This document shows, one piece after another, positions 1-64,000 of a stretch of DNA of 64,000 nucleotides (within the stretch, counting starts at the first letter, position 1; the number at the start of each line of letters is the position of its first letter). The stretch is from Kangiella taiwanensis (lineage in GTDB: Bacteria; Pseudomonadota; Gammaproteobacteria; Enterobacterales; Kangiellaceae). The notes beneath the pieces were generated by a model. That model did not search any database. It saw only the letters and a program-made list of their open reading frames with translations, and was not told the origin of the DNA. The position numbers were made by a program, and so were the translations under genes. Location of the stretch: assembly GCF_020005165.1 (NCBI RefSeq), contig NZ_JAHCLT010000002.1, forward strand, positions 372,001 through 436,000, written 5' to 3'.

Positions 1-132
1 CAGCCAGAGTACAACTTGATGACAGTTTGATGTTACTTTTGAAAATCAATAAGTTATATCAGAGAGGACTTCCTTTATATTGCCCATAACTTGTATTAGA
101 GTATGTGAATCCATCACTAGATTGCGTTTATT

Positions 133-1791
133 ATGAAAAAAATGATTCTTACTTTGATAGCCGCTTTAGCCTGTAATTTTATGGGGACAGGCACTGCACA
201 AGCGTTACCAACACTGCTACATAACGTCAAAGGCTATACTTTTGAAGATGGCGAGTTAAAGCAATTTAATAGCATTCTCTTCGAAGATAGCGTCATTTTA
301 GCCACAGGCAGCCAAGAGGAACTGGCTGACTTGCACAGTTTTAGTATCTCCATTGATGGTAAAGGCAAAACGCTGTTACCCGGCTTAATTGATGCTCATG
401 GCCACATACTCGGCTTAGGGCTGAACTTAATGCGCGTTAACCTTCGTGGGATTGAGTCTGAAGCTGAAACAGTCAAACAGGTTTCCGAATACGCAAACAA
501 CAATCCTGATACTCGTTGGGTTTTGGGTCGAGGTTGGAACCAGGTGTTATGGCTAAATAAAGAGTTCCCGACGAAATCGTCACTGGATAAAGTGATCGCT
601 GATCGCCCTGTGTGGTTAAGCCGTATTGACGGTCACGCCGGTTGGGCTAATAGCAAAGCACTGCAACTCGCTGGCATCGACAAAAACACTCCGGATCCTG
701 AGGGCGGCAAAATTATCCGAGATGAACAGGGCCAAGCAACTGGCGTCTTGATTGATGCCGCAATGAGCTTAGTCGAAAATAAGATCCCGCCACTGAACAA
801 GAAAGAACGCAAAACTGCACTCAAGCTAGCTTTTGACCACCTGATCAGTCTTGGTATTACCTCGGTTCATGATGCTGGTGTTGACTTTGAGACTTATAAA
901 TTAATGCTGGAGCTTTCGGGTAAGAACCGTATCCCGCTTCGAGTTTACGCTATGCTGAGCGGTGCAGACCCTCGCTTAGAAACCATGCTTAAGTACGGAA
1001 AAGTTGAACATCCTTTCTTAAAAATACAGTCGGTCAAGCTCTACACAGACGGTGCCTTAGGTAGCCGTGGTGCCGCACTTCTTGAACCATACTCTGACGA
1101 GCCAGACAATAAGGGACTATTGCTGACTTCTTCCGACAAGCTAGGGAGATACTTAACACTGATCACTAAATACGGCTTCCAAACCAACATCCATGCAATT
1201 GGCGATGCGGCCAATCATATGGTGCTTGAGGAATTGTCGAAACTAAAGAAAGAAAGCTCCTCTAAAGTATTGCGCCATAGAATTGAGCACGCGCAAGTCG
1301 TTGTGCCAGAAGAAATCCCGATGTTTGCTAAACTTGGCGTCATCGCTTCAATGCAACCCACTCACGCCACGAGCGATATGAATATGGCAGGCGATCGCTT
1401 GGGCGAAGAGCGCCTAAAAGGCGCCTATGCATGGCGCACCTTCCTTGATAATGACGTGGTTATCGCTTCAGGTTCAGACTTCCCCGTCGAAAAGGCAAAC
1501 CCTTTCTTGGGACTGCATGCGGCAGTGACCCGCCAAGATTCTGACAACTTACCTAAAGAGGGCTGGCTTCCATCACAAAAACTGACTGTTGCCGAAGCAT
1601 TGAAAAGCTTCACCATTGATGCTGCGTTTGCTGGTTTTTGGGAAAACGCCATTGGCTCGCTAGAGGAAGGGAAAAAAGCCGACTTCATCCTCATTGATAA
1701 GGATATTTTTAAAATTTCTGAGGACAAAATTGATGATGTCCAAGTTCTAGAAACCTGGATTAATGGAAAGCGAATTCACTCAACTGAGTGA
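133..1791 (+). CDS. exported amidohydrolase, YtcJ-like (amidohydrolase family 3)
   Basis: Metal-dependent hydrolase of the amidohydrolase superfamily; the natural substrate is unknown, though relatives cleave amide or carbamate C-N bonds. Residues 1-24 look like a Sec signal peptide ending in AQA, so the enzyme is probably periplasmic. Visible motifs are PGLIDAHGH (83-91, metal ligands H89 and H91), the KLYTDGALGSRGAAL block (302-316, candidate bridging lysine 302), H354 in NIHAIGDAA, H386 in RIEHAQ and D449 in SGSDFP. The set of metal ligands therefore looks complete and the length (552 aa) is normal for YtcJ-type proteins. A strong intrinsic terminator follows, so it is probably monocistronic. 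Family assignment is confident; substrate is not. Confidence 0.88.
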   Translation: MKKMILTLIAALACNFMGTGTAQALPTLLHNVKGYTFEDGELKQFNSILFEDSVILATGSQEELADLHSFSISIDGKGKTLLPGLIDAHGHILGLGLNLMRVNLRGIESEAETVKQVSEYANNNPDTRWVLGRGWNQVLWLNKEFPTKSSLDKVIADRPVWLSRIDGHAGWANSKALQLAGIDKNTPDPEGGKIIRDEQGQATGVLIDAAMSLVENKIPPLNKKERKTALKLAFDHLISLGITSVHDAGVDFETYKLMLELSGKNRIPLRVYAMLSGADPRLETMLKYGKVEHPFLKIQSVKLYTDGALGSRGAALLEPYSDEPDNKGLLLTSSDKLGRYLTLITKYGFQTNIHAIGDAANHMVLEELSKLKKESSSKVLRHRIEHAQVVVPEEIPMFAKLGVIASMQPTHATSDMNMAGDRLGEERLKGAYAWRTFLDNDVVIASGSDFPVEKANPFLGLHAAVTRQDSDNLPKEGWLPSQKLTVAEALKSFTIDAAFAGFWENAIGSLEEGKKADFILIDKDIFKISEDKIDDVQVLETWINGKRIHSTE

Positions 1792-1810
1792 TTCCTTAAA
1801 GTGATAATCC

Positions 1811-1832
1811 GTAGTGACTAGCTTGTCACTAC
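1811..1832. repeat. perfect 8-bp inverted repeat
   Basis: GTAGTGAC and GTCACTAC flank a 6-nt centre, just before the amidohydrolase terminator. It has no T tract on either strand, so it is probably an accessory hairpin rather than a second terminator. Confidence 0.5.
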
Positions 1833-1838
1833 AGCTCA

Positions 1839-1874
1839 AACAATAAGCCAGCCTTAGTTGGCTTATTGTTTTTT
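1839..1874 (+). terminator. intrinsic terminator after the amidohydrolase gene
   Basis: A perfect 12-bp stem (AACAATAAGCCA and TGGCTTATTGTT) with an 8-nt loop is followed by a T run. The right arm overlaps the 3' end of the convergent small lipoprotein gene. Confidence 0.85.
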
Positions 1875-2117
1875 GCGCATTGCTTCTAACTCACTCCGTT
1901 TAATGCGTTTTACTGGTGGGTTCACCCAGTATGTATCCACATTGGAATGTGACGTTCTGCTAGCCTCATCAATATAGGCCATTTTTTCATAGTCCACTAT
2001 ATAGACATACTCGTCATCAGAACTTTGCACAAGATAATCTCTATCAGATTTAGAACTGCAGCCAACGACAAGAATGGCTGAAATTGCAACAGCATACGTA
2101 ACGTTAAAGCGAGTCAT
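1863..2117 (-). CDS. small lipoprotein of unknown function (84 aa)
   Basis: The start chosen is the ATG at 2117, because a strong GGGGAGG Shine-Dalgarno lies 6 nt upstream and the product begins with a lipoprotein signal peptide (hydrophobic residues 8-19, lipobox VVGC with Cys20). An in-frame upstream extension to 2177 would bury the signal and is rejected. The mature part is about 64 residues, polar, with tyrosines and acidic residues in the middle (DDEYVYIVDYEKMAYIDE) and a basic end. No domain is recognised. It is convergent with the amidohydrolase gene and divergent from proS. Confidence 0.75.
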   Translation of the reverse strand: MTRFNVTYAVAISAILVVGCSSKSDRDYLVQSSDDEYVYIVDYEKMAYIDEASRTSHSNVDTYWVNPPVKRIKRSELEAMRKKQ

Positions 2118-2264
2118 AACTACCTCCCCTCGGTTGTGCTCTAACCGACAAGAATTAAGAACTCCAAACTTGTTCAACTACGCTTTGTCATAAAGACACC
2201 TCAATTGTACAAAATTTAAACAGAAAAATCCTCAAAATCTATCAATTAATCGAGTCATCTAGCT

Positions 2265-2292
2265 TTGTGGCTAAATTAAACCTTGCTACAAT
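2265..2292 (+). promoter_or_regulatory. probable sigma70 promoter of the proS operon
   Basis: TTGTGG (2265-2270), a 16-nt spacer and TACAAT (2287-2292) would start transcription near 2299, about 37 nt before the proS ATG. The -10 matches consensus at 5 of 6 positions; the -35 is weak. Confidence 0.5.
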
Positions 2293-2335
2293 AACCGACT
2301 ATTTTGATCGATGAGACCAATAACTAGGGACACCA

Positions 2336-4054
2336 ATGCGTAGTAGCCAATACTTACTTTCTACCCTCAAAGAAGATCCTAGCGATGCTGAATTAATCAG
2401 CCACAAGCTCATGCTGCGTGCTGGCATGATTCGTAAAGTAGCTTCAGGTTTATACACTTGGCTGCCAACAGGCCTGCGCGTTCTTCGTAAAGTCGAAAAT
2501 ATCGTTCGAGAAGAAATGAACAAGGCTGGCTCCGTGGAAATGTTGATGCCCTCTGTTCAACCCTCTGACTTGTGGGAAGAGTCAGGCCGCTGGGATCAGT
2601 TCGGCCCAGAGCTATTACGTTTTACCGATCGTCATGATCGTGATTTCTGCTTAGGTCCCACACACGAAGAAATTATCACCGCAGTGATTCGCGATGAGCT
2701 CAGCAGTTACAAGCAGCTGCCAGCAAACTTCTACCAGGTTCAAACAAAATTCCGTGACGAAGTGCGCCCACGATTTGGCGTCATGCGTTCTCGTGAATTC
2801 ATCATGAAGGATGCTTACTCCTTCCACATTGATGAAGAGTCTCTTGAAGAGACCTATCAAAAGATGCACCAAGCATATTGCAATGTGTTTGATCGTATTG
2901 GTTTAGACTATCGCCCAGTTCTAGCTGACACGGGCGCCATTGGCGGTAGTGGCTCCCATGAGTTTCATGTACTAGCCGAATCTGGCGAAGACGCCATCGC
3001 CTTCAGTACAGAAAGTGACTATGCCGCGAATATTGAAAAAGCAGAAAGTTTAGCGCCAGAAGGCAAAGCAGCGGCTCCAACTAAAGACGTTGAAAAAGTA
3101 GCGACTCCGAACTGTCGTACCGTCAAAGAAGCTGCCAGTGTTATGGGCATTGATACACAGCAAGTGTTAAAAACGCTATTTGTAGAAGGTTCGACGGAAG
3201 AATCGCCTGTGGTTGCGCTGTGCTTACGTGGCGACCATGAGCTCAACGAAATTAAAGCTGCGAAGCATACGCTAATCGCCGATCCATTAGTCCTAGTTAG
3301 TGATGAAACCGTTAAACAAACTGCAGGTTGCGCACCTGGTTCTTGTGGGCCACAGGGCTTGAGCATTCCAGTGATTGCGGATCGTGACGCTGCAGTAATG
3401 AGTGACTTTGCTTGCGGTGCTAACGAAGAAGGCTTCCACTTAAACGGTGTTAACTGGAAACGTGACGCTGAGTATAGCGATGTTTGCGATCTTCGAAATA
3501 TCGTCGCAGGTGACAAAAGTCCAGACGGTAAAGGACTATTAGAAATCAAACGTGGTATTGAAGTTGGCCATATTTTCCAATTGGGCGACAAATACTCGAA
3601 AGCCATGAACTGCACTGTATTGGACCAAAACGGTAAAGCAAAGCACCTTACTATGGGTTGTTATGGTATCGGCGTCTCTCGCATTGTCGCAGCAGCCATC
3701 GAGCAGAACCATGATGATAACGGTATTATTTGGCCAGAAGCAATCGCGCCATTTAAAGTCGCTATTATCCCAATGAATATGCACAAATCAGAAAGCGTCC
3801 AGCAAGTCGCTGAAGCTTTATACCAACGCTTAGAGTCCTTAGGTATCGAAACATTATTCTTGGATCAAAAAGAAAGTCCGGGCGTTATGTTTGCTAATAC
3901 TGAACTCGTGGGCATTCCGCACCGACTGGTAGTTAGTGACCGTGGCTTAAAAAATAATACCATTGAATATAAAAACCGAGATAACACTGCGAAAGCAGAT
4001 CTTGAAGTTGAAAATGTTGTGGATTATATTCAAGAAACACTAAGCTCTAATTAA
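2336..4054 (+). CDS. proS: prolyl-tRNA synthetase (bacterial type with editing domain)
   Basis: Charges tRNA-Pro with proline in the cytoplasm. The 572 aa length and layout are those of the bacterial ProS with an inserted editing (INS/YbaK-like) domain. The class II catalytic core occupies the N-terminal third, with motif 2 around [17 protein letters not shown]. The INS domain lies at roughly 225-390 and would hydrolyse mischarged Ala-tRNA-Pro. Motif 3 is GCYGIGVSR, and the anticodon-binding domain is about 475-572. The start has an AGGGA Shine-Dalgarno. Three more plus-strand genes follow at short spacing with no terminator seen, so it probably heads an operon. Confidence 0.97.
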
Positions 4055-4079
4055 CTAAGAATTAAACAATAATTTCAAG

Positions 4080-4646
4080 ATGTTACATAAGTCACTTATC
4101 ACACTAGTGCTGCTAATTTGGGGTTTGATTGCCAACGGGCAAGAACGCCCCGATCAGGCTTTCGCTAGCCAGCTGAAAAGGCTTATGGAGCAAGAGAATC
4201 ATTTTGTTGATAAGTATGATGCGACCGTCTGGATGAAAGACATGGAAGGACGCCTCAAGCGGCGTGCTCCTCATATCCCACCCGATGAGCGCCTCAAAAT
4301 ATTAGGTTTGGTTCATAAGCATGCCAACGAAGCTGGGGTGGATCCACAATTAGTCTTGGCGATTATGGAAGTAGAAAGTAACTTTGACCGTTACGCCCTA
4401 TCAGTCGCTAATGCACGTGGCCTGATGCAAATCATGCCCTTTTGGAAAAAAGAAATTGGTCACCCTAATGATTCTCTCTTCGACATCGAAACCAACATTC
4501 GTTACGGCTGCTATATCTTAAAGCTGTATATTGACCGAGAAAAAAACAACCTTACCTATGCGCTCGGCCGCTATAACGGCTCACGAGGCCGTGCTAAATA
4601 CCCGAATAAAGTTTACGCTGCACTGCGCAAACGTTGGGCGCTATAA
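4080..4646 (+). CDS. lytic transglycosylase, SLT domain (MltE/Slt-like)
   Basis: Peptidoglycan lytic transglycosylase, cleaving MurNAc-GlcNAc bonds with formation of 1,6-anhydro-MurNAc. Residues 1-20 form a signal peptide. The SLT domain covers about 70-185, with catalytic Glu99 in MEVESNF, the GLMQIMP block (114-120), NIRYGCYIL (139-147) and ALGRYNGS (161-168), which are the diagnostic SLT motifs in order. At 188 aa it is a short, single-domain member. It lies 25 bp after proS and 6 bp before the patatin gene, so co-transcription is likely. No lipobox is evident. Confidence 0.9.
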   Translation: MLHKSLITLVLLIWGLIANGQERPDQAFASQLKRLMEQENHFVDKYDATVWMKDMEGRLKRRAPHIPPDERLKILGLVHKHANEAGVDPQLVLAIMEVESNFDRYALSVANARGLMQIMPFWKKEIGHPNDSLFDIETNIRYGCYILKLYIDREKNNLTYALGRYNGSRGRAKYPNKVYAALRKRWAL

Positions 4647-4652
4647 TCTCGA

Positions 4653-5816
4653 ATGACCACAGACAGTAAAATACTGAATGATAGCCCTGATGATAACTCA
4701 GCAGGTCTCATTCTTTCAGGTGGTGGTGCTCGTGCAGCTTACCAGGCCGGTGTTATTAAAGCGGTTAATGATATCTTAGGTCAGCCCAAGCGCTCACCTT
4801 TCAGTATTGTGACAGGCACCTCTGCGGGAGCAATTAACGCGGCTGCAGTTGCTAGCAACAATCATCAGTTCGACTATGGTGCGCAACGCCTTGAGGAAAT
4901 CTGGAGCAATTTCAGCCCAGATCAAGTCTATAAAACTGGATTAGGAACTTTAAGTAAGAACGCGCTGCGCTGGGTATGGAATATTTTTCGTTCAACCCAA
5001 AACCTAAAGCAACCGCTCTCCTTACTTGATAATTCACCGCTACGAACACTGCTCGAAAACGTCATACGATTTGATGATATCGAAAAAAACCATCAAGCAG
5101 GGTTACTTAAAGCTCTTTGTACAACCTGCTACAACTACAACACAGGAAACTCAGTCAGTTTCTTTCAGGGACATCCTGACTTAGTCGAGTGGAAGCGCTT
5201 CCGTCGCTATGGTCGAAAAGACACCATCACTGTCGAGCACCTATTAGCATCATCAGCTATCCCGATGGTATTTCCCTCGCAGCAAATCAAAAACGCGCAC
5301 TTTGGTGATGGTTCCTTGCGCTTTCTAACGCCACTCAGCCCAGCATTGCACTTAGGCGCTGATAAACTTTTTGTGGTGACGGTAAAGCCTTTACGCGGCG
5401 AGCCTGAGCATAAGCCAACCATTCCAACGGTTGGTGATATTGGTGGCCACCTATTCGATAGTATTTTTATCGACAGCTTAGAAAGCGATATCGAGCGTCT
5501 AATGCGAGTGAACTCACTACTGGCTCATATTCCTGAATCTGACTTAGTGCGTGAGCAACTTCCTTTGAAAACCGTGGACGCTTTCATCATTTCACCCAGC
5601 ATCGAGCCAGCCGAGCTCGCAGGTCAGTATTTTAAAAACCTTCCTCGCGGTCTACGTTTCTTTTTTAAACGAATCGGTGTTGATGGCGAAGATGGTAATG
5701 GAATTTTAAGCTACTTGTTGTTTGATAAAGAGTTTACACGTCACCTCATCAAGTTAGGTTATGACGACGCGATGCAACAAGACAGTAATATTAAAGCTTT
5801 TTTCCAAGCGGACTAG
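4653..5816 (+). CDS. patatin-like phospholipase
   Basis: Serine lipid acyl hydrolase of the patatin/RssA-like family. The oxyanion loop is GGGARA (23-28), the nucleophile is Ser57 in GTSAG (55-59), and the dyad aspartate is D219 in FGDGS, so the catalytic set is complete. There is no signal peptide, which suggests a cytoplasmic or membrane-associated enzyme. The C-terminal 130 residues carry no recognised domain. It is packed between a lytic transglycosylase gene (6 bp upstream) and an SAH-hydrolase-like gene (12 bp downstream). The lipid substrate cannot be told from sequence. Confidence 0.9.
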   Translation: MTTDSKILNDSPDDNSAGLILSGGGARAAYQAGVIKAVNDILGQPKRSPFSIVTGTSAGAINAAAVASNNHQFDYGAQRLEEIWSNFSPDQVYKTGLGTLSKNALRWVWNIFRSTQNLKQPLSLLDNSPLRTLLENVIRFDDIEKNHQAGLLKALCTTCYNYNTGNSVSFFQGHPDLVEWKRFRRYGRKDTITVEHLLASSAIPMVFPSQQIKNAHFGDGSLRFLTPLSPALHLGADKLFVVTVKPLRGEPEHKPTIPTVGDIGGHLFDSIFIDSLESDIERLMRVNSLLAHIPESDLVREQLPLKTVDAFIISPSIEPAELAGQYFKNLPRGLRFFFKRIGVDGEDGNGILSYLLFDKEFTRHLIKLGYDDAMQQDSNIKAFFQAD

Positions 5817-5828
5817 CGAGTTATTACC

Positions 5829-6884
5829 ATGCCGTCCTTCCAGTCGTTTTTCGAGCGCTACACCGAGTCCTCCGCACCCTTTATGCATCGGATGCTGGAA
5901 GAGTATGGCAGTGCAAAACCTTTTTCAGGAATGACAATCGCTCATAACGTGCCGCTAACACAAACTACCTTGCTTAAAATAGCATGTCTCAAAGCCTCTG
6001 GGGCAGAGGTTACAGTGACGAACCCAAGCTTTATTAAGGAGTCGCCCGTAGCCCTCGAGGTGTTAGCAAGTGAAGGTATCCAGTACCGTCCTTTGCACAA
6101 TCTCAATGGAACATTTGATTTTTTACTAGACTGTGGTGCCGAGCTGATTGATAGCTGCCATGCCACCCAAGGCATTGTCGAGCTTACACGAACCGGGGCT
6201 TTACGCTATGAGCAATGGCAGGACAGCAAGGTCCCCGTTGTTTCAGTCGATGACACTCGCTTAAAATCTCTCGAAACGTGTCTCGGCACCGGTGAAGGTG
6301 TTTATCGAGCTATTTGCGAACTCAGTCAACAACCTGTAGATCAAAAGAACATACTCATCTTTGGGTTTGGCAAAGTTGGCACAGGCATCGCCTACTACTT
6401 TTCTCAAAAAACATCGAACATTACCGTCGTCGATATGCTGCCTGAACGTTTGTCTCTTATTGAATCCAGAGGCTATCAAGCGGTATCTGCGGAGTTGCCT
6501 CAACAGGTTAAATCTGCGATCAAAAATGCTGACATCATAGTTACCGCTACAGGCATTAAAGATTTATTGAGCCATAGTTATGAACATGATTGGTTCAGAG
6601 GAAAAATACTGGCTAACGCAGGTGCAGAGGACGAATTTGGCTTTAAGTTTTCAGACACTGACGTTTTAGCTGCGAAAAAGCCCGTTAACTTTGTGCTTCA
6701 AGAGCCAACGTTGATGCCTTTTCTGGATCCTATTTTTTATGCTCATAATTTGGCGATTGAAGATGCGCTCAATGACACAACCTCAGGCTTTCGTCCGCTA
6801 AATAAAGCAGATGACATAAGCATTGTTGAGACGTGGGCTGAATATCATGGCTGGACGGTAGAGCAGTTAAACGCTATCTTTTAA
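5829..6884 (+). CDS. adenosylhomocysteinase-like protein with altered active site
   Basis: The fold follows S-adenosylhomocysteine hydrolase: an N-terminal region with GAEVTVTNPS, a DCGAEL block, the linker VDDTRLKSLETCLG and a Rossmann NAD site GFGKVGTG (179-186). At 351 aa it is clearly shorter than bacterial SAH hydrolases (about 430-470 aa). By manual alignment to the well-known active site, only the lysine is kept (K146). The catalytic Asp and Asn after it are T150 and C151, the His of LHMT becomes Pro42, and the second Asp of the DDGG motif becomes C102. It may bind NAD and act on another substrate, or be regulatory. Its stop overlaps the convergent tilS stop by 4 nt. Family membership is fairly sure; function is open. 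Confidence 0.75.
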   Translation: MPSFQSFFERYTESSAPFMHRMLEEYGSAKPFSGMTIAHNVPLTQTTLLKIACLKASGAEVTVTNPSFIKESPVALEVLASEGIQYRPLHNLNGTFDFLLDCGAELIDSCHATQGIVELTRTGALRYEQWQDSKVPVVSVDDTRLKSLETCLGTGEGVYRAICELSQQPVDQKNILIFGFGKVGTGIAYYFSQKTSNITVVDMLPERLSLIESRGYQAVSAELPQQVKSAIKNADIIVTATGIKDLLSHSYEHDWFRGKILANAGAEDEFGFKFSDTDVLAAKKPVNFVLQEPTLMPFLDPIFYAHNLAIEDALNDTTSGFRPLNKADDISIVETWAEYHGWTVEQLNAIF

Positions 6885-8146
6885 GGCTTCTCGCTTAAGT
6901 GGTGATGATAAACTGCACGTACCTCGTCATTATGCACAATCAATAACACTTTATCCCGCTGCCAGCTCGGAATACCCATGTCTTGAAAGTAATTCTTAAG
7001 CGACGTGGTGTTTTCTGAATTTTTCTTTCGTACGCGTTCACCGCCTTGCCTTGTACGCACGACGAGTGGCTTTCCTACTAACTCAGGGTGTTGCTGCTGT
7101 AACCATTGTTGTTTAACTGTCACAGATTCCGACAATAACAAATCATCACGCCCATACCACTCTTTACCATCAATGCTTTCATCACAAAAACTTGTCTCTG
7201 GAACCCAGCTCAAGACACCTTGAAAGCGCTTTATTGAACCTCCAGAAAACTCAAGACTCGGCTGAGCATCACTCTCGGACCTCAACATCTGAGCCAATAA
7301 TTCTTCTAGCACTTTTTGGCTCGGCATTTCTTGATGCAAATCCTCGAACCAGTAGCGTACAACCTCACGTTGTCTTGCATTAGAGAGCTTATTGAGTTCG
7401 ATTATGGAAAGACCTTCGCCGGTATAACACCTATTAAAATCCGAGGATGCCATACTATAGATAATGTTTTGTGCGTCCGACTGGAGCTGGCTGGCACGAG
7501 CTAAAGTTTGTTTAACCTGTGGCCACTCTTGCTCCAGCAAGGGCATGACTTGATGGCGAATAAAGTTTCGACGATGCTTAATGTCTTGATTCGATGGGTC
7601 CTCAACATAATCTAGGTCATGCTGCTGGCAGTAATGCAAAATGTCATCTTTAGACACGTTTAATAAAGGCCGCACATGACAACCTTCTGCAAAGTGCGAC
7701 ATGGAAGGCATCGCTGACAACCCCTTAGGCCCAGCACCACGGAACAGTTGGAGTAATAAGGTTTCAGCCTGATCGTCTTGATGGTGGCCTGTGACTAAAC
7801 ATTGTTGAGGCTTCAACAGGCCTGCCAAAGCTTGATAACGAGCCTCACGGGCTTCTGCTTCTAGACTTGATGACTTGCCCACATTAACTGGTATGGTTTG
7901 AAACTTAACGCCAAGAGCGTTACAAAGCTGTTGGTTAAAGTCAGCCCACTCGACAGAAACATCCTGTAGCTGATGATCGATATAAACCGCTTGTGTTTTG
8001 TCTTTAGGAACTTGTTCGCATAAAGCGTGCAACAATGCTACCGAGTCAGCACCACCGCTTAGTGCAATCAGGAAAGAAGGATTGGTTGAAGAATGTTGAG
8101 CCAGAAACTGACGGATTGCTGCAGCAACTGGCTCAGAGTGATTCAT
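6881..8146 (-). CDS. tilS: tRNA(Ile)-lysidine synthetase
   Basis: Modifies C34 of the tRNA-Ile CAU anticodon to lysidine using ATP and lysine, so that AUA is read as Ile; essential in most bacteria. The PP-loop SGGADS is at 30-35. The N-terminal N-type ATP pyrophosphatase domain is followed by the TilS substrate-binding region and a short C-terminal domain with a basic, glycine-rich stretch. Length (421 aa) is close to the E. coli protein. It lies 9 bp downstream of accA on the same strand, the usual accA-tilS pair. Confidence 0.95.
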   Translation of the reverse strand: MNHSEPVAAAIRQFLAQHSSTNPSFLIALSGGADSVALLHALCEQVPKDKTQAVYIDHQLQDVSVEWADFNQQLCNALGVKFQTIPVNVGKSSSLEAEAREARYQALAGLLKPQQCLVTGHHQDDQAETLLLQLFRGAGPKGLSAMPSMSHFAEGCHVRPLLNVSKDDILHYCQQHDLDYVEDPSNQDIKHRRNFIRHQVMPLLEQEWPQVKQTLARASQLQSDAQNIIYSMASSDFNRCYTGEGLSIIELNKLSNARQREVVRYWFEDLHQEMPSQKVLEELLAQMLRSESDAQPSLEFSGGSIKRFQGVLSWVPETSFCDESIDGKEWYGRDDLLLSESVTVKQQWLQQQHPELVGKPLVVRTRQGGERVRKKNSENTTSLKNYFQDMGIPSWQRDKVLLIVHNDEVRAVYHHHLSEKP

Positions 8147-8155
8147 GGAGAACTA

Positions 8156-9115
8156 TTAGCCTTCGGTGACTTCACCAAATGCCATCAACTTATCGTAGCG
8201 ACGATTAAGCAGTTTTTCTGTTTCCATGTTTTCAAGGCTATCCAAGTCTTTAATTAGCTGAGACTTTAAATTTTTAGCCATATCAACATAGTTACGATGT
8301 GCACCGCCCAATGGCTCTTGAACAATATTATCAATTAAACCAAGCTCTTTAATACGCTCAGCAGTAATACCCATCGCATCAGCCGCTTCTTCTGCTTTTT
8401 CAGCACTTTTCCAAAGAATTGAAGCACAGCCTTCTGGAGAAATCACGGAGTAAGTAGAGTATTGAAGCATATTCACTTTATCACCGACGCCAATCGCCAA
8501 AGCACCACCAGAACCGCCTTCGCCAATAACCGTCGCGATGATTGGTGATTTAAGGGTCGCCATCACTTTCAAGTTACGAGCGATCGCTTCACTTTGGCCA
8601 CGCTCTTCTGCACCAACACCAGGGAAAGCTCCCGGAGTGTCGATAAACGTGAAGACAGGAAGCTTGAATCGCTCCGCCATCTCCATTAAACGTTTCGCTT
8701 TACGGTAACCTTCTGGGCGAGACATACCAAAGTTATGCTTAATCTTCGCTTTAGTATCACGACCTTTTTGATGACCGATCACCACACAAGGCTTACCTTC
8801 TAATCGTGCTAATCCACCTACAATCGAAGCGTCATCAGCAAAAGCGCGATCACCAGCCAATTCGTCAAAATCGTCAAAAACGTGCTCGATGTAGTCACGT
8901 GTATAGGGACGTTGTGGGTGACGAGCTAGCTGCGCTACTTGCCATGCAGACAAATCCGAGAAAATTTTCTTGGTTAAGTCTTTAGACTTCTTTTGTAAGC
9001 GCTCAATTTCTTCGCTGATATTAATATCCGAGTCTTCACCCGTTAAGCGTAATTCATCAATTTGCGCCTCAAGCTCTGCAATCGGACGCTCAAAATCCAA
9101 AAAGTTTAAACTCAT
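8156..9115 (-). CDS. accA: acetyl-CoA carboxylase carboxyltransferase subunit alpha
   Basis: Alpha subunit of the carboxyltransferase that moves CO2 from biotin-BCCP to acetyl-CoA to make malonyl-CoA for fatty-acid synthesis. It is full length (319 aa), with a coiled N-terminal segment (about 1-50) and the crotonase-like carboxyltransferase core containing [18 protein letters not shown] and [12 protein letters not shown]. It is followed by tilS. In many gammaproteobacteria accA lies directly after dnaE; here about 5.7 kb of other genes separate them. The 146-bp upstream gap should hold its promoter but no clear pair of boxes was found. Confidence 0.97.
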
Positions 9116-9261
9116 GCCTATTCAACTGGTTTATTTATGGCGTAATTTCTCTATTCTAACCCAAAATCATGGCCGTATAAAAGGTAACTTTACCAGTCAA
9201 CCTAACTGGTCGGCACTCTGTATTAATTTTGTTCAAACGCTTGTTTGTGATACGTCTTTAT

Positions 9262-9903
9262 TTATGGAGCAATGACTTCGCTGGAAGCTGGCAAATAACG
9301 GTAATGTCCAACGATAGGATAACTGAATAACACATCCTCAAGTTTTGGGCCTAAACCAATATTATGAACAATTTTATAACGCTCACCATCCGCTGATTTT
9401 TTATTAGTGACAATACCAATATGTGGGAAACCGCCTTCTAAACGCCAGCTAACAATATCGCCAGGCTGATAGTCTTCGGGGTTATGGCTAATTGCTAATA
9501 CCTCGCCATGACGCTCAAAAAAGCGCTCCAGATTCGGCACCCGGCGATGATCAATATTCGTATCGGGTCTCGTCAATCCCCAAATATCAGGATATTCATC
9601 AAAGTGCGCCGTCATATCCTCATGGACTAATTGCTGCAAATCCAAGCCCAAGGCACGATAACTCCTCACAATGACATCAGTGCAAACACCAATATTCTCT
9701 GGTACATCACCCATAGGGTAATCAATGTTGCGATAAGAGCCTTCATAGACCACCAAGTGTTGGGTTCTTTCCAAGGCCGACTCAACCAATCGTTCACTAA
9801 AGCTCGCTTGTTCTTGATTGTCCGCTAGCAACGAGTCACTCGTCAGCGCAAGCCCAACCATGAAACTAATGCTCCAAACATGCTTTTTGATTGCTCTAAT
9901 CAT
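9262..9903 (-). CDS. exported DUF1287 family protein
   Basis: Residues 1-28 form a signal peptide (ends near LLADN). The mature part matches the DUF1287 family, a papain/NlpC-like fold: ENIGVCTDVIVRSYRALG carries the candidate nucleophile Cys, and GGFPHIGIVTN carries a candidate catalytic His. By fold it could be a periplasmic cysteine peptidase or amidase acting on murein, but the reaction is not established. Its 5' end overlaps an open frame extended upstream from the divergent Ada-AlkA gene, which is one reason to shorten that neighbour. Confidence 0.8.
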   Translation of the reverse strand: MIRAIKKHVWSISFMVGLALTSDSLLADNQEQASFSERLVESALERTQHLVVYEGSYRNIDYPMGDVPENIGVCTDVIVRSYRALGLDLQQLVHEDMTAHFDEYPDIWGLTRPDTNIDHRRVPNLERFFERHGEVLAISHNPEDYQPGDIVSWRLEGGFPHIGIVTNKKSADGERYKIVHNIGLGPKLEDVLFSYPIVGHYRYLPASSEVIAP

Positions 9904-10059
9904 TCAATGAAACCTAACTATCCATACAGTAACTCAGTATTCGACCTTGTCGACGCCCAGTGGTTCCACTTCTCCACGATCATTCAGTTCCGAATATGGC
10001 TAGTCTTATTGGCAAAAAGTGATAGCATGGGTTGTATATTCACTACCGTGGCACGCCCT

Positions 10060-11433
10060 ATGCAAACCTATCAAAAAGCAAGACTGGCCAGAGACTCCCG
10101 CTATGACGGTAAGTTCTTTGTCGCGGTAAAAACCACGAAAATCTACTGTCGTCCGATATGCCCTGCGAGCCCGCCCAAAGAAGAAAATGTGGTTTACTAT
10201 CAAAGCGCTGTGCAAGCTCAAGACGCAGGCTTTCGCCCTTGCCTTCGCTGTCGTCCAGAATCAGCACCTTTTTCGGCGGCATGGCTTGGCAATGAAGCGA
10301 TACTGACCAAAGCCATTCAAAGGATACAGTCAGGCGCCCTAAACCAGCAAACGGTCGAGCAGTTTAGTGAGTCTCTCGGGATCAGCGATCGTTATTTGCG
10401 AAAAATCTTTCAGCAACACTTAGGCATGTCGCCACAACATTACGCGAACCACCATCGCCTCATGTTAGCCAAGCAATTATTGCAACAAACTCAGCTTGCC
10501 GTTACCGATATCGCGCTGAGCGCGGGTTTTAATAGCGTCCGACGGTTTAACGACAGCTTTAAAAGTACAATGAAACTTTCTCCTAGTGAACTACGCAAGA
10601 AAACTCAAAACATCGACAAAACGATGGTGGATATCAAGTTGAGACTTTTCTATCGTCCGCCCTATAACTGGGCTCAAATTCAAGAGTTTCTGCAGTTGCG
10701 TGAGTTGCCGTTAATCGAGAAAGTTTCAAGTAACAGTTATAGCCGAACGTTCAGCATCAATCAGTCCTCTGGCTGGTTTAAAGCCACCCACCAGCCGAAA
10801 AAGCACAGCTTTGACGTTGAAATTTCTATCAGCGACTATGCAGACCTCATGGCGGCGGTTGCGCAAATCAAGAAAGTCTTGGATCTCGATAGCGACATCG
10901 AAACCATTGAGAAGCACCTCGCTCAAGATAAGAAGCTCAAACCTGTTCTGACCAAGGGGCTGCGCCTGCCAGCCTGTTGGAATACGTTTGAAGCAGGTAT
11001 TAAAGCAATCTTAGGCCAGCAGGTTTCAGTCAAAGCGGCTTACGGCCATACTCACAAACTTATCGAAGAACTGGGTAGTGACACAGCGCAAGGTCTAAAA
11101 CTATTTCCAACGCCACAACAGATTGCCGATGCCGACTTAAGTTTTCTTAGAATGCCTGGGCGACGCAAACAAACCCTAAAAGATTTTGCCGCTTGGTTTC
11201 AACAAAAAGAGCACAAAGAGCAAGATTTCGAACTGAGCGACATTCTATCCATAAATGGCATAGGCCCTTGGAGCTACGAGTACATAAAACTGCGAAGTGG
11301 CGAAGACCCGGATGCCTTCCCTGAGAAAGATCTGGGCGTGATCAAAGCGTTAGAAGCTCACCAAATTACAGATACCAGCAAGTGGAGCCCATGGCGCAGT
11401 TACGCCACGCTTCACTTGTGGAACAGTTTATAA
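10060..11433 (+). CDS. Ada-type methyl acceptor / AraC HTH / AlkA glycosylase fusion
   Basis: Alkylation-repair protein combining three modules. The N-terminal Ada zinc domain has Cys pairs in YCRPICP and PCLRC and takes methyl groups from phosphotriesters on its first Cys. An AraC-type HTH follows (QQTVEQFSESLGISDRYLRK onward), then AlkA_N and an HhH-GPD 3-methyladenine glycosylase with ILGQQVSVKAA and the catalytic Asp of FPEKDLGV. The frame is open back to 9880, but family members begin just before the ARDSRYDGKFF block, so the ATG at 10060 is preferred (457 aa). The ATG at 10027 is the next option. ogt follows at 14 bp. It probably self-activates in response to methylation damage. Confidence 0.88.
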   Translation: MQTYQKARLARDSRYDGKFFVAVKTTKIYCRPICPASPPKEENVVYYQSAVQAQDAGFRPCLRCRPESAPFSAAWLGNEAILTKAIQRIQSGALNQQTVEQFSESLGISDRYLRKIFQQHLGMSPQHYANHHRLMLAKQLLQQTQLAVTDIALSAGFNSVRRFNDSFKSTMKLSPSELRKKTQNIDKTMVDIKLRLFYRPPYNWAQIQEFLQLRELPLIEKVSSNSYSRTFSINQSSGWFKATHQPKKHSFDVEISISDYADLMAAVAQIKKVLDLDSDIETIEKHLAQDKKLKPVLTKGLRLPACWNTFEAGIKAILGQQVSVKAAYGHTHKLIEELGSDTAQGLKLFPTPQQIADADLSFLRMPGRRKQTLKDFAAWFQQKEHKEQDFELSDILSINGIGPWSYEYIKLRSGEDPDAFPEKDLGVIKALEAHQITDTSKWSPWRSYATLHLWNSL

Positions 11434-11447
11434 GGATCTTTTGAGTT

Positions 11448-11921
11448 ATGACTATCTTTTATCAACAAATGATATGCCCTTTTGGCACCGTCCATCTTTA
11501 TGCCACGGAGCATCACCTTAAGGCCTTGCTATTCGAACCGTGGCAGGCTGTCGCCAAAGACCAGCTGCATAACACAAGTAACCAAATACTCGAAGCGACA
11601 AAACAGCAATTAGAGGAATACTTTGAAGGACAACGAACGACGTTTGACTTACCCACTGAGTCTGATGGCACTGAATTCCAACAAAAGGTCTGGAAAACGT
11701 TGATGACCATACCGTTTGGTGAAACCTGGAATTACGGTCAGCTCGCAACAGCCATCGGCAACAAAAACGCTAGCCGAGCTGTTGGTGCTGCCAACGGAAA
11801 AAACCCGATATCCATCATCGTGCCCTGTCATCGCGTCATCGGTGCGAATGGAACACTCACAGGTTATGCTGGCGGGCTAAAAGCTAAAGAGTGGTTACTC
11901 AAACATGAAGGCGTGTTATAA
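11448..11921 (+). CDS. ogt: methylated-DNA--protein-cysteine methyltransferase
   Basis: Suicide repair enzyme that transfers O6-alkyl groups from guanine to its own cysteine. The active-site motif PCHRVIG lies in the C-terminal third, followed by [13 protein letters not shown], and [17 protein letters not shown] matches the conserved start of the DNA-binding domain. Length (157 aa) is usual for single-domain Ogt. An AAGGA-like Shine-Dalgarno precedes the ATG. It lies 14 bp behind the Ada-AlkA gene and is probably co-induced with it as an adaptive-response pair. Confidence 0.95.
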
Positions 11922-11950
11922 ATAAGAATCCAACAACTACAAGGTTATCC

Positions 11951-12333
11951 ATGGCACTTATCGTTGAAGCTACCGTATGGCTATTCGCCTTTGGACTTAT
12001 TCTATTTGAGATCTTAGTCCTCACAGCTAAACCTCAAGCTATCAGCTTCCTTAACGCTTTTGTCAAAACCCCATGGCATCACTTTCTAGAGCAAACCTTG
12101 AGACTGATTGTCGGGCCGCAATCGTAGTACAGGCACCAAACATGGCGTTTAGCGAATTCTTTGGCGTCTTCGGTTGGGTTATTATTATCACCTCGCTCAT
12201 GCTAGTCGGTTTGCCCTGGCGCTGGCACCGTACTTTTGCCCAAAAAGTGATTCCTACCGTCATTAAATTCATCCAACTTTACGGTATTTTGTGTCTCTTC
12301 TTGGGTATTTTCATCATTTACAGTCTCGTCTAG
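11951..12333 (+). pseudogene. small membrane protein gene split by a -1 frameshift
   Basis: Two overlapping frames read as one protein. From the ATG at 11951 (AAGG 6 nt upstream) the product is hydrophobic at 9-25 and stops at the TAG at 12125-12127. The second frame carries AIVVQAPNMAFSEFFGVFGW and two more membrane segments to 12333. Joining them at the GGG of 12113-12115, as if one G of a four-G tract had been lost, gives a smooth reading (LIVG then AAIVVQAP) and a protein of about 127 aa with three hydrophobic segments. It could be a true pseudogene, a sequencing error or, less likely, programmed slippage. Function unknown. Confidence 0.65.
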
Positions 12334-12363
12334 CACTTCTGTAACTACTTGATTCATATAAAG

Positions 12364-12386
12364 TGTCACCTTAATGTCAGGTGACA
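12364..12386. promoter_or_regulatory. 8-bp inverted repeat upstream of the XRE gene
   Basis: TGTCACCT and AGGTGACA are separated by 7 nt, about 130 nt before the XRE-2TM start and about 30 nt before its predicted -10. It may be an operator or a weak hairpin ending upstream transcription. It does not share sequence with the palindrome at 13127. Confidence 0.4.
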
Positions 12387-12412
12387 TCAGCGCTACTGTC
12401 CCCTTTATGACG

Positions 12413-12427
12413 TGGTATACTCATCGG
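12413..12427 (+). promoter_or_regulatory. extended -10 promoter with operator-like half-site
   Basis: TGG plus TATACT (12413-12421) is an extended -10 element with no good -35. Starting within it, ACTCATCGG (12419-12427) is identical to nine bases of the palindrome at 13127-13145. This suggests the same DNA-binding protein, plausibly the XRE product, acts at both promoters. That link is inference. Confidence 0.4.
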
Positions 12428-12514
12428 TGTATTTTGATAATACAGGCTCACTCGATAGCCACTACACAACAACGGCTTGAAGCTTAACTCAATACTGATA
12501 TTAGGATTGGAAAC

Positions 12515-13048
12515 ATGATTGTAAGAAAACTACGATTACGTAACGGATGGTCACAAGAACAACTCGCCGAAATGACCGGACTCAGCGTCCGCACCATTCA
12601 GCGTATTGAACGCGGCCAACCCGCCAGCCTAGAAAGTCAGAAAGCTCTCGCTGCTGTATTTGAAGTGGATATCGCCACGTTTCAACCTCCTGAGTTAAAA
12701 CACACTCAACCTCAGGAACAGCAAACCAAGGAGCCTGTTATGAACACAACTAACACTAACGAATCTACTGAATTAGAAAAACGCCCAGTCGAAGAAGTGA
12801 CTGATGAGGAGGCAGATGCCATGGAGTACGTCAAAGGCATCAAAGACTTCTATGGACATATCGTGTTTTACATCATCTTCACTGTAATATTTATTTTTAC
12901 AGGAAAAATTTCAGAGATGCTTATCCCATGGGGTGCTTGGACACTTGGCGTCATTATCCACGGCCTCCAAGCCTACGAAGTCATCAACATCTTCAACATC
13001 AACTGGGAAAAGAAAATGGTCGAAAAGCGCTTGAAGAAAAAGCTTTAG
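12515..13048 (+). CDS. XRE-family HTH regulator fused to a 2TM membrane domain
   Basis: Residues 1-55 are an XRE helix-turn-helix (LRLRNGWSQEQLAEMTGLSV, then RTIQRIERG). A polar linker covers about 56-105, and a 2TM domain follows with segments near 113-131 and 138-156 and a lysine-rich C-terminus. This is the known HTH plus 2TM architecture, a membrane-anchored DNA-binding protein. An internal AAGGAG at 12728-12733 sits exactly 6 nt before the in-frame ATG of Met76, stronger than the site before Met1, so a 102-aa version lacking the HTH may also be made. Downstream lies a palindromic operator and a structured micropeptide transcript that it may control (inference). Confidence 0.85.
   Translation: MIVRKLRLRNGWSQEQLAEMTGLSVRTIQRIERGQPASLESQKALAAVFEVDIATFQPPELKHTQPQEQQTKEPVMNTTNTNESTELEKRPVEEVTDEEADAMEYVKGIKDFYGHIVFYIIFTVIFIFTGKISEMLIPWGAWTLGVIIHGLQAYEVINIFNINWEKKMVEKRLKKKL
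12728..12742 (+). promoter_or_regulatory. internal ribosome binding site inside the XRE-2TM gene
   Basis: AAGGAG, a 6-nt spacer and an in-frame ATG (12740-12742, Met76) lie in the linker just before the 2TM domain. Translation from here would give the membrane domain alone. Confidence 0.5.
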
Positions 13049-13068
13049 TTTTAATTAACCCTAGTATT

Positions 13069-13090
13069 GGTTGGGCTTAACAGCCCAGCC
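13069..13090 (+). terminator. possible terminator hairpin after the XRE-2TM gene
   Basis: GGTTGGGCT and AGCCCAGCC form a 9-bp stem (one G-T pair) with a 4-nt loop. The tail is not a clean T run, so termination is uncertain. Confidence 0.4.
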
Positions 13091-13126
13091 TAAGCTTGTT
13101 TCTAGCAAAAATTATACTATAACCAC

Positions 13127-13145
13127 CAACTCATCGGATGAGTTG
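13127..13145. promoter_or_regulatory. 19-bp perfect palindromic operator overlapping a -35 box
   Basis: CAACTCATCGGATGAGTTG has 9-bp arms around a single central G. Its right end overlaps the first three bases of the -35 hexamer at 13143-13148, the classic position for a repressor. Nine of its bases recur at the predicted promoter of the XRE-2TM gene upstream. Confidence 0.7.
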
Positions 13146-13171
13146 ACACCCTAACAAATCTATACTATAAC
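13143..13171 (+). promoter_or_regulatory. near-consensus sigma70 promoter of the micropeptide unit
   Basis: A perfect TTGACA (13143-13148), a 17-nt spacer and TATAAC (13166-13171) place the start near 13178. The 11-mer TATACTATAAC that holds this -10 also occurs 48 bp upstream (13113-13123), perhaps a weaker tandem promoter. Confidence 0.75.
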
Positions 13172-13177
13172 AATATA

Positions 13178-13437
13178 TAAGCTTTCTCGAGCCCGCAGGA
13201 GCGGATACCCCGAGTAAGTCTAGAAGTACAATTAAAGCAATGGCTCGAATACTCAACCGTGTTGAACTCGAATACCTATGTTCCCTGATTGGTAAGATGC
13301 TTCGATGGTAACAATCTTACTGTTATCTAAACCGAAGAGTAGGAATTGCAAAACCTACTCTTCGCGTCGTTGGTCAGCGACGTAAAATTTAGGTTATTAC
13401 ACCTGAGCTGGCTTGGGTATTACACGGAGAACAAATC
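13178..13437 (+). ncRNA. structured leader or small RNA with serial hairpins
   Basis: This 260-nt stretch follows the strong promoter and contains no long frame. Hairpins seen in order are CCGC-AGGA-GCGG (13193-13204), whose GGA loop resembles a CsrA/RsmA site; TCAAC-CGT-GTTGA around 13251-13264; GTAAGAT with ATCTTAC (13292-13320); the perfect 11-bp stem CGAAGAGTAGG with CCTACTCTTCG (13333-13364); and CGTCG with CGACG immediately after. It leads into the 30-codon ORF at 13438 and a terminator. I do not recognise it as a known RNA family. It may be a regulatory 5' UTR or an independent small RNA. Confidence 0.55.
13240..13311 (+). CDS. possible 23-codon upstream ORF in the structured leader
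   Basis: ATG at 13240 opens a 23-codon frame (begins MARILNRVELEYL, ends GKMLRW) that stops inside the loop of the third hairpin (13292-13320). No clear Shine-Dalgarno precedes it, so translation is doubtful. It has no run of one amino acid, which argues against classical attenuation. It may be translationally coupled or act as a standby element, as the untranslated tisA frame does in the tisB mRNA. Confidence 0.3.
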   Translation: MARILNRVELEYLCSLIGKMLRW

Positions 13438-13530
13438 ATGTTCACCTTTAAGACCCAAAAAATAGAATTAACTATGGATATAGCGTCAATTTTAAAGTCC
13501 TTATCTCCCTTGGTAATCCTATTTATTTAA
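13438..13530 (+). CDS. 30-residue micropeptide with hydrophobic C-terminus
   Basis: ATG at 13438 has GGAGA exactly 7 nt upstream. The peptide starts MFTFKTQKIELT and ends in a hydrophobic stretch, DIASILKSLSPLVILFI, long enough to lie in or partly span a membrane. An alternative start at Met13 would give 18 residues but has no ribosome site. A terminator follows 4 nt after the stop. Promoter, operator, structured leader, small hydrophobic ORF and terminator together make a real gene likely. A type I toxin, a small membrane regulator or a signal peptide are all possible; no known family is recognised. Confidence 0.55.
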   Translation: MFTFKTQKIELTMDIASILKSLSPLVILFI

Positions 13531-13534
13531 AGAG

Positions 13535-13563
13535 TGGGCGACTCAGTCGCCCATATCTTTTAA
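13535..13563 (+). terminator. intrinsic terminator after the micropeptide
   Basis: TGGGCGA and TCGCCCA form a perfect 7-bp stem with a 5-nt loop, followed by TATCTTTT. The next gene starts about 40 nt later, so some readthrough into it is possible. Confidence 0.7.
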
Positions 13564-13603
13564 CAGCAAATTTCATTCCCCCAAAATGTACAGTGGAGGT
13601 AAC

Positions 13604-14275
13604 TTGCGCCCACACCACATCGCCTGGAGTGTTTGCTTAATCCCTATTATTGCAGCGCATGGGGCGTTTTTCCTTGGCTTATGGGAAGGTGTGGCTAGAG
13701 AATGCGTACCCTACTTTCAAGGTTGCACCTCAATAAGTCGAGCTGCTCGCGAAGGTAATGCCATCTTTATATTTCGCGGCCTGATTATGCCCACCGCCGC
13801 TTTACTCGTGCTTTTCTGGTATCTACAAAGTATCTGGTTAAAACAAATAACAGAAAAAAGACATCGGTCTATATTTATCCTAGGAAGTATCGGCGTATTG
13901 TTTTTAATCCTCTACGTCAATTTCCTCGGGACCGAAGGTGATTTTTACCAATTTATGCGCCGCTACGGTATCACTTTCTACTTCGCCCTCACCGTACTAG
14001 CGCAGATGCTCAGCATACGAAGCCTTGAAAAAGTCAAAAACTCGCTACATAGACGAACCAGACAATTCCTTAAAGCACAATTTATCCTAATGATTCTCTA
14101 CTGGTGCCTTGGCATCGCCAACGTCATCATCAAAGCCACCGGCGTCAGCTGGGCAGATCAAGCCGAAAACATTATCGAATGGCACTTCGCCCTATACATG
14201 TCGCTCTACTTTGGGTTAACAGCGATGATGTGGAAACGAAGTCACTTTAGTTGGCAGTTTAGAAATCGTAATTAA
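13604..14275 (+). CDS. multi-pass membrane protein, Frag1/DRAM/Sfk1-like
   Basis: About 223 aa with six predicted membrane segments: near 8-26, 52-71, 84-102, 118-136, 161-180 and 190-208. A conserved-looking periplasmic loop has CVPYFQGCTSISRAAREG before the second segment, the pattern seen in Frag1/DRAM/Sfk1-type proteins. The start is taken as the TTG at 13604 because GGAGG lies 4 nt upstream; the in-frame ATG at 13586 has no ribosome site. It lies directly after the micropeptide unit and may be transcribed with it by readthrough. Function unknown; family call moderate. Confidence 0.7.
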   Translation: MRPHHIAWSVCLIPIIAAHGAFFLGLWEGVARECVPYFQGCTSISRAAREGNAIFIFRGLIMPTAALLVLFWYLQSIWLKQITEKRHRSIFILGSIGVLFLILYVNFLGTEGDFYQFMRRYGITFYFALTVLAQMLSIRSLEKVKNSLHRRTRQFLKAQFILMILYWCLGIANVIIKATGVSWADQAENIIEWHFALYMSLYFGLTAMMWKRSHFSWQFRNRN

Positions 14276-14682
14276 TCAGAGGCACTTTTTTTAGCTTTTA
14301 CTTTTAACGCCAAATAACCAGCTAGTACAATAGATAGCGGGTATATCAAAGCCACCCCAAATGAACCAAAGCTATTATATTCAACCACATAATAAACAAT
14401 ATATATTAATATCAATGCAGCGCAGAAGACCTTAACATTATTTGCCAAATACCTAGCGAAAAAGTATGTGATGATAATAGTAGGAATCGCCTGTGCGGGG
14501 ATAATCGTCAAAACATCCCACAGATAAAAACCAAACTTAAGAAGCTCTTTCTTCCTAAACCACTCAAAATATCCCTCAGGAACAGCTACCGCTGCAGCAA
14601 TTCCAACCAAAGCGACAATAAGGTAGAACAAAACAAAAGAAGCAACACATGCTAAAAAACAGTCTTTAATACTAGTCTTCAA
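14272..14682 (-). CDS. hypothetical membrane protein (136 aa)
   Basis: Four hydrophobic segments can be seen, near 8-32, 52-76, 83-102 and 106-124, with a lysine-rich C-terminus (KVKAKKSASD). I do not recognise a family. It is convergent with the Frag1/DRAM-like gene and overlaps its stop by 4 nt, and it lies downstream of the repeat cluster following dnaE. It resembles a small integral membrane protein with no catalytic motif. Confidence 0.65.
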   Translation of the reverse strand: MKTSIKDCFLACVASFVLFYLIVALVGIAAAVAVPEGYFEWFRKKELLKFGFYLWDVLTIIPAQAIPTIIITYFFARYLANNVKVFCAALILIYIVYYVVEYNSFGSFGVALIYPLSIVLAGYLALKVKAKKSASD

Positions 14683-14772
14683 GCCTAAATCCCTATATTT
14701 ATAATATTCTAATAAGATACAACCCGCCTGATTATAAGAAAGATATAATCTAAATCAACATAACAACCCACA

Positions 14773-14864
14773 TAGCTAAAACTTCGCTAGAAGTTAGCTC
14801 CTGAATCTAGTTCAGGATAACAAGAGTGACAAAGACACTGGATACCGCGGTCTAGCCGCGGTAT
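14773..14864. repeat. three consecutive palindromes downstream of dnaE
   Basis: Three perfect or near-perfect palindromes stand in series: AACTTC-GCTA-GAAGTT (extended by AGCTAA/TTAGCT), CCTGAA-TCTAG-TTCAGG and ATACCGCGG-TCTAG-CCGCGGTAT. The last two share the TCTAG centre, and ATACCGCGG followed by GTATGACA resembles dispersed GGAT...ATGACA palindromes found in many genomes. They could also end dnaE transcription on the minus strand. Confidence 0.65.
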
Positions 14865-14877
14865 GACAGAAGAGAAA

Positions 14878-17800
14878 CTAATACTCCACTCTCGCCTCAA
14901 CACACCCCGGTATATGCTTCAAAGCAAACACGAGGGCATCCGCAGGCTGCACTGCCCACTCTGGCGCAAGTTTATAGTCTGCAGATAGCTTAGCTTGTTG
15001 ATATTGCAGATTAACCACCACTGGACAACTGCCGTCTTTATGTTGATTAAGCTTTTCATGCAGCTCAGTCATGGTGTCTGGACCAATAATGGTATCGGAG
15101 ACTGTAATCACGATTTTTTTGCAGTATTGCTCACGCGCCTGCTCAAAGGATAGGACGCTATTTGCACTAACGCTAGTACCGCCAGAGTAATCATCGTGGC
15201 GCGCTTCGCCATCAATCACCACAACGCTGTCTTTAGTTAATACGTCACGATAGCGTTCGAAGGTTTCGGCATAAACCGTGACATCACAACGTCCTGACTT
15301 ATCGTCGATGGTTAAAATGCCCATCTTATCGCCACGTTTCGTGGTCATGACACGCATACCAATAATCAATCCCGAAACTCTTGCCGTTCGACCTCGGCCT
15401 GTTGGTTGCAGATCACGAAGACGGGTCACGCTCATCTGTTGAATTTCGGGCACATAACGGTCAATCGGATGGCCCGTTAAGTATAAGCCAAGCGTATCTT
15501 TTTCACCTTGTAAAACCTGTTCATCAGTCCACGGTTTTACTCGGACATACTGATGTTGCTCACTGGCTGTAGTGGCAACAACACTACCAAATAAATCATC
15601 CTGACCGACTTCTTGGCTTTTATTAAACTGCTCGGCAGCTTTAATCGCTTCATCAAGCGACGCCATAAGAGTCGCACGGTTCGGGCCAAGCTGATCCAAG
15701 GCTCCAGCACGAATGAGTGATTCTAAAACACGACGGTTGGCTTTTTTCAGATCCACGCGACTACAGAAGTCGAATAGATCTTCATAAGGGCCATTAGCTT
15801 CGCGTTCAGTAACGATGCTTTCAATGGCCCCTTCACCGACACCTTTAATCGCGCCGATACCATAAACAATCCGACCGTCATCATCCACGGAGAAACGGTA
15901 CTGACCTTTATTTACATCTGGAGGCGTGATGGTAATGCCTTGCATTTCGGCATCTTCAACGTATGTCACGACCTTATCGGTGTTATCCATGTCCGACGAC
16001 ATAACCGCTGCCATGAACGATGCAGGATGATGCGTTTTTAGCCACGCAGTTTGGTAAGCAACTAAGGCATAAGCGGCAGAGTGCGATTTGTTAAAACCAT
16101 AACCCGCGAACTTTTCTACCAAGTCGAAGATTTTCATGGCTAAGTCGCCATCAACGCCATTCTTCTCAGCACCTTCTTTAAAGATGCTACGCTGCTTTTC
16201 CATCTCCTCGGCTTTTTTCTTACCCATTGCACGACGCAAAATATCCGCACCACCCAGCGAGTAGCCGGCAAGAACCTGTGCAATCTGCATGACCTGCTCT
16301 TGGTACAAAATAATACCGTAGGTTGGATCAAGAATGTCTTTGAGCCATTCGTGTTGATAGTCTGGGTGCGGGTAAGACACCTTATCTAGGCCATGCTTAC
16401 GGCGAATAAAGTCATCAACCATGCCTGACTGCAACGGCCCCGGGCGGAATAGCGCCACCAAGGCGATAATGTCTTCAAAACGGTTAGGTTTGAGGCGCTT
16501 GATCAGATCTTTCATGCCCCGCGACTCAAGCTGGAATACGGCAGTGGTATTAGCCACTTGAAGGAGCTTGAATACCTCCGGATCTTCTGTGTCGATTTTA
16601 GTGATATCGACAGGCTCTTCGCCTCTTTTCTTTAAAATACTATTAGTGGTTTCTAACGCCCAGTCGATGATGGTAAGCGTTCGCAAACCCAAGAAGTCAA
16701 ACTTTACAAGACCCGCACTTTCTACGTCATCTTTATCAAACTGTGTGACCACGTTAGCGCCAGTTTCGTCGCAGTAAAGCGGTGCGAACTCTTCTAGGTC
16801 GCCTGGTGCAATTACAACACCACCCGCGTGTTTACCCGCATTACGCGTCACACCTTCTAGCTTACGCGCTAAATCCCAGACTTCGCGGAAGTCTTCATCT
16901 TCTTCGTACAGACGAGGAAGTTCAGGCTCTTGCTCATACGCTTTTTCGAGCGTCATGCCGACTTCAAATGGAATCAGCTTGGCAATTTTATCGACAAAAC
17001 CATAGGGGTGACTTAAAACACGGCCAACATCACGTATTACCGCTTTGGCGGCCATGGTACCGAAAGTAATAATCTGCGACACACTGTTTCGGCCGTAACG
17101 CTCCGCAACGTAATCAATGACCCGATCACGGCCTTCCATACAGAAGTCAACGTCAAAGTCAGGCATCGAAACACGCTCAGGATTCAAAAATCTCTCAAAC
17201 AGCAGGTCAAACTCTAGCGGATCCAGATCGGTAATTTTCATGGCATAAGCCACTAACGAGCCCGCACCAGAACCACGACCTGGCCCTACTGGTACACCGT
17301 TATCCTTTGACCACTGGATAAAGTCACCAACGATCAAGAAGTAGCCAGGAAAGCCCATCGAGTTAATAACGTCTAACTCAATCTGTAAACGTTCATCATA
17401 CGGCTTGCGGATTTCTGCAAAGTTCTCAGCATTGCGATCGTACAGGTGGTCGAGCCGCTCTTCTAACCCTTCTTTCGATACTTGCTCAAAATACTGTTCG
17501 ATCGTCATTCCCTCTGGAATCGGGAACTCAGGTAGAAAGTATTCACCCAAGCGTAAATCCATATTACAGCGTTTAGCGATTTCAACAGTGTTTTCAATCG
17601 CTTCTGGAATATCGTCGAACAGCTCAATCATCTCTTCTTCAGATCGCAAGTACTGCTGCTCGGAGTAATCACGTGGACGTCTAGGGTCGGCCAGTACACG
17701 ACCTTGGTTGATACACACACGAGCTTCATGCGCGTCAAAGTCGTCTTTTGTTAAAAAGCGTACATCATTGGTCGCTACTACAGGCGTATTAGAGCCTTGT

Positions 17801-18363
17801 GCGAGTCCAATTACTTGGTGGATATACTCGTTCTCATAAGGGCGGCCTGTTCGCTGTAACTCAAGATAAAATCGATTAGAGAAATGATGATTCCAGAACC
17901 CTAAGCAGTCCGCAGCTTTGTCCATTTTGCCAGCTAAAATGGCCTGCCCAACATCACCTTGCCTGCCACCGGAGAGAATAATCAGGCCGTCGTTAAGCTC
18001 GGCGAGCCATTCCTTTTTGACTAGGGGTAAACCGCGGTGTTGGTTTTTCAAATAAGCACGAGAAATGATGTACTTAAGATTGAGGTAGCCGCCTGTGGTC
18101 ATGCACAGAGCTGTCACCCGAAAATGATTATCTTCATCTTCTGGGTCTTGAACCAGTAGATCAGCGCCCGATATAGGCTTGATACCAGATTTGACGGCGG
18201 TGGAATAGAACTTAACCAAACCACACATGTTCATCTGATCAGTCATTGCGATAGCAGGAACTTTACGCTCAGAGCACTCGCCTAGCAGTCCCTTAACCCT
18301 CACTAGGCTATCAACCATGGAGTATTCTGTATGAACTTTCAGATGAACAAATCGAGGTGCCAT
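14878..18363 (-). CDS. dnaE: DNA polymerase III subunit alpha
   Basis: Replicative polymerase alpha subunit, full length at 1161 aa (E. coli 1160). The N-terminal PHP domain starts with [15 protein letters not shown]. The palm carries PDFDVDFC near residue 400 with two of the catalytic aspartates. The (HhH)2 region and the OB fold ([20 protein letters not shown]) are in the C-terminal third, followed by the tau-binding tail. It lies downstream of rnhB with a 109-bp gap, the conserved lpxB-rnhB-dnaE order, but accA is displaced 5.7 kb further on. Confidence 0.98.
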
Positions 18364-18472
18364 GTTACAAACGCCGTTTTATTGTGGTTTCGTTATTATT
18401 GAGTTTCTCCCATTATAGGGAGGACACTGCTGCATTGCAGTATTTTATTCTGCGCTAAGTCTCAAACTGTTA

Positions 18473-19063
18473 TTACAAGTTTAATTGCTGTTGCACAGGC
18501 GCATAAGACTTGCGATGAATATCCGTAATACCTAATTTGATAATCGCTTCTCGATGCTGCTTAGTTGGGTAGCCCTTGTGCTTGGCAAATCCATACCCAG
18601 GGTACTTCTGTTCCATTTCAACCATTTCTGTATCACGGGCGACTTTAGCTAAGATAGATGCAGCGCTAATCGCAGGCTCTTTGCTATCTCCCTTGATGAT
18701 AGCTTCCATGGCACAATCAAGCTTTGGGCAATGATTTCCGTCGATTAACGCTAACTCAGGTTGGTGAGATAAACTTTCAACACTGCGCTTCATCGCTAGC
18801 AAGCTCGCCTGCAAGATATTAATTGTATCAATCTCCTCAACCTCTGCACGACAGATTGACCAGGCCAATGCTTTTGCTTTAATTTCTTCGGCTAGCGCCT
18901 CTCGACGTTTCTCAGTTAACTTCTTTGAATCCGCCAAACCCTCAATAGGCTTTTCAGGATCAAGGATAACTGCTGCTGCAACAACAGGGCCGGCTAACGG
19001 GCCGCGGCCCACTTCATCGACACCCGCAACTAATAAAGGACGCTGTTTAAGGGTATCAACCAT
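18473..19063 (-). CDS. rnhB: ribonuclease HII
   Basis: Cleaves RNA in RNA-DNA hybrids and initiates removal of single ribonucleotides from DNA. The DEDD acidic residues are visible: D16 and E17 in GVDEVGRG, and D108 in LIDGN, with the later Asp in [10 protein letters not shown]. Length 196 aa is normal. Its start overlaps the end of lpxB by 8 nt, so the two are translationally coupled, and dnaE follows. Confidence 0.97.
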
Positions 19064-20273
19064 GGTTTAGTACCTCTTGTTGACGCACACCATTCTCACG
19101 CCACCAGTGCTCTATCGAATTTGCGGCATAAACGTTAGCGTCCTTCTTTAACATCTGATGCATCTCGACAAACTCATCATGGACACTCTGCCAACGTTGT
19201 CCTTGATTATTTTCATCATCGCCAATCCAAGCTCGGACTTCTGCAAACAAGTTATCTGGCGTGCAATCATCTTGAATCAGCTCAGGCAGAAGCGGTTTCT
19301 TTGATAACAAATTGGGAATAGCGAAAGTATCTATGGTTAGTAGTTTTTTAAAGATACGATAGCTCATAGCACCGACTTTATAAGCGACAACCGTAGGGCG
19401 TTTAACCAACATCGCTTCTAAAGTCGCTGTCCCCGAAGCCATAACGATATAATCTGATGCAGCCATTACCTTTCGTGACTGCCCATCAATTAGGGTAATC
19501 TCAGGTACTAACTGATGCTTGGCTTTTGCCTCTTCCAATTGCTGGGTAAACTGAGCTCGACGTTTTGAATTGGCCATAGGCGCAACAAAACGAATGTCAG
19601 GGTAAAACTGACGTAATAGCACTGCCATATCGATGAAGTCTGCACCTAGCAGCTTCATTTCAGAGCCCCGACTTCCCGGCATTAAGCAAACCAACTGCTT
19701 ATTATGCTCTAAGCCAAAGACATCACGAGCTTCGTTTTTATTTGACTCAACAGGGACTTCATCTGCCAGTGGGTGGCCAACGCAAAAGTTGTCAATCGCA
19801 TGATGCTGATAGATATCCTGCTCAAATGGAAACAGGCATAACATCAAATCGACAGCTTGTTTGATTTTATGGATACGTTTTGGGCGCCATGCCCAAACTG
19901 AAGGGCTAACATAATGAACCGTTTTAATGCCCTTGTCTTTAAGCTTTTTTTCCAAACCAATATTAAATTCCGGCGCATCAATGCCGATAAAAAGATCGGG
20001 CTGAGTATCTATCCAGTATCGCGCTAAATCAGCACGCATTTTTAATAGCTCTGGAAGTTTCTTTAAGATTGGCAATATCCCCATGACCGATAAAGACTCC
20101 ATGGGGTACAAGCTAGCACAACCTTCTTTTTGCATTAATGGGCCAGCAATGCCCTCGAAGACTGCATTGGGATATTTTTTTCTTAATTCAGAAATTAATC
20201 CAGCTCCTAAAATATCGCCGGAGGCTTCCCCGGCGACAATAGCAATTCGTTGGATTGATTTTACAGGTAGCAT
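19056..20273 (-). CDS. lpxB: lipid-A-disaccharide synthase
   Basis: GT19 glycosyltransferase that joins UDP-2,3-diacylglucosamine and lipid X to form the tetraacyl disaccharide of lipid A at the inner face of the inner membrane. [17 protein letters not shown] at the N-terminus and [10 protein letters not shown] in the middle are diagnostic. At 405 aa it is slightly longer than the E. coli enzyme, with an extra C-terminal tail. GAGG precedes the ATG. It follows lpxA by 9 bp and overlaps rnhB. Confidence 0.97.
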
Positions 20274-20282
20274 AGAGTACCT

Positions 20283-21041
20283 CTATCTCAAAATGCCACG
20301 CTCTACAGACTCTAAGAACTCGATAAGATAATCAACGCTTTCATCTTCTAGCTGTGACATTTCCGCGATAGCTTCATCAATTTTGAGTGATTTGCGGTAT
20401 AGGAGTCGGTAAGCTTTCTTTAGTGCACTGATGGTTTCTGGAGTAAAGCCTCGGCGTTTCAGACCTTCGGCATTTAAACCATATGGGGCATTTTCTGCCA
20501 CCAGCACAAATGGTGGGATATCTTTGCTGATCGCACAGTCCATACCAACAAAAGCATGCGCACCAATTTTACAGAACTGGTGGATTTTAGCGAAACCAGA
20601 AAGAATCACGAAATCACCGACTTTAACGTGTCCTGCTAAAGTCGCATTATTCGACATGATGATATTGTCGCCAAGCGAGCAATCGTGAGCGATATGGGTA
20701 TAGGCCATAAACCAGCCATTATCACCTATGCGGGTCTCACCTCGGTCTTGTATTGTGCCACGATGAACTGTACAACATTCGCGAAATACATTGCCATCAC
20801 CAATAATCGTTTTGGTCGGCTCTCCTGAATACTTTTTATCTTGGTTTTCCTCGCCGATTGAAGAAAACTGATAAAAGCGATTGTTCTTGCCGATTTCTGT
20901 GTGCGAACCAATGACCACATGCGGTCCAACGACAGTGCCTTCACCGATAGAGGTGTTGGCACCAATGATTGAATAAGGGCCGATTTCAACGTTATCCGCA
21001 ATAGTTGCGGTTGGGTCAATAATAGCGGTTTGATGAATCAC
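20283..21041 (-). CDS. lpxA: acyl-ACP--UDP-GlcNAc O-acyltransferase
   Basis: First step of lipid A synthesis: 3-O-acylation of UDP-GlcNAc by hydroxyacyl-ACP. The N-terminal two thirds are left-handed beta-helix hexapeptide repeats (IIDPTATIADNVEIGPYSII and on). The catalytic His lies in the AYTHIAHDCSLG region, and the C-terminal helical domain ends the 252-aa protein. It sits in the conserved lpxD-fabZ-lpxA-lpxB order, 9 bp after fabZ. Confidence 0.97.
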   Translation of the reverse strand: MIHQTAIIDPTATIADNVEIGPYSIIGANTSIGEGTVVGPHVVIGSHTEIGKNNRFYQFSSIGEENQDKKYSGEPTKTIIGDGNVFRECCTVHRGTIQDRGETRIGDNGWFMAYTHIAHDCSLGDNIIMSNNATLAGHVKVGDFVILSGFAKIHQFCKIGAHAFVGMDCAISKDIPPFVLVAENAPYGLNAEGLKRRGFTPETISALKKAYRLLYRKSLKIDEAIAEMSQLEDESVDYLIEFLESVERGILR

Positions 21042-21050
21042 ACAAAATCC

Positions 21051-21524
21051 TTACACGATATCTTTACGAGCACACATTAATTCTGCTGAGCATACAACCT
21101 TTCCGTCAACACTCGCTTTGGCGCTAAATTTCCACATATCCCGTTTACGCTTAATAACTTCAACTTCCATCAACAGTTGATCACCTGGCTCAACAGGCTT
21201 TTTGAAGCGGGCGTTATCAATACCCACGAAATAATATAGCGAGTCTTCACTTGGCAAATCTTCAGTCGTCTTAAACGCCAAAATTCCTGTCGCTTGTGCT
21301 AAAGCTTCCAGCATCAACACTCCAGGAAACACTGGGCGATGTGGGAAGTGTCCAGGGAAAAATGGTTCATTCACCGTTACGTTTTTGATCGCCGTTAATT
21401 TTTCACCCGGCGTGTAGTCCAAAACACGATCAATCAGCAAGAAAGGGTAGCGATGCGGCAAGTGCTTCATCACATCGTAAATGTCCATGCTATTCATTTC
21501 GTTTGGCTGTTTGTCATTACTCAT
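21051..21524 (-). CDS. fabZ: 3-hydroxyacyl-ACP dehydratase
   Basis: Dehydrates hydroxyacyl-ACP in fatty-acid elongation and competes with LpxA and LpxD for hydroxyacyl-ACP. The hot-dog fold has the catalytic block [20 protein letters not shown] with its His and the later Glu. The start is taken at the ATG at 21524, which overlaps the lpxD stop by 8 nt (coupling); a TTG two codons upstream is the alternative. About 157 aa. Confidence 0.97.
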
Positions 21525-22563
21525 CTTCAATATCTCTGTTATTTTTTAACTGAAGCAACTCTTTTTCAAGTTGTTTCATTTTACGCCACATCGAGTCCAA
21601 CTGTCGGAATCTAATCGCGCTTTTTTGCCATTCTTTATTATCTTGGTGAGTGGTACCTGATGAGTACGCACCCGGCTTAGTAATTGATTTATTTACGAAA
21701 GTTGTCGCTGTAATATGCGCTTTGTCACAAATAGTCAAGTGTCCCAAAATACTCACTCGACCTGCAATTGTACAATATTTACCAATTACTGCACTACCCG
21801 CAATCGCAGTGCAACCTGCAATTGCCGTGTAGTCACCAATTTTCACATTATGGGCTACATGGATATGATTATCCAGTTTGACGCCCTGCCCTATCTCTGT
21901 ATTATCCAAGGCGCCTCGGTCAATCGCAGTATGTGACCCGATTTCAACATCATCACCAATCGACACACCGCCAACTTGTGGGATTTTGACCCATTCTCCG
22001 CGGTCGTTGGCATAGCCAAAACCATCGGAGCCGATCACGGCATTTGCATGGATAATACAGCGCTGACCTAATGTCACGTCATGATAAAGCACGGTATTTG
22101 GGTAAATTCGAGTGTACGCTCCAACTTTACAGTTTTGCCCGATGTATGCGCCTGACTCAATAACCGAATACTCTTCAATTTTAACGCCCGCTTCTAGTAC
22201 GACATTGGGCCCGATGTAGACATTGTCAGCAATTTGAGCACTATCATCAATCTGTGCAGTTGGGTGAATCAAAGCCGCCGGACATGGAGTCGTATCAAAT
22301 ATCTGTGCTGCTTTGGCAAATCCGAGATAAGGGTTTGCCATCACCAACAAATTGCCTTCTGCTTTTTCAGCCAACTCTGGCGTCACAATTAAAGCCCCCG
22401 CTTTGCACTCATGCATTCTCGCGGCATACTTTGGATCGTTTATAAAGCTCAGGTGATTTTTTTCAGCCTTATCTAACGGCAAAACCGCAGTAATGGTTAA
22501 CTGCGGTTCCCCTTTAAGCTCAGCGTCTAATAACTCAGCTAGCTCTTGAAGCGTTTTTTTCAA
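21517..22563 (-). CDS. lpxD: UDP-3-O-acylglucosamine N-acyltransferase
   Basis: Adds the N-linked hydroxyacyl chain in lipid A synthesis. The N-terminal uridine-binding domain (about 1-100) is followed by a long hexapeptide-repeat beta-helix containing [16 protein letters not shown] with the catalytic His, and a C-terminal helix of charged residues ([17 protein letters not shown]). 348 aa, normal. It lies 17 bp after the skp gene. Confidence 0.97.
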
Positions 22564-22580
22564 AACAACTCCTTAAATAA

Positions 22581-23081
22581 CTATTTAGACATTTCTTGAA
22601 TAACTTGCTCAGAAACGTCAGTCACTTTTGGTCCCATGTATGGAACTACTCTACGGTCCAATAACATATCGTAGCCACCGCTTTTTGCAACAGCTTCTAC
22701 CGCTTGCTGTAGCTTCTGACCAACTTTTTTCATTTCTTCTTGTGAGCGACGCTGGAAGTCTTCTTTGTAAGCTTCTTCTTTCAACTTGAAGTCTGATGCA
22801 CGCTTTTTCAATTCACGCTCAGTTGAAGTGCGCTGACTTTCAGACATCGTTTTCATGTTGTTGACATACGCCGTACGATCTTCTTCAAGCTTTTTGAACT
22901 CTCTTTCAAGTTGGCTTTTACGACCTTCAAATTCTTTACTTAAAGTTTGTTTCACTGAGTCTCTTTCAGGACTCTTGGCCATAATGTAATTTGTGTCAAT
23001 TACAGCGACGTTCATCTCTGCGCTTGCTAGAGCAGGTAACATCATCAAACTGACTAAAATAGTAAATACTAACTTTTTCAA
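22581..23081 (-). CDS. skp: periplasmic chaperone Skp/OmpH
   Basis: Trimeric periplasmic chaperone that holds unfolded outer-membrane proteins on the way to BamA. Residues 1-21 are a signal peptide (ends ASA). The mature 145 residues are dominated by long charged helices (coiled-coil tentacles) between MNVAVIDTNYIMAKSPE and the C-terminal VVPYMGPKVTDVSEQVIQ body strand, as in OmpH. Between bamA and lpxD, the standard place. Confidence 0.95.
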   Translation of the reverse strand: MKKLVFTILVSLMMLPALASAEMNVAVIDTNYIMAKSPERDSVKQTLSKEFEGRKSQLEREFKKLEEDRTAYVNNMKTMSESQRTSTERELKKRASDFKLKEEAYKEDFQRRSQEEMKKVGQKLQQAVEAVAKSGGYDMLLDRRVVPYMGPKVTDVSEQVIQEMSK

Positions 23082-23098
23082 AATATATCTCCAGTTAA

Positions 23099-25573
23099 TT
23101 AAAATGTCTTACCAATATTGAAGGTAAATGTTTCAGTATCGTCATAAGGCTCATTTCTGAGAGGACGAGACAAACTAAATTGTAAGGGAGCAAATGGTGA
23201 GTACCATTGCAACGAAATACCATAAGAAGCTCGATAATTGCTCGGGCTACCAAAATCTGGAACAGTTCTTAGCTCACTGGTTGGCTCAATTTGGAGTCCT
23301 TCAAACCTGCTTGCATCAAACTCAGTATCCCATACATTACCGACATCCACAAAGAAACTAGTTCTAACACTCGAGTTATCTTCAATGAAAGGTGTCGGGA
23401 AAATTAACTCAAACGATGTCAGTGCCTTCGCATTACCACCGATGGAATAACGGCTTACCGCAATAGAGTCAAACTCTTCTGGTAGGTAAACAGTTGTCGA
23501 GCCCGATCCTGGAATGGTGCCAGGTACGGAAACAGGAGTCCTAAAGCGTCGAATATCTCTAGGTCCCACGGTATTACCCTCAAAGCCTCTAAGTGAGCCA
23601 CTACCGCCCGCATAGAAGTTTGTAAAATAAGGAAGCGCTGGTGTATCACCTAAGCCGTCCCCGTAACCAAGATTACCACGCCAAGAGAAAATCCAGTCAT
23701 TAGCATTGTTCAGTGGGAAATAATAGCTGAAGTCATAGGTTGCCTTGTAGTACTCAAGATCACCTATCTCTGTACCCACTTCTAATCTCCAACTGTGATC
23801 AACACCTTTGCTTGGGAAAATGGCTCTATTTAGGTCGTTGTATCGGAAGCCAAAGTTCAAAGCAACAATATCAAAATCAATTTCTGACTCTGTTCTAGAG
23901 TCCGAGCCAAGAAGCCTAAAGAAATCAATAACACGCTGCGAACTGGTTACCGGTGAGGTCAGAGTATTCTTAGATACTCTCGCACCAGTACTAAAGCTCG
24001 AAAACTCTCCTGTTGGGAAATACAAGGTTGAACCCAGTGCCAAAGTGTCCAGACTTTGAGCAATCAAGTTCAACTTACCATAGTCTGTTTCACTATAGTT
24101 AAGAGTAGTATTTAAGCCTATGCCGCTTTGAGTGAAGTAGTTATCTGTATAACTGATATTGGCACTTTTTACCGCTTTATTGGTGCTGATGCCGATCGAA
24201 GCAGAGTTACCAGTGCCCATAAAGTTTTGGTGTGATAATTCACCATTTAAACTTAGACCGTAGAAGTCGTTATATCCCAAGCCACCGCTAATTTGTGCCG
24301 CATTACGCTCTTTAACTTCAAAGTTAACGTCTGCTCTATCCGTAGTACCTTCTTTTTTAGCCGTATCCACTTTAACTTCTTCGATAAAGGGTAGACGCTG
24401 TAATCGTAATTTCGAGCGCTCAACTTGTGCTGATGAAAGGGCTCCCCCTTCTTGCACACGAGTTTCTCTACGAAGAACATTTTCATCCGTGCTGACGTTA
24501 CCTTTGAAAGTAACTTTATCAACATAGTAACGCTCACCTGGGTCAACCATGACCGAAAGCTTCGCTTCAGCAGTTTCTTCATCAACCTCAGGAATCGTTC
24601 TTACTTCTGCGTAAGCATAACCGTACAAACCAAGAAGTTGCTTAATCTGTTCCTCGGCAAAAGTCATCGCTGCTGCAGAGTAAACATCGCCAGCTTTTAA
24701 GGGGATTAAGCTTCTAATAGTCTCTTCATTAACCGTGAAATCGCCTAAAATATCAATTTCTGAAATGTTATAGATTTCACCTTCCGTCATTCCGATGGTG
24801 ATATAAATATCTTCAGCATTTTCGGACAACGAAATATTTGTTGAGTCGACAGAAAACTTCAAATAGCCTCTGTCCTTGTAATACGACGTTAGAGTTTCTA
24901 AATCTTTTTCTAAAGCAGTACTGGAATATTTATCATCATCGGTAATAAAGTTGAAGAAACCACGAGTACTTAATTCAAACTGAGAAATTAATTCTTGATC
25001 AGAGTACACATTATTTCCGATCAGGTTGAACTCTTTAATCCGAGCAGAACCACCTTCTTTAATCGTAATTCTTAACTGTACTCGGTTTCTCGAAAGCTCA
25101 ACCAGCTTCTTTTCAACGTCAAGGTGGTAATGGCCATTCGAGAAGTACTGATTGGATATTTCTTGCTCAATTTTATCGAGCACAAAACTATCTAGAACTT
25201 CACCCTTAGCGATGCCAGCGCTTTTCATACCTTCTTGAAGCTGATCAGTTTTTAGAACTTTATTACCTTCAATAATGATGTCAGAAATAATTGGGCGCTC
25301 AACAACGATAACTTTTAGTGTGTTGCCATCTTTTTCAAGCTTCACAAAATCAAAGTTACCTGTACTGTACACAGAGCGGATTACTGCAGGCGCACGCGCA
25401 TCATCAATTGTCTCACCAACACGAATCGGTAAGTCAGTAAAGAAAGTACCGAGGGAAACACGCTGCAAACCTTCAACTTGAATATCCTTTACTTCAAAAG
25501 GCTCTATTGCCTGAGCTTTGGCAAACATCCCCGCTAAAACTAATGCAGTTACCGTTTTTCTTATCAATTGCAT
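23099..25573 (-). CDS. bamA: outer membrane protein assembly factor BamA
   Basis: Core of the BAM complex, which folds and inserts beta-barrel proteins in the outer membrane. A signal peptide (1-22, ends AQA) is followed by five POTRA domains (about 23-425) and a 16-strand barrel. The loop-6 motif is seen as SLRGFEGNTVGP, and the C-terminal strand ends in Phe (FTFNIGKTF), the outer-membrane barrel signature. 824 aa. Encoded between rseP and skp as in most gammaproteobacteria. Confidence 0.98.
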   Translation of the reverse strand: MQLIRKTVTALVLAGMFAKAQAIEPFEVKDIQVEGLQRVSLGTFFTDLPIRVGETIDDARAPAVIRSVYSTGNFDFVKLEKDGNTLKVIVVERPIISDIIIEGNKVLKTDQLQEGMKSAGIAKGEVLDSFVLDKIEQEISNQYFSNGHYHLDVEKKLVELSRNRVQLRITIKEGGSARIKEFNLIGNNVYSDQELISQFELSTRGFFNFITDDDKYSSTALEKDLETLTSYYKDRGYLKFSVDSTNISLSENAEDIYITIGMTEGEIYNISEIDILGDFTVNEETIRSLIPLKAGDVYSAAAMTFAEEQIKQLLGLYGYAYAEVRTIPEVDEETAEAKLSVMVDPGERYYVDKVTFKGNVSTDENVLRRETRVQEGGALSSAQVERSKLRLQRLPFIEEVKVDTAKKEGTTDRADVNFEVKERNAAQISGGLGYNDFYGLSLNGELSHQNFMGTGNSASIGISTNKAVKSANISYTDNYFTQSGIGLNTTLNYSETDYGKLNLIAQSLDTLALGSTLYFPTGEFSSFSTGARVSKNTLTSPVTSSQRVIDFFRLLGSDSRTESEIDFDIVALNFGFRYNDLNRAIFPSKGVDHSWRLEVGTEIGDLEYYKATYDFSYYFPLNNANDWIFSWRGNLGYGDGLGDTPALPYFTNFYAGGSGSLRGFEGNTVGPRDIRRFRTPVSVPGTIPGSGSTTVYLPEEFDSIAVSRYSIGGNAKALTSFELIFPTPFIEDNSSVRTSFFVDVGNVWDTEFDASRFEGLQIEPTSELRTVPDFGSPSNYRASYGISLQWYSPFAPLQFSLSRPLRNEPYDDTETFTFNIGKTF

Positions 25574-25585
25574 CTAATCTTGTCT

Positions 25586-26926
25586 CTATTGGTTTAATCG
25601 GTCTATATCAAAAAATAGCGCTACAGCCATTAACGTAAGCAATAATATGATGCCAACACGCATCCCAAGTTCCATAATTCTTTCAGAAACTGGTTTCCCT
25701 CGAACTAATTCGGCCAAATAGTACATTAAGTGACCGCCATCCAGCATCGGGATTGGCAATAGGTTAACAAAGCCTAAGTTGACGCTTATCATAGCGAGAT
25801 AAAGCAAGAATGCAACCATCCCTGCTTGCGCTGTCTGCCCCGCCCCTTGTGCGATTCCTACGGGCCCGCCAATGTTTTTGACTGAAAGCTTACCAGTGAC
25901 CAGCTTACCGAGGAAACTGGTGATCCTCTCAACCATTTGCCATGTTTCCTGGGAGCCTTTTCCAATTGCCTCGAAGAAACCATAATGAATGGTGTTAAAC
26001 CCCTGATATCCGGCACTGATACCGATAACACCTAGGCTATCGCTACCTTCACGAAGCTCGGGAGTCACGGTCAAGCTCATCGTTCGACCATCGCGCATGA
26101 CCGTCACGTTTAGGGGTTGATTCGCACTTTGCTCAATAATCTCGCCCATCGTGCTCCAGTAAGGAATATCTTGGTCATTTATCTTTACTATTCGGTCACC
26201 CGGCTGAATACCTGCTTCAGCGGCAGGCATTCCCTCAGCCACAAAGCCAACCTCTGCAGGCCCATCAAAAGCACCAAAATCAACGCCCAGTGCTTTAAAT
26301 AAATCTTTTTGCTCTTCTGGCTCTTGCCATTGGGTAATATCTAACGTGACGGTTTGTGGCTCTTGCCCTACAGGCTTTACCAAAACATCCAACCTAGTGT
26401 CATCACCGATATGCTCTAGGAATGCAAAGAGTGTATCCTGGGTGCTTTTAACAGGCTCTCCACCCACTTCCAGCACTTCACTTTTCACTGGGAAGTTAGC
26501 ACTTGCAGCAGGTGTATTCGGATATACCTCAGTCACAAATGGCTTGCTTACCGCAATCCCCAGCATATACACAAAGGCATAAATTAAAATTGCTAGAAGG
26601 AAATTCGCCATAGGCCCAGCGAGCACAATCAAAATACGCTTCCAGACTGGCTGTCGATTAAATGCATAGGGTAAGTCTTCTTCATCTACCGCACCCTCGC
26701 GTTCATCAACAAACTTCACATAGCCACCCAGAGGAATAGGCGCCACACAAAACTCAGTGCCATGCTTATTAAAGCGGCTCCAAATCGGTTTACCAAAACC
26801 CACTGAAAATCGCTGAGCTTTAACGCCAAGTTTTTTCGCTACCCAATAATGGCCCCACTCATGAAACGTGACTAAGACACCGAGCAATATCAATAGGCCA
26901 AAAATACTCCAAAGAGCTGTGATCAC
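25586..26926 (-). CDS. rseP: RIP metalloprotease RseP
   Basis: Inner-membrane site-2 protease that releases sigma-E by cutting RseA within the membrane and clears signal peptides. The zinc motif HEWGH is at 22-26 and the third ligand is in LPIPMLDGGHL near residue 395. Two PDZ domains lie in the periplasmic part, the second with GFVAEGMPAAEAGIQPGDRI. 446 aa. A GTG start with TAGGAG upstream. The rseC-mucD genes at the other end of the window suggest a full sigma-E system in this organism. Confidence 0.97.
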   Translation of the reverse strand: MITALWSIFGLLILLGVLVTFHEWGHYWVAKKLGVKAQRFSVGFGKPIWSRFNKHGTEFCVAPIPLGGYVKFVDEREGAVDEEDLPYAFNRQPVWKRILIVLAGPMANFLLAILIYAFVYMLGIAVSKPFVTEVYPNTPAASANFPVKSEVLEVGGEPVKSTQDTLFAFLEHIGDDTRLDVLVKPVGQEPQTVTLDITQWQEPEEQKDLFKALGVDFGAFDGPAEVGFVAEGMPAAEAGIQPGDRIVKINDQDIPYWSTMGEIIEQSANQPLNVTVMRDGRTMSLTVTPELREGSDSLGVIGISAGYQGFNTIHYGFFEAIGKGSQETWQMVERITSFLGKLVTGKLSVKNIGGPVGIAQGAGQTAQAGMVAFLLYLAMISVNLGFVNLLPIPMLDGGHLMYYLAELVRGKPVSERIMELGMRVGIILLLTLMAVALFFDIDRLNQ

Positions 26927-26938
26927 TAAAACGGTCTC

Positions 26939-28144
26939 CTACGAGGAATGATTTGTAAGTTGAGCAACAAAGTCTTGTGCTGAGCGTCTGGCCTCTTTAT
27001 CAGCAGACAGTACAGAGTCCAAAGTCAATGCTTCAGCATACTCTGTCGAGGTTAACGTATGCTGAATTACTTCAGCAATCTGCGTAAACCCTATCTTTTC
27101 GTCAAGAAATGACTGAACAGCAACTTCATTAGCTGCATTCAGCCTTGCCGGTGAATTACCACCCTGTTTCATTGCTTCGCTAGCCAGAGCGAGGCAAGGG
27201 TAACGTTCTTTACTAGGACGATCAAAGGTCAGTTTAGAAATTTCCATAAAATCCAGTGGTGCGACTCCAGCACTGATGCGCTCAGGAAAGGCTAACGCAT
27301 GAGCAATAGGCGTACGCATATCAGGATTGCCCATCTGCGCTAACACCGAACCATCGTTATAACGCACCATGGAATGAATAATACTTTGCGGATGCAGGAC
27401 AACTTCAATTTGTTCAGGTTTAACGTCAAACAACCAACAAGCTTCGATGAGCTCCAAGCCTTTATTCATCATCGTGGCTGAGTCGACCGAGATTTTGCGC
27501 CCCATATCCCAGTTGGGGTGTGCGCAAGCTTCGTCTGGTGTAATCGCCGCGAAATCTGCCAAGTCTTTCTTCAAAAAAGGGCCGCCAGAACCAGTTAGCA
27601 CAATATTGTGAATACCGCAGTTTTCTATACCTTGCTCGACAAAATGTTCCGGCAGACACTGAAAAATCGCATTATGTTCACTGTCAATCGGCAATAATGT
27701 CGCCCCGTGTTTATTCACAGCATCCATAAAAATCGCTCCAGACATCACCAGAGCTTCTTTATTGGCTAGCAAGACTCTTTTACCTGCTTGTGCAGCCGCC
27801 AATGTTGGCAGTAAACCAGCGGCACCAACAATTGCTGCCATCACAGTATCGACCTCATCATGACTTGCTACGAAGTCTAAGCTGTGGACACCGTGTAGAA
27901 CCTCAACCTGCAGCCCTTTATACTGAATAAAAGACTCCAGTTCTTGGGCCAACTCAGCATCCGGTAAAACCGCATATCGAGGTTGAAACTCAATACATTG
28001 GAGTTTTAACTGCTCAAGATTACGGTGGGCCGTTAGCGCAAATACTTGGTATTTATCCGGGTGGCGCTTAATCACATCTAGCGTATTAGTGCCAATCGAG
28101 CCGGTGGCACCAAGAATACAGATATTTTCTATTACATTACTCAT
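26939..28144 (-). CDS. dxr: 1-deoxy-D-xylulose-5-phosphate reductoisomerase
   Basis: Second step of the MEP isoprenoid pathway: converts DXP to MEP with NADPH. The Rossmann motif GATGSIGTNTLDVI is at the N-terminus; NKEALVMSG and SEHNAIFQCLP belong to the catalytic and metal-binding part, and NPDMRTPIAHALA is also conserved. 401 aa, normal. In the cdsA-dxr-rseP order. Also named ispC. Confidence 0.97.
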   Translation of the reverse strand: MSNVIENICILGATGSIGTNTLDVIKRHPDKYQVFALTAHRNLEQLKLQCIEFQPRYAVLPDAELAQELESFIQYKGLQVEVLHGVHSLDFVASHDEVDTVMAAIVGAAGLLPTLAAAQAGKRVLLANKEALVMSGAIFMDAVNKHGATLLPIDSEHNAIFQCLPEHFVEQGIENCGIHNIVLTGSGGPFLKKDLADFAAITPDEACAHPNWDMGRKISVDSATMMNKGLELIEACWLFDVKPEQIEVVLHPQSIIHSMVRYNDGSVLAQMGNPDMRTPIAHALAFPERISAGVAPLDFMEISKLTFDRPSKERYPCLALASEAMKQGGNSPARLNAANEVAVQSFLDEKIGFTQIAEVIQHTLTSTEYAEALTLDSVLSADKEARRSAQDFVAQLTNHSS

Positions 28145-28161
28145 TCAAGCAGCCTAAAGCG

Positions 28162-29040
28162 TTAACCCAACAATTCCAACCAGAGTACGCCGGCCACAAA
28201 AAACGGTGCAACCGATAATGTGCTGTCGAGACGGTCAAGCAAGCCGCCATGACCAGGCAAAATATTGCTACTGTCTTTAATGTCTGCTTGACGCTTGAGC
28301 ATACTCTCAAACAAATCACCAAACACAGACAGTATAACCATGATCACTACAAACACGCTAAATTTAAGCCAATCAAGGTTTAACGATAACAGCGACGCAA
28401 CAGTCACCCCAACAATAACGGCCAATACTAAACCGCCAATCGCACCTTCCCACGTTTTGTTCGGGCTTACTACTGGGGCTAGTTTCGTTTTACCTAATGA
28501 TTTACCCGCAAAATAAGCACCAACGTCGGCTCCCCAAATAATGAGCAACATCAATAGCAACATCCAAGCACCAAGATTGTGGTCAACTTGAATCAGTAAA
28601 CTCCGAATAACAACGATCGCTAACCAAGCTGCGGCCAAAATAACAATACCAAATACAGCTCTTAGCCAAGGGCCACGGAATAACACGTTGGAAAGCTTTG
28701 GATACAACAAGACTAGGATTGAAGCAACAATCCATACTAGCAACGCCACGGCTAATAATTTGAAGGGATACACGTCATACCACAGCAGTGGCAAGCTCGT
28801 ATCACTGAAGAAATTTTGAAGGTTTAACTGATAAAAAAGACCACCAATCGCTGCTAGTACTAGAACAATAAAGGCACTTTGAATCGCTGCATTGGTCTGT
28901 AATAAACGCGACCACTCCCAAGCTAGAATCCCAAAAATAGGTACTAAAATAGCTGAAAACGTTAGTAAGTCAGGTAAAAATAATAAACAAGCAACTAATG
29001 GTAATAGCAATACAGCTGTAATCACTCTTTGTTTTAACAC
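28162..29040 (-). CDS. cdsA: phosphatidate cytidylyltransferase
   Basis: Integral membrane enzyme that makes CDP-diacylglycerol from phosphatidate and CTP. Many hydrophobic segments are visible, and the CTP-transferase signature near the C-terminus reads SVFGDLFESMLKRQADIKDS followed by GHGGLLDRLDS. 292 aa. A GTG start with a GGGGAA ribosome site. Between uppS and dxr, as usual. Confidence 0.97.
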   Translation of the reverse strand: MLKQRVITAVLLLPLVACLLFLPDLLTFSAILVPIFGILAWEWSRLLQTNAAIQSAFIVLVLAAIGGLFYQLNLQNFFSDTSLPLLWYDVYPFKLLAVALLVWIVASILVLLYPKLSNVLFRGPWLRAVFGIVILAAAWLAIVVIRSLLIQVDHNLGAWMLLLMLLIIWGADVGAYFAGKSLGKTKLAPVVSPNKTWEGAIGGLVLAVIVGVTVASLLSLNLDWLKFSVFVVIMVILSVFGDLFESMLKRQADIKDSSNILPGHGGLLDRLDSTLSVAPFFVAGVLWLELLG

Positions 29041-29052
29041 GAATACTTCCCC

Positions 29053-29796
29053 TTAATGATCCGCTGTAGCGACCTGGTCGCCAGTTTTGCCAAAACGACG
29101 TTGGCGTTGATTAAAATTTTCAATGGCACCTTTTAATGCATCACCATCAAAGTCAGGCCATAAGGCGTTACTAAAGTACAGCTCCGAATATGCCGCTTGC
29201 CACAATAAAAAGTTACTAATACGCTGCTCACCGCCGGTGCGAATCAATAAGTCAGGGTCAGGGCCTGTACCTGTGACTAGATGCTGCTGAAGAGAAGACT
29301 CAGTAATTTTTTCACCTTGTTCGGCTAACGATTGCGCAGCCTGCACCATATCCCAGCGACCACCGTAATTCGCCGCTATCTGTAAGTAAAGGCCATCATT
29401 ATCCTGAGTCAACATTTCCGCTTTATCGATCGCTTTGCGAAGCCTATCGTCAAAACCTTCCTTGTCACCAATAATCGTCAAATTAACATTATTCTTATGC
29501 AGTTTTTTGGACTCATTTTTTAAACTGGTAGCAAATAAATCCATTAAGAAACTGACTTCTTCTTTAGGACGGTTCCAATTCTCGCTACTAAAAGCGAATA
29601 AAGTCAAATACTTAACACCAAGGTCACCACAGACTTCCGCCATTTCGCGCGCGCGCTCCATACCCGCTTTATGACCGAACACACGCTTTTTGCCACGCGC
29701 TTGAGCCCAGCGGCCGTTTCCATCCATGATGATAGCGATATGTTGAGGAGTATTTTGCACCTCATAACTTTGCTGTGTAATGGTCTTGTCTGACAC
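29053..29796 (-). CDS. uppS: undecaprenyl pyrophosphate synthase
   Basis: cis-Prenyltransferase that makes C55-PP, the lipid carrier for peptidoglycan and O-antigen. The diphosphate-binding motif [11 protein letters not shown] includes catalytic Asp25; later motifs FAFSSENW and [19 protein letters not shown] are conserved. 247 aa. A TATAAT (minus strand, about 29825-29830) just upstream may be its own -10, since a terminator separates it from frr. Confidence 0.97.
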
Positions 29797-29835
29797 GACT
29801 CAATCCTGTACTGAATTAATCACTCATTATATACG

Positions 29836-29863
29836 AAAACGCCGTGAAAAGTTTCACGGCGTT
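29836..29863 (-). terminator. intrinsic terminator after frr
   Basis: On the minus strand AACGCCGTGAAA pairs perfectly with TTTCACGGCGTT over a 2-nt loop and is followed by a T run. The loop is very short, so the end base pairs probably open. Confidence 0.8.
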
Positions 29864-29891
29864 ACCAGTCTTAGAGACTCATGCGACTGCA

Positions 29892-30449
29892 TTAAATTTC
29901 AAGCAGTTCCTGCTCTTTCTCTTCCAATAAAGCATCAACTTTGGCTACTTTAGTATCCGTCAGCTTTTGAATTTGCTCTTCCGAACGACGCAAATCGTCT
30001 TCAGTGATTTCTTTCTCTTTTTCCAACTCTTTCAATGAGTTATTGGCATCACGGCGAATATTACGAATAGCAACTTTAGCGTTTTCAGCTTCACCACGAA
30101 CCACTTTGATCAGTTCTTTACGACGCTCTTCGTTTAACGGTGGCATGGTGATGCGAATCACTTGCCCAGCCACGTTCGGCGTTAAACCTAAATCAGACTT
30201 CAAAATCGCTTTCTCGGTATCTTCAATCGCGCCTTTATCAAAAATTTGCAGTACTAAAGTACGGCCTTCTTGTACGCTGATGCTCGCCACCTGATTAATC
30301 GGTGTGTCAGCGCCATAGTAAGGAACCGTAATATGCTCAAGCAAGCTAGGATGTGCGCGGCCTGTGCGAACTTTTGCAAGATCGTGCCTGAATGACTCAA
30401 TGGTCTTATCCATACGCTGGTCGGCATCTTTTTGAATGTCATTAATCAC
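29892..30449 (-). CDS. frr: ribosome recycling factor
   Basis: Splits post-termination ribosomes together with EF-G. Full length, 185 aa, with the three-helix-bundle sequence and conserved blocks KVRTGRAHPSLLEHI and IRITMPPLNEERRKEL. A terminator follows it. In the rpsB-tsf-pyrH-frr order. Confidence 0.98.
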   Translation of the reverse strand: MINDIQKDADQRMDKTIESFRHDLAKVRTGRAHPSLLEHITVPYYGADTPINQVASISVQEGRTLVLQIFDKGAIEDTEKAILKSDLGLTPNVAGQVIRITMPPLNEERRKELIKVVRGEAENAKVAIRNIRRDANNSLKELEKEKEITEDDLRRSEEQIQKLTDTKVAKVDALLEEKEQELLEI

Positions 30450-30510
30450 AGAGATATCTCCTACAATTGCTTGTTATATTCTTAGTCTGGCTATTATGCC
30501 AAGCTATTAT

Positions 30511-30538
30511 TCCTAAAATAAGCGTTTGATTCAACGCT
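30511..30538 (-). terminator. weak terminator hairpin between pyrH and frr
   Basis: On the minus strand AGCGTT and AACGCT form a 6-bp stem with a 6-nt loop followed by TATTTTA. It may give partial termination in the 99-bp gap before frr. Confidence 0.4.
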
Positions 30539-30548
30539 AAGAATAGGA

Positions 30549-31265
30549 CTATGGATGAATTAGCGTGCCTTCATCTTTGCCCAGTACAGCTTTCTCTAGA
30601 GAGCCTGCCTGAGTCATATTAAATACACGAATGTTCTTTTTGTGGTCACGAGCCAAGCAAAACGCTGTAAGGTCCATCACAGCAAGCTCTTTATCTAAAG
30701 CTTCTTTGTAGCTTAAGCGATCATATTTCACAGCATCTTTATCCTTCGAAGGATCCGCAGAATAAACGCCATCAACTTTAGTCGCTTTAAGTATCAGCTC
30801 AGCATCGATTTCGATACCACGTAAGCATGCTGCCGTATCAGTGGTAAAGAATGGATTCCCCGTCCCTGCGCAGAAAATGACAACACGACCTTTATCTAGG
30901 GCGTTAATTGCACCGCGACGAGAAAAGCCTTGGCAAACACCATCGATAGGCATAGCAGACAGCACTTTAGCTGGCTGGTCAATACGCTCGAAAGCATCTT
31001 GCAAAGCGAGAGAATTCATTACAGTCGCCAGCATGCCCATGTGATCACCGGTCACACGGTTCATGCCAGCTTCTGATAATTTCTGGCCACGGTAGATATT
31101 ACCGCCACCAATCACTACGCCGACTTGTACACCTTGCTCACATAACGATTTGATTTCATTAGCGATTCTTTCCAGAACCTGAGGGTCGATACCGAACGCC
31201 TCACGCCCCATTAAAGCCTCACCACTCAATTTCAATAAAATACGCTTGTAAGCTAAGTCGGCCAT
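30549..31265 (-). CDS. pyrH: uridylate kinase
   Basis: Hexameric UMP kinase (amino acid kinase fold) for pyrimidine nucleotide synthesis. Conserved blocks are [14 protein letters not shown] at the N-terminus, [12 protein letters not shown], and [16 protein letters not shown] in the middle. 238 aa. It lies 41 bp behind tsf. Confidence 0.98.
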
Positions 31266-31306
31266 AGTGTTTCCTTCTTGTTAATCAGTAATGCTTAAAT
31301 CAACAA

Positions 31307-32173
31307 TTACTTTTTCATTTGAGCAGCAACTTCAGACGCGAAGTCTTCGTCTTTCTTCTCAATACCTTCGCCTACTTCGAAGCGAGTGTAAGAGATAACT
31401 TTTGCGCTTTTTTCTTTAAGAAGCTGACCAACAGTCGTTGAAGGATCTTTAACGAAGCTTTGACCTTCCAAAGTGATTTCGCCAACGAACTTCTTAATAC
31501 GACCAACCATCATTTTCTCAACGATATCAGCAGGCTTGCCTTCCATATCAGGTTGAGCTTTGATGATTTCTTTTTCTTTCTCGATTACTGCAGGGTCAAC
31601 GTCATCAGCTGTGTTGAACTGAGGGTTGCTTGCAGCAACGTGCATCGCGATATCACGAGCCAAGTCTTCGTCACCACCGTCTAAAGAAACGATAACACCG
31701 ATACGACCACCGTGAACGTAAGCACCAAGCGTATCGCCGTCAACTTTAGCTACACGACGTACTGTGATGTTTTCGCCGATTTTAGCAACTAGGTTAGCAC
31801 GTGCTTCTTCAACAGACTCACCAGAAGGCATAGACGCAGCGTTTAACGCTTCGATGTCGCTAGTACCGTTTTCTAGAGCAACATCAACAACTTCAGTTGA
31901 GAACTTCTTGAAGTTTTCGTCACGAGCAACGAAGTCAGTTTCAGAGTTAACTTCAACTAGAACGCCTGTTTTGTCACCAGATTTCGCTAAAATCACACCT
32001 TCAGCAGCTACACGACCCGCTTTCTTGGCAGCTTTCGCTTGACCAGATTTACGCATGTTGTCGATTGCTGTTTCGATGCTACCGTCAGCCTCAACCAACG
32101 CTTTTTTACATTCCATCATGCCAGCGCCAGTGCGCTCACGTAATTCTTTAACTAATGCAGCAGTAATTGCCAT
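31307..32173 (-). CDS. tsf: translation elongation factor Ts
   Basis: Nucleotide-exchange factor for EF-Tu. The UBA-like N-terminus has [29 protein letters not shown] is the EF-Tu contact motif. 288 aa. A strong rpsB terminator lies about 135 bp upstream, so tsf is expressed by readthrough or from an unrecognised promoter; TATACT on the minus strand near 32235 is one candidate -10. Confidence 0.98.
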
Positions 32174-32308
32174 GATAGTATCTCCGATAGATTCCTCTGC
32201 TATTCAGACCAGCAGAATACATAAACTAGAATAGTATAGAGTGTCGTGTTGAAACCTTTGTGAATCTTGTTAAGACTTTGAAACTAAAAGTCTTTCACAA
32301 GGCTCTTC

Positions 32309-32332
32309 AAAAAAAGGGGGCCGCGCCCCCTT
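32309..32332 (-). terminator. intrinsic terminator after rpsB
   Basis: On the minus strand a G/C stem (GGGGGC with GCCCCC, 3-nt loop) is followed by seven T residues. Strong terminator or attenuator between rpsB and tsf. Confidence 0.88.
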
Positions 32333-32357
32333 CTTCAACACGTAGAAAAGTCAGCGA

Positions 32358-33092
32358 TTACTCTTCGCCTTCCTCTTCAACAAACTCGTCGCCTTTATCA
32401 GCAACTGTGTTGCTTTGCTTACCGTCAAGTACTGCGTCCGCTACTGCCGCGCAGTATAAACGAATCGCACGGATCGCATCATCGTTACCTGGGATGATGT
32501 AATCAACGCCTTTAGGGTTAGAGTTTGTATCAACCACAGCAACAACAGGAATACCCATTTTGTTTGCTTCTGCGATTGCAATGCTTTCGTGCTCTGCGTC
32601 AATCACGAACAATACGTCTGGAAGACCACCCATGTCCTTGATACCGCCGATAGACGCTTCAAGCTTGTCCATCTCACGAGTACGCATCAACGCTTCTTTC
32701 TTAGTCAAACGCTCGAAAGTGCCGTCTTCAGACTGTTTTTCTAAGTCTTTCAAACGGTTAATAGAACCACGAATCGTTTTGTAGTTAGTCAACATACCGC
32801 CTAACCAACGCTTATCAACGAAGAACTGACTACAACGAGTCGCTTCTTCTTTAACGATTTCAGCAGCAGCACGCTTCGTACCAACAAAAAGGATTTTACC
32901 TTTGTTAGAAGCGATTTTACCTAAGTAATTCAACGCATCGTTGAACATAGGTACTGTTTCTTCAAGGTTGATGATATGGATCTTGTTACGCGCACCAAAG
33001 ATATATGGACGCATTTGAGGGTTCCAGAAGCGAGTTTTGTGACCGAAGTGCACGCCCGCCTGTAGCATGTCACGCATACTAACTTTAGACAT
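32358..33092 (-). CDS. rpsB: 30S ribosomal protein S2
   Basis: Small-subunit protein S2, 244 aa from the ATG at 33092 (GGAGA upstream; product starts [20 protein letters not shown]). The frame is open a further 33 codons upstream, but that part is leader sequence. Conserved blocks are [13 protein letters not shown] and [20 protein letters not shown], with an acidic C-terminus. First gene of rpsB-tsf. Confidence 0.98.
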
Positions 33093-33215
33093 AATAAAAT
33101 TCTCCGAATTTCGGGTTAAGCCTCCACAAATCCCATTTCCCGACCCCGACAGTCTCTTCAAAAGAGTCTTACTGGCGGAGCACCCCGGCAAATGTGCCGA
33201 TTTGTGTGTGGATTT
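33093..33215 (-). promoter_or_regulatory. probable rpsB leader RNA
   Basis: On the minus strand the region before rpsB holds hairpins CGGCA-CATT-TGCCG and a near-perfect GACTCTT/AAGAGAC stem, then GGGGTCGGG, ahead of the ribosome site. S2 is known to repress its own operon through the rpsB leader in gammaproteobacteria. The position and foldability fit this, but I cannot confirm the family's consensus. Confidence 0.5.
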
Positions 33216-33321
33216 TAAGTAAATAATCGTATTTGTAGCTCAATAATTGTGCGGGTTTAAACGCACTTTCGAGCCACGGCGCGCTTTATACCATTTTTCA
33301 GGGGTTGAGGCAATCATTTTC

Positions 33322-33356
33322 CGTCATTGCGAGGCTTTAGCCGAAGCAATCTCATC
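33322..33356. repeat. dispersed palindromic repeat, GTCATTGCGAGG type
   Basis: CGTCATTGCGAGG ... GAAGCAATCTC is a widely dispersed bacterial intergenic repeat; ATTGC and GCAAT pair around a GGCTTTAGCC core. Confidence 0.65.
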
Positions 33357-33363
33357 CTTTGCT

Positions 33364-33392
33364 CGTCATTCCCGAGAAGTCGGGAATCTCGG
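33364..33392. repeat. palindromic repeat ATTCCCGA-TCGGGAAT
   Basis: A perfect 8-bp stem with a 4-nt loop follows CGTC. It is of the CGTCATTCCCG type common between genes. Confidence 0.65.
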
Positions 33393-33540
33393 CTTATTTT
33401 GCTTGTCATGCCGGCCTATTACTCTTAACCTTTGAACAATCGCTGTCACTCCGTGGTACCAAAGGCACTTCCTTCGGTCGCTCACCATGGAATCCAGCGA
33501 CGCTTATCCCTTGTAGCTCAACTATTTCGCCTTTCAGCGA

Positions 33541-33572
33541 GTTACTTTTCTTGCGTGGACAAGAAAAGTAAC
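33541..33572. repeat. 13-bp perfect palindrome, TTACTTTTCTTG type
   Basis: GTTACTTTTCTTG and CAAGAAAAGTAAC are separated by 6 nt, followed by CAAAAGAA. This TTACTTTT...AAAAGTAACCAAAAG pattern recurs in many proteobacterial genomes as a dispersed intergenic repeat. Confidence 0.7.
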
Positions 33573-33646
33573 CAAAAGAAGTCCACCCTACATTGAGGTT
33601 ATGCTCTGCATAACTACCTTCGGATACTAAAATCACTTAACGCACC

Positions 33647-33704
33647 GTGAAATACAGTCCTTCCATGGCCTGAATTTCACTATTTGAATCATCCAAGATT
33701 CAAA
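33647..33704. repeat. two adjacent hairpins closing the repeat cluster
   Basis: GTGAAATACAG pairs with CTGAATTTCAC (one mismatch) at 33647-33680, and TTTGAATC pairs perfectly with GATTCAAA at 33683-33704. With the repeats upstream they fill the gene-free stretch from 33.2 to 33.8 kb. I see no credible coding frame there. Confidence 0.55.
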
Positions 33705-33819
33705 TTGCTATGATTTTCTTAATCCTCAGCTCAATGTAAGGGTTCACTGGAGCAAGCCTGCACTTTAAGGAACAAAACCTCAACTTACGACCAGCTCAGA
33801 GCTTAGAAACTTGTAATAA

Positions 33820-34371
33820 ATGCCCAATGATAATAAAGTCTTACCGACAAACTCATTAATTAAACTTTTAGAGCATATGGATATGTGGCGAAAAACATCA
33901 CCTTACATTGCAAACCCCAAAAGACTTGCAGACCTTATCGCTGCAATCCAAGTTCTAGGTACTTACCGTTTTGCTAGTCGAAGGATGCAAAAGTGGGAAA
34001 AACGCTTAGGCCGAACTCCGGTATCAGCTCCGGATTGGAGTACAGTGTTTAGTCAGCACCCTGAGTTTTTCACAACTCAAGGAGATTTAATTTCACTTGT
34101 ATGGCGACGTAGCAGAGAACGAAATTACGATACTTATAATAGGCAGCTTCTTCCTCGCGAAAGAGCTAAAGAGCTTTCGCAACAAGAGAGTGAAGACAAT
34201 GCAATGCGACTTTCTCGTCCCCCACTCGACTCATCTGAAGTCTCTAAACTCATTGATATTGCCGTTAGCCTTCATGAACGTGAAATACGACACGCACAAG
34301 AAAGGCGCTGGTGGATAACCGCAGTACTCGCGCTACTTGGATTCATAATTACATTATATGGTGCTAAATGA
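33820..34371 (+). CDS. hypothetical protein with C-terminal membrane anchor (183 aa)
   Basis: Unrecognised. The N-terminal about 100 residues look globular and helical, with an IANPKRLADLIAAIQVLGTY segment and a block HPEFFTTQGDLISLVWRRS that I associate with a family of uncharacterised proteins. A charged helix precedes a single hydrophobic segment near the C-terminus (WWITAVLALLGFIITLYGA, 162-180), so it is tail-anchored with its bulk in the cytoplasm. No catalytic motif is visible. It directly follows the repeat cluster and has no operon partner, which suggests an accessory gene. Confidence 0.65.
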   Translation: MPNDNKVLPTNSLIKLLEHMDMWRKTSPYIANPKRLADLIAAIQVLGTYRFASRRMQKWEKRLGRTPVSAPDWSTVFSQHPEFFTTQGDLISLVWRRSRERNYDTYNRQLLPRERAKELSQQESEDNAMRLSRPPLDSSEVSKLIDIAVSLHEREIRHAQERRWWITAVLALLGFIITLYGAK

Positions 34372-34481
34372 GCTCCAGTTGGCGTTATGTAAACGTAGGG
34401 GCCGTCTTGACGCACCTTGCCTCAAATTTAGGTTAAAGTGTCTGTTCAGAACCAGCAATAAATACGACTTGATCATAAATA

Positions 34482-34943
34482 ATGAAATCACTCGAACTTA
34501 AAATCCCGCCAGTGGTGGTACTTGTTATAGCTGCTTTGGCTATGTGGGCTGTGGCTCGCTTATTCCCTACTCCGCTTATTGTTTTCCCTGGCGCGGTTTG
34601 GTTGGTAGGTAGCATTACGTTTATCGGCTGTTGTATTGTTTTTCTTGGGGTGTGGGGATTTGGGAAAGCAGGTACGACGGTTGATCCGCGAGCTCCTGAT
34701 AAGTCTGAAAAGTTGGTTGTGAGCGGGATCTATCGTTTCAGCCGTAACCCGATGTATTTGGTTTTTCTTCTGCTATTGTGCTCTTGGAGTTTGAAGTTGG
34801 GTAGCGCACTTGGTTTATTGTTCCTACCCTTGTTCGCTCTTTATATGAATCGTTTTCAAATCATTCCAGAAGAACGCTGGATGCATAACAAGTTTGGTGA
34901 GTCGTACCAAAAATACAAATCACAAGTTCGTCGGTGGATTTGA
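34482..34943 (+). CDS. isoprenylcysteine carboxyl methyltransferase-like membrane protein
   Basis: About four membrane segments (near 8-27, 34-57, 92-110 and a shorter fourth) and the signature GIYRFSRNPMYLVFLLLL of the ICMT/phospholipid methyltransferase superfamily, with the final PEERWMHNKFGESYQKYK. This predicts SAM-dependent methylation of a lipid or thiol at the membrane, but the bacterial substrates of this family are mostly unknown. 153 aa, normal for the group. Confidence 0.85.
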   Translation: MKSLELKIPPVVVLVIAALAMWAVARLFPTPLIVFPGAVWLVGSITFIGCCIVFLGVWGFGKAGTTVDPRAPDKSEKLVVSGIYRFSRNPMYLVFLLLLCSWSLKLGSALGLLFLPLFALYMNRFQIIPEERWMHNKFGESYQKYKSQVRRWI

Positions 34944-34985
34944 CTCTCCTCTTGTTCAGCAACACAATTCAAAAAAGTTGGGAAC

Positions 34986-35363
34986 ATGAAAAATACGATA
35001 TTCTTTTTATATATTATAACCTTTACTCTTGCTGGATGTATCGGCTCACCCCCAAAAGAGATTATTGGGAACGATATTAAAAATAACGAGCTAAACTTTC
35101 TCGTCTGGTACGACGGGTGGGGTGGCTTAACGATCTGGGGGATAGGGTTTACGACTTCCCCGTCTGTAAAGTGCGGAGATAAAGAAATCCTCTTCTATAC
35201 TACTTATGATACTCATACACGTTTTTTTGAAGAAACGTACCCTAATAGGAAGTACCCTAAAGACAAAACCTTTGCTAAAAACTACAACCTAGAGCTTCTG
35301 AAATATTTTAAAGCGACTGGTAATGAGTGCGATTTTTCAGAAATTTTAAAAGAGCAAGCGTAG
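34986..35363 (+). CDS. hypothetical lipoprotein (125 aa)
   Basis: The N-terminus is a lipoprotein signal (hydrophobic 5-16, lipobox LAGC, Cys18). The mature region begins GSPPKEIIGNDI and has aromatic-rich stretches (FLVWYDGWGGLTIWGIGF) and two further Cys (in VKCGDKE and NECDFSE) that could form a disulfide. A ribosome site is weak (TTGGGAAC). No family recognised. The downstream hairpin repeat at 35361 probably ends its transcript. Confidence 0.65.
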   Translation: MKNTIFFLYIITFTLAGCIGSPPKEIIGNDIKNNELNFLVWYDGWGGLTIWGIGFTTSPSVKCGDKEILFYTTYDTHTRFFEETYPNRKYPKDKTFAKNYNLELLKYFKATGNECDFSEILKEQA

Positions 35364-35415
35364 GTTGGGGTGAAACCCCAACGGTAACTCTTTAGTTATC
35401 TGGAGAGCAACCTAG
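35361..35415. repeat. nested palindromic repeat between convergent genes
   Basis: GTTGGGGT-GAA-ACCCCAAC (35364-35382) is a perfect 8-bp hairpin. TAGGTTG on its left recurs as CAACCTA about 40 nt further right, enclosing a second small hairpin (TAACT/AGTTA). GTAGGTTGGGGT...ACCCCAAC resembles a dispersed proteobacterial repeat. It lies at the ends of both flanking genes and may terminate them. Confidence 0.6.
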
Positions 35416-35438
35416 CCTACAGATGCTTCTACTAAAAG

Positions 35439-36293
35439 TTAATGTTCCTCTAAATACTTTAATGTATCCACCATTTCGAATTTAGGGCTTCTTTTTATAA
35501 ATTCTCTTAAAAATGCAGTGTGTGCTCGCCCCATGAGAATGAAGACTCGGTCGTCTTTGGTCATGGGGATGCGGTTGAGGTTGGAGTAGATGCGCATGTT
35601 GCGTTGGTAGAAGATGGCAGCGTTATCGGCACCTTCGAAGCCGTCATCAATTCCGACATACAACAGTTTATCGGCGTTAGTGTTAATCGAGTAATCCATT
35701 TGAGCTGGCTCATTAAATAGCTTTAACTTCTCAAGTAGCGACATCTGATCAAACCGTTTCTCACGCTCTGCAATCTCTGATTGGTCTCTATAAGGCTCAT
35801 TAGTAATCTGTAGGTAAGTTTTGGGGTCGATAGAGTTGGTTAGTTCAGGAGTTCCCTCGATATAGTCGCCGACGCTGTAGTTATAGCCCATGTGGTTATC
35901 AATACCGTATAGCCTTTTAACATTACTTAGTCTGCCCACTTCAAAGGCAATCATGCTGATTTCACCGTCTTTGTGGCTAAGCTCTGCGGGATCGTTTAAA
36001 TATTCTTGATAGGCTTGATTCAACTGTTCATCGTACTTTGGGAGCTTTTCAACCACGATAATCGTCGGTTTAAATTGAGCCAATAATCTCGCGACTTCCC
36101 TCGCCTGTTGTTTGGAATCGTCAGACGCTTCATCAAACTCGGTTTTGTGTGCATCGGGTGTATAACCAAAGTGAAACGTGCCAAAGTTGAGAACCTGTAT
36201 TTTATTAGGGACATGTCTTTCCGCTAACTGCTCATTCTTAACGCTACACCCAAACACTATACATATCGTTAGTAAAAGCGATATACACCTCAT
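35439..36293 (-). CDS. DUF5694-like lipoprotein
   Basis: A lipoprotein signal (1-15, lipobox VFGC, Cys16) is followed by a domain with LNFGTFHFGYTPDAHK near its start, ARLLAQFKPTIIVVEKLP, and RVFILMGRAHTAFLREFI near its end. This pattern fits DUF5694, distantly related in layout to TraB/GumN-type proteins. No activity is established. It is convergent with the upstream hypothetical lipoprotein gene. 284 aa. Confidence 0.75.
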   Translation of the reverse strand: MRCISLLLTICIVFGCSVKNEQLAERHVPNKIQVLNFGTFHFGYTPDAHKTEFDEASDDSKQQAREVARLLAQFKPTIIVVEKLPKYDEQLNQAYQEYLNDPAELSHKDGEISMIAFEVGRLSNVKRLYGIDNHMGYNYSVGDYIEGTPELTNSIDPKTYLQITNEPYRDQSEIAEREKRFDQMSLLEKLKLFNEPAQMDYSINTNADKLLYVGIDDGFEGADNAAIFYQRNMRIYSNLNRIPMTKDDRVFILMGRAHTAFLREFIKRSPKFEMVDTLKYLEEH

Positions 36294-36453
36294 GGTTACT
36301 CCTCTTTATTCATAGTTAACCGCCAATCACTGCTTCCAGCTGATAGCGACCTCCCTTGGCAAATTAGATTAATCGTTAAACGTTTTTAGGACAAGGGTGA
36401 TTTATAGCAATATCAATACCTTGTTCGGTCATAGCTGTGTTAGGCTACTCCCC

Positions 36454-36801
36454 ATGAAGAAAAGTGATAAGAAGACCGAAAAGTTAATCGTAAAAACACT
36501 AACCGATGCTTGCCATGTGCTGACGGATTCGGTTGAGGGTTTTGAGTGGCTGACCCACTTTGTGGATTATAAGGCGTTTCCAGAGTCTTTAGAGGTTGTG
36601 TGTATTTTCGATACGGAAGATTCCTTATCAACAGCCTTGCAGGAACATCAAGGGAGTTTTATAGCTTCAGTGATTACTGACAAGCTAAAGTCGATCGAGG
36701 TGCCATTAACCAATAGCGCTAAACAGATCAGTTTTGATACGGAAGAAGCGTGCGAGAGAGAACATAAGGGTAACTGGGCAAGGCGTTTTTTGGCTCAATA
36801 A
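36454..36801 (+). CDS. hypothetical protein, often mislabelled Fis-family (115 aa)
   Basis: The start is taken at the ATG at 36454 (product MKKSDKKTEKLIVKTLTDAC), since homologues I recall begin there; the frame is open to 36397. It has the conserved-looking block GFEWLTHFVDYKAFPESLEV followed by VCIFDT. Proteins of this kind in Vibrio and Shewanella are sometimes called Fis-family regulators, but no HTH is visible here. Cytoplasmic, function unknown. Confidence 0.65.
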   Translation: MKKSDKKTEKLIVKTLTDACHVLTDSVEGFEWLTHFVDYKAFPESLEVVCIFDTEDSLSTALQEHQGSFIASVITDKLKSIEVPLTNSAKQISFDTEEACEREHKGNWARRFLAQ

Positions 36802-36995
36802 AGCAAAATATAAGTAGACAGGGAGTAAACAAGCCTATACTCTGCTCGGCAGCTAGAAAGAAGTCTCTATTTTCATCCTACATTTCATTGTTTTATTTTT
36901 AATTCTTTGTCCTGCAGTTTCTAAATATCAGTCTACATTTACAGCTATTCAAGCCTCTTGAAGGCACCCTTATATTTAAATTACAGGATATTATT

Positions 36996-37205
36996 ATGTC
37001 TAATACAATTAAAGGAACCGTTAAATGGTTCAACGAATCTAAAGGTTTTGGTTTTATCGAGCAGCAAAATGGTCCAGACGTGTTCGCACACTACAGTGCC
37101 ATCAGTAGCTCAGGTTTTAAAACTTTAGCCGAAGGTCAGCAAGTTGAGTTTACGGTTACTGACGGTCAGAAAGGCCCTCAGGCTGAAAATATTGTTGCGG
37201 TTTAA
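36996..37205 (+). CDS. cold-shock domain protein (CspA family)
   Basis: A single cold-shock domain of 69 aa with RNP1 KGFGFI and RNP2 VFAHY, binding single-stranded RNA or DNA as an RNA chaperone. [20 protein letters not shown] is the typical N-terminus. The 194-nt upstream gap could form a long 5' UTR like those that regulate cold-shock mRNAs, and an AGGATATT ribosome site precedes the ATG. A strong terminator follows. Whether it is cold-induced cannot be told. Confidence 0.95.
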
Positions 37206-37223
37206 TTACTAGCACTCTATTTC

Positions 37224-37256
37224 AAAGGGCAGATCTTTCGAGGTCTGCCCTTTTTT
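37224..37256 (+). terminator. intrinsic terminator after the cold-shock gene
   Basis: AAAGGGCAGA and TCTGCCCTTT form a 10-bp stem with a 10-nt loop, followed by a T run. Confidence 0.88.
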
Positions 37257-37384
37257 ATTTCCTAGGAACTCACTACCATCTGTAAAGCACCTACAAGTAA
37301 AGCTCGTAAACTTTGAAGTATCTACTTCAGTTTTCTGAATCGCCATATTAAACTTGATGTAAAAGATTACCAAGGGAATGTTTT

Positions 37385-37735
37385 ATGTCACTCACCGTTT
37401 TGATCATTGGTTGTTTCTTGCAGTTCATGTTTGCAGGCTTCCAAATGATGTTTGTCATCTTCAGCGCATCAGGCGCGGTGAACACTCACACCATCAAAGG
37501 ATTTAAGCTCGCGCTGCTCAACTCATCGATCATTATTCTGCCGCTGTCGAGCCTGATAACCATCGTACTGTTGATTGTTTTCTACAACAGTGGTTCACCG
37601 TATCTATCCAACTGGTGGCACGCAATGCCTGTCGGACTATCGATACTGTACTTAATCTACGTCACCGCTCTCACTAGGGGTGAATCTACAATAAATACAC
37701 ACATTAGTTCGAATCAAGAGACTAGCGATGCCTAA
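37385..37735 (+). CDS. hypothetical membrane protein (116 aa)
   Basis: Three hydrophobic segments near 3-28, 42-66 and 78-94, with a polar tail (TRGESTINTHISSNQETSDA). An AGGGA ribosome site precedes the ATG. No family recognised. Its end overlaps the start of the YdeI-like gene by 8 nt, so the two are probably co-translated. Confidence 0.65.
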   Translation: MSLTVLIIGCFLQFMFAGFQMMFVIFSASGAVNTHTIKGFKLALLNSSIIILPLSSLITIVLLIVFYNSGSPYLSNWWHAMPVGLSILYLIYVTALTRGESTINTHISSNQETSDA

Positions 37736-37979
37736 TTCCAGGATTTCCGAGGGCGTAGTTCACTCTCTACCAGATGACTTACGTGGCTCCATCTTGTCAG
37801 AAAAAGACGTGTTGGAACGCTGGGAAGATATTACTCCGTTAGCACGTAATGAATGGATCTGCTGGGTAGAAGACGCCAAGAAAATCGAAACTCGACAACG
37901 GAGAATTGAGCGTGTTAGTTTTGATCTCAAAGCAGGCAAGCGCAGGCCATGTTGTTGGCCTGGCTGCCCACACCGGTAA
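37728..37979 (+). CDS. small YdeI/OmpD-associated family protein
   Basis: Matches the C-terminal module of the YdeI/OmpD-associated family: LPDDLRGSILSEKDVLERW followed by ITPLARNEWICWVEDAKKIETRQRRIERV, where the W-EAK-ETR-RRI pattern is diagnostic. At 83 aa it has only this module. The C-terminus, RPCCWPGCPHR, is cysteine-rich and unusual; it could bind metal. Cytoplasmic, function not established. Confidence 0.75.
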   Translation: MPNSRISEGVVHSLPDDLRGSILSEKDVLERWEDITPLARNEWICWVEDAKKIETRQRRIERVSFDLKAGKRRPCCWPGCPHR

Positions 37980-37980
37980 T

Positions 37981-38619
37981 TTACTCTTTCTCAGCGATTA
38001 ACTGCTCATCAAGCCTTTTTGCGGCTTTAAAGGCTTCTCTATCTGAAACTCGAGCAGCATACTCTTTAAAACCATCCCGAACATCCATGGTGCCAAAGTG
38101 CAATCCCCACAGAACATGAGAGCCAACATAGACGTCCGCCGCGGTAAACTCATCGCCAGCAACGTAAGGAGACTCAAGTAACCGTTGCGATAACACGTCC
38201 AACACACGCTCGTAATTACCGTAACCAACCATGGTTTCTTGCTCTTTTTTTACCGCGACTTCAAGCGAACGGTTAACGATAGCGGCTTCCAGGGGCCCTG
38301 CGCTGAAAAATAGCCAGCGATAATAGTCAGCGCGCTTGCTCAGCTCTGGCGCCAAACCTGCATCTGGAAAAGCGTCAGCCAAATAAGCACAAATCGCTGA
38401 ACACTCGGTCACAACTTGCCCATTATGAACAATTGTCGGTACCTTCCCCATCGGATTGAGTTTCAAGTATTCCTCGGACTTCATTGCTGGGCCGTACTCA
38501 AGGATTTCTTGACGGTATTCAGCACCGACTTCCTCAAGCATCCAGCGGGCAATTTGACCTCTGGATTGAGGGTTGGTGTAAAAAATCATATGACAGTTAT
38601 CAGATTCAGTCAGCGGCAT
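37981..38619 (-). CDS. glutathione S-transferase family protein
   Basis: The N-terminal thioredoxin-like domain has FYTNPQSRGQIARWMLEEVG with the catalytic Ser in SRGQ and the GSH-binding cis-Pro block GKVPTIV, then TECSAICAYLA. A helical C-terminal domain follows. Start chosen at the ATG at 38619 because GGAG lies 5 nt upstream; a GTG at 38625 and an internal ATG before IFYTNP are alternatives. About 212 aa. Substrate unknown. Confidence 0.9.
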   Translation of the reverse strand: MPLTESDNCHMIFYTNPQSRGQIARWMLEEVGAEYRQEILEYGPAMKSEEYLKLNPMGKVPTIVHNGQVVTECSAICAYLADAFPDAGLAPELSKRADYYRWLFFSAGPLEAAIVNRSLEVAVKKEQETMVGYGNYERVLDVLSQRLLESPYVAGDEFTAADVYVGSHVLWGLHFGTMDVRDGFKEYAARVSDREAFKAAKRLDEQLIAEKE

Positions 38620-38736
38620 AATCACTCCATATTCTTATCATGCTGGTAATTCTTAACAGTACCAGCGATTAAGAACTCATAGCAATATATTTAATAGAAG
38701 GCTAATATGATAAAAAACAAGGACAAGGGGAATATT

Positions 38737-39366
38737 ATGAAACTAGCGTTTATATCTTTAAATTTAGTTATAGCAATTGTTCTCAGCGCTTCCATTAGCG
38801 TCAATGCAGCCGATGAAGCGTTTGATTACACACAAGTTAAGCCCGAACATTATGCAAATTTAGAGCACAAATCTCAGTTTACGGACAAACAGGGCGATAC
38901 CTACAAAATTCATAATACGAAGTATAGTAAAGGACTTTACATACAGATCACGGTAAATGGACGTCAAAAGTGGAAAAAGCATGGCCGTTTTTATTCAATA
39001 TCTTCCAGCTCAGGCAAAACCACGGGATTTGTAACCTATCACTATGGCGTTAAAGAGGGACCAAGCGAATCCTATAACAGTAAAGGACAGGTCAAATTTA
39101 AAAAGCTCTATAAAGATGGAGCGCTTGAAGGACCTTGGCAACAGTTTACCGATGAAGGGAAGCTTTTTGAGGAATGTGTCTATCTTGCCGGCAAAAAACA
39201 CGGTAAACAGATCACATACCATTCAAACGGACAGCCTCAGTTTGAATCTACTTACGTTGAAGGCAACCGCGAGGGAGAGTCTTATCATTACAGTGACAAA
39301 GGAAAGCTTGTTGCTAAGAGAGTTTATAAAGGTGGTAAGCAGGTCGGTAAAACCCAATGGTTCTAG
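38737..39366 (+). CDS. exported MORN-type repeat (YwqK-like) protein
   Basis: Start at 38737 gives a clean signal peptide (MKLAFISLNL onward, cleavage after VNA) and has AAGGGG 7 nt upstream; an ATG at 38707 is the alternative. The mature protein carries imperfect repeats of about 22-24 residues, with cores YGVKEGPSESYNSKGQ, KDGALEGPWQQFTDEGK, AGKKHGKQITYHSNGQ and EGNREGESYHYSDKGK. This is the MORN-variant/YwqK pattern. Many such proteins are labelled antitoxins, but the label has little support here because there is no toxin partner nearby. Confidence 0.8.
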   Translation: MKLAFISLNLVIAIVLSASISVNAADEAFDYTQVKPEHYANLEHKSQFTDKQGDTYKIHNTKYSKGLYIQITVNGRQKWKKHGRFYSISSSSGKTTGFVTYHYGVKEGPSESYNSKGQVKFKKLYKDGALEGPWQQFTDEGKLFEECVYLAGKKHGKQITYHSNGQPQFESTYVEGNREGESYHYSDKGKLVAKRVYKGGKQVGKTQWF

Positions 39367-39482
39367 TGCTTTAGGCTTAGTACTTTGTTCTTTACAATTA
39401 CCGCGTTGACTACACTTCTGTGCACGGTTTAGGTCGAGAAACAGTACACACCAACCTATATTAGAGCTTGAACACGAACCTC

Positions 39483-39989
39483 ATGAATAGAGCAACTACA
39501 ACACTTAGCTTGCAACCAATGCTTAAGGGAAACGGAGAAAATGATAAGGTTTCTCAGTTGCGTGTTTCGGATAATCAGATTGGATTTGTCGAGCCCATTG
39601 CTGACATATTGAAAAACCTGAGTCCGGCTGTTCATGGTCATGTCATACAATTGGACAAGAATATCATTGGGTTCTTTTTGATCGACACTTCCTATTCTAG
39701 CAACTATGAATTTTGCGAGACTGGCAGTATCGGCTTGCGTTCATTTTTTATAGATCATCGTTACCAAGGCCATGGCTTTGGCAAGCAAGTAACTCAGCTG
39801 CTGCGTGACTACCTTGCGCCAAACTACCCCAATAACCATAGTGTTTATTTAACCGTAAACTGCAAAAACCCAGCCGCTAAACATTGTTATGAACAAGGTG
39901 GCTTTGTTGATACTCAGGAGCTGTATCACGGTGGCGACTTTGGCCCTCAGCATATTTTGAAGTTGAATCTTGATGAGACTCAGAGATGA
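39483..39989 (+). CDS. GNAT family N-acetyltransferase
   Basis: The acetyl-CoA binding motif A is seen as FFIDHRYQGHGFGKQVTQLL and motif B as NPAAKHCYEQGGFVDTQELY. Acceptor unknown; the family acetylates amines of small molecules or proteins. The start is the ATG at 39483 (168 aa); an upstream TTG at 39468 is less likely. Its stop overlaps the next start by 4 nt (ATGA), so it is coupled to the DUF3565 gene. Confidence 0.88.
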   Translation: MNRATTTLSLQPMLKGNGENDKVSQLRVSDNQIGFVEPIADILKNLSPAVHGHVIQLDKNIIGFFLIDTSYSSNYEFCETGSIGLRSFFIDHRYQGHGFGKQVTQLLRDYLAPNYPNNHSVYLTVNCKNPAAKHCYEQGGFVDTQELYHGGDFGPQHILKLNLDETQR

Positions 39990-40192
39990 AACAGCCAATT
40001 CGTGGTTACCATAAAGATGAACACAACGACTGGGTCGCAGAGTTAGCTTGTGGGCACTGTCAACATGTTCGCCACAAACCGCCATTCTTTAGCCGGCCTT
40101 GGGTAGTGTCACCCGCGGGTCGAGACTCTATGCTGGGCGAGGAACTCAACTGTGTTAAGTGTGATGACGGTGCGCCTAAAGATTCTGTCTAA
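39986..40192 (+). CDS. DUF3565 domain protein (68 aa)
   Basis: Short protein with GYHKDEHNDWVAELACGHCQHVRHKPPF and a C-terminal LNCVKCDD, the DUF3565 pattern. The Cys/His spacing (CGH-Q-H ... CVKC) suggests zinc binding. Coupled by a 4-nt overlap to the GNAT gene. Function unknown. Confidence 0.85.
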   Translation: MKQPIRGYHKDEHNDWVAELACGHCQHVRHKPPFFSRPWVVSPAGRDSMLGEELNCVKCDDGAPKDSV

Positions 40193-40223
40193 GTCAAACC
40201 CTACCCAAACCATCGTAATTCTT

Positions 40224-40229
40224 TATAAT
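40224..40229 (+). promoter_or_regulatory. possible -10 box for yjdM
   Basis: A consensus TATAAT lies 34 nt before the yjdM ATG, but no matching -35 was found. Confidence 0.3.
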
Positions 40230-40263
40230 GTTCCCCATTCATACCTAATAAAGCCCAGCCAGA

Positions 40264-40596
40264 ATGAGCCAATTACCCAACTGTCCGCAATGCGATTCAA
40301 CCTATACATATCAAGATCAGGCCATGCTGGTATGCCCAGAGTGTGGACACGAATGGTCTCAAGACGCTTCTGACCAAGATGAAGCTTCAGTTAAAGATTC
40401 AAATGGTAACCCGCTTGCGGACGGCGACACAGTGACGGTCATTAAAGATCTAAAAATCAAAGGCTCGTCCCAGGTAGTTAAAGTCGGCACAAAAGTTAAG
40501 AACATTCGCTTGGTCGATGGCGATCATGACATTGACTGTAAAATTCCAGGAATCGGTGCGATGAAACTCAAGTCCCAGTTTGTTAAGAAAGTATAG
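40264..40596 (+). CDS. yjdM: zinc-ribbon protein YjdM (PhnA family)
   Basis: The N-terminal zinc ribbon has LPNCPQC and [11 protein letters not shown] (two CxxC pairs), and the C-terminal domain [21 protein letters not shown] to LKSQFVKKV is the PhnA/YjdM beta domain. 110 aa, normal length. Once linked to phosphonate use, but its role remains unclear; no phn genes are nearby. Confidence 0.92.
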
Positions 40597-40601
40597 GAAC
40601 A

Positions 40602-40628
40602 TAAAAGTAGCGGCTTTGACACCGCTAC
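40602..40628 (-). terminator. terminator between yjdM and the anti-sigma gene
   Basis: GTAGCGG and CCGCTAC form a 7-bp stem with an 8-nt loop. The minus-strand tail is TTTTAT, so it best serves the sigma/anti-sigma operon. Confidence 0.7.
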
Positions 40629-40662
40629 TCAGTTAAGGACTGTTTTCTTAAGCAATCAGTGC

Positions 40663-41487
40663 TTAATTCAAATGGAACAGACTATCTTCAAAGCGTTGAT
40701 TGTAAGTAACATCAGCCTCCATTTGAAAACCCGCAGAGCCATCTTCTAGCGTTTGGATAACATTAATTTTTACCGGTAAATGGCTTTTAGGGTCAACCCA
40801 GACTCTGGTTTCAATATTACTTTCCTCAATCAAGTAACCGCTCAATTCAGCGCCATAAAATGTTTGCGTGCCTAGAGACTGCGCTTTATCAGGATCAACG
40901 TCTAATATTAGCTTGCGCCAGTATAGCGGATCGTCTTGAACGCCCTGCTGGGTGTTTCCTGTTTCAAAATCAAACGGAACCGTTTGATTATCACCCGACA
41001 ACTTCATAACACCTTTGCCTTGGTTGATGTCCATAATGTTCACGAAAGTAGGCTCTCCGTTATGACCTAGAGCATAACTCTCCATGCGCATCTGCCCGCT
41101 ATCACGATAATAGACTTTTATATCCATTAAGTGTTGACCAGAGTTTGTCATAGTCGCGCTGTAAAAGAAGTTACTCACTTTCTTGAATTCGGCCACCATG
41201 CTTGCAAATGAGGTCTGCGGTGAGGCACTAAAGATAAAAATAGCTAGTGCAAAACTAGCGGCTGCACCCATAGAACCTGCCAGCTTGAGCCCTGAAAAAC
41301 TCAAGGTTTCTCGCCACCATGCGGATAACTTCTGAACAAGACTAGGTTCTGAGTTATCGGCTTCCGCTTCAATCGCAACAGCTCGTAACAAACTATCTTG
41401 TGCTCTATCAGCTTCTTCACTGAGCGCTTTTTGAGATTTAAGGTTTTCAACCGCTTTATCTAAATGTTGATCAGCTGTATGTTTCAT
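40663..41487 (-). CDS. anti-sigma factor with LolA-like periplasmic domain
   Basis: Start at 41487 (AGGAG 7 nt upstream), overlapping the sigma gene's end by 17 nt; the frame is open 45 codons upstream but that part is the sigma gene in another frame. Residues 1-65 are a cytoplasmic helical segment. A single membrane span follows near 77-95 (MGAAASFALAIFIFSA). The periplasmic part (about 100-274) resembles lipoprotein-sorting/LolA-type folds (GVMKLSGDNQTVPFDFETG, FYGAELSGYLIEES). This suits a membrane-bound anti-sigma factor sensing something lipid-like, which is inference. Confidence 0.75.
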   Translation of the reverse strand: MKHTADQHLDKAVENLKSQKALSEEADRAQDSLLRAVAIEAEADNSEPSLVQKLSAWWRETLSFSGLKLAGSMGAAASFALAIFIFSASPQTSFASMVAEFKKVSNFFYSATMTNSGQHLMDIKVYYRDSGQMRMESYALGHNGEPTFVNIMDINQGKGVMKLSGDNQTVPFDFETGNTQQGVQDDPLYWRKLILDVDPDKAQSLGTQTFYGAELSGYLIEESNIETRVWVDPKSHLPVKINVIQTLEDGSAGFQMEADVTYNQRFEDSLFHLN

Positions 41488-42034
41488 GCTTCTCTCCTGT
41501 ATTCTGACTGTGACTAAGTAAGCGGGCCAACTTTTGCCTTGTTCTATTGAGAATGATGCCAACATTGCCTGAGGTAAGAGATAACTGCTCGGCAATATCA
41601 TCGTAAGAAAGTTCCTCGACAAACCGTAAAACGAACACTTTTGCTTCTTGCTCAGAAAGCTTTGTTAAGGCATCTCTAAGCTGCTGGATGTCTTGTGTCA
41701 GAGCAAACTGCTTTTCTGGTGTAGGTTCAGAGCTCGAAGATAGTGGCATAACATTTCCTGTAAACTCCTCATCAGAAAAACTCTGTTCCGATAAACGATG
41801 ATGCTTTCGTAATAAATCAAGGCTGGCAGAGGTTGCCATAGTCGTCAGATAAGCAGCCCAGTTTTTAACGTTGTCGAACGCCTTAGGTGTTTTCTTAAAC
41901 AGCTTCATGTAAACCTCTTGCGTGATATCTTCGGCATGATAACTATCACCGACGATACGGTAAGCTGTCGCGAACACCTGTCGCCCATATTGATTTGCTA
42001 ATTCAGCAATGTGCTGCTTCTGTTGCTTTTTCAA
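41471..42034 (-). CDS. ECF-type RNA polymerase sigma factor
   Basis: Region 2 reads ANQYGRQVFATAYRIVGDSYHAEDITQEVYMKLF and region 4 has LSEQEAKVFVLRFVEELSYDDIAEQL with its HTH, the two-domain layout of ECF sigma factors. No ATG begins the frame. A TTG at 42034 has GGGGA 6 nt upstream and is preferred (187 aa); the frame is open to a TTG at 42085 and a GTG at 42061 is another option. The next gene encodes its likely anti-sigma partner. The pair would control a small extracytoplasmic regulon. Confidence 0.9.
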   Translation of the reverse strand: MKKQQKQHIAELANQYGRQVFATAYRIVGDSYHAEDITQEVYMKLFKKTPKAFDNVKNWAAYLTTMATSASLDLLRKHHRLSEQSFSDEEFTGNVMPLSSSSEPTPEKQFALTQDIQQLRDALTKLSEQEAKVFVLRFVEELSYDDIAEQLSLTSGNVGIILNRTRQKLARLLSHSQNTGEKHETYS

Positions 42035-42190
42035 CGGTTTTCCCCATTTAAGTGGCCTCACTACTATAGACGAAATCAAAACCAAGTTTCTTACATAAAA
42101 TTAAAATTCATCGCTTATGATTAACTTTTAGTCCTCCCTGCCTTTCTGATAGGATAAAAGTGTCCTTCAATAAAATAGGAGTGTGTCAAT

Positions 42191-42460
42191 ATGAAGTATT
42201 ATTCTCTAATCCTTTCAATGGCCTTGGCTTTTGGAGTGTTAGGTTGCTCTAGTGACTCCAACAGAACAGCAAAAGAAGACGCAGAGCCTATAAAGGGCAG
42301 CCTACAATGGTGTCGTATGTATCACGATCCCGCCACATCAGGCGAGCGAAAACCTAATGCAGCGCGCTATTGCGAGCCGACTCTCGATCGAGACAAGCGC
42401 CAAGAGGATGACTCTATCTTAAATGACGGAGCTAAAGTAGAAGTCAAAAAGCCGCTATAA
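42191..42460 (+). CDS. small lipoprotein with conserved-looking Cys pair (89 aa)
   Basis: Lipoprotein signal 1-18 (lipobox VLGC, Cys19). The mature part has LQWCRMYHDPATSG and AARYCEPTLDRDK; the two Cys may pair. There is weak resemblance to DUF3012-type lipoproteins. A strong AGGAG ribosome site lies upstream. It is divergent from the ECF sigma gene, so its promoter may belong to that regulon. Confidence 0.7.
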   Translation: MKYYSLILSMALAFGVLGCSSDSNRTAKEDAEPIKGSLQWCRMYHDPATSGERKPNAARYCEPTLDRDKRQEDDSILNDGAKVEVKKPL

Positions 42461-42496
42461 GCATTTAAATAACACTAAAACTAAGGGCCATTTGCA

Positions 42497-42916
42497 ATGC
42501 CGCAACCTTTCCACCTAGCCATCCCAGTTCACGATTTGGATAAAGCACGTCAATTTTATGGCGAGCTACTTGGTTTTAATGAAGGCCGTTCGAGCGACCA
42601 TTGGATCGACTACGACTGCTATGGTCATCAACTGGTCGTGCACTTAGATGAATCCATGAAGCCAGAAGCGTCGAACACTTCCCGCGTTGACGGTCATGGC
42701 GTTCCAATTCCACACTTTGGCGTGGTTTTGGACATGCAGCAGTGGAGAAAGCTCGCAGAACATCTCAATCAAAGTGACGTGCCGTTTGTTATCGAACCCT
42801 ACATCCGATTCGAGGGAAAACCAGGCGAACAAGCGACAATGTTTTTTAATGACCCATCAGGCAATGCGCTAGAGTTTAAGGGTTTTAATAATATGGACGA
42901 TCTCTTTAAGAAGTGA
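42497..42916 (+). CDS. VOC family protein (glyoxalase/dioxygenase fold)
   Basis: Two beta-alpha-beta-beta-beta modules: FHLAIPVHDLDKARQFYGEL at the start and HFGVVLDMQQWRKLAEHL in the middle, closing with FFNDPSGNALEFKGF. Metal-ligand positions are H6, H74 and E131-like. Single-domain (139 aa) and cytoplasmic. Substrate unknown. Confidence 0.88.
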   Translation: MPQPFHLAIPVHDLDKARQFYGELLGFNEGRSSDHWIDYDCYGHQLVVHLDESMKPEASNTSRVDGHGVPIPHFGVVLDMQQWRKLAEHLNQSDVPFVIEPYIRFEGKPGEQATMFFNDPSGNALEFKGFNNMDDLFKK

Positions 42917-42982
42917 GTAGCTTGTTCATATACAACTATAAATAAGCTAGGGGAAAACCCTTATTTCTTATTTTTCAATAAG

Positions 42983-43011
42983 TTGCAGTAATTATTGCTA
43001 GACGTTATATT
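42983..43011 (+). promoter_or_regulatory. probable promoter of the CC0125-like lipoprotein gene
   Basis: TTGCAG, a 17-nt spacer and TATATT would start transcription near 43018, about 23 nt before the ATG. The -10 is good, the -35 weak. Confidence 0.5.
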
Positions 43012-43040
43012 GGTTAAGAACCTTTAATCCGAGAGGCAAT

Positions 43041-43562
43041 ATGATGAAAGCATTACAGTTAGTATGTATTTCTATCTGCTTCATTCTCGCAGGGTGTTCC
43101 AGCAAAACAGCGTATGCGCCTGCGGAAACTGCAGAAGATTACGGTTATTACAGCACCAAGATTAGCGACAACCGTTATCGAATAGGCTTTAATGGCAATA
43201 CGTCTACAAGCCAAAATACGGTTAAGGACTATGCTCTGCTGAGAGCAGCAGAACTGACTTTACAAGAAGGCGGTTCATGGTTCCAAGTTGTCGATAGAAC
43301 CTCTGACAAACAAACCCGCCACACGCCAGGACACACTGAAGTCACCAGAACCGACGTCATTGAGCGTGACTGTGGCCTACTCGGCTGCGAAACCCGTCGT
43401 CGTCCCGCCTACACAACGACAGTTTCAGTAGATTCTGGTACTGAACGTAATAAATACAGTAGCTCACTAGAAATAGTCATTGGTAGTGGAGAAAAACCTA
43501 GCTCCGATGGCCAGTACTATGATGCAAAACAGCTCGCATCGACCCTAAGAGACGCGATGTAA
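43041..43562 (+). CDS. CC0125/CC1285-family lipoprotein
   Basis: Lipoprotein signal (lipobox LAGC, Cys19). The family signature is YRIGFNGNTSTSQNTVKDYA followed by LLRAAELTLQEGGSWFQVVD. A loop RDCGLLGCETRRRP adds two Cys. 173 aa. Function unknown; the protein is probably anchored in the outer membrane facing the periplasm. A GAGAGG ribosome site precedes the ATG and an intrinsic terminator follows. Confidence 0.85.
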   Translation: MMKALQLVCISICFILAGCSSKTAYAPAETAEDYGYYSTKISDNRYRIGFNGNTSTSQNTVKDYALLRAAELTLQEGGSWFQVVDRTSDKQTRHTPGHTEVTRTDVIERDCGLLGCETRRRPAYTTTVSVDSGTERNKYSSSLEIVIGSGEKPSSDGQYYDAKQLASTLRDAM

Positions 43563-43585
43563 CAGTGCAAAAACGATCCTTATTG

Positions 43586-43613
43586 AAAAGCGGTCCTCAG
43601 CGGCCGCTTTTTT
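43586..43613 (+). terminator. intrinsic terminator after the CC0125-like gene
   Basis: AAAAGCGG pairs with CCGCTTTT and is followed by further T residues. Confidence 0.82.
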
Positions 43614-43630
43614 ATGGTTTAATTTTACAG

Positions 43631-43665
43631 TCAAGAAGTCTATCATAATGACTATAACTTCTTGA
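43631..43665. promoter_or_regulatory. 9-bp inverted repeat with 17-nt spacing, possible operator
   Basis: TCAAGAAGT and ACTTCTTGA are a perfect dyad whose arms are 26 bp apart centre to centre, just upstream of the small glycine-rich membrane protein gene. No T run follows, so an operator is more likely than a terminator. Confidence 0.45.
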
Positions 43666-43678
43666 TTTGATAAAACCT

Positions 43679-43879
43679 ATGCAAAACAAGCAACCAGAAG
43701 GTAACCATGGTACTACCTATGTCGGAGCCTATATCGCCATTGGTGTAGGGGTTGGAGCGGCATTAGGCGTTGCTATGAGCAATATGATGTTAGGAATGGG
43801 CATTGGTGTCGCCATTGGCCTTATCATGGGAATTGGCACGGAAATCAAAAAGCGTAAGTCAACAAAGAACGACTCATAA
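43679..43879 (+). CDS. small glycine-zipper membrane protein (66 aa)
   Basis: A polar N-terminus (MQNKQPEGNHGTTY) is followed by two hydrophobic glycine-rich segments (about 15-32 and 37-54) with GxxxG spacing: IGVGVGAALGVAM and GMGIGVAIGLIMGIG, then a lysine-rich tail. Start at the ATG at 43679; a TTG at 43667 is the alternative. No strong ribosome site. It could oligomerise in the inner membrane; function unknown. Confidence 0.6.
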   Translation: MQNKQPEGNHGTTYVGAYIAIGVGVGAALGVAMSNMMLGMGIGVAIGLIMGIGTEIKKRKSTKNDS

Positions 43880-44037
43880 AGTCGCTGAAGCGATCCATTT
43901 AACCATTCTATTAAGTTCTAACAAGTCGCTCTATCGCGTTTCCCTTGTCGCATACAATTCGTTAGAATAGACGCCTATTTTATTGGCTTAGCTCTGCGCA
44001 AGTCATATCAAACAAATAAGGTATCATCGGTTATTGT

Positions 44038-44874
44038 ATGGGCATTCAGATTAAGACCCCTGAAGAAATTGAAAAGATGCGAGTCGCTGGCCGTTTGGCA
44101 GCAGAAGTTCTTGAAATGATTGGTCAACACGTTACAAAAGGCGTGACCACTGAAGAGCTCGATCGCATCTGTCACGACCATATCGTACACAAGCAAGGTG
44201 GCTACCCAGCCACTTTGAATTATGGTGGTTCAGTCTACCCAGTGACCTTGGATGAAGAAGGTAACCCAACACAACCCATAGCCACAGATGGTGGTTTCCC
44301 AAAATCCATCTGTACTTCGGTGAATGATGTTGTGTGTCACGGCATCCCAAACAAGAAGCCTCTACGAAATGGTGATATTTTTAATCTAGACGTTACCGTA
44401 ATTAAAGATGGTTACCACGGTGACACCAGCAAAATGTTCGTGGTCGGTGAGCCAACACCACAAGCCAAGAAACTGATTGATATCACTCAAGAAAGTCTTT
44501 ACTTGGCGATTGATATGGTAAAACCAGGCGCTAAGCTAGGCGATATTGGCTACGCCATTCAAAAATACGCTGAAGGTAAAGGTTATTCAATTGTCAAAGA
44601 ATATTGTGGGCATGGGATTGGCGGAAAGTTTCATGAAGAGCCACAGGTGACTCACTATGGTCGTCCCGGTACTGGTGTCGAGCTACAAGAAGGCATGACT
44701 TTTACTATCGAGCCAATGGTTAACTTTGGCAAACGCCACGTTAAGCACAACAAAAAAGACGGCTGGACAGTTTTGACAAAAGATAAATCATTATCTGCCC
44801 AGTGGGAACATACCTTACTCGTTACGGCCACTGGCGTCGAAGTTTTGACTCGTCGAGAAGAAGAACCCTTCTAA
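44038..44874 (+). CDS. map: type I methionine aminopeptidase
   Basis: Removes the initiator Met cotranslationally. The dimetal ligands are in order: D118 and D129 (NLDVTVIKDGYHGDTSK), a His in GHGIG, a Glu in TIEPM and a Glu in WEHTLL. At 278 aa it is longer than E. coli Map (264) because of an insert at about 64-86 (YPVTLDEEGNPTQPIATDGG) just before FPKSICTSVND. No strong ribosome site. First gene of map-glnD-dapD; rpsB, its usual divergent neighbour, is 11 kb away. Confidence 0.96.
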   Translation: MGIQIKTPEEIEKMRVAGRLAAEVLEMIGQHVTKGVTTEELDRICHDHIVHKQGGYPATLNYGGSVYPVTLDEEGNPTQPIATDGGFPKSICTSVNDVVCHGIPNKKPLRNGDIFNLDVTVIKDGYHGDTSKMFVVGEPTPQAKKLIDITQESLYLAIDMVKPGAKLGDIGYAIQKYAEGKGYSIVKEYCGHGIGGKFHEEPQVTHYGRPGTGVELQEGMTFTIEPMVNFGKRHVKHNKKDGWTVLTKDKSLSAQWEHTLLVTATGVEVLTRREEEPF

Positions 44875-44887
44875 ACAGGAACCGTGA

Positions 44888-47548
44888 GTGGCAAGTCCTG
44901 ATAAGTTTAATTACCTTCCAAAAGCAGCCGATTTGCTCAAAAAGAGCCAGTCGGCTGAAGGCCCTGATCGCCTTAAAGTCTATAAGAACTATCTCCAAGC
45001 AGGCTTAGACGCACTGACTAAACAGTTTCAAAAAGGCACCAGCATCATTCAGCTGTTGCGTGCACGCAGTGCTCTTATGGATCACATTCTAGTAACTAGC
45101 TGGTCACAGTTTTCGGTAAACACTGGTTCCACTCTAATCGCAGTTGGCGGTTATGGGCGTGAAGAGCTTCAGCCCTATTCTGATATTGATATCCTGGTGC
45201 TACTTAATGAGGAAAATGGTGGAGAGGAAGCTCCTGAACGTAATTTAGAGCTGGAGTCTTGGCTAGCCTTCCTATGGGACATTGGCTTAGAGGTTGGCCA
45301 TAGCGTACGAACGATTGATCAATGCGAATCTTTAGCACTAGAAGACATATCTGTCGCCACCAATTTAATTGAGTCACGTTTCTTGTGTGGCGATTTAGGG
45401 TTACTCAAAGATTTAAATTCTAGAATTAAACAACCAGACTTTTGGCCTTCCAGAAAGTTTTTTCGTGCAAAACTGGATGAGCAAACAGCACGACACATCA
45501 AATTTAAAGAAACGTCATTTAACCTTGAGCCCAATATCAAGTCGAACCCTGGTGGACTAAGAGACCTCCAAGTCATCCAATGGATAACTTTAAAACATTT
45601 TAAAAGTAGCAGCCTCCATGACTTAATCAAATATGGAATTTTCACTCGACGCGAATACCGTAGCTTGCTCAATGGCCAGCAATTTCTTCACCGAGTTCGC
45701 TTCGCGTTACATGTCCTCAGTGGGAAACGCGAAGACCGATTACTTTTCGAACATCAGAAAAAAGTTGCCGAATGGATGGGGTTTGAAGATCACGATAACA
45801 AACTGGCGGTAGAGCATCTAATGCAGCGATATTACCGCGCTGTGATGATAATTCGTAACCTCAATGAATTATTCCTGCAAATCTTTGAACAGGAATACTT
45901 GCAGAGCAACCAAGAGGTCGAGCGAATTGATCTTGATGATGACTTTTATCTTCACAATCAGCGTATTGGTATTAAACAACCCGACTTGTTTTTACGCAAG
46001 CCTCACGCCTTAATCAAAATATTTAGGCACATTGCTATCAATCCGGACATTATCCAAATTGAAGCAAAAACCATGCGTAAAATCCGTTCCAGCCAGCAAA
46101 TGGTTAACCGCAAATACCGACGCGACCCCATTAATGTCAGTTACTTCAAAGAATTCTTAGCGACAAAGCAACTCACGAGTCGCGGCTTCGCTTTAATGAA
46201 GCGAACCAATATTCTCGGCGCCATGATTCCAAAGTTTGCACAAATTGAAGGTCAGATGCAGTTCGACTTGTTTCATGCATATACCGTGGATGAACATACC
46301 TTATTTTTATTGCGCTACATCATTCGCTATAACAAACCTGAGTTTCAACATGAATTTCCATTGTGTCGAAAAATCATGAAAACTTTGGTTGATCCGACAC
46401 CACTATACTTAGCCGCTATTTTTCACGATATTGGCAAAGGTCGTGGCGGTGATCACTCAGAGCTTGGTGCTGTCGATGCGCTTGAGTATGCGACATCCAT
46501 TGGTCTAGAAAAGCATATTGCGGAGCTCATATCCTGGCTGGTAAAAAATCATTTGATCATGTCTTTAGTCGCACAGCGCAAAGACATTAGCGACCCTGAT
46601 GTTATCGAAAGCTTTGCCGATCGGATCCCTTCAATTTTACACTTAGAGCTTCTGTACGTTTTAACGGTATCCGACATTCGAGCCACGAATCCAACTTTGT
46701 GGAATTCATGGAAAGAGTCATTGTTAAAGGAACTGTTCTTAGCAACCAAGCACTACTTAACGCAGTCTACACCTCGCGCGAATCAAACCGAAATGATGGA
46801 AGACACTCGCCAACAGGTATTAGAACAGTTCACTAAAACAGGTGACTCGATTGAACCAGTTCGCGAATTACTAACCGAACTGGGCAATGATTACCTACTG
46901 CGCTACCACCCTGAGCAAATCATCTGGCAAACCGAGCAGTTATTGTCACAACCAGAGCTACCTTATGTGGCGATCAAAAACCACCGCTCTCAAGCTGGCA
47001 CCGAAGTTTTCATTGCTGTGGAAGATCAGCCTGACTTATTCGCTGCAATTACAGCTTTACTTAGCCAGAACCACTTGAACATCCAAGCTGCGACTCTTTT
47101 TACGTCACCCAAAGGATTGTGCTTGGATACGTTTATCGTGTTGGATGAACAGGGTCACCCTTTGTCGTATGAACAGCGTATTCAAGAAATTCAGGATAAC
47201 TTGATCGATGGTCTAACAGATATAGAAAGCCGCGGTGTTTCTGTTAGCCGAGCGGTCCCAACACGCTTGAAATATTTTACAGTTAAAACGCGCATCGAGT
47301 TTGTTAATAATCACACCAGTCCATTTACAACTCTTGAAATCACTGCGCTTGACCGCCCGGCCCTCTTAGCCAATATTGGGCAAGCATTCCGTGACTGTGA
47401 TATTGAAGTTCACTCCGCAAAAATTGTGACGCTGGGTGAACGCGTCGAAGATACCTTTACAATCAGTGATCGCGATAATCGCCCGATTACTGATAAAGCT
47501 AAGATTAAAGAAATTACACAACATCTTGAACAAGCGATTAACGCTTAA
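44888..47548 (+). CDS. glnD: bifunctional PII uridylyltransferase/uridylyl-removing enzyme
   Basis: Senses glutamine and modifies PII proteins to control nitrogen assimilation. The nucleotidyltransferase motif [15 protein letters not shown] is at 87-101, the HD domain for UMP removal has [17 protein letters not shown] near 515, and two C-terminal ACT domains bind glutamine. 886 aa, full length. A GTG start with AGGA upstream, 13 bp behind map. Confidence 0.97.
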
Positions 47549-47573
47549 CTCAAATCAAATTATAGGACCAACT

Positions 47574-48404
47574 ATGTCGTTACAAACAATCATTGAAGAA
47601 GCATTTGAAAACAGAGATACCTTATCGGTAAGTTCAGCACCAGCAGAAGTTAAAGAAGCTGTCACAGAAGCTCTTAACCTTCTTGACTCAGGTCAGGCCC
47701 GTGTTGCTGAGAAAAAAGATGGTGACTGGGTTGTTAATCAGTGGCTAAAAAAAGCGGTGTTACTTTCGTTCCGCTTAAATGACAATAAAGTCATCAACAC
47801 TGATTTAGCTCAGTTTTACGATAAAGTACCAATGAAATACCAAGGCATGTCAGAAGACGAGTTTAAGTCCGACGGCACTCGAGTAGTTCCACACGCCATT
47901 GCGCGTCACGGCTCATATATTGCCAAGAACGTCGTGCTTATGCCAAGTTACACAAACATCGGGGCTTACATTGACGAAGGTGCTATGGTCGATACTTGGG
48001 CAACCGTAGGATCGTGTGCTCAAATCGGTAAAAATGTACACCTATCTGGCGGTGCTGGTATTGGTGGCGTATTAGAGCCATTACAGGCAGGCCCAACAAT
48101 TATTGAAGATAACTGTTTCATCGGCGCACGCTCTGAAGTGGTCGAAGGCGTTATCGTAGAAGAAGGTGCTGTTTTGTCTATGGGCGTTTTCATTGGACAA
48201 AGCACTAAAATCTATAACCGTCTTACTGACGAAGTGACTTATGGTCGCGTCCCAGCCGGCTCAGTAGTCGTTCCAGGAAGCTTGCCATCAAAGTGTGGCA
48301 AATACAGTTTGAGCTGTGCGGTTATCGTTAAGCAGGTAGATGCCAAAACTCGCGCTAAGACAAGCGTCAATGAACTGCTACGTTTAGGCAAAGAGCAAGG
48401 TTAA
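47574..48404 (+). CDS. dapD: tetrahydrodipicolinate N-succinyltransferase
   Basis: Succinylates tetrahydrodipicolinate in the lysine/diaminopimelate pathway. The start is the ATG at 47574 (AGGA upstream; product [17 protein letters not shown]), giving 276 aa; the frame is open further upstream inside glnD. The centre is a left-handed beta-helix ([33 protein letters not shown]). It follows glnD by 25 bp. Confidence 0.98.
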
Positions 48405-48418
48405 GGCTAGGTGTTAAT

Positions 48419-48763
48419 ATGGTAAAAATTTACGGCATTCCAAATTGTGACACTGTCAGAAAAGCAGTTAAGTGGCTTGAGGCAGAAGGCATTGAGCATG
48501 AATTCATTGACTACCGCAAAAACCCACTCGATCGCTCAACGCTAGAAGCTTGGGATCAAGCGATTGGCTGGGAAAAACTTTTGAATAAAAGAAGTACTGC
48601 GTGGCGTCCTCTTGATCAGCATGTAAAAGACAATATTGATCGTGAGTCTGCGATTGACCTGATGAAAGACAAAGTAACCTTAATTAAACGTCCTGTCTTA
48701 GTCACAGACAGTGAGGTTCACTTAAGCTTTAAACCCGAGCAGTACCAATCCATTTTTAGTTAA
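48419..48763 (+). CDS. yffB: ArsC/Spx-family protein YffB
   Basis: Small thioredoxin-like protein (114 aa) of the ArsC/Spx family: [19 protein letters not shown] with a single Cys10 and the conserved RPVLV strand (KRPVLVTD). It is commonly found beside dapE, as here. No arsenate reductase activity should be assumed; GSH-dependent thiol chemistry has been suggested for YffB. Confidence 0.93.
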
Positions 48764-48771
48764 GGCCTTTT

Positions 48772-49914
48772 ATGAGCACTGATGTTCTTGAGTTAAGCAA
48801 AAACCTAATTAATCGTGAATCTGTCACCCCAGAAGATGCTGGCTGCCAAAAATACATGATGGAGCTATTAAGCCAGCAAGGGTTCAATCACGAAATTATG
48901 GACTTTGAAGACACGCAAAATTTTTGGTCTATGCGCCAAGGAAAAACTCAAGGACCTGTGTTTGTATTTGCTGGCCACACCGATGTAGTTCCAGCTGGCA
49001 ATCTCGAAGACTGGCATACACCACCCTTTGAGGCGACGGAAAAAGACGGTTACTTATTCGGTCGCGGTGCAGCCGATATGAAAGGCAGTCTTGCCGCTAT
49101 GTTAGCCGCAACACAGCGCTTTGTAACTGACCATCCAGCACACAAAGGCTCCATCGCATACCTCATCACTAGCGATGAAGAAGGTCCATTTATTAATGGT
49201 ACCGTACGTGTGGTAGAAGAATTGATGAAACGGGGCCAAGCAATTGATTATTGTGTTGTGGGTGAACCGTCAAGTACAGCTCAGCTTGGTGACGTCATTA
49301 AAAATGGACGTCGCGGTTCATTAACCGGATTCTTAAAAGTGTTAGGCACACAAGGTCACGTCGCCTACCCGCACCTTGCAGATAATGCCATTCATAAATC
49401 GTATCAAGCGCTTCATGCTCTAGCCGAAGAACACTGGGATGATGGCAATGAGTTCTTCCCACCGACGAGCTTCCAGATTGCTATTGAGAACGCAGGAACC
49501 GCGACCAATGTTATTCCCGGGGAAAAATATGTTGAGTTCAATTTTCGGTATTCCACAGAGTCTAGCGCTGAAGGCCTAAAACAACGCGTTATTGATATTC
49601 TAGACAGCCACCAATTAGACTACGAGCTTAACTGGAAACTTAATGGCGAACCCTTTTTAACACCAGAAGGAAATTTGCTGACTGCTGCAAAGAATGTGAT
49701 TAAAGAGACTTGTAATATAGAGACTCAAGCATTGACCAGTGGAGGCACCTCTGATGGTCGCTTTATCGCAAAAACCGGTGCGGAAGTGGTCGAGATTGGT
49801 CCTGTGAATAAAACCATTCACCAAATAAATGAGTGTGTGAACATCAATGACTTAAGAAAGTTGGTTGATATTTACTATGGTGTACTTAAACACCTACTTG
49901 CTAACGAACAGTAA
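48772..49914 (+). CDS. dapE: succinyl-diaminopimelate desuccinylase
   Basis: Zinc M20 hydrolase that removes succinate from N-succinyl-LL-diaminopimelate. Metal and catalytic residues lie in [33 protein letters not shown] (the general base Glu), VVGEPSS and [12 protein letters not shown]. 380 aa. It lies 8 bp after yffB and with dapD completes two steps of the pathway. Confidence 0.97.
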
Positions 49915-49917
49915 ATT

Positions 49918-50631
49918 ATGATGCCTGATAATTCTATGATGACACCAGAACAGCTGATTGGCCTTAACCAAGATCATCTAATCAACATCGAAAACAATAG
50001 TGAACTGCTTGGACAAACTTTTCAGTGTCACCATGAAGTTTTAATTCCCATCGCAAAGTTAATTCGTCAGTCAGAGATGGATGGCGTACCGCTACGTATT
50101 GTCAGCAGTTACAGAAGCTTTGAGAGACAAGCTGAAATCTGGAACAACAAGTTTAACAATGACGTGGAATTGAATTTACGAGATGGCACTACAGTTCAGT
50201 CCTTTGAGCTTACGCCACAAGAGCGCGTTAACGCTATTTTGCATTACTCAGCGATCCCAGGAACCAGTCGTCACCACTGGGGAACAGATTTTGATGTGTT
50301 TGACGCAGCGTCTATTGATCAAGGTTATGAGGTTAAGCTGACTCAAGAAGAGTTTGACGAAGGTGGCCCTTGTTCTAATCTTGACGAGTGGCTAGATTAT
50401 AACTTAGAAAAGTTCGGTTTTTTTAAACCTTATCGAGAAGATAAAGGAGGCGTTGCTTGCGAGCCTTGGCATATCAGCTATAAGCCCATTGCTGATAAAG
50501 CACTAGAAGAGTTCCCTGTTGAGTTCTTAAAAGATATTTTGAGACAAAAAGATATTGGTGGGAAAGACCATATTACCTCTCGCTTAGAAAGCTTAGCTAG
50601 AAAGTACGTTTATACCATTTGTTCTGAATAA
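49918..50631 (+). CDS. M15 family peptidase (VanY/D-Ala-D-Ala carboxypeptidase-like)
   Basis: Zinc peptidase domain with SSYRSFERQAEIW, then SRHHWGTDFDVF (ligands H119 and D126) and EPWHISYKP (general base E182, ligand H185), the M15B/VanY pattern. No signal peptide is evident, so its target, presumably peptidoglycan stems, is puzzling for a cytoplasmic protein; it could act in recycling or be exported otherwise. 237 aa, 3 bp after dapE. Confidence 0.88.
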   Translation: MMPDNSMMTPEQLIGLNQDHLINIENNSELLGQTFQCHHEVLIPIAKLIRQSEMDGVPLRIVSSYRSFERQAEIWNNKFNNDVELNLRDGTTVQSFELTPQERVNAILHYSAIPGTSRHHWGTDFDVFDAASIDQGYEVKLTQEEFDEGGPCSNLDEWLDYNLEKFGFFKPYREDKGGVACEPWHISYKPIADKALEEFPVEFLKDILRQKDIGGKDHITSRLESLARKYVYTICSE

Positions 50632-50641
50632 AGGAGTTTAT

Positions 50642-50782
50642 ATGTGGGAAGCCATACTGATCACGTTACTGATTTTCGCGATTATTGGCGCGACTTTATT
50701 CGTCTTGAAAAGAAACAATAAATTTAAAGTTCCTAAAGGCGTTAAACCTCAGCCTTACAAAGACGACGAAGACGATTACTAA
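50642..50782 (+). CDS. DUF2897-like small membrane protein (46 aa)
   Basis: A 46-codon ORF with AGGAG 6 nt before the ATG. One membrane helix (MWEAILITLLIFAIIGATLF) is followed by a basic stretch and an acidic end (KDDEDDY). The pattern fits DUF2897. It lies 10 bp after the M15 gene and is the last plus-strand gene of this operon. Function unknown. Confidence 0.75.
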   Translation: MWEAILITLLIFAIIGATLFVLKRNNKFKVPKGVKPQPYKDDEDDY

Positions 50783-50786
50783 TCGC

Positions 50787-51527
50787 CTATTTCTCTAGAA
50801 AACTTTTGAAGATTGCTTTAGCTTCTGCGCTACCAAGTAACTCAGAAAAGCTCCGGGCTTCACGCTCGATTGCCTTACTGACGAGGCCCGAATTAGAGCG
50901 AATGAGCTGACGACTAACCCTTAAAGCGTGGGCTGGTTTAGAGGCCAGTTTTTCTGCTTTTTGTTGCGCTATTTCAATATAATTATCAACACCAACAATA
51001 TCGTTAATAATCCCCAGCTTTTCAGCCTTTTGCGCATCAAAAGGCTCTGCCAATAACAAGAGCTCAGCAGCTCTGACATAACCCAGTTGGCGCGGTAGTA
51101 AATAGCTTGAGCCAGCTTCAGGACACAGTCCTAAATCAACAAAAGGCAAACTGAAGTAAGTTTGATCGGTCGCGTAAACTAGATCGCAGTGTAATAGGAG
51201 TGTCGTCCCGATACCCACAGCAGGACCAGAAACAGCGGCAACCATCGGCTTATCAAAATTCGACACTTCATGTAAGAACTTCATGACAGGTGTGCCTTCT
51301 TCTAATACCGGCTCTGCTAAAAAGTCCGCGATGTCATTGCCTGCGCAAAAGCAACCTTCGCTTCCTTTAAATAGCACCACATTAACATCATCATCTTTCT
51401 TGGCCTGAGCCAATATAGACGACATGGCACGATACATATCCGATGTCAGCGCATTTTTCTTATCTGCGCGATGAAACTCAATGTGTAAGACGTGATTAAT
51501 AACTTGGGAAGTTACTAACTCGGACAT
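50787..51527 (-). CDS. enoyl-CoA hydratase/isomerase family protein
   Basis: Crotonase fold, 246 aa. The oxyanion-hole and CoA-binding segments are CFCAGNDIADF and KPMVAAVSGPAVGIGTTLLLHCDL; the catalytic region is LPFVDLGLCPEAGSSYLLPR, with the Glu of PEAGS. Probably hydration or isomerisation in fatty-acid breakdown. Downstream of the M28 peptidase gene on the same strand. Confidence 0.92.
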   Translation of the reverse strand: MSELVTSQVINHVLHIEFHRADKKNALTSDMYRAMSSILAQAKKDDDVNVVLFKGSEGCFCAGNDIADFLAEPVLEEGTPVMKFLHEVSNFDKPMVAAVSGPAVGIGTTLLLHCDLVYATDQTYFSLPFVDLGLCPEAGSSYLLPRQLGYVRAAELLLLAEPFDAQKAEKLGIINDIVGVDNYIEIAQQKAEKLASKPAHALRVSRQLIRSNSGLVSKAIEREARSFSELLGSAEAKAIFKSFLEK

Positions 51528-51592
51528 GCTGACCTCTGCTTTTGTCTATGAACGAAAACCAAAAGATAACACATCCGAGCAGATAGATTCAT

Positions 51593-53005
51593 CTATTTTT
51601 GGTGAAACCCAGTACCAAAATCACCATTCATCTGAGCAGATAAATAGGCAAAGATCACATAAGCCGCTGTATTCTGACGTAGCGCCTCTGGATCAATTTT
51701 ATCCAGGGTATCATTCGGCGTGTGGTGGTAATCAAAGTAGTCAGTACCATCTTGACGTAAGGAAAACACCGAAATACCTTTACCACGCAGAGGAATTAAG
51801 TCTGGTCCTCCCCCTGCTTGGTTATTGCCGTAGCTGATACCAAGAGGTTCCATTACCTCAGCCATCTGCTTAACTGCAGGTATAGCTTCAGGCTTCACCT
51901 TCGAGTCAATCCGCCAAATTTTCCCCGCTCCAAAGTCAGATTCAGCCGCCGTGATGATATTTTTGATATGATCTTTATGGGCCTCAGCGTAAGCTTTACC
52001 ACCTACAAGACCTTGCTCTTCGTTGGCAAACATAATCACACGAATAGAACGTTTCGGGCGCTCGGGTAAGCCTAAGATCAACTTCGCTGCCGCTGTAGTA
52101 ATGCCAATACCAGCACCATCATCAAGCGCGCCAGTACCCAAATCCCAAGAGTCGAGGTGAGCGCCTATGATGACGTACTCTTCTGGCTTTTCGCTCCCTG
52201 TAACCTCTCCAATGACATTATGACTCGTATATTCTCCACCTTGCTTCGCACCGATAGTCATTTTCACGGTTACGGGCTTACCACGACGGATCATATTCTC
52301 CAGCAAGTCCGCATCTGGTGCTGATAGCGCTGCGGCTGGAATTTTCTTGATGCCTTCGTCATAACGCATCATGCCAGTATGCGCCATTCGGTCACTGTCA
52401 GTACCAATCGAGCGAATCAATATACCAACCGCACCTTTTGCAGCGGCCTGTGAAGCACCCTGACCTCGTGCAGCCACCGCTGGGCCATAGCCAGATCCGT
52501 CACGAGCGCGCTCCATTCGGTTCTTAATAAAAACGATCTTGCCTTCAGCAATACCCTCGGGGGCATTTTTCAAAGCATCCAGATCATCAAACTGAATAAT
52601 TTCCGCTGACAAACCGTCTTCAGGTGTAGCCACACTAAAGCCAAGCGCTGTGATGACTAGTGGCTGCGGATAAGGTGCGATGACTTCCGCCATTTCAACT
52701 CCGCGCTTCCAAGTCGTGAAGGTCACAGGCTCAGTCCATACTTTGTCAAATCCAAGCTCTTTTAACTTAGCCACTCCCCACTTGACCGCGGCCGCATCAC
52801 CTGGCGTGCCAGCCATGCGCGGGCCAACCTCTGTTGTGAGTGACTCAACGATTTCATAATCTAATGAGCTATTTAACGCTTGGTCGCGCAATTCTGCGGC
52901 AACCTTAAGGTCAGCTTCATCGAAGCTTGGAGCTTGTTTGGCCATCGCGCTAACACTTAATAGGCATGACGCCACTAGCGCCAAAGGGAGATATTTCAAT
53001 GTCAT
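51593..53005 (-). CDS. exported M28 family metallopeptidase (carboxypeptidase Q-like)
   Basis: A signal peptide (1-22, ends AMA) is followed by a di-zinc M28 exopeptidase with a PA domain inserted at about 110-265. Metal ligands and catalytic residues are in IIGAHLDSWDLGTGALDDGAG (His, Asp), FANEEQGLVGG (two Glu), AESDFGAG (Asp) and DYHHTPNDT (His). It probably degrades peptides in the periplasm or outside. 470 aa. Confidence 0.93.
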   Translation of the reverse strand: MTLKYLPLALVASCLLSVSAMAKQAPSFDEADLKVAAELRDQALNSSLDYEIVESLTTEVGPRMAGTPGDAAAVKWGVAKLKELGFDKVWTEPVTFTTWKRGVEMAEVIAPYPQPLVITALGFSVATPEDGLSAEIIQFDDLDALKNAPEGIAEGKIVFIKNRMERARDGSGYGPAVAARGQGASQAAAKGAVGILIRSIGTDSDRMAHTGMMRYDEGIKKIPAAALSAPDADLLENMIRRGKPVTVKMTIGAKQGGEYTSHNVIGEVTGSEKPEEYVIIGAHLDSWDLGTGALDDGAGIGITTAAAKLILGLPERPKRSIRVIMFANEEQGLVGGKAYAEAHKDHIKNIITAAESDFGAGKIWRIDSKVKPEAIPAVKQMAEVMEPLGISYGNNQAGGGPDLIPLRGKGISVFSLRQDGTDYFDYHHTPNDTLDKIDPEALRQNTAAYVIFAYLSAQMNGDFGTGFHQK

Positions 53006-53127
53006 AGCAATCTCTTTGAAGTTGTTGATTCGTTATTTATGCTTCACTCGACAATGATATTCACTCTAGATTGACAGGCCCAACCACCAAAGCTAGAGTA
53101 ACTAAAAGGCACTCTCGAGGAAAAATC

Positions 53128-53607
53128 ATGTCTACCATATACGATTACTCAGCAGTTTTAAATAACGGGCAAGAAGTTTCGCTGAAGGACTACCAAGGAA
53201 AAGTGTTACTGATTGTAAACACTGCCAGCGCATGCGGCTTCACACCACAATATGAAGGCCTAGAAAAACTGTATCAAGAGTTCCAGGGGCAAGGCTTGGA
53301 AATCTTAGCCTTCCCATGCAACCAGTTTGGCAAACAAGAGTCGGGCACCAATGAGGACATCAAAGATTTTTGTGACCTTAACTTTAATATCTCTTTTCCT
53401 TTGTTTCAAAAGGTTGATGTCAATGGAGATTCAGCTCACCCGCTTTACCAACACCTGAAAAAAGAAGCGACAGGTTTCTTAGGCTCTCAAAAAATAAAAT
53501 GGAACTTCACTAAGTTTCTTGTCGACAAAAACGGCAAAGTGGTCGATAGGTTCGGCTCTGTGTCGAAGCCAGAAGCTTTAAAAAACAATATCAGGAAACT
53601 ACTCTAA
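53128..53607 (+). CDS. glutathione peroxidase family protein (Cys type)
   Basis: Thiol peroxidase of the GPx/BtuE family. The start is the ATG at 53128 (GAGG upstream), 159 aa. The peroxidatic Cys36 lies in NTASACGFTPQYEGL, the resolving Cys is in FPCNQFGKQE and the conserved Trp is in IKWNFTKFLVD. Cytoplasmic. It is translationally coupled to the following SDR gene (TAATG). Confidence 0.95.
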   Translation: MSTIYDYSAVLNNGQEVSLKDYQGKVLLIVNTASACGFTPQYEGLEKLYQEFQGQGLEILAFPCNQFGKQESGTNEDIKDFCDLNFNISFPLFQKVDVNGDSAHPLYQHLKKEATGFLGSQKIKWNFTKFLVDKNGKVVDRFGSVSKPEALKNNIRKLL

Positions 53608-54437
53608 TGCCGAGCTTAAAAAACAAAGTCATCATCATCACTGGCGCCAGCCGTGGCATTGGTCGTTCGATGGCATTACGCTTCGCCCAAGAAGGTGCAA
53701 CCATCGTTATCGCCGCGAAATCGGATAAGCCCCATCCGAAATTACCAGGTACGATTCACACGGTTGCCAAAGAAGTCGAAGACGCTGGCGGAGAGGCTAT
53801 CCCCGTGGCGCTAGATGTCCGCAAAGAGCTGCAAATCAAAAAACTGTGCGACCAAATAGGCGAAAAATTCGGTCGTATCGATGCAGTCATCAATAACGCA
53901 GGAGCCATCAGCCTAACCACGGTTGAAAACACCTCACCAAAGCGATACGACTTAATGCAGCAAATCAACTCGCGTGCGGTCTACTGTTTTGGTCACTATG
54001 CACTGCCCTATTTAAAACAATCAGACAACCCACATATCCTTAGCCTGTCCCCACCAGTCAATTTATCTCCTAAGTGGGTGAAAGATTTTAGCCCTTACAC
54101 CTTATCTAAATGCGGCATGAGTATTCTCAGTAAAGGTATGGCAGAAGAGTTTAAAGAATATGGTGTTGCTGTGAACACGCTATGGCCACAAACTTACATT
54201 GCTACCGCCGCAATTGAGTTCGCGGTAGGTGACAAAGATACTTTGAACTACGCCAGAAAGCCTGAAATTATGGCTGATGCGGCTCATGTAATATTGACTC
54301 ATCCAAGTCGAAACTACACTGGGCTGTGGTTGATTGATGAGGAAGTGCTGAAAGCCGCTAAAGTCAGCGACTTTAGCCAATACGCTTATAATCCAGAGTA
54401 TGAAGACAAGATCCAAAAAGACTTGTTTCTTGACTAA
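53607..54437 (+). CDS. short-chain dehydrogenase, HSDL2-like
   Basis: Classical SDR: the NAD(P) motif TGASRGIGR, NNAG in INNAGAIS and the catalytic YTLSKCG (Tyr and Lys three apart). The pattern SPPVNLSPKW and the C-terminal GLWLIDEEVL are as in HSDL2-type SDRs, associated with lipid metabolism. 276 aa. Its ATG overlaps the GPx stop by 1 nt. Confidence 0.92.
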   Translation: MPSLKNKVIIITGASRGIGRSMALRFAQEGATIVIAAKSDKPHPKLPGTIHTVAKEVEDAGGEAIPVALDVRKELQIKKLCDQIGEKFGRIDAVINNAGAISLTTVENTSPKRYDLMQQINSRAVYCFGHYALPYLKQSDNPHILSLSPPVNLSPKWVKDFSPYTLSKCGMSILSKGMAEEFKEYGVAVNTLWPQTYIATAAIEFAVGDKDTLNYARKPEIMADAAHVILTHPSRNYTGLWLIDEEVLKAAKVSDFSQYAYNPEYEDKIQKDLFLD

Positions 54438-55157
54438 TCAAAGTACTTGGCTTATTTGGTTAGCAACATCATCATAAAAAATTAAGGCTGCTATTAGAGC
54501 GAAGATAATGGCAATGATCCCTACTCTGCCGCTTGGCTGACGCTCCACAACAGGAACATTATCGTAGTCCAGCGTCACCGGCTCATCCTCATAAGGTAAG
54601 TCAGGTGGCTCGATGCCCAAGTCTTCTGACTCGTCTCGTGATAAAACACCATCAGATAGGTTTTCCTCGACTTCCTTAATCGCCACTATTTCTGGGGAGT
54701 TTGAGGATAATAGAATGTAGTTAATACGCTCTTGAGTGGTTTCGTAGTCGATCTCGACGGTTACACCGTCATAACGCCAGCAATAAGTCCCCTGATAACG
54801 ATTTTCCTCATAATCCTTCCCCAAGACCTTGGCAATATCATCAAAGCGGCTCGCTAAACGAATAGGGCCTACAATATTGCCAATCACTTGGTCGTCACTG
54901 GCGTTATGATTCGCAATGGAAATGCTGCTTAGAATAAAGTCTTTGGCTTGCTGGGTGACTTCTGACTTTGGTGATAAACATTTTACAAACTCAAGCTCTA
55001 AAGCTGAATCATACAGCTCTAAACTTGCGGAGGTCGTGGCACGCCCATTGTAGATATCAACAGCACTCCAGCTGGTTTGATGCTTATGAAAAAACTGCTT
55101 AACTTCCGGGCTGTCGGCTCTCTCGCCGACCAAAGATAGGTAATTCTGACTAACCAT
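54438..55157 (-). CDS. hypothetical tail-anchored protein (239 aa)
   Basis: No family recognised. The N-terminal about 150 residues look globular (ends near YQGTYCWRYDGVTVEIDYET). An acidic linker follows at about 160-210 with many Asp, Glu and Pro. A single hydrophobic segment closes the protein (VGIIAIIFALIAALIFYDD, 213-231). The bulk is expected in the cytoplasm. It lies between the SDR gene (convergent) and acpS on the same strand. Confidence 0.65.
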   Translation of the reverse strand: MVSQNYLSLVGERADSPEVKQFFHKHQTSWSAVDIYNGRATTSASLELYDSALELEFVKCLSPKSEVTQQAKDFILSSISIANHNASDDQVIGNIVGPIRLASRFDDIAKVLGKDYEENRYQGTYCWRYDGVTVEIDYETTQERINYILLSSNSPEIVAIKEVEENLSDGVLSRDESEDLGIEPPDLPYEDEPVTLDYDNVPVVERQPSGRVGIIAIIFALIAALIFYDDVANQISQVL

Positions 55158-55186
55158 AATAACCTTTGAGCTTTACTCCTTTAATG

Positions 55187-55588
55187 TTAGGACTTCGTGG
55201 ATAAGGCTTCCTTTTCAGCTATAACGAAAGCAACCGCCGAATCTTTTTCATCACTGATACTCAAGTGGACAGCTGCAACACCCTGCTCCCTCGCCCATAC
55301 TTTTGCATGAGAGTGTAGCGTTACTTGGGGCTTACCGAGCTCATCATTGCTTATTTCTAAATGCTTAAAATCGATGCCCTTTCGCATGCCTGTGCCTAAA
55401 GCTTTACTGATAGCTTCTTTCGCAGCAAAACGTTTCGCCAGAAAAGCGACCTTATTGTTCTTAGCGCTATAGAGCTCAAGTTCCGTAGCACACAAGATCC
55501 GCTCAGCGAACTTATCACCATGGCGCTCCAATGAGCGCTCTAGGCGATCAAACTTAACAATGTCAGTACCTACGCCAAATATGGCCAT
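55187..55588 (-). CDS. acpS: holo-[acyl-carrier-protein] synthase
   Basis: Moves 4'-phosphopantetheine from CoA to apo-ACP. The magnesium site is D8 in [11 protein letters not shown] and the Glu in [15 protein letters not shown]. 133 aa. Overlaps the pdxJ end by 19 nt, in the conserved pdxJ-acpS pair. Confidence 0.97.
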
Positions 55589-56319
55589 TGACGCGCTTCC
55601 ACCATTAATTTTTTCATCTCTGCTACAGCGCTGTCTAAGCCGCTAAATAAAGCACGTCCAATAATGGCATGTCCGATATTCAACTCAACAATCTCCTTAA
55701 TGGCGGCGATTGGTTGTACGTTGTGATACTGTAAGCCATGACCGGCATTCACTTGCAGCCCTTGGCTCACAGCATGAGCTACAGAACGTTGAATTTTCAC
55801 AAGCTCTAGCTCTTGCAGGTGCTCACTCTCTGCATCGGCATAGTGCCCCGTATGCAGTTCAATAAGAGGGGCGCCAACTCTAGCCGCCGCATCAATTTGT
55901 TTTTCGTCAGCATCAATAAACAGCGATACTTGAATTCCTGCATCAGCCATGCGCTGGCAAGCTTCTTTTATTTTGCTTTCTTGCCCTACAACATCAAGGC
56001 CACCCTCGGTCGTAAGCTCCTCACGCTTTTCTGGCACAAGGCACACGTAAGTCGGTTTGGTCTTTTCAGCTATCGCAAGCATCTCATCAGTAACCGCCAT
56101 CTCTAAATTCATTCGAGTCTGAATAGTGCTTGCTAAAATCTCGACGTCACGATCGGTAATATGACGTCGATCTTCACGCAAATGTACTGTGATCCCATCC
56201 GCACCATGCTGCTCAGCAACAAACGCTGCTTGTACCGGATCTGGGTAATCGGTACCGCGTGCATTTCGTACTGTCGCTATGTGGTCAATATTAACGCCCA
56301 ATAAAATTGGATTTTTCAT
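55570..56319 (-). CDS. pdxJ: pyridoxine 5'-phosphate synthase
   Basis: Final ring-closing step of de novo PLP synthesis from DXP and aminoacetone phosphate. TIM barrel with [23 protein letters not shown] at the start and HLREDRRHI and VNAGHGL later. The start is set at the ATG at 56319 (GGA upstream); 56331 is also possible. About 249 aa. It uses DXP, the same intermediate as dxr. Confidence 0.96.
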
Positions 56320-56475
56320 GCCATTATCCATTAAAAATCTATAGTGAAAGGGTATGCAAGCCTGAGTTGTGAAAGTGTTTGGTTATCACTGGTTCAAACC
56401 AACCAATACCACTCACACTGCAATTGAATCTGATTTTAACAGCAACAGAGATGACAGACAAAAGCTTCCATAACT

Positions 56476-57192
56476 CTAAAGAATAGCAAGCGTTTGCTGC
56501 AAAAGTTTACGGCTATTCAATTCTTTGTAACCAACTAATGGGTCGATGACAGCCCGGCAGACCTTCCTAGCTAAAGCTAAACTGCCCGTTTCTTGCCAAT
56601 CACGCTCACCGATAGCTCTAATATGCTTGCCTTGGGCTTTGAGGGAGTCCTTTGGTGCGTGCGCCAATAAAACAAAACCTTGCTGCGGTAAAAAACCATA
56701 ATCGAGCTCTTTTTCTATTGAATCACCATGTATATCGTGTGACCAATCAATACCGTAGCCTAACTCATCCATAAGTGAGAGCTCGAATTCACGTAACACC
56801 ACCGCAGGATTTGCTTTTTGACTCAATCGAGACAGGGAATGATGGTAAGCTTCAAAAATATCGGGATGCGGATCCCACTGAATTAATAACTTCATCATTA
56901 ATTCATTCATATACAAACCAGACAGGCTTGGAATGCCGACCAGTGAAAAGCTTGGGCTGCTGGCTTCAAACTGCTTAAGTGTTTTGAGATCACTACGCCC
57001 CACCCAGCTAATGGCAAGTGGCTGGAAGGGCTGCAACAGTGCTCTTTTTTGACTTTTTTTATTCCCCCTAACACCTCGTGCCAAAACATTACACCGGCCA
57101 TACTCAAGGGTATACAATTCGAGGATGAGGCTAGACTCTTTAAAGGGGCGAGAGTGGAGGACAAATGATGGTGTCAGCTCAACACTGTTCAT
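56476..57192 (-). CDS. recO: DNA repair protein RecO
   Basis: Recombination mediator that helps load RecA with RecR. The N-terminal OB fold runs from [20 protein letters not shown] to FQPLAIS; the remaining part is helical. No zinc-binding Cys cluster is present. 238 aa. Overlaps era by 4 nt. Confidence 0.95.
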
Positions 57193-58109
57193 TGATGCTC
57201 ATCATAGCCTAATGATTTTAATGCTCTCTCGTCATCGGCCCAGCCATCTTTGACTTTGACCCAAAGCTCAAGAAACACCTTACAGTCAAACAGCTCTTCC
57301 ATTTCGATACGCGCATCACGCCCAATTTGCTTCAGACGTTGCCCGCTTTTACCAATGATAATCGCTTTTTGACCAGACCGCTCTACTAGGATAAGACCAT
57401 TGATATGAAGCACCCCGTTATCTTTAAACTTAAACTGCTCAATTTCTACAGTTGACGAATACGGAATTTCCTCGCCTAACGAGCGCATCAGTTTCTCGCG
57501 AATCAGCTCTGCCGCCATAAAGCGTTCACTGCGATCCGTAATATAATCTTCTGGATAAAACAAACCACCTTCGGGTAGCCACTGCTTTAGAGTCTTGGTC
57601 AGTTCTTCAAGATTATGTCCGCGAAGCGCTGAACCAGGGAATACAGCGTCAAAATGGCACTGTTCGGTAATGTGAGCAATATGCGGTAACAGCGCCTCTT
57701 TGTCAGCTATCTTATCCACCTTATTAACGAACAGGATTTTCTTACCTTTTGCTTGTGACAGTTTTTCTAAAACAAGTTCGTCATCGTCAGTCCATTGAGT
57801 TCCATCGACGACTAGCAACAACACATCAACATCGGTCATGGAACTTGCTGCTGCACGATTCATATAACGATTAATACTTCGAGCTTCTTGCCGATGGATT
57901 CCTGGCGTGTCAACAAATAGAATCTGCGCTTCATCATCCGTATAGATCCCCAGCACTCGGTGGCGAGTCGTCTGAGGCTTTCTTGAGGTTATACTAACTT
58001 TCTGACCAAGAATATGATTCATTAAAGTGGATTTGCCGACATTTGGACGACCTAATACAGCAACGTAGCCACAACGGAAATTATCTTGGTGTTCAGGTTT
58101 ATCAGACAT
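57189..58109 (-). CDS. era: GTPase Era
   Basis: Essential GTPase in 16S rRNA maturation. G1 is GRPNVGKST (20-28), G3 DTPG and G4 NKVD; the KH domain follows with [20 protein letters not shown]. 306 aa. In the rnc-era-recO order. Confidence 0.98.
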
Positions 58110-58120
58110 GATGACTCAAC

Positions 58121-58816
58121 TTATGACGCAAGGGTCTTTTGTAATTCGGAAAAAGCTTTTTCAGCCGCCAACTGCTCTGCATTACGCCGGCTACTTCCTG
58201 TGCCAAAAGTCTTTATCGATTTTTCAGAAATGATACAAACCACTTCGAACGTTTGCTGGTGAGCTTCACCGGTCACGCTTAATAACTCATACTCTGGAAG
58301 TGAAAACCGGCGAGACTGTAGTAATTCTTGAAGGCGAGTTTTTGGGTCTTTCTTCACTTCAGAGGGGTCAAGGGCAGTGAGTCGCTTACCATAAAGGTCA
58401 AGAATCAATCGGTTAGCCTGCTCAAAACCAGAGTCCAAATAAACCGCTCCAATCACTGCCTCAAAGGCGTCTGCGAGAATAGAGGCTCGACGGAACCCCC
58501 CGCTCTTAAGCTCGCCTTCACCAAGCTGAATGTAATCACCCAAATCAATTTCTTTGGCGATAACGGCTAATGTTTTTCCTTTCACCAAGCTGGAGCGCAT
58601 ACGGCTCAATTGCCCCTCATCAACTTGAGGAAACTGAGCAAACAGTGCTTTAGCAATAACCATACCGAGTACAGCATCACCTAAAAACTCGAGACGTTCG
58701 TTATGATGGTTAGAGGCGCTACGGTGCGTAAGCGCTTTATGAATGAGCTTAGGGTTTGAAAATTGATAGCCAAGACGACTGCAAAACCGATCAATTTGTT
58801 GTTGGCGATGACTCAT
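58121..58816 (-). CDS. rnc: ribonuclease III
   Basis: Double-strand RNA nuclease that processes rRNA and mRNAs. The signature ERLEFLGDAVLG starts at E40 with the metal-binding Glu43 and Asp47; the dsRBD is at the C-terminus (DPKTRLQELLQSRRFSLPEY onward). 231 aa. Confidence 0.98.
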   Translation of the reverse strand: MSHRQQQIDRFCSRLGYQFSNPKLIHKALTHRSASNHHNERLEFLGDAVLGMVIAKALFAQFPQVDEGQLSRMRSSLVKGKTLAVIAKEIDLGDYIQLGEGELKSGGFRRASILADAFEAVIGAVYLDSGFEQANRLILDLYGKRLTALDPSEVKKDPKTRLQELLQSRRFSLPEYELLSVTGEAHQQTFEVVCIISEKSIKTFGTGSSRRNAEQLAAEKAFSELQKTLAS

Positions 58817-58837
58817 CTTGGCAGAAACAGACTCACG

Positions 58838-59233
58838 TTAATTCAATGGTTCTTCGTGTTTAAACTCGACAAGAGCGCTAACGTTGCCGAACAACGAAAT
58901 ACGATTTTCATATTCAACATATAGTGCCTTACCGCCTGTAATTTCTTTAATCTCAACGTCTTTAGCCTTAATGATATCAATATTATTAACACTAAAGCGG
59001 CCAGCAACTAAACGCTCAATGTCAGACTTACTACTGTTGGAGTCGGCCTCTTCAGCTACTGACTGAATAGAGCTTTTGATACTAAAGTACTCCATGTAGG
59101 CTGGAACTAATTTAATCGCTAAGTACATGAAAAACAAAACAATCGCCATGATAATCATCCAGCCAGCGGCTGTCATACCATCTTGATACTGTCTATTCAT
59201 GATTTTATTTTTTGCTTGTTGTCGACCGAACAT
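58838..59233 (-). CDS. DUF4845 membrane protein
   Basis: One membrane segment (AAGWMIIMAIVLFFMYLAI) is followed by a periplasmic domain ending LVEFKHEEPLN. This small protein between lepB and rnc is typical of DUF4845. The start is uncertain: ATG at 59233 is chosen, with a TTG at 59251 and an ATG at 59242 as alternatives. AGGAG lies near. Function unknown. Confidence 0.85.
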   Translation of the reverse strand: MFGRQQAKNKIMNRQYQDGMTAAGWMIIMAIVLFFMYLAIKLVPAYMEYFSIKSSIQSVAEEADSNSSKSDIERLVAGRFSVNNIDIIKAKDVEIKEITGGKALYVEYENRISLFGNVSALVEFKHEEPLN

Positions 59234-59286
59234 ATTCCCCATTCTCCTCAACAGAAAAACTTACTTTTTATTCAAGCAGTTAGAAG

Positions 59287-60189
59287 CTAATTTATAGCCC
59301 CAGCTCTACTAAAGGATATACCTTTTGGTAGATGTTTGCCAAATAAAACTGGTTCATCGGTAAAAGTTACGAATATCCACTTATAAGCTGCTTTGCCGAT
59401 GATACCCTCTTCATGGATAAAGCCCCAAGCGCGTGAATCTTGACTGCCATCACGGTTGTCACCCATCGCAAAGTATTTATCTTCAGGAATAACTGCGGTC
59501 CAGCGGTCATCTAAACTGTGAACTCGACCATTATTGGCATTATCATTCAAGTAAACCAACTTATAGTTTTTATCGCCCAACACTTCTTCATAGGTGTCAA
59601 AATACTCACCTTGAGGCACCAAGTCATTCACTTTATCAGAGACAAATTCCGATTGAACAGTAATCGGGTCACATCCTTGATTACTAACATCGCTGCCATC
59701 GGTACACTGCGGAATTATGGTTAAAGTACCACGGTCCCACTCAATGCGATCACCCGGTACACCAATTAAACGTTTGATGTAAGCCTGCTGCGGCTCATGT
59801 GGCGGATGGAAAACAATCACATCACCTCGTTCAGGATCGCTAACATCAATAATCTTAGTATTCAACGCAGGCAAACGAATACCGTAAGCAAATTTATTGA
59901 CCAAAATAAAGTCACCATCATATAAACCTGGGTTCATACTTCCTGATGGAATACGATACGGTTCGTATAAAAAAGAACGTAGCAATAAAACGATAAAGAT
60001 GATTGGGAAAAAGGAGCGACAAATATCAATAAAAGCAGGATACTTTTCCTTACCCTTCTCGTCATACTTTACAGCGCCGGCTTCAATACGCTTCTTCTGC
60101 CACCAGAATTTGTCGAGTAATGTCACGACTCCAGTTATGACAGCTGCCAGCAGCAAGTAAAACCCAAAATCAAAATAAATACTTGGCAT
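59287..60189 (-). CDS. lepB: signal peptidase I
   Basis: Removes Sec signal peptides at the periplasmic face. Two N-terminal membrane segments (about 8-25 and 58-74) precede the catalytic Ser84 in RIPSGSMNPGL and the Lys in YIKRLIGVPGD; GDNRDGSQDSR is also conserved. 300 aa. Its ATG overlaps the lepA stop by 1 nt. Confidence 0.98.
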   Translation of the reverse strand: MPSIYFDFGFYLLLAAVITGVVTLLDKFWWQKKRIEAGAVKYDEKGKEKYPAFIDICRSFFPIIFIVLLLRSFLYEPYRIPSGSMNPGLYDGDFILVNKFAYGIRLPALNTKIIDVSDPERGDVIVFHPPHEPQQAYIKRLIGVPGDRIEWDRGTLTIIPQCTDGSDVSNQGCDPITVQSEFVSDKVNDLVPQGEYFDTYEEVLGDKNYKLVYLNDNANNGRVHSLDDRWTAVIPEDKYFAMGDNRDGSQDSRAWGFIHEEGIIGKAAYKWIFVTFTDEPVLFGKHLPKGISFSRAGAIN

Positions 60190-61994
60190 TATTTATCCTT
60201 ACCAACATTCAACACAGCAAGGAACGCTTCTTGTGGAATCTCGACTTTACCCACTTGCTTCATACGTTTCTTACCCGCTTTTTGTTTTTCTAATAATTTT
60301 CGTTTACGCGACACGTCACCACCGTAACATTTCGCCAACACGTTCTTTCTTAATGCTTTAACCGTTGAACGAGCAATCACGTGATTACCAATCGCAGCCT
60401 GAATCGCGACCTCAAACATTTGGCGTGGAATAATCTCTTTCATCGCCTCAACCAACTCACGACCACGGTATTGTGCTTGTTCTTTATGAACAATTAATGC
60501 CAAAGCATCGACACGATCACCGTTAATCAGTATGTCTAAACGCACCAACTCATCTGCCTGATAACGTTTAAAGTTATAATCCAATGAAGCATAACCTCGA
60601 CTCACCGACTTCAGACGATCAAAGAAATCTAACACTACCTCATTCATCGGCATTTCGTAGGTCAAAGATACCTGGTTGCCTGCATATTGCATCTTGGTTT
60701 GCACACCACGCTTTTCCACACACAAAGTAATCACGTTACCTAAATGCTCTTGCGGAACAAGAATGTTGGCTTCACAAATTGGCTCGCGAATTTCATCAAT
60801 GTTAGAAACTGCAGGCAGCTTAGATGGGTTATCAACGTACAGTACTTCACCGTCCGTATTGACCACCTCATAAATTACCGTTGGCGCCGTTGTGATCAGG
60901 TCAAGATTATATTCACGCTCTAGACGTTCTTGAATAATCTCCATGTGCAACATACCCAAGAAACCACAGCGGAAACCAAAGCCTAGAGCTGTCGAGTTTT
61001 CAGGTTCAAAAAACAATGAAGCATCGTTGAGACTTAGTTTTGATAGCGCGTCACGGAACGACTCATAGTCATCTGAACTGACAGGGAATAAACCAGCATA
61101 GACCTGTGGTGTTACTTTTTGGAAACCTGGCAACGGAGCTTCTGCTGGAGACTTTGCCAAGGTGATAGTATCACCGACAGGTGCACCTTGAATGTCCTTA
61201 ATGCCCGCAATAATAAAACCTACTTCACCAGCTTTTAACACATCCGTGTCATGCCGTTTTGGTGTAAAAATACCGACGTGATCGACCACATGAGATTTAC
61301 CGGTGGACATGATCTGCATCTTGTCGCCTTTATTAATGGTGCCTTGCTTGACGCGAACCAAAGATACAACACCGAGGTAATTATCAAACCAAGAATCAAC
61401 AATCAGCGCCTGTAATGGAGCATCAGGATCACCCGAAGCAGCTGGAATATCACGCACGATCGCTTCCAACAACTCTTCAACACCAACACCGGTTTTTGCA
61501 CTGCACTTCACGGCTTCCATTGCTTCGATGCCTACAATATCTTCAATCTCTTGCATCACGCGCAAAGGATCTGCTGCTGGCAGATCAATTTTATTAAGCA
61601 CAGGGACTACTTCTAGGTCTTGCTCAATCGCCGTATAGCAGTTTGCTAAAGTTTGAGCTTCAACGCCTTGCGCCGCGTCCACCACCAATAAAGCGCCTTC
61701 ACATGCGGCTAAAGAACGTGACACTTCATACGAAAAGTCCACGTGGCCTGGTGTATCAATAAAGTTTAATTGATACGTATGACCGTCTTTTGCCTTGTAA
61801 TTCAACGTCACACTCTGAGCTTTAATCGTGATGCCACGCTCACGCTCCAGATCCATGGAATCCAGAACCTGTTCCGCCATTTCACGCTCAGTTAGGCCTC
61901 CACATTGCTGAATCAGACGATCGGACAAGGTCGATTTGCCATGATCAATGTGCGCAATGATGGAAAAGTTACGAATATAATCGGTGTATGCCAT
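60189..61994 (-). CDS. lepA: elongation factor 4 (LepA)
   Basis: Ribosome-bound GTPase with a role in 30S biogenesis. G1 is [10 protein letters not shown]3 DTPGH and G4 NKID, followed by EF-G-like domains and the LepA-specific C-terminal domain ([20 protein letters not shown] is cut short here as [10 protein letters not shown]). 601 aa. First gene of the run leading to lepB; the 228-bp upstream gap holds no gene, and I could not find a clear promoter in it. Confidence 0.98.
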
Positions 61995-62176
61995 ATATGT
62001 TCCGCTAAAACCTTCTTCTCTCTACTAACTCTGAGGCCTTCTTGCTCTAACCCTAACGCTTTGATTTAAAGGGATTTATTGCCAGTATTTGTTGCAAAAG
62101 ACGGTATCGAGTTTTCTGATAAGTGATTGTTTTGAAAATAATTTAAGATTAAGCGGCCTATTTTAGCTAAATCCAT

Positions 62177-62210
62177 GAAAAAGGCCAGCTAAGATGCCTC
62201 AGCTGGCCTT
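62177..62210 (-). terminator. intrinsic terminator after the DegQ/MucD-like gene
   Basis: On the minus strand AAGGCCAGCT and AGCTGGCCTT form a perfect 10-bp stem with a 10-nt loop, followed by a T run. Confidence 0.88.
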
Positions 62211-62222
62211 GTTTATCGTGCT

Positions 62223-63515
62223 TTATTTAAGCTCTATGACTAAGAAGTCACTTCCCACACCCTGTCTGACGATAAGAACCGCCACCTTTCCTTTTTCAGG
62301 CAATGAGGCCACTGCTTGTTGAAAGTCTTCGGGCGTTGTAATCACTGTACGGTGAAGCTTCTGGATAATATCCCCCTGACGCAAACCCGCTCTCGCTGCA
62401 GGGCTATCACGTTCGACGTCTCGGATAATGACACCACGCTCAATACCTGTTGCTTCTTTTAAGTCCGGCGTTAACGCTGTAACCGCAATACCCAGTTCTT
62501 CCTTACCAGTATCAGAGCTTGCAGTAAACTGACCGTTTGCGTCACTTAACGTCACCTCGATGGTTTCTTTGTCACCATTGCGTACAATGGTCAGCTCTAC
62601 TTCTTCGCCAGCTGGCATTTGTCCAATATAGAATGGTAAATCCTGTGCTTTACGAACCCGTTTACCATCTACCGCAATCACCACATCACCTACTTTGATA
62701 CCAGCTTTGTCAGCTGCCATATCCTCTAATACGCGTGTAACCAGTGCGCCACCAACATCATCAAGTCCAAAAGCATCGGCTTTATCTTGATCGATCGGAC
62801 CAAAGGTAACACCCAAGAAGCCACGATTCACTTTACCGTCTTTTAACAGCTGTTGGCGGACATTATCGGCTAGATCAATTGGAATAGAGAAAGACAGACC
62901 GCTACTGATCATCGGATTGAAGATCATAGAGTTAATACCCACGACCTCTCCATCCAAATTAATCAGAGGGCCACCCGAGTTGCCTCGGTTAATCGCGACA
63001 TCAGTCTGAATAAAAGGAACATACTGAGAACCAACTTCGCCACGCCCTTTGGCGCTGACGATACCAGCGGTGACCGTATGCTCTAAATTAAAGGGCGCAC
63101 CAAAAGCAAGTACCCACTGACCGACTTTTAAATCTTTGGTGGTACCAATTTCAAGTGCTTCTAACTCTAAATCACCGGCATCAATCTTGAGTAACGCGAC
63201 GTCTGTGTTAGCATCGCTACCAACTACTTTTGCATCAAATTCACGACCATTGTAAAGCTTGACCACAGGAGTTTCAGCACCATCGATAACATGGTGGTTA
63301 GTGAGAATATAACCGCTCTCGTCAACGATAAAACCGGAGCCTCCGCCTCGACCAACAACTCGCCCCCAACGCTTTACTTCAATTTTAACGCTCACAACGC
63401 TCGGCTGAACTTTATCAACCAGCTTAGTGAAATCAGGGAATGAATCTGCTTGGGCGCAGCCTGATAAGACGATAAGCCATGCCACTACAGTTACTGATAA
63501 TAAACGCTTTAACAT
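62223..63515 (-). CDS. mucD: periplasmic serine protease of the DegP/DegQ/MucD type
   Basis: Trypsin-like HtrA protease with two PDZ domains for periplasmic quality control. The catalytic triad is H75 (TNHHVI), D105 (TDVALLK) and S180 (GNSGGP). The start is the ATG at 63515 (AAGG 6 nt upstream), 430 aa. The signal peptide ends with LSGC (Cys20), which fits a lipobox, though an AQA cut is also possible. The PDZ domains follow at about 245-340 and 345-430. Between rseC and lepA, the classic MucD place. Confidence 0.93.
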   Translation of the reverse strand: MLKRLLSVTVVAWLIVLSGCAQADSFPDFTKLVDKVQPSVVSVKIEVKRWGRVVGRGGGSGFIVDESGYILTNHHVIDGAETPVVKLYNGREFDAKVVGSDANTDVALLKIDAGDLELEALEIGTTKDLKVGQWVLAFGAPFNLEHTVTAGIVSAKGRGEVGSQYVPFIQTDVAINRGNSGGPLINLDGEVVGINSMIFNPMISSGLSFSIPIDLADNVRQQLLKDGKVNRGFLGVTFGPIDQDKADAFGLDDVGGALVTRVLEDMAADKAGIKVGDVVIAVDGKRVRKAQDLPFYIGQMPAGEEVELTIVRNGDKETIEVTLSDANGQFTASSDTGKEELGIAVTALTPDLKEATGIERGVIIRDVERDSPAARAGLRQGDIIQKLHRTVITTPEDFQQAVASLPEKGKVAVLIVRQGVGSDFLVIELK

Positions 63516-63639
63516 GTTTTGCCTTCTCCGCAACTATTGTTTTTAACTGTTAATTCAAAGAATTAAATGAAAACCCTTTGAAAATCCATAACAATTAGAG
63601 ACCGTAGCACCGAATCGGTTCCAGCAGCTTCCACAACAT

Positions 63640-64000
63640 CTAGTCAGCAGATGTTACGACCTGTGTCACGGCAATAGGTCTCTTTACAATTTTCAACAAA
63701 ACTGGCTGCAACTCCTGTCGTGCAGACTTACGGCGGGAAAACCAAGCAACCCCGAGAAAACCCACGATAAGCCCTATTGTGGCACTCATTATCGAGCCGA
63801 GCTCTGTCAGGTTGGGCAGTGCATAAGAAGATATAGTTAAGGCGAGGATCAGGCAGATTAACGGAAGTAAATACACTACCAAAGACGCCTTTAGCACCAA
63901 ATCTTCGGGAATACCCACTTCAACCTCATCATTAATATGGGCATTAATGGTATTTTTTAAAGGTGTCACAAAGACTTTATGTGAAAAAGCCTTATTAACA
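63640..64000 (-). CDS. rseC: RseC-like protein, 5' end outside the window
   Basis: The frame stays open to the window edge (upstream codons give NKAFSHKVFV before TPLKNT), so the gene is cut off at its 5' end. The visible part has EVEVGIPEDLVLKASLVVYLLPL, two membrane segments and a C-terminal RRKSARQELQPVLLKIV, matching RseC, which modulates sigma-E and SoxR reduction. The missing N-terminus should carry the Cys-rich part. rpoE, rseA and rseB would be expected further right. Confidence 0.88.
   Translation of the reverse strand, partial: VNKAFSHKVFVTPLKNTINAHINDEVEVGIPEDLVLKASLVVYLLPLICLILALTISSYALPNLTELGSIMSATIGLIVGFLGVAWFSRRKSARQELQPVLLKIVKRPIAVTQVVTSAD

Follow-up and report, generated by a model that had tools for sequence, protein, structure and literature searches.

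A rare family of small genes combines a conserved pseudoknotted leader RNA with a short hydrophobic peptide

The mRNA of the toxin gene tisB carries a 5' pseudoknot that is required for binding of S1 and the 30S subunit, and its ribosome-binding site (RBS) is sequestered, according to PMC7708055. In the same paper, 5' pseudoknots are predicted for zor/orz and shoB/ohsC, whose antitoxins pair far upstream of the RBS, and its authors propose the same pseudoknot requirement for zor and shoB. On the side of mobile DNA, PMC11014356 describes 29 gene-less integron cassettes, most of which show promoter activity; its authors found no highly conserved small peptides in them.

Here, we analyzed a 64,000-nt stretch of the Kangiella taiwanensis genome (referred to as the window). 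An initial annotation had read in it an uncharacterized small-peptide gene with a structured leader. The palindrome, the TTGACA-N17-TATAAC promoter, the leader, its hairpins, both open reading frames and the GGAGA site all lie exactly where that annotation put them (Table 1). It had also suggested looking for peptide conservation and covarying stems in relatives. Both were found, and the reading of an uncharacterized gene is borne out by the conserved peptide and the covarying stems of 13 copies. We refer to the locus and its relatives as the MFT element.

Table 1. Features of the MFT element in the window
Feature	Position	Strand	Remark
19-bp palindrome	13127..13145	.	9-nt arms and 1-nt center; overlaps the -35 box
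Promoter TTGACA-17-TATAAC	13143..13171	+	-35 TTGACA 13143-13148, 17-nt spacer, -10 TATAAC 13166-13171
Structured leader, 260 nt	13178..13437	+	start inferred from the promoter
21-nt block with small hairpin CCGC-AGGA-GCGG	13189..13209	+	identical in G000, G014 and G013 (Kangiella-group copies)
P1 long-range helix, 5' strand	13223..13228	+	pairs with 13298-13303
23-codon upstream ORF	13240-13311	+	in the window and the near-identical sister G014 only
Pseudoknot stem 1, 5' strand GUAAGA	13292..13297	+	pairs with 13315-13320
P1 long-range helix, 3' strand	13298..13303	+	pairs with 13223-13228
Pseudoknot stem 2 (H1), 5' strand	13306..13313	+	
Pseudoknot stem 1, 3' strand UCUUAC	13315..13320	+	located in the H1 loop
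Pseudoknot stem 2 (H1), 3' strand	13321..13328	+	
Hairpin H2	13333..13364	+	perfect 11-bp stem 13333-13343/13354-13364 in the window
Hairpin H3 CGUCG..CGACG	13365..13382	+	
Hairpin H4 UUUAGG/CCUGAG	13388..13407	+	excludes H4'
Hairpin H4' CCUGAG-CUGG-CUUGGG	13402..13417	+	excludes H4
Predicted RBS hairpin GG.GAACA..UGUUC.CC	13426..13446	+	prediction without shuffle control
30-codon peptide gene MFTFKTQKIELTMDIASILKSLSPLVILFI	13438..13530	+	GGAGA at 13426-13430, 7 nt before the start
3' hairpin with U tract, terminator-like	13534..13561	+	hairpin 13535-13553, 4 nt past the stop, short U tract after it

The 13 distinct copies come from Kangiella, Moritella, Vibrio, Glaciecola, Psychromonas, a Saccharospirillum metagenome-assembled genome (MAG), other genomes and viral contigs, with G014/L056, L045/L052 and L048/L049/L051 each counted once; the homologous copies have their parts in the same order. 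Folding of the window transcript 13178-13563 beats 100 of 100 shuffled sequences (z = -4.5). This signal localizes to 13289-13437 (z = -3.7), and the segment 13178-13300 by itself shows no excess over shuffles (z = -0.06). H4 and H4' have the strand CCUGAG in common and are mutually exclusive. In the minimum free energy structure of 13289-13437, the two strands of pseudoknot stem 1 instead make a nested alternative hairpin, and therefore stems 1 and 2 could alternate rather than form one pseudoknot.

Comparison of the copies reveals that helix P1 is conserved in the leader, together with an H-type pseudoknot and other hairpins. In a set of 11 copies aligned by sequence only with MAFFT, 26 pairs (stems 1 and 2, H3 and H4') were counted. 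Here, 95.1% of 284 cells are paired, with 45 double changes against a shuffle mean of 14.2 (0/500), and sliding the pairing partner lowers the paired fraction to 28-44%. Adding P1 and copy G1101 gives a second set of 12 sequences, in which 91.8% of 378 cells are paired, with 58 double changes against a shuffle mean of 19.4 (0/500) and 37-46% paired after sliding. Except for G1101, the sequences used for counting are also those in which the structure was recognized by eye, and this favors the structure over the slides. In the 12-sequence set, pseudoknot stem 1 is paired in 97.1% of cells and stem 2 in 86.0%, and both covary. H4 is paired in 87.9% of cells and H4' in 100%; H2 varies among the relatives, and in the unadjusted alignment 55.5% of its cells pair.

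The two strands of stem 1 are GUAAGA/UCUUAC for the window, GUAUCA/UGAUAC for vL047, GUUCCA/UGGAAC for vL048 and GUACGA/UCGUAC for Vibrio, a set of letter changes that would be hard to get without real pairing. Copy G1101 was found at E = 2.7e-31 by model R1, in which neither P1 nor stem 1 is represented by base pairs and the 5' strand of P1 is missing altogether. In this copy, 6/6 P1 pairs are formed. Four of its six stem 1 columns can be scored and all of them pair, while the alignment leaves the other two gapped; by eye, the stem reads GGCCA/UGGUC.

The peptide is present in 13/13 copies with a length of 29-34 residues, beginning with MFT and carrying a hydrophobic second half. Its best 15-residue hydropathy is 1.83-2.91 in every copy, and TisB reaches 2.64 with the same script. 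The G013 peptide is 73% identical to that of the window. Among the 37 equal-length pairs, which are non-independent and do not include HyVt and G1101, pS exceeds pN in 36; the sole remaining pair is window/G014, with two differences altogether. This comparison shows purifying selection on the 30-codon frame. Conservation of AUGUUCACC may serve the protein rather than pairing. Searches of Pfam (five peptides), NCBIfam (three) and PHROGs (five) brought no family to threshold, and one peptide has a sub-threshold match to DUF2937 (E = 0.055). The initial annotation had counted the 23-codon upstream frame as part of the system. No counterpart of its sequence is seen in the other 11 copies, and this part of the proposal falls away.

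Over the RBS, local or full folds run without shuffle control predict the hairpin GG.GAAC..AUGUUC.CC, or an equivalent one, for all 12 copies other than G1101. In predictions of the same uncontrolled kind, the mean unpaired probability of the Shine-Dalgarno (SD) sequence is at most 0.28 in 9/12 copies; in Vibrio (0.68) the SD comes out as mostly open, and in vL047 (0.52) and HyVt (0.44) as half open. By eye, both strands of the hairpin carry changed letters in Vibrio (AAAC/GUUU) and vL050 (GGUA/UACC).

At the 3' end, the terminator that the initial annotation placed 4 nt past the stop holds for the Kangiella copies, in which a U tract follows the hairpin, but not for 8/10 of the others. The window, G014, G013 and HyVt have 5-6 T in 8, and Vibrio has a partial tract (4). 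The remaining 8/13 copies have 0-3 T, and therefore the hairpin in most non-Kangiella copies may be a stabilizing end rather than a terminator. We notice that some non-Kangiella 3' ends (e.g. L053, L054 and L086) carry UCUUUGGC or CCGUUGGC after the stop, with no U tract. Judging the pairing by eye, this stretch seemingly pairs with GCC(U)AAA or GCCAA to close the 3' hairpin.

The promoter of the window ranks first in its region in our own scoring with sigma-70 matrices. It is absent from the list of a stricter consensus scan, because that scan demands T at the last -10 position and the box here is TATAAC. G013 has the same geometry (TTGACA-17-TATAAA). A perfect palindrome with 9-nt arms and a 1-nt center is expected by chance about 0.24 times per 64 kb by our own arithmetic, which makes the one in the window weak evidence when taken by itself. 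Its weight comes from G013, where a palindrome with arms of different sequence stands at the same place. The palindrome of the window may be an operator or a 5' hairpin.

Other features were seen around this promoter. A second promoter-like stretch, TTGTTT-16-TATAAC, lies at 13096-13123. It overlaps a sequence 48 nt upstream that nearly repeats the main -10 region (88% of 16 nt), and RNA started by this second stretch would begin within the palindrome. The palindrome core ACTCATCNGATGAGT (window 13129-13143) has exact matches in 14/99 relatives. In 8/9 of the loci L090-L098, an LpxC string lies 96-151 nt downstream of this core; in L095, an FtsZ string alone was found. By eye, the core in some of these loci sits within a longer inverted repeat right after a TAATAT box. 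From these matches, ACTCATCNGATGAGT may be a shared operator or 5' hairpin tying the window promoter to envelope synthesis. The upstream neighbor (12515-13048) is a 177-residue ORF. By eye, its N-terminus resembles a helix-turn-helix and its C-terminal half is hydrophobic, which makes it a candidate regulator. Upstream of the element, both G000 (the window genome) and G013 have a gene that we take to be ogt from its motifs, and in G000 two more ORFs lie between this gene and the element. The shared neighborhood suggests inheritance within the genus.

The gene looks mobile, as judged from its settings. The Glaciecola copy adjoins an integron integrase (TIGR02249, E = 3.6e-119) and is followed by an attC-like stretch; a 30-nt unit of this stretch is repeated 1,349 nt on (93%). 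Copy G1101 lies beside a 98-nt attC-like repeat present five times in 14 kb, the others being 61-72% identical, and the edge of this repeat is 18 nt from the leader end as used. We take these stretches to be attC-like from their repetition and from core motifs; the short pattern GTTRRRY was uninformative for such sites. Two copies are plasmid-borne (Moritella and Vibrio), the Vibrio one near a tyrosine recombinase. In L050, a viral contig with phage primase and RusA genes, an attC-like stretch follows the element by eye, and L048 adjoins SbcC- and SbcD-like phage genes. None of the neighbors in vL047 matched a Pfam family.

The element family is rare and patchy. A 501-nt search of 61 genomes gave E < 1e-36 only in G000, in G014 (96% identical) and partly in G013, with the remaining matches at E = 6e-4 or worse. 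Within the genus, model R1 found the element in 3 of 20 genomes; a hit in G015 (E = 0.009) was taken as an artefact, with 52 nt matched of the 164-position model. Among relatives of the Psychromonas genome, R1 recovered 5/344, and extending the draw to 393 gave these five again. The family of the Glaciecola genome yielded 3/246, including one chance match, and two genera yielded 1/24 and 1/5, each an already known copy. A class-wide profile search matched 3/369 genomes: G000 itself, G479, which carries the HyVt-414 copy, and a third by chance. Searches of more than 40 genomes used stricter filters, under which weak copies may be lost. Each of nine records tested holds a single copy.

With the 30-residue peptide as query, tblastn against 72,556 plasmid records gave two unannotated matches (E = 0.4 and 1). 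Despite the weak E values, these Moritella marina and Vibrio plasmids share the leader motifs, the start and the 3' hairpin. A DNA pattern of the leader end gave five matches in viral contigs, all with the element and in three distinct sequences. In genome contigs it gave six, from Glaciecola, Psychromonas, the Saccharospirillum MAG, HyVt-414, a Kangiella MAG and Hoylesella, the last being a chance match. This pattern was exact and records near the window were possibly omitted, so these counts are lower bounds.

Other searches returned known copies or unrelated sequence. The 21-nt Kangiella-group block, with at most three mismatches, occurs at 12 places in 11 of 295 genomes of the order; three are the known copies, and 7 of the other 9, when read, have no MFT architecture. 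The viral loci L040 and L041, matched by a 17-nt core, lack the leader-end pattern. One phage match of the peptide (tblastn) has E = 5, and a Halopiger plasmid match of the Vibrio peptide (E = 8) lies inside annotated transporter genes. L058-L060, from a relaxed viral pattern, read as coding sequence lacking the element, and L046, L057 and L085 were taken as chance matches after reading. A strict viral pattern gave no matches, and another gave known copies only. With the Glaciecola core, blastn matched only Moritella among plasmids and nothing in phages or E. coli genomes. At gathering scores, no Rfam family matches the window element. With E allowed up to 1, Rfam 15 gave no match in the element at 8 homologous loci, and its sole match was a microRNA family outside the element of L045. 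Elsewhere in the window, t44 and TwoAYGGAY exceed their gathering scores on the minus strand (33115-33228 and 33613-33734). A search of one open-access collection of papers found no text with the letters MFTFKT, MFTLKT, MFTVKT or MFTFKN.

Several explanations can be weighed against these results. Chance hairpins beside a spurious ORF might be suspected, since a mechanical list holds 136 ORFs of at least 20 residues in 9 kb, most surely spurious; the 13 conserved distinct copies, the covariation and the purifying selection refute this, and we give it practically no weight. A regulatory RNA with an incidental peptide would suit a locus whose RNA structure is more striking than its peptide. However, frame, start, length and protein sequence are all kept, and such a reading seems quite improbable. 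A classical type I toxin-antitoxin module, in which a cis-antisense RNA overlaps the mRNA, is a more serious candidate, as the peptide, the leader and the settings fit type I toxins. We searched for a divergent antisense RNA of the istR type up to 500 nt upstream and found none in the 12 copies other than G1101. The same search recovered the partner in the tisB control with 1 mismatch in 18; the best match in the window has 3 mismatches and is the duplicated -10 region, and the other copies gave 4 or none. Minus-strand promoter-like sites near +26 to +33 in 4/12 copies (window, G014, vL047 and Psychromonas) speak for an overlapping RNA, but they are weak, fall below the cut-off in 8/12 copies and were scored with no background control. 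Similar weak sites, also scored with no background control, lie near -258 in 3/12 copies (Psychromonas, Saccharospirillum and HyVt). These promoter-like sites neither support nor exclude an antisense RNA, and we regard the classical module as possible but doubtful.

Alternatively, a riboswitch-like leader sensing a ligand or temperature could control a non-toxic small membrane stress peptide. The complex pseudoknotted leader, with mutually exclusive H4 and H4' just ahead of the RBS, would suit such a sensor, as would the failure to find an istR-like antitoxin. In contrast, metabolic riboswitches are unlike a rare and patchy family, and the neighbors that we looked at share no pathway; we consider a sensor of this kind unlikely. 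Similarly speculative is a toxin whose antitoxin is its own leader. In that case, the pseudoknot and H4/H4' would silence the peptide without an antisense RNA until a direct signal such as a ligand, an ion, temperature or phage takeover of ribosomes releases it. The unit would travel as an integron cassette or phage cargo, perhaps serving abortive infection or competition between phages. We consider this unlikely too.

We lean, by a modest degree of belief, towards a small gene complete in itself, belonging to a new RNA-plus-peptide family in mobile settings and encoding an RNA-gated membrane peptide that acts like a type I toxin. A regulatory role of the peptide, the other option named by the initial annotation, is merely conceivable. 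By analogy, the MFT element likely works like a standby-gated toxin mRNA. The leader fold would close the RBS through the hairpin GG.GAAC..AUGUUC.CC. The pseudoknot, like that of tisB mRNA, might be a landing site for ribosomal protein S1 or the 30S subunit; alternatively, it might be the part that a regulator must alter before translation starts. The switch may lie in H4/H4', which immediately precede the RBS hairpin. Once the gate is open, the peptide would enter the inner membrane and lower membrane potential or growth, as type I toxins do. The palindrome on the -35 box may add a layer of transcriptional control in Kangiella.

As the MFT family illustrates, DNA in which no gene is annotated can encode a conserved, folded RNA together with a peptide too small to be annotated. 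This has relevance to integron arrays, which contain cassettes called gene-less (PMC11014356). The MFT family is unnamed and is a lead towards RNA-controlled toxin-like genes of a new kind. Should the peptide prove to be a toxin that its own leader gates, this is possibly a toxin system with no separate antitoxin. It would also be a testable non-enterobacterial case of pseudoknots as a shared need of standby-translated toxin mRNAs, an idea taken from PMC7708055.

Among known systems, the riboswitch-like leaders of Rfam 15 resemble the MFT element in having a large pseudoknotted cis leader ahead of the RBS, whereas the MFT element has no Rfam match. Going by the description in PMC11014356, the Vibrionaceae integron cassettes carry no annotated gene, and routine annotation would likewise see none in an MFT cassette. 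The zor/orz and shoB/ohsC systems resemble the MFT element, by their description in PMC7708055, in the 5' pseudoknots predicted for them; antitoxins are present in theirs, whereas none was found for the MFT family. On the MG1655 tisB locus, R1 with filters off gave no credible match, the best (E = 0.26) being a 36-nt stretch outside tisB. The analogy to tisB drawn by the initial annotation is strengthened by the covarying H-type pseudoknot and the predicted RBS hairpin, which it had not known, although its upstream frame is not conserved. Unlike in tisB, the pseudoknot of the MFT family is tied to the long-range helix P1, and the copies occur in integron, plasmid and phage settings. As an analogue without homology, tisB is functionally the closest: by the description in PMC7708055, both have a short mRNA, a long structured leader, a 5' pseudoknot, a sequestered RBS (predicted here) and a hydrophobic peptide, of 29 residues in TisB.
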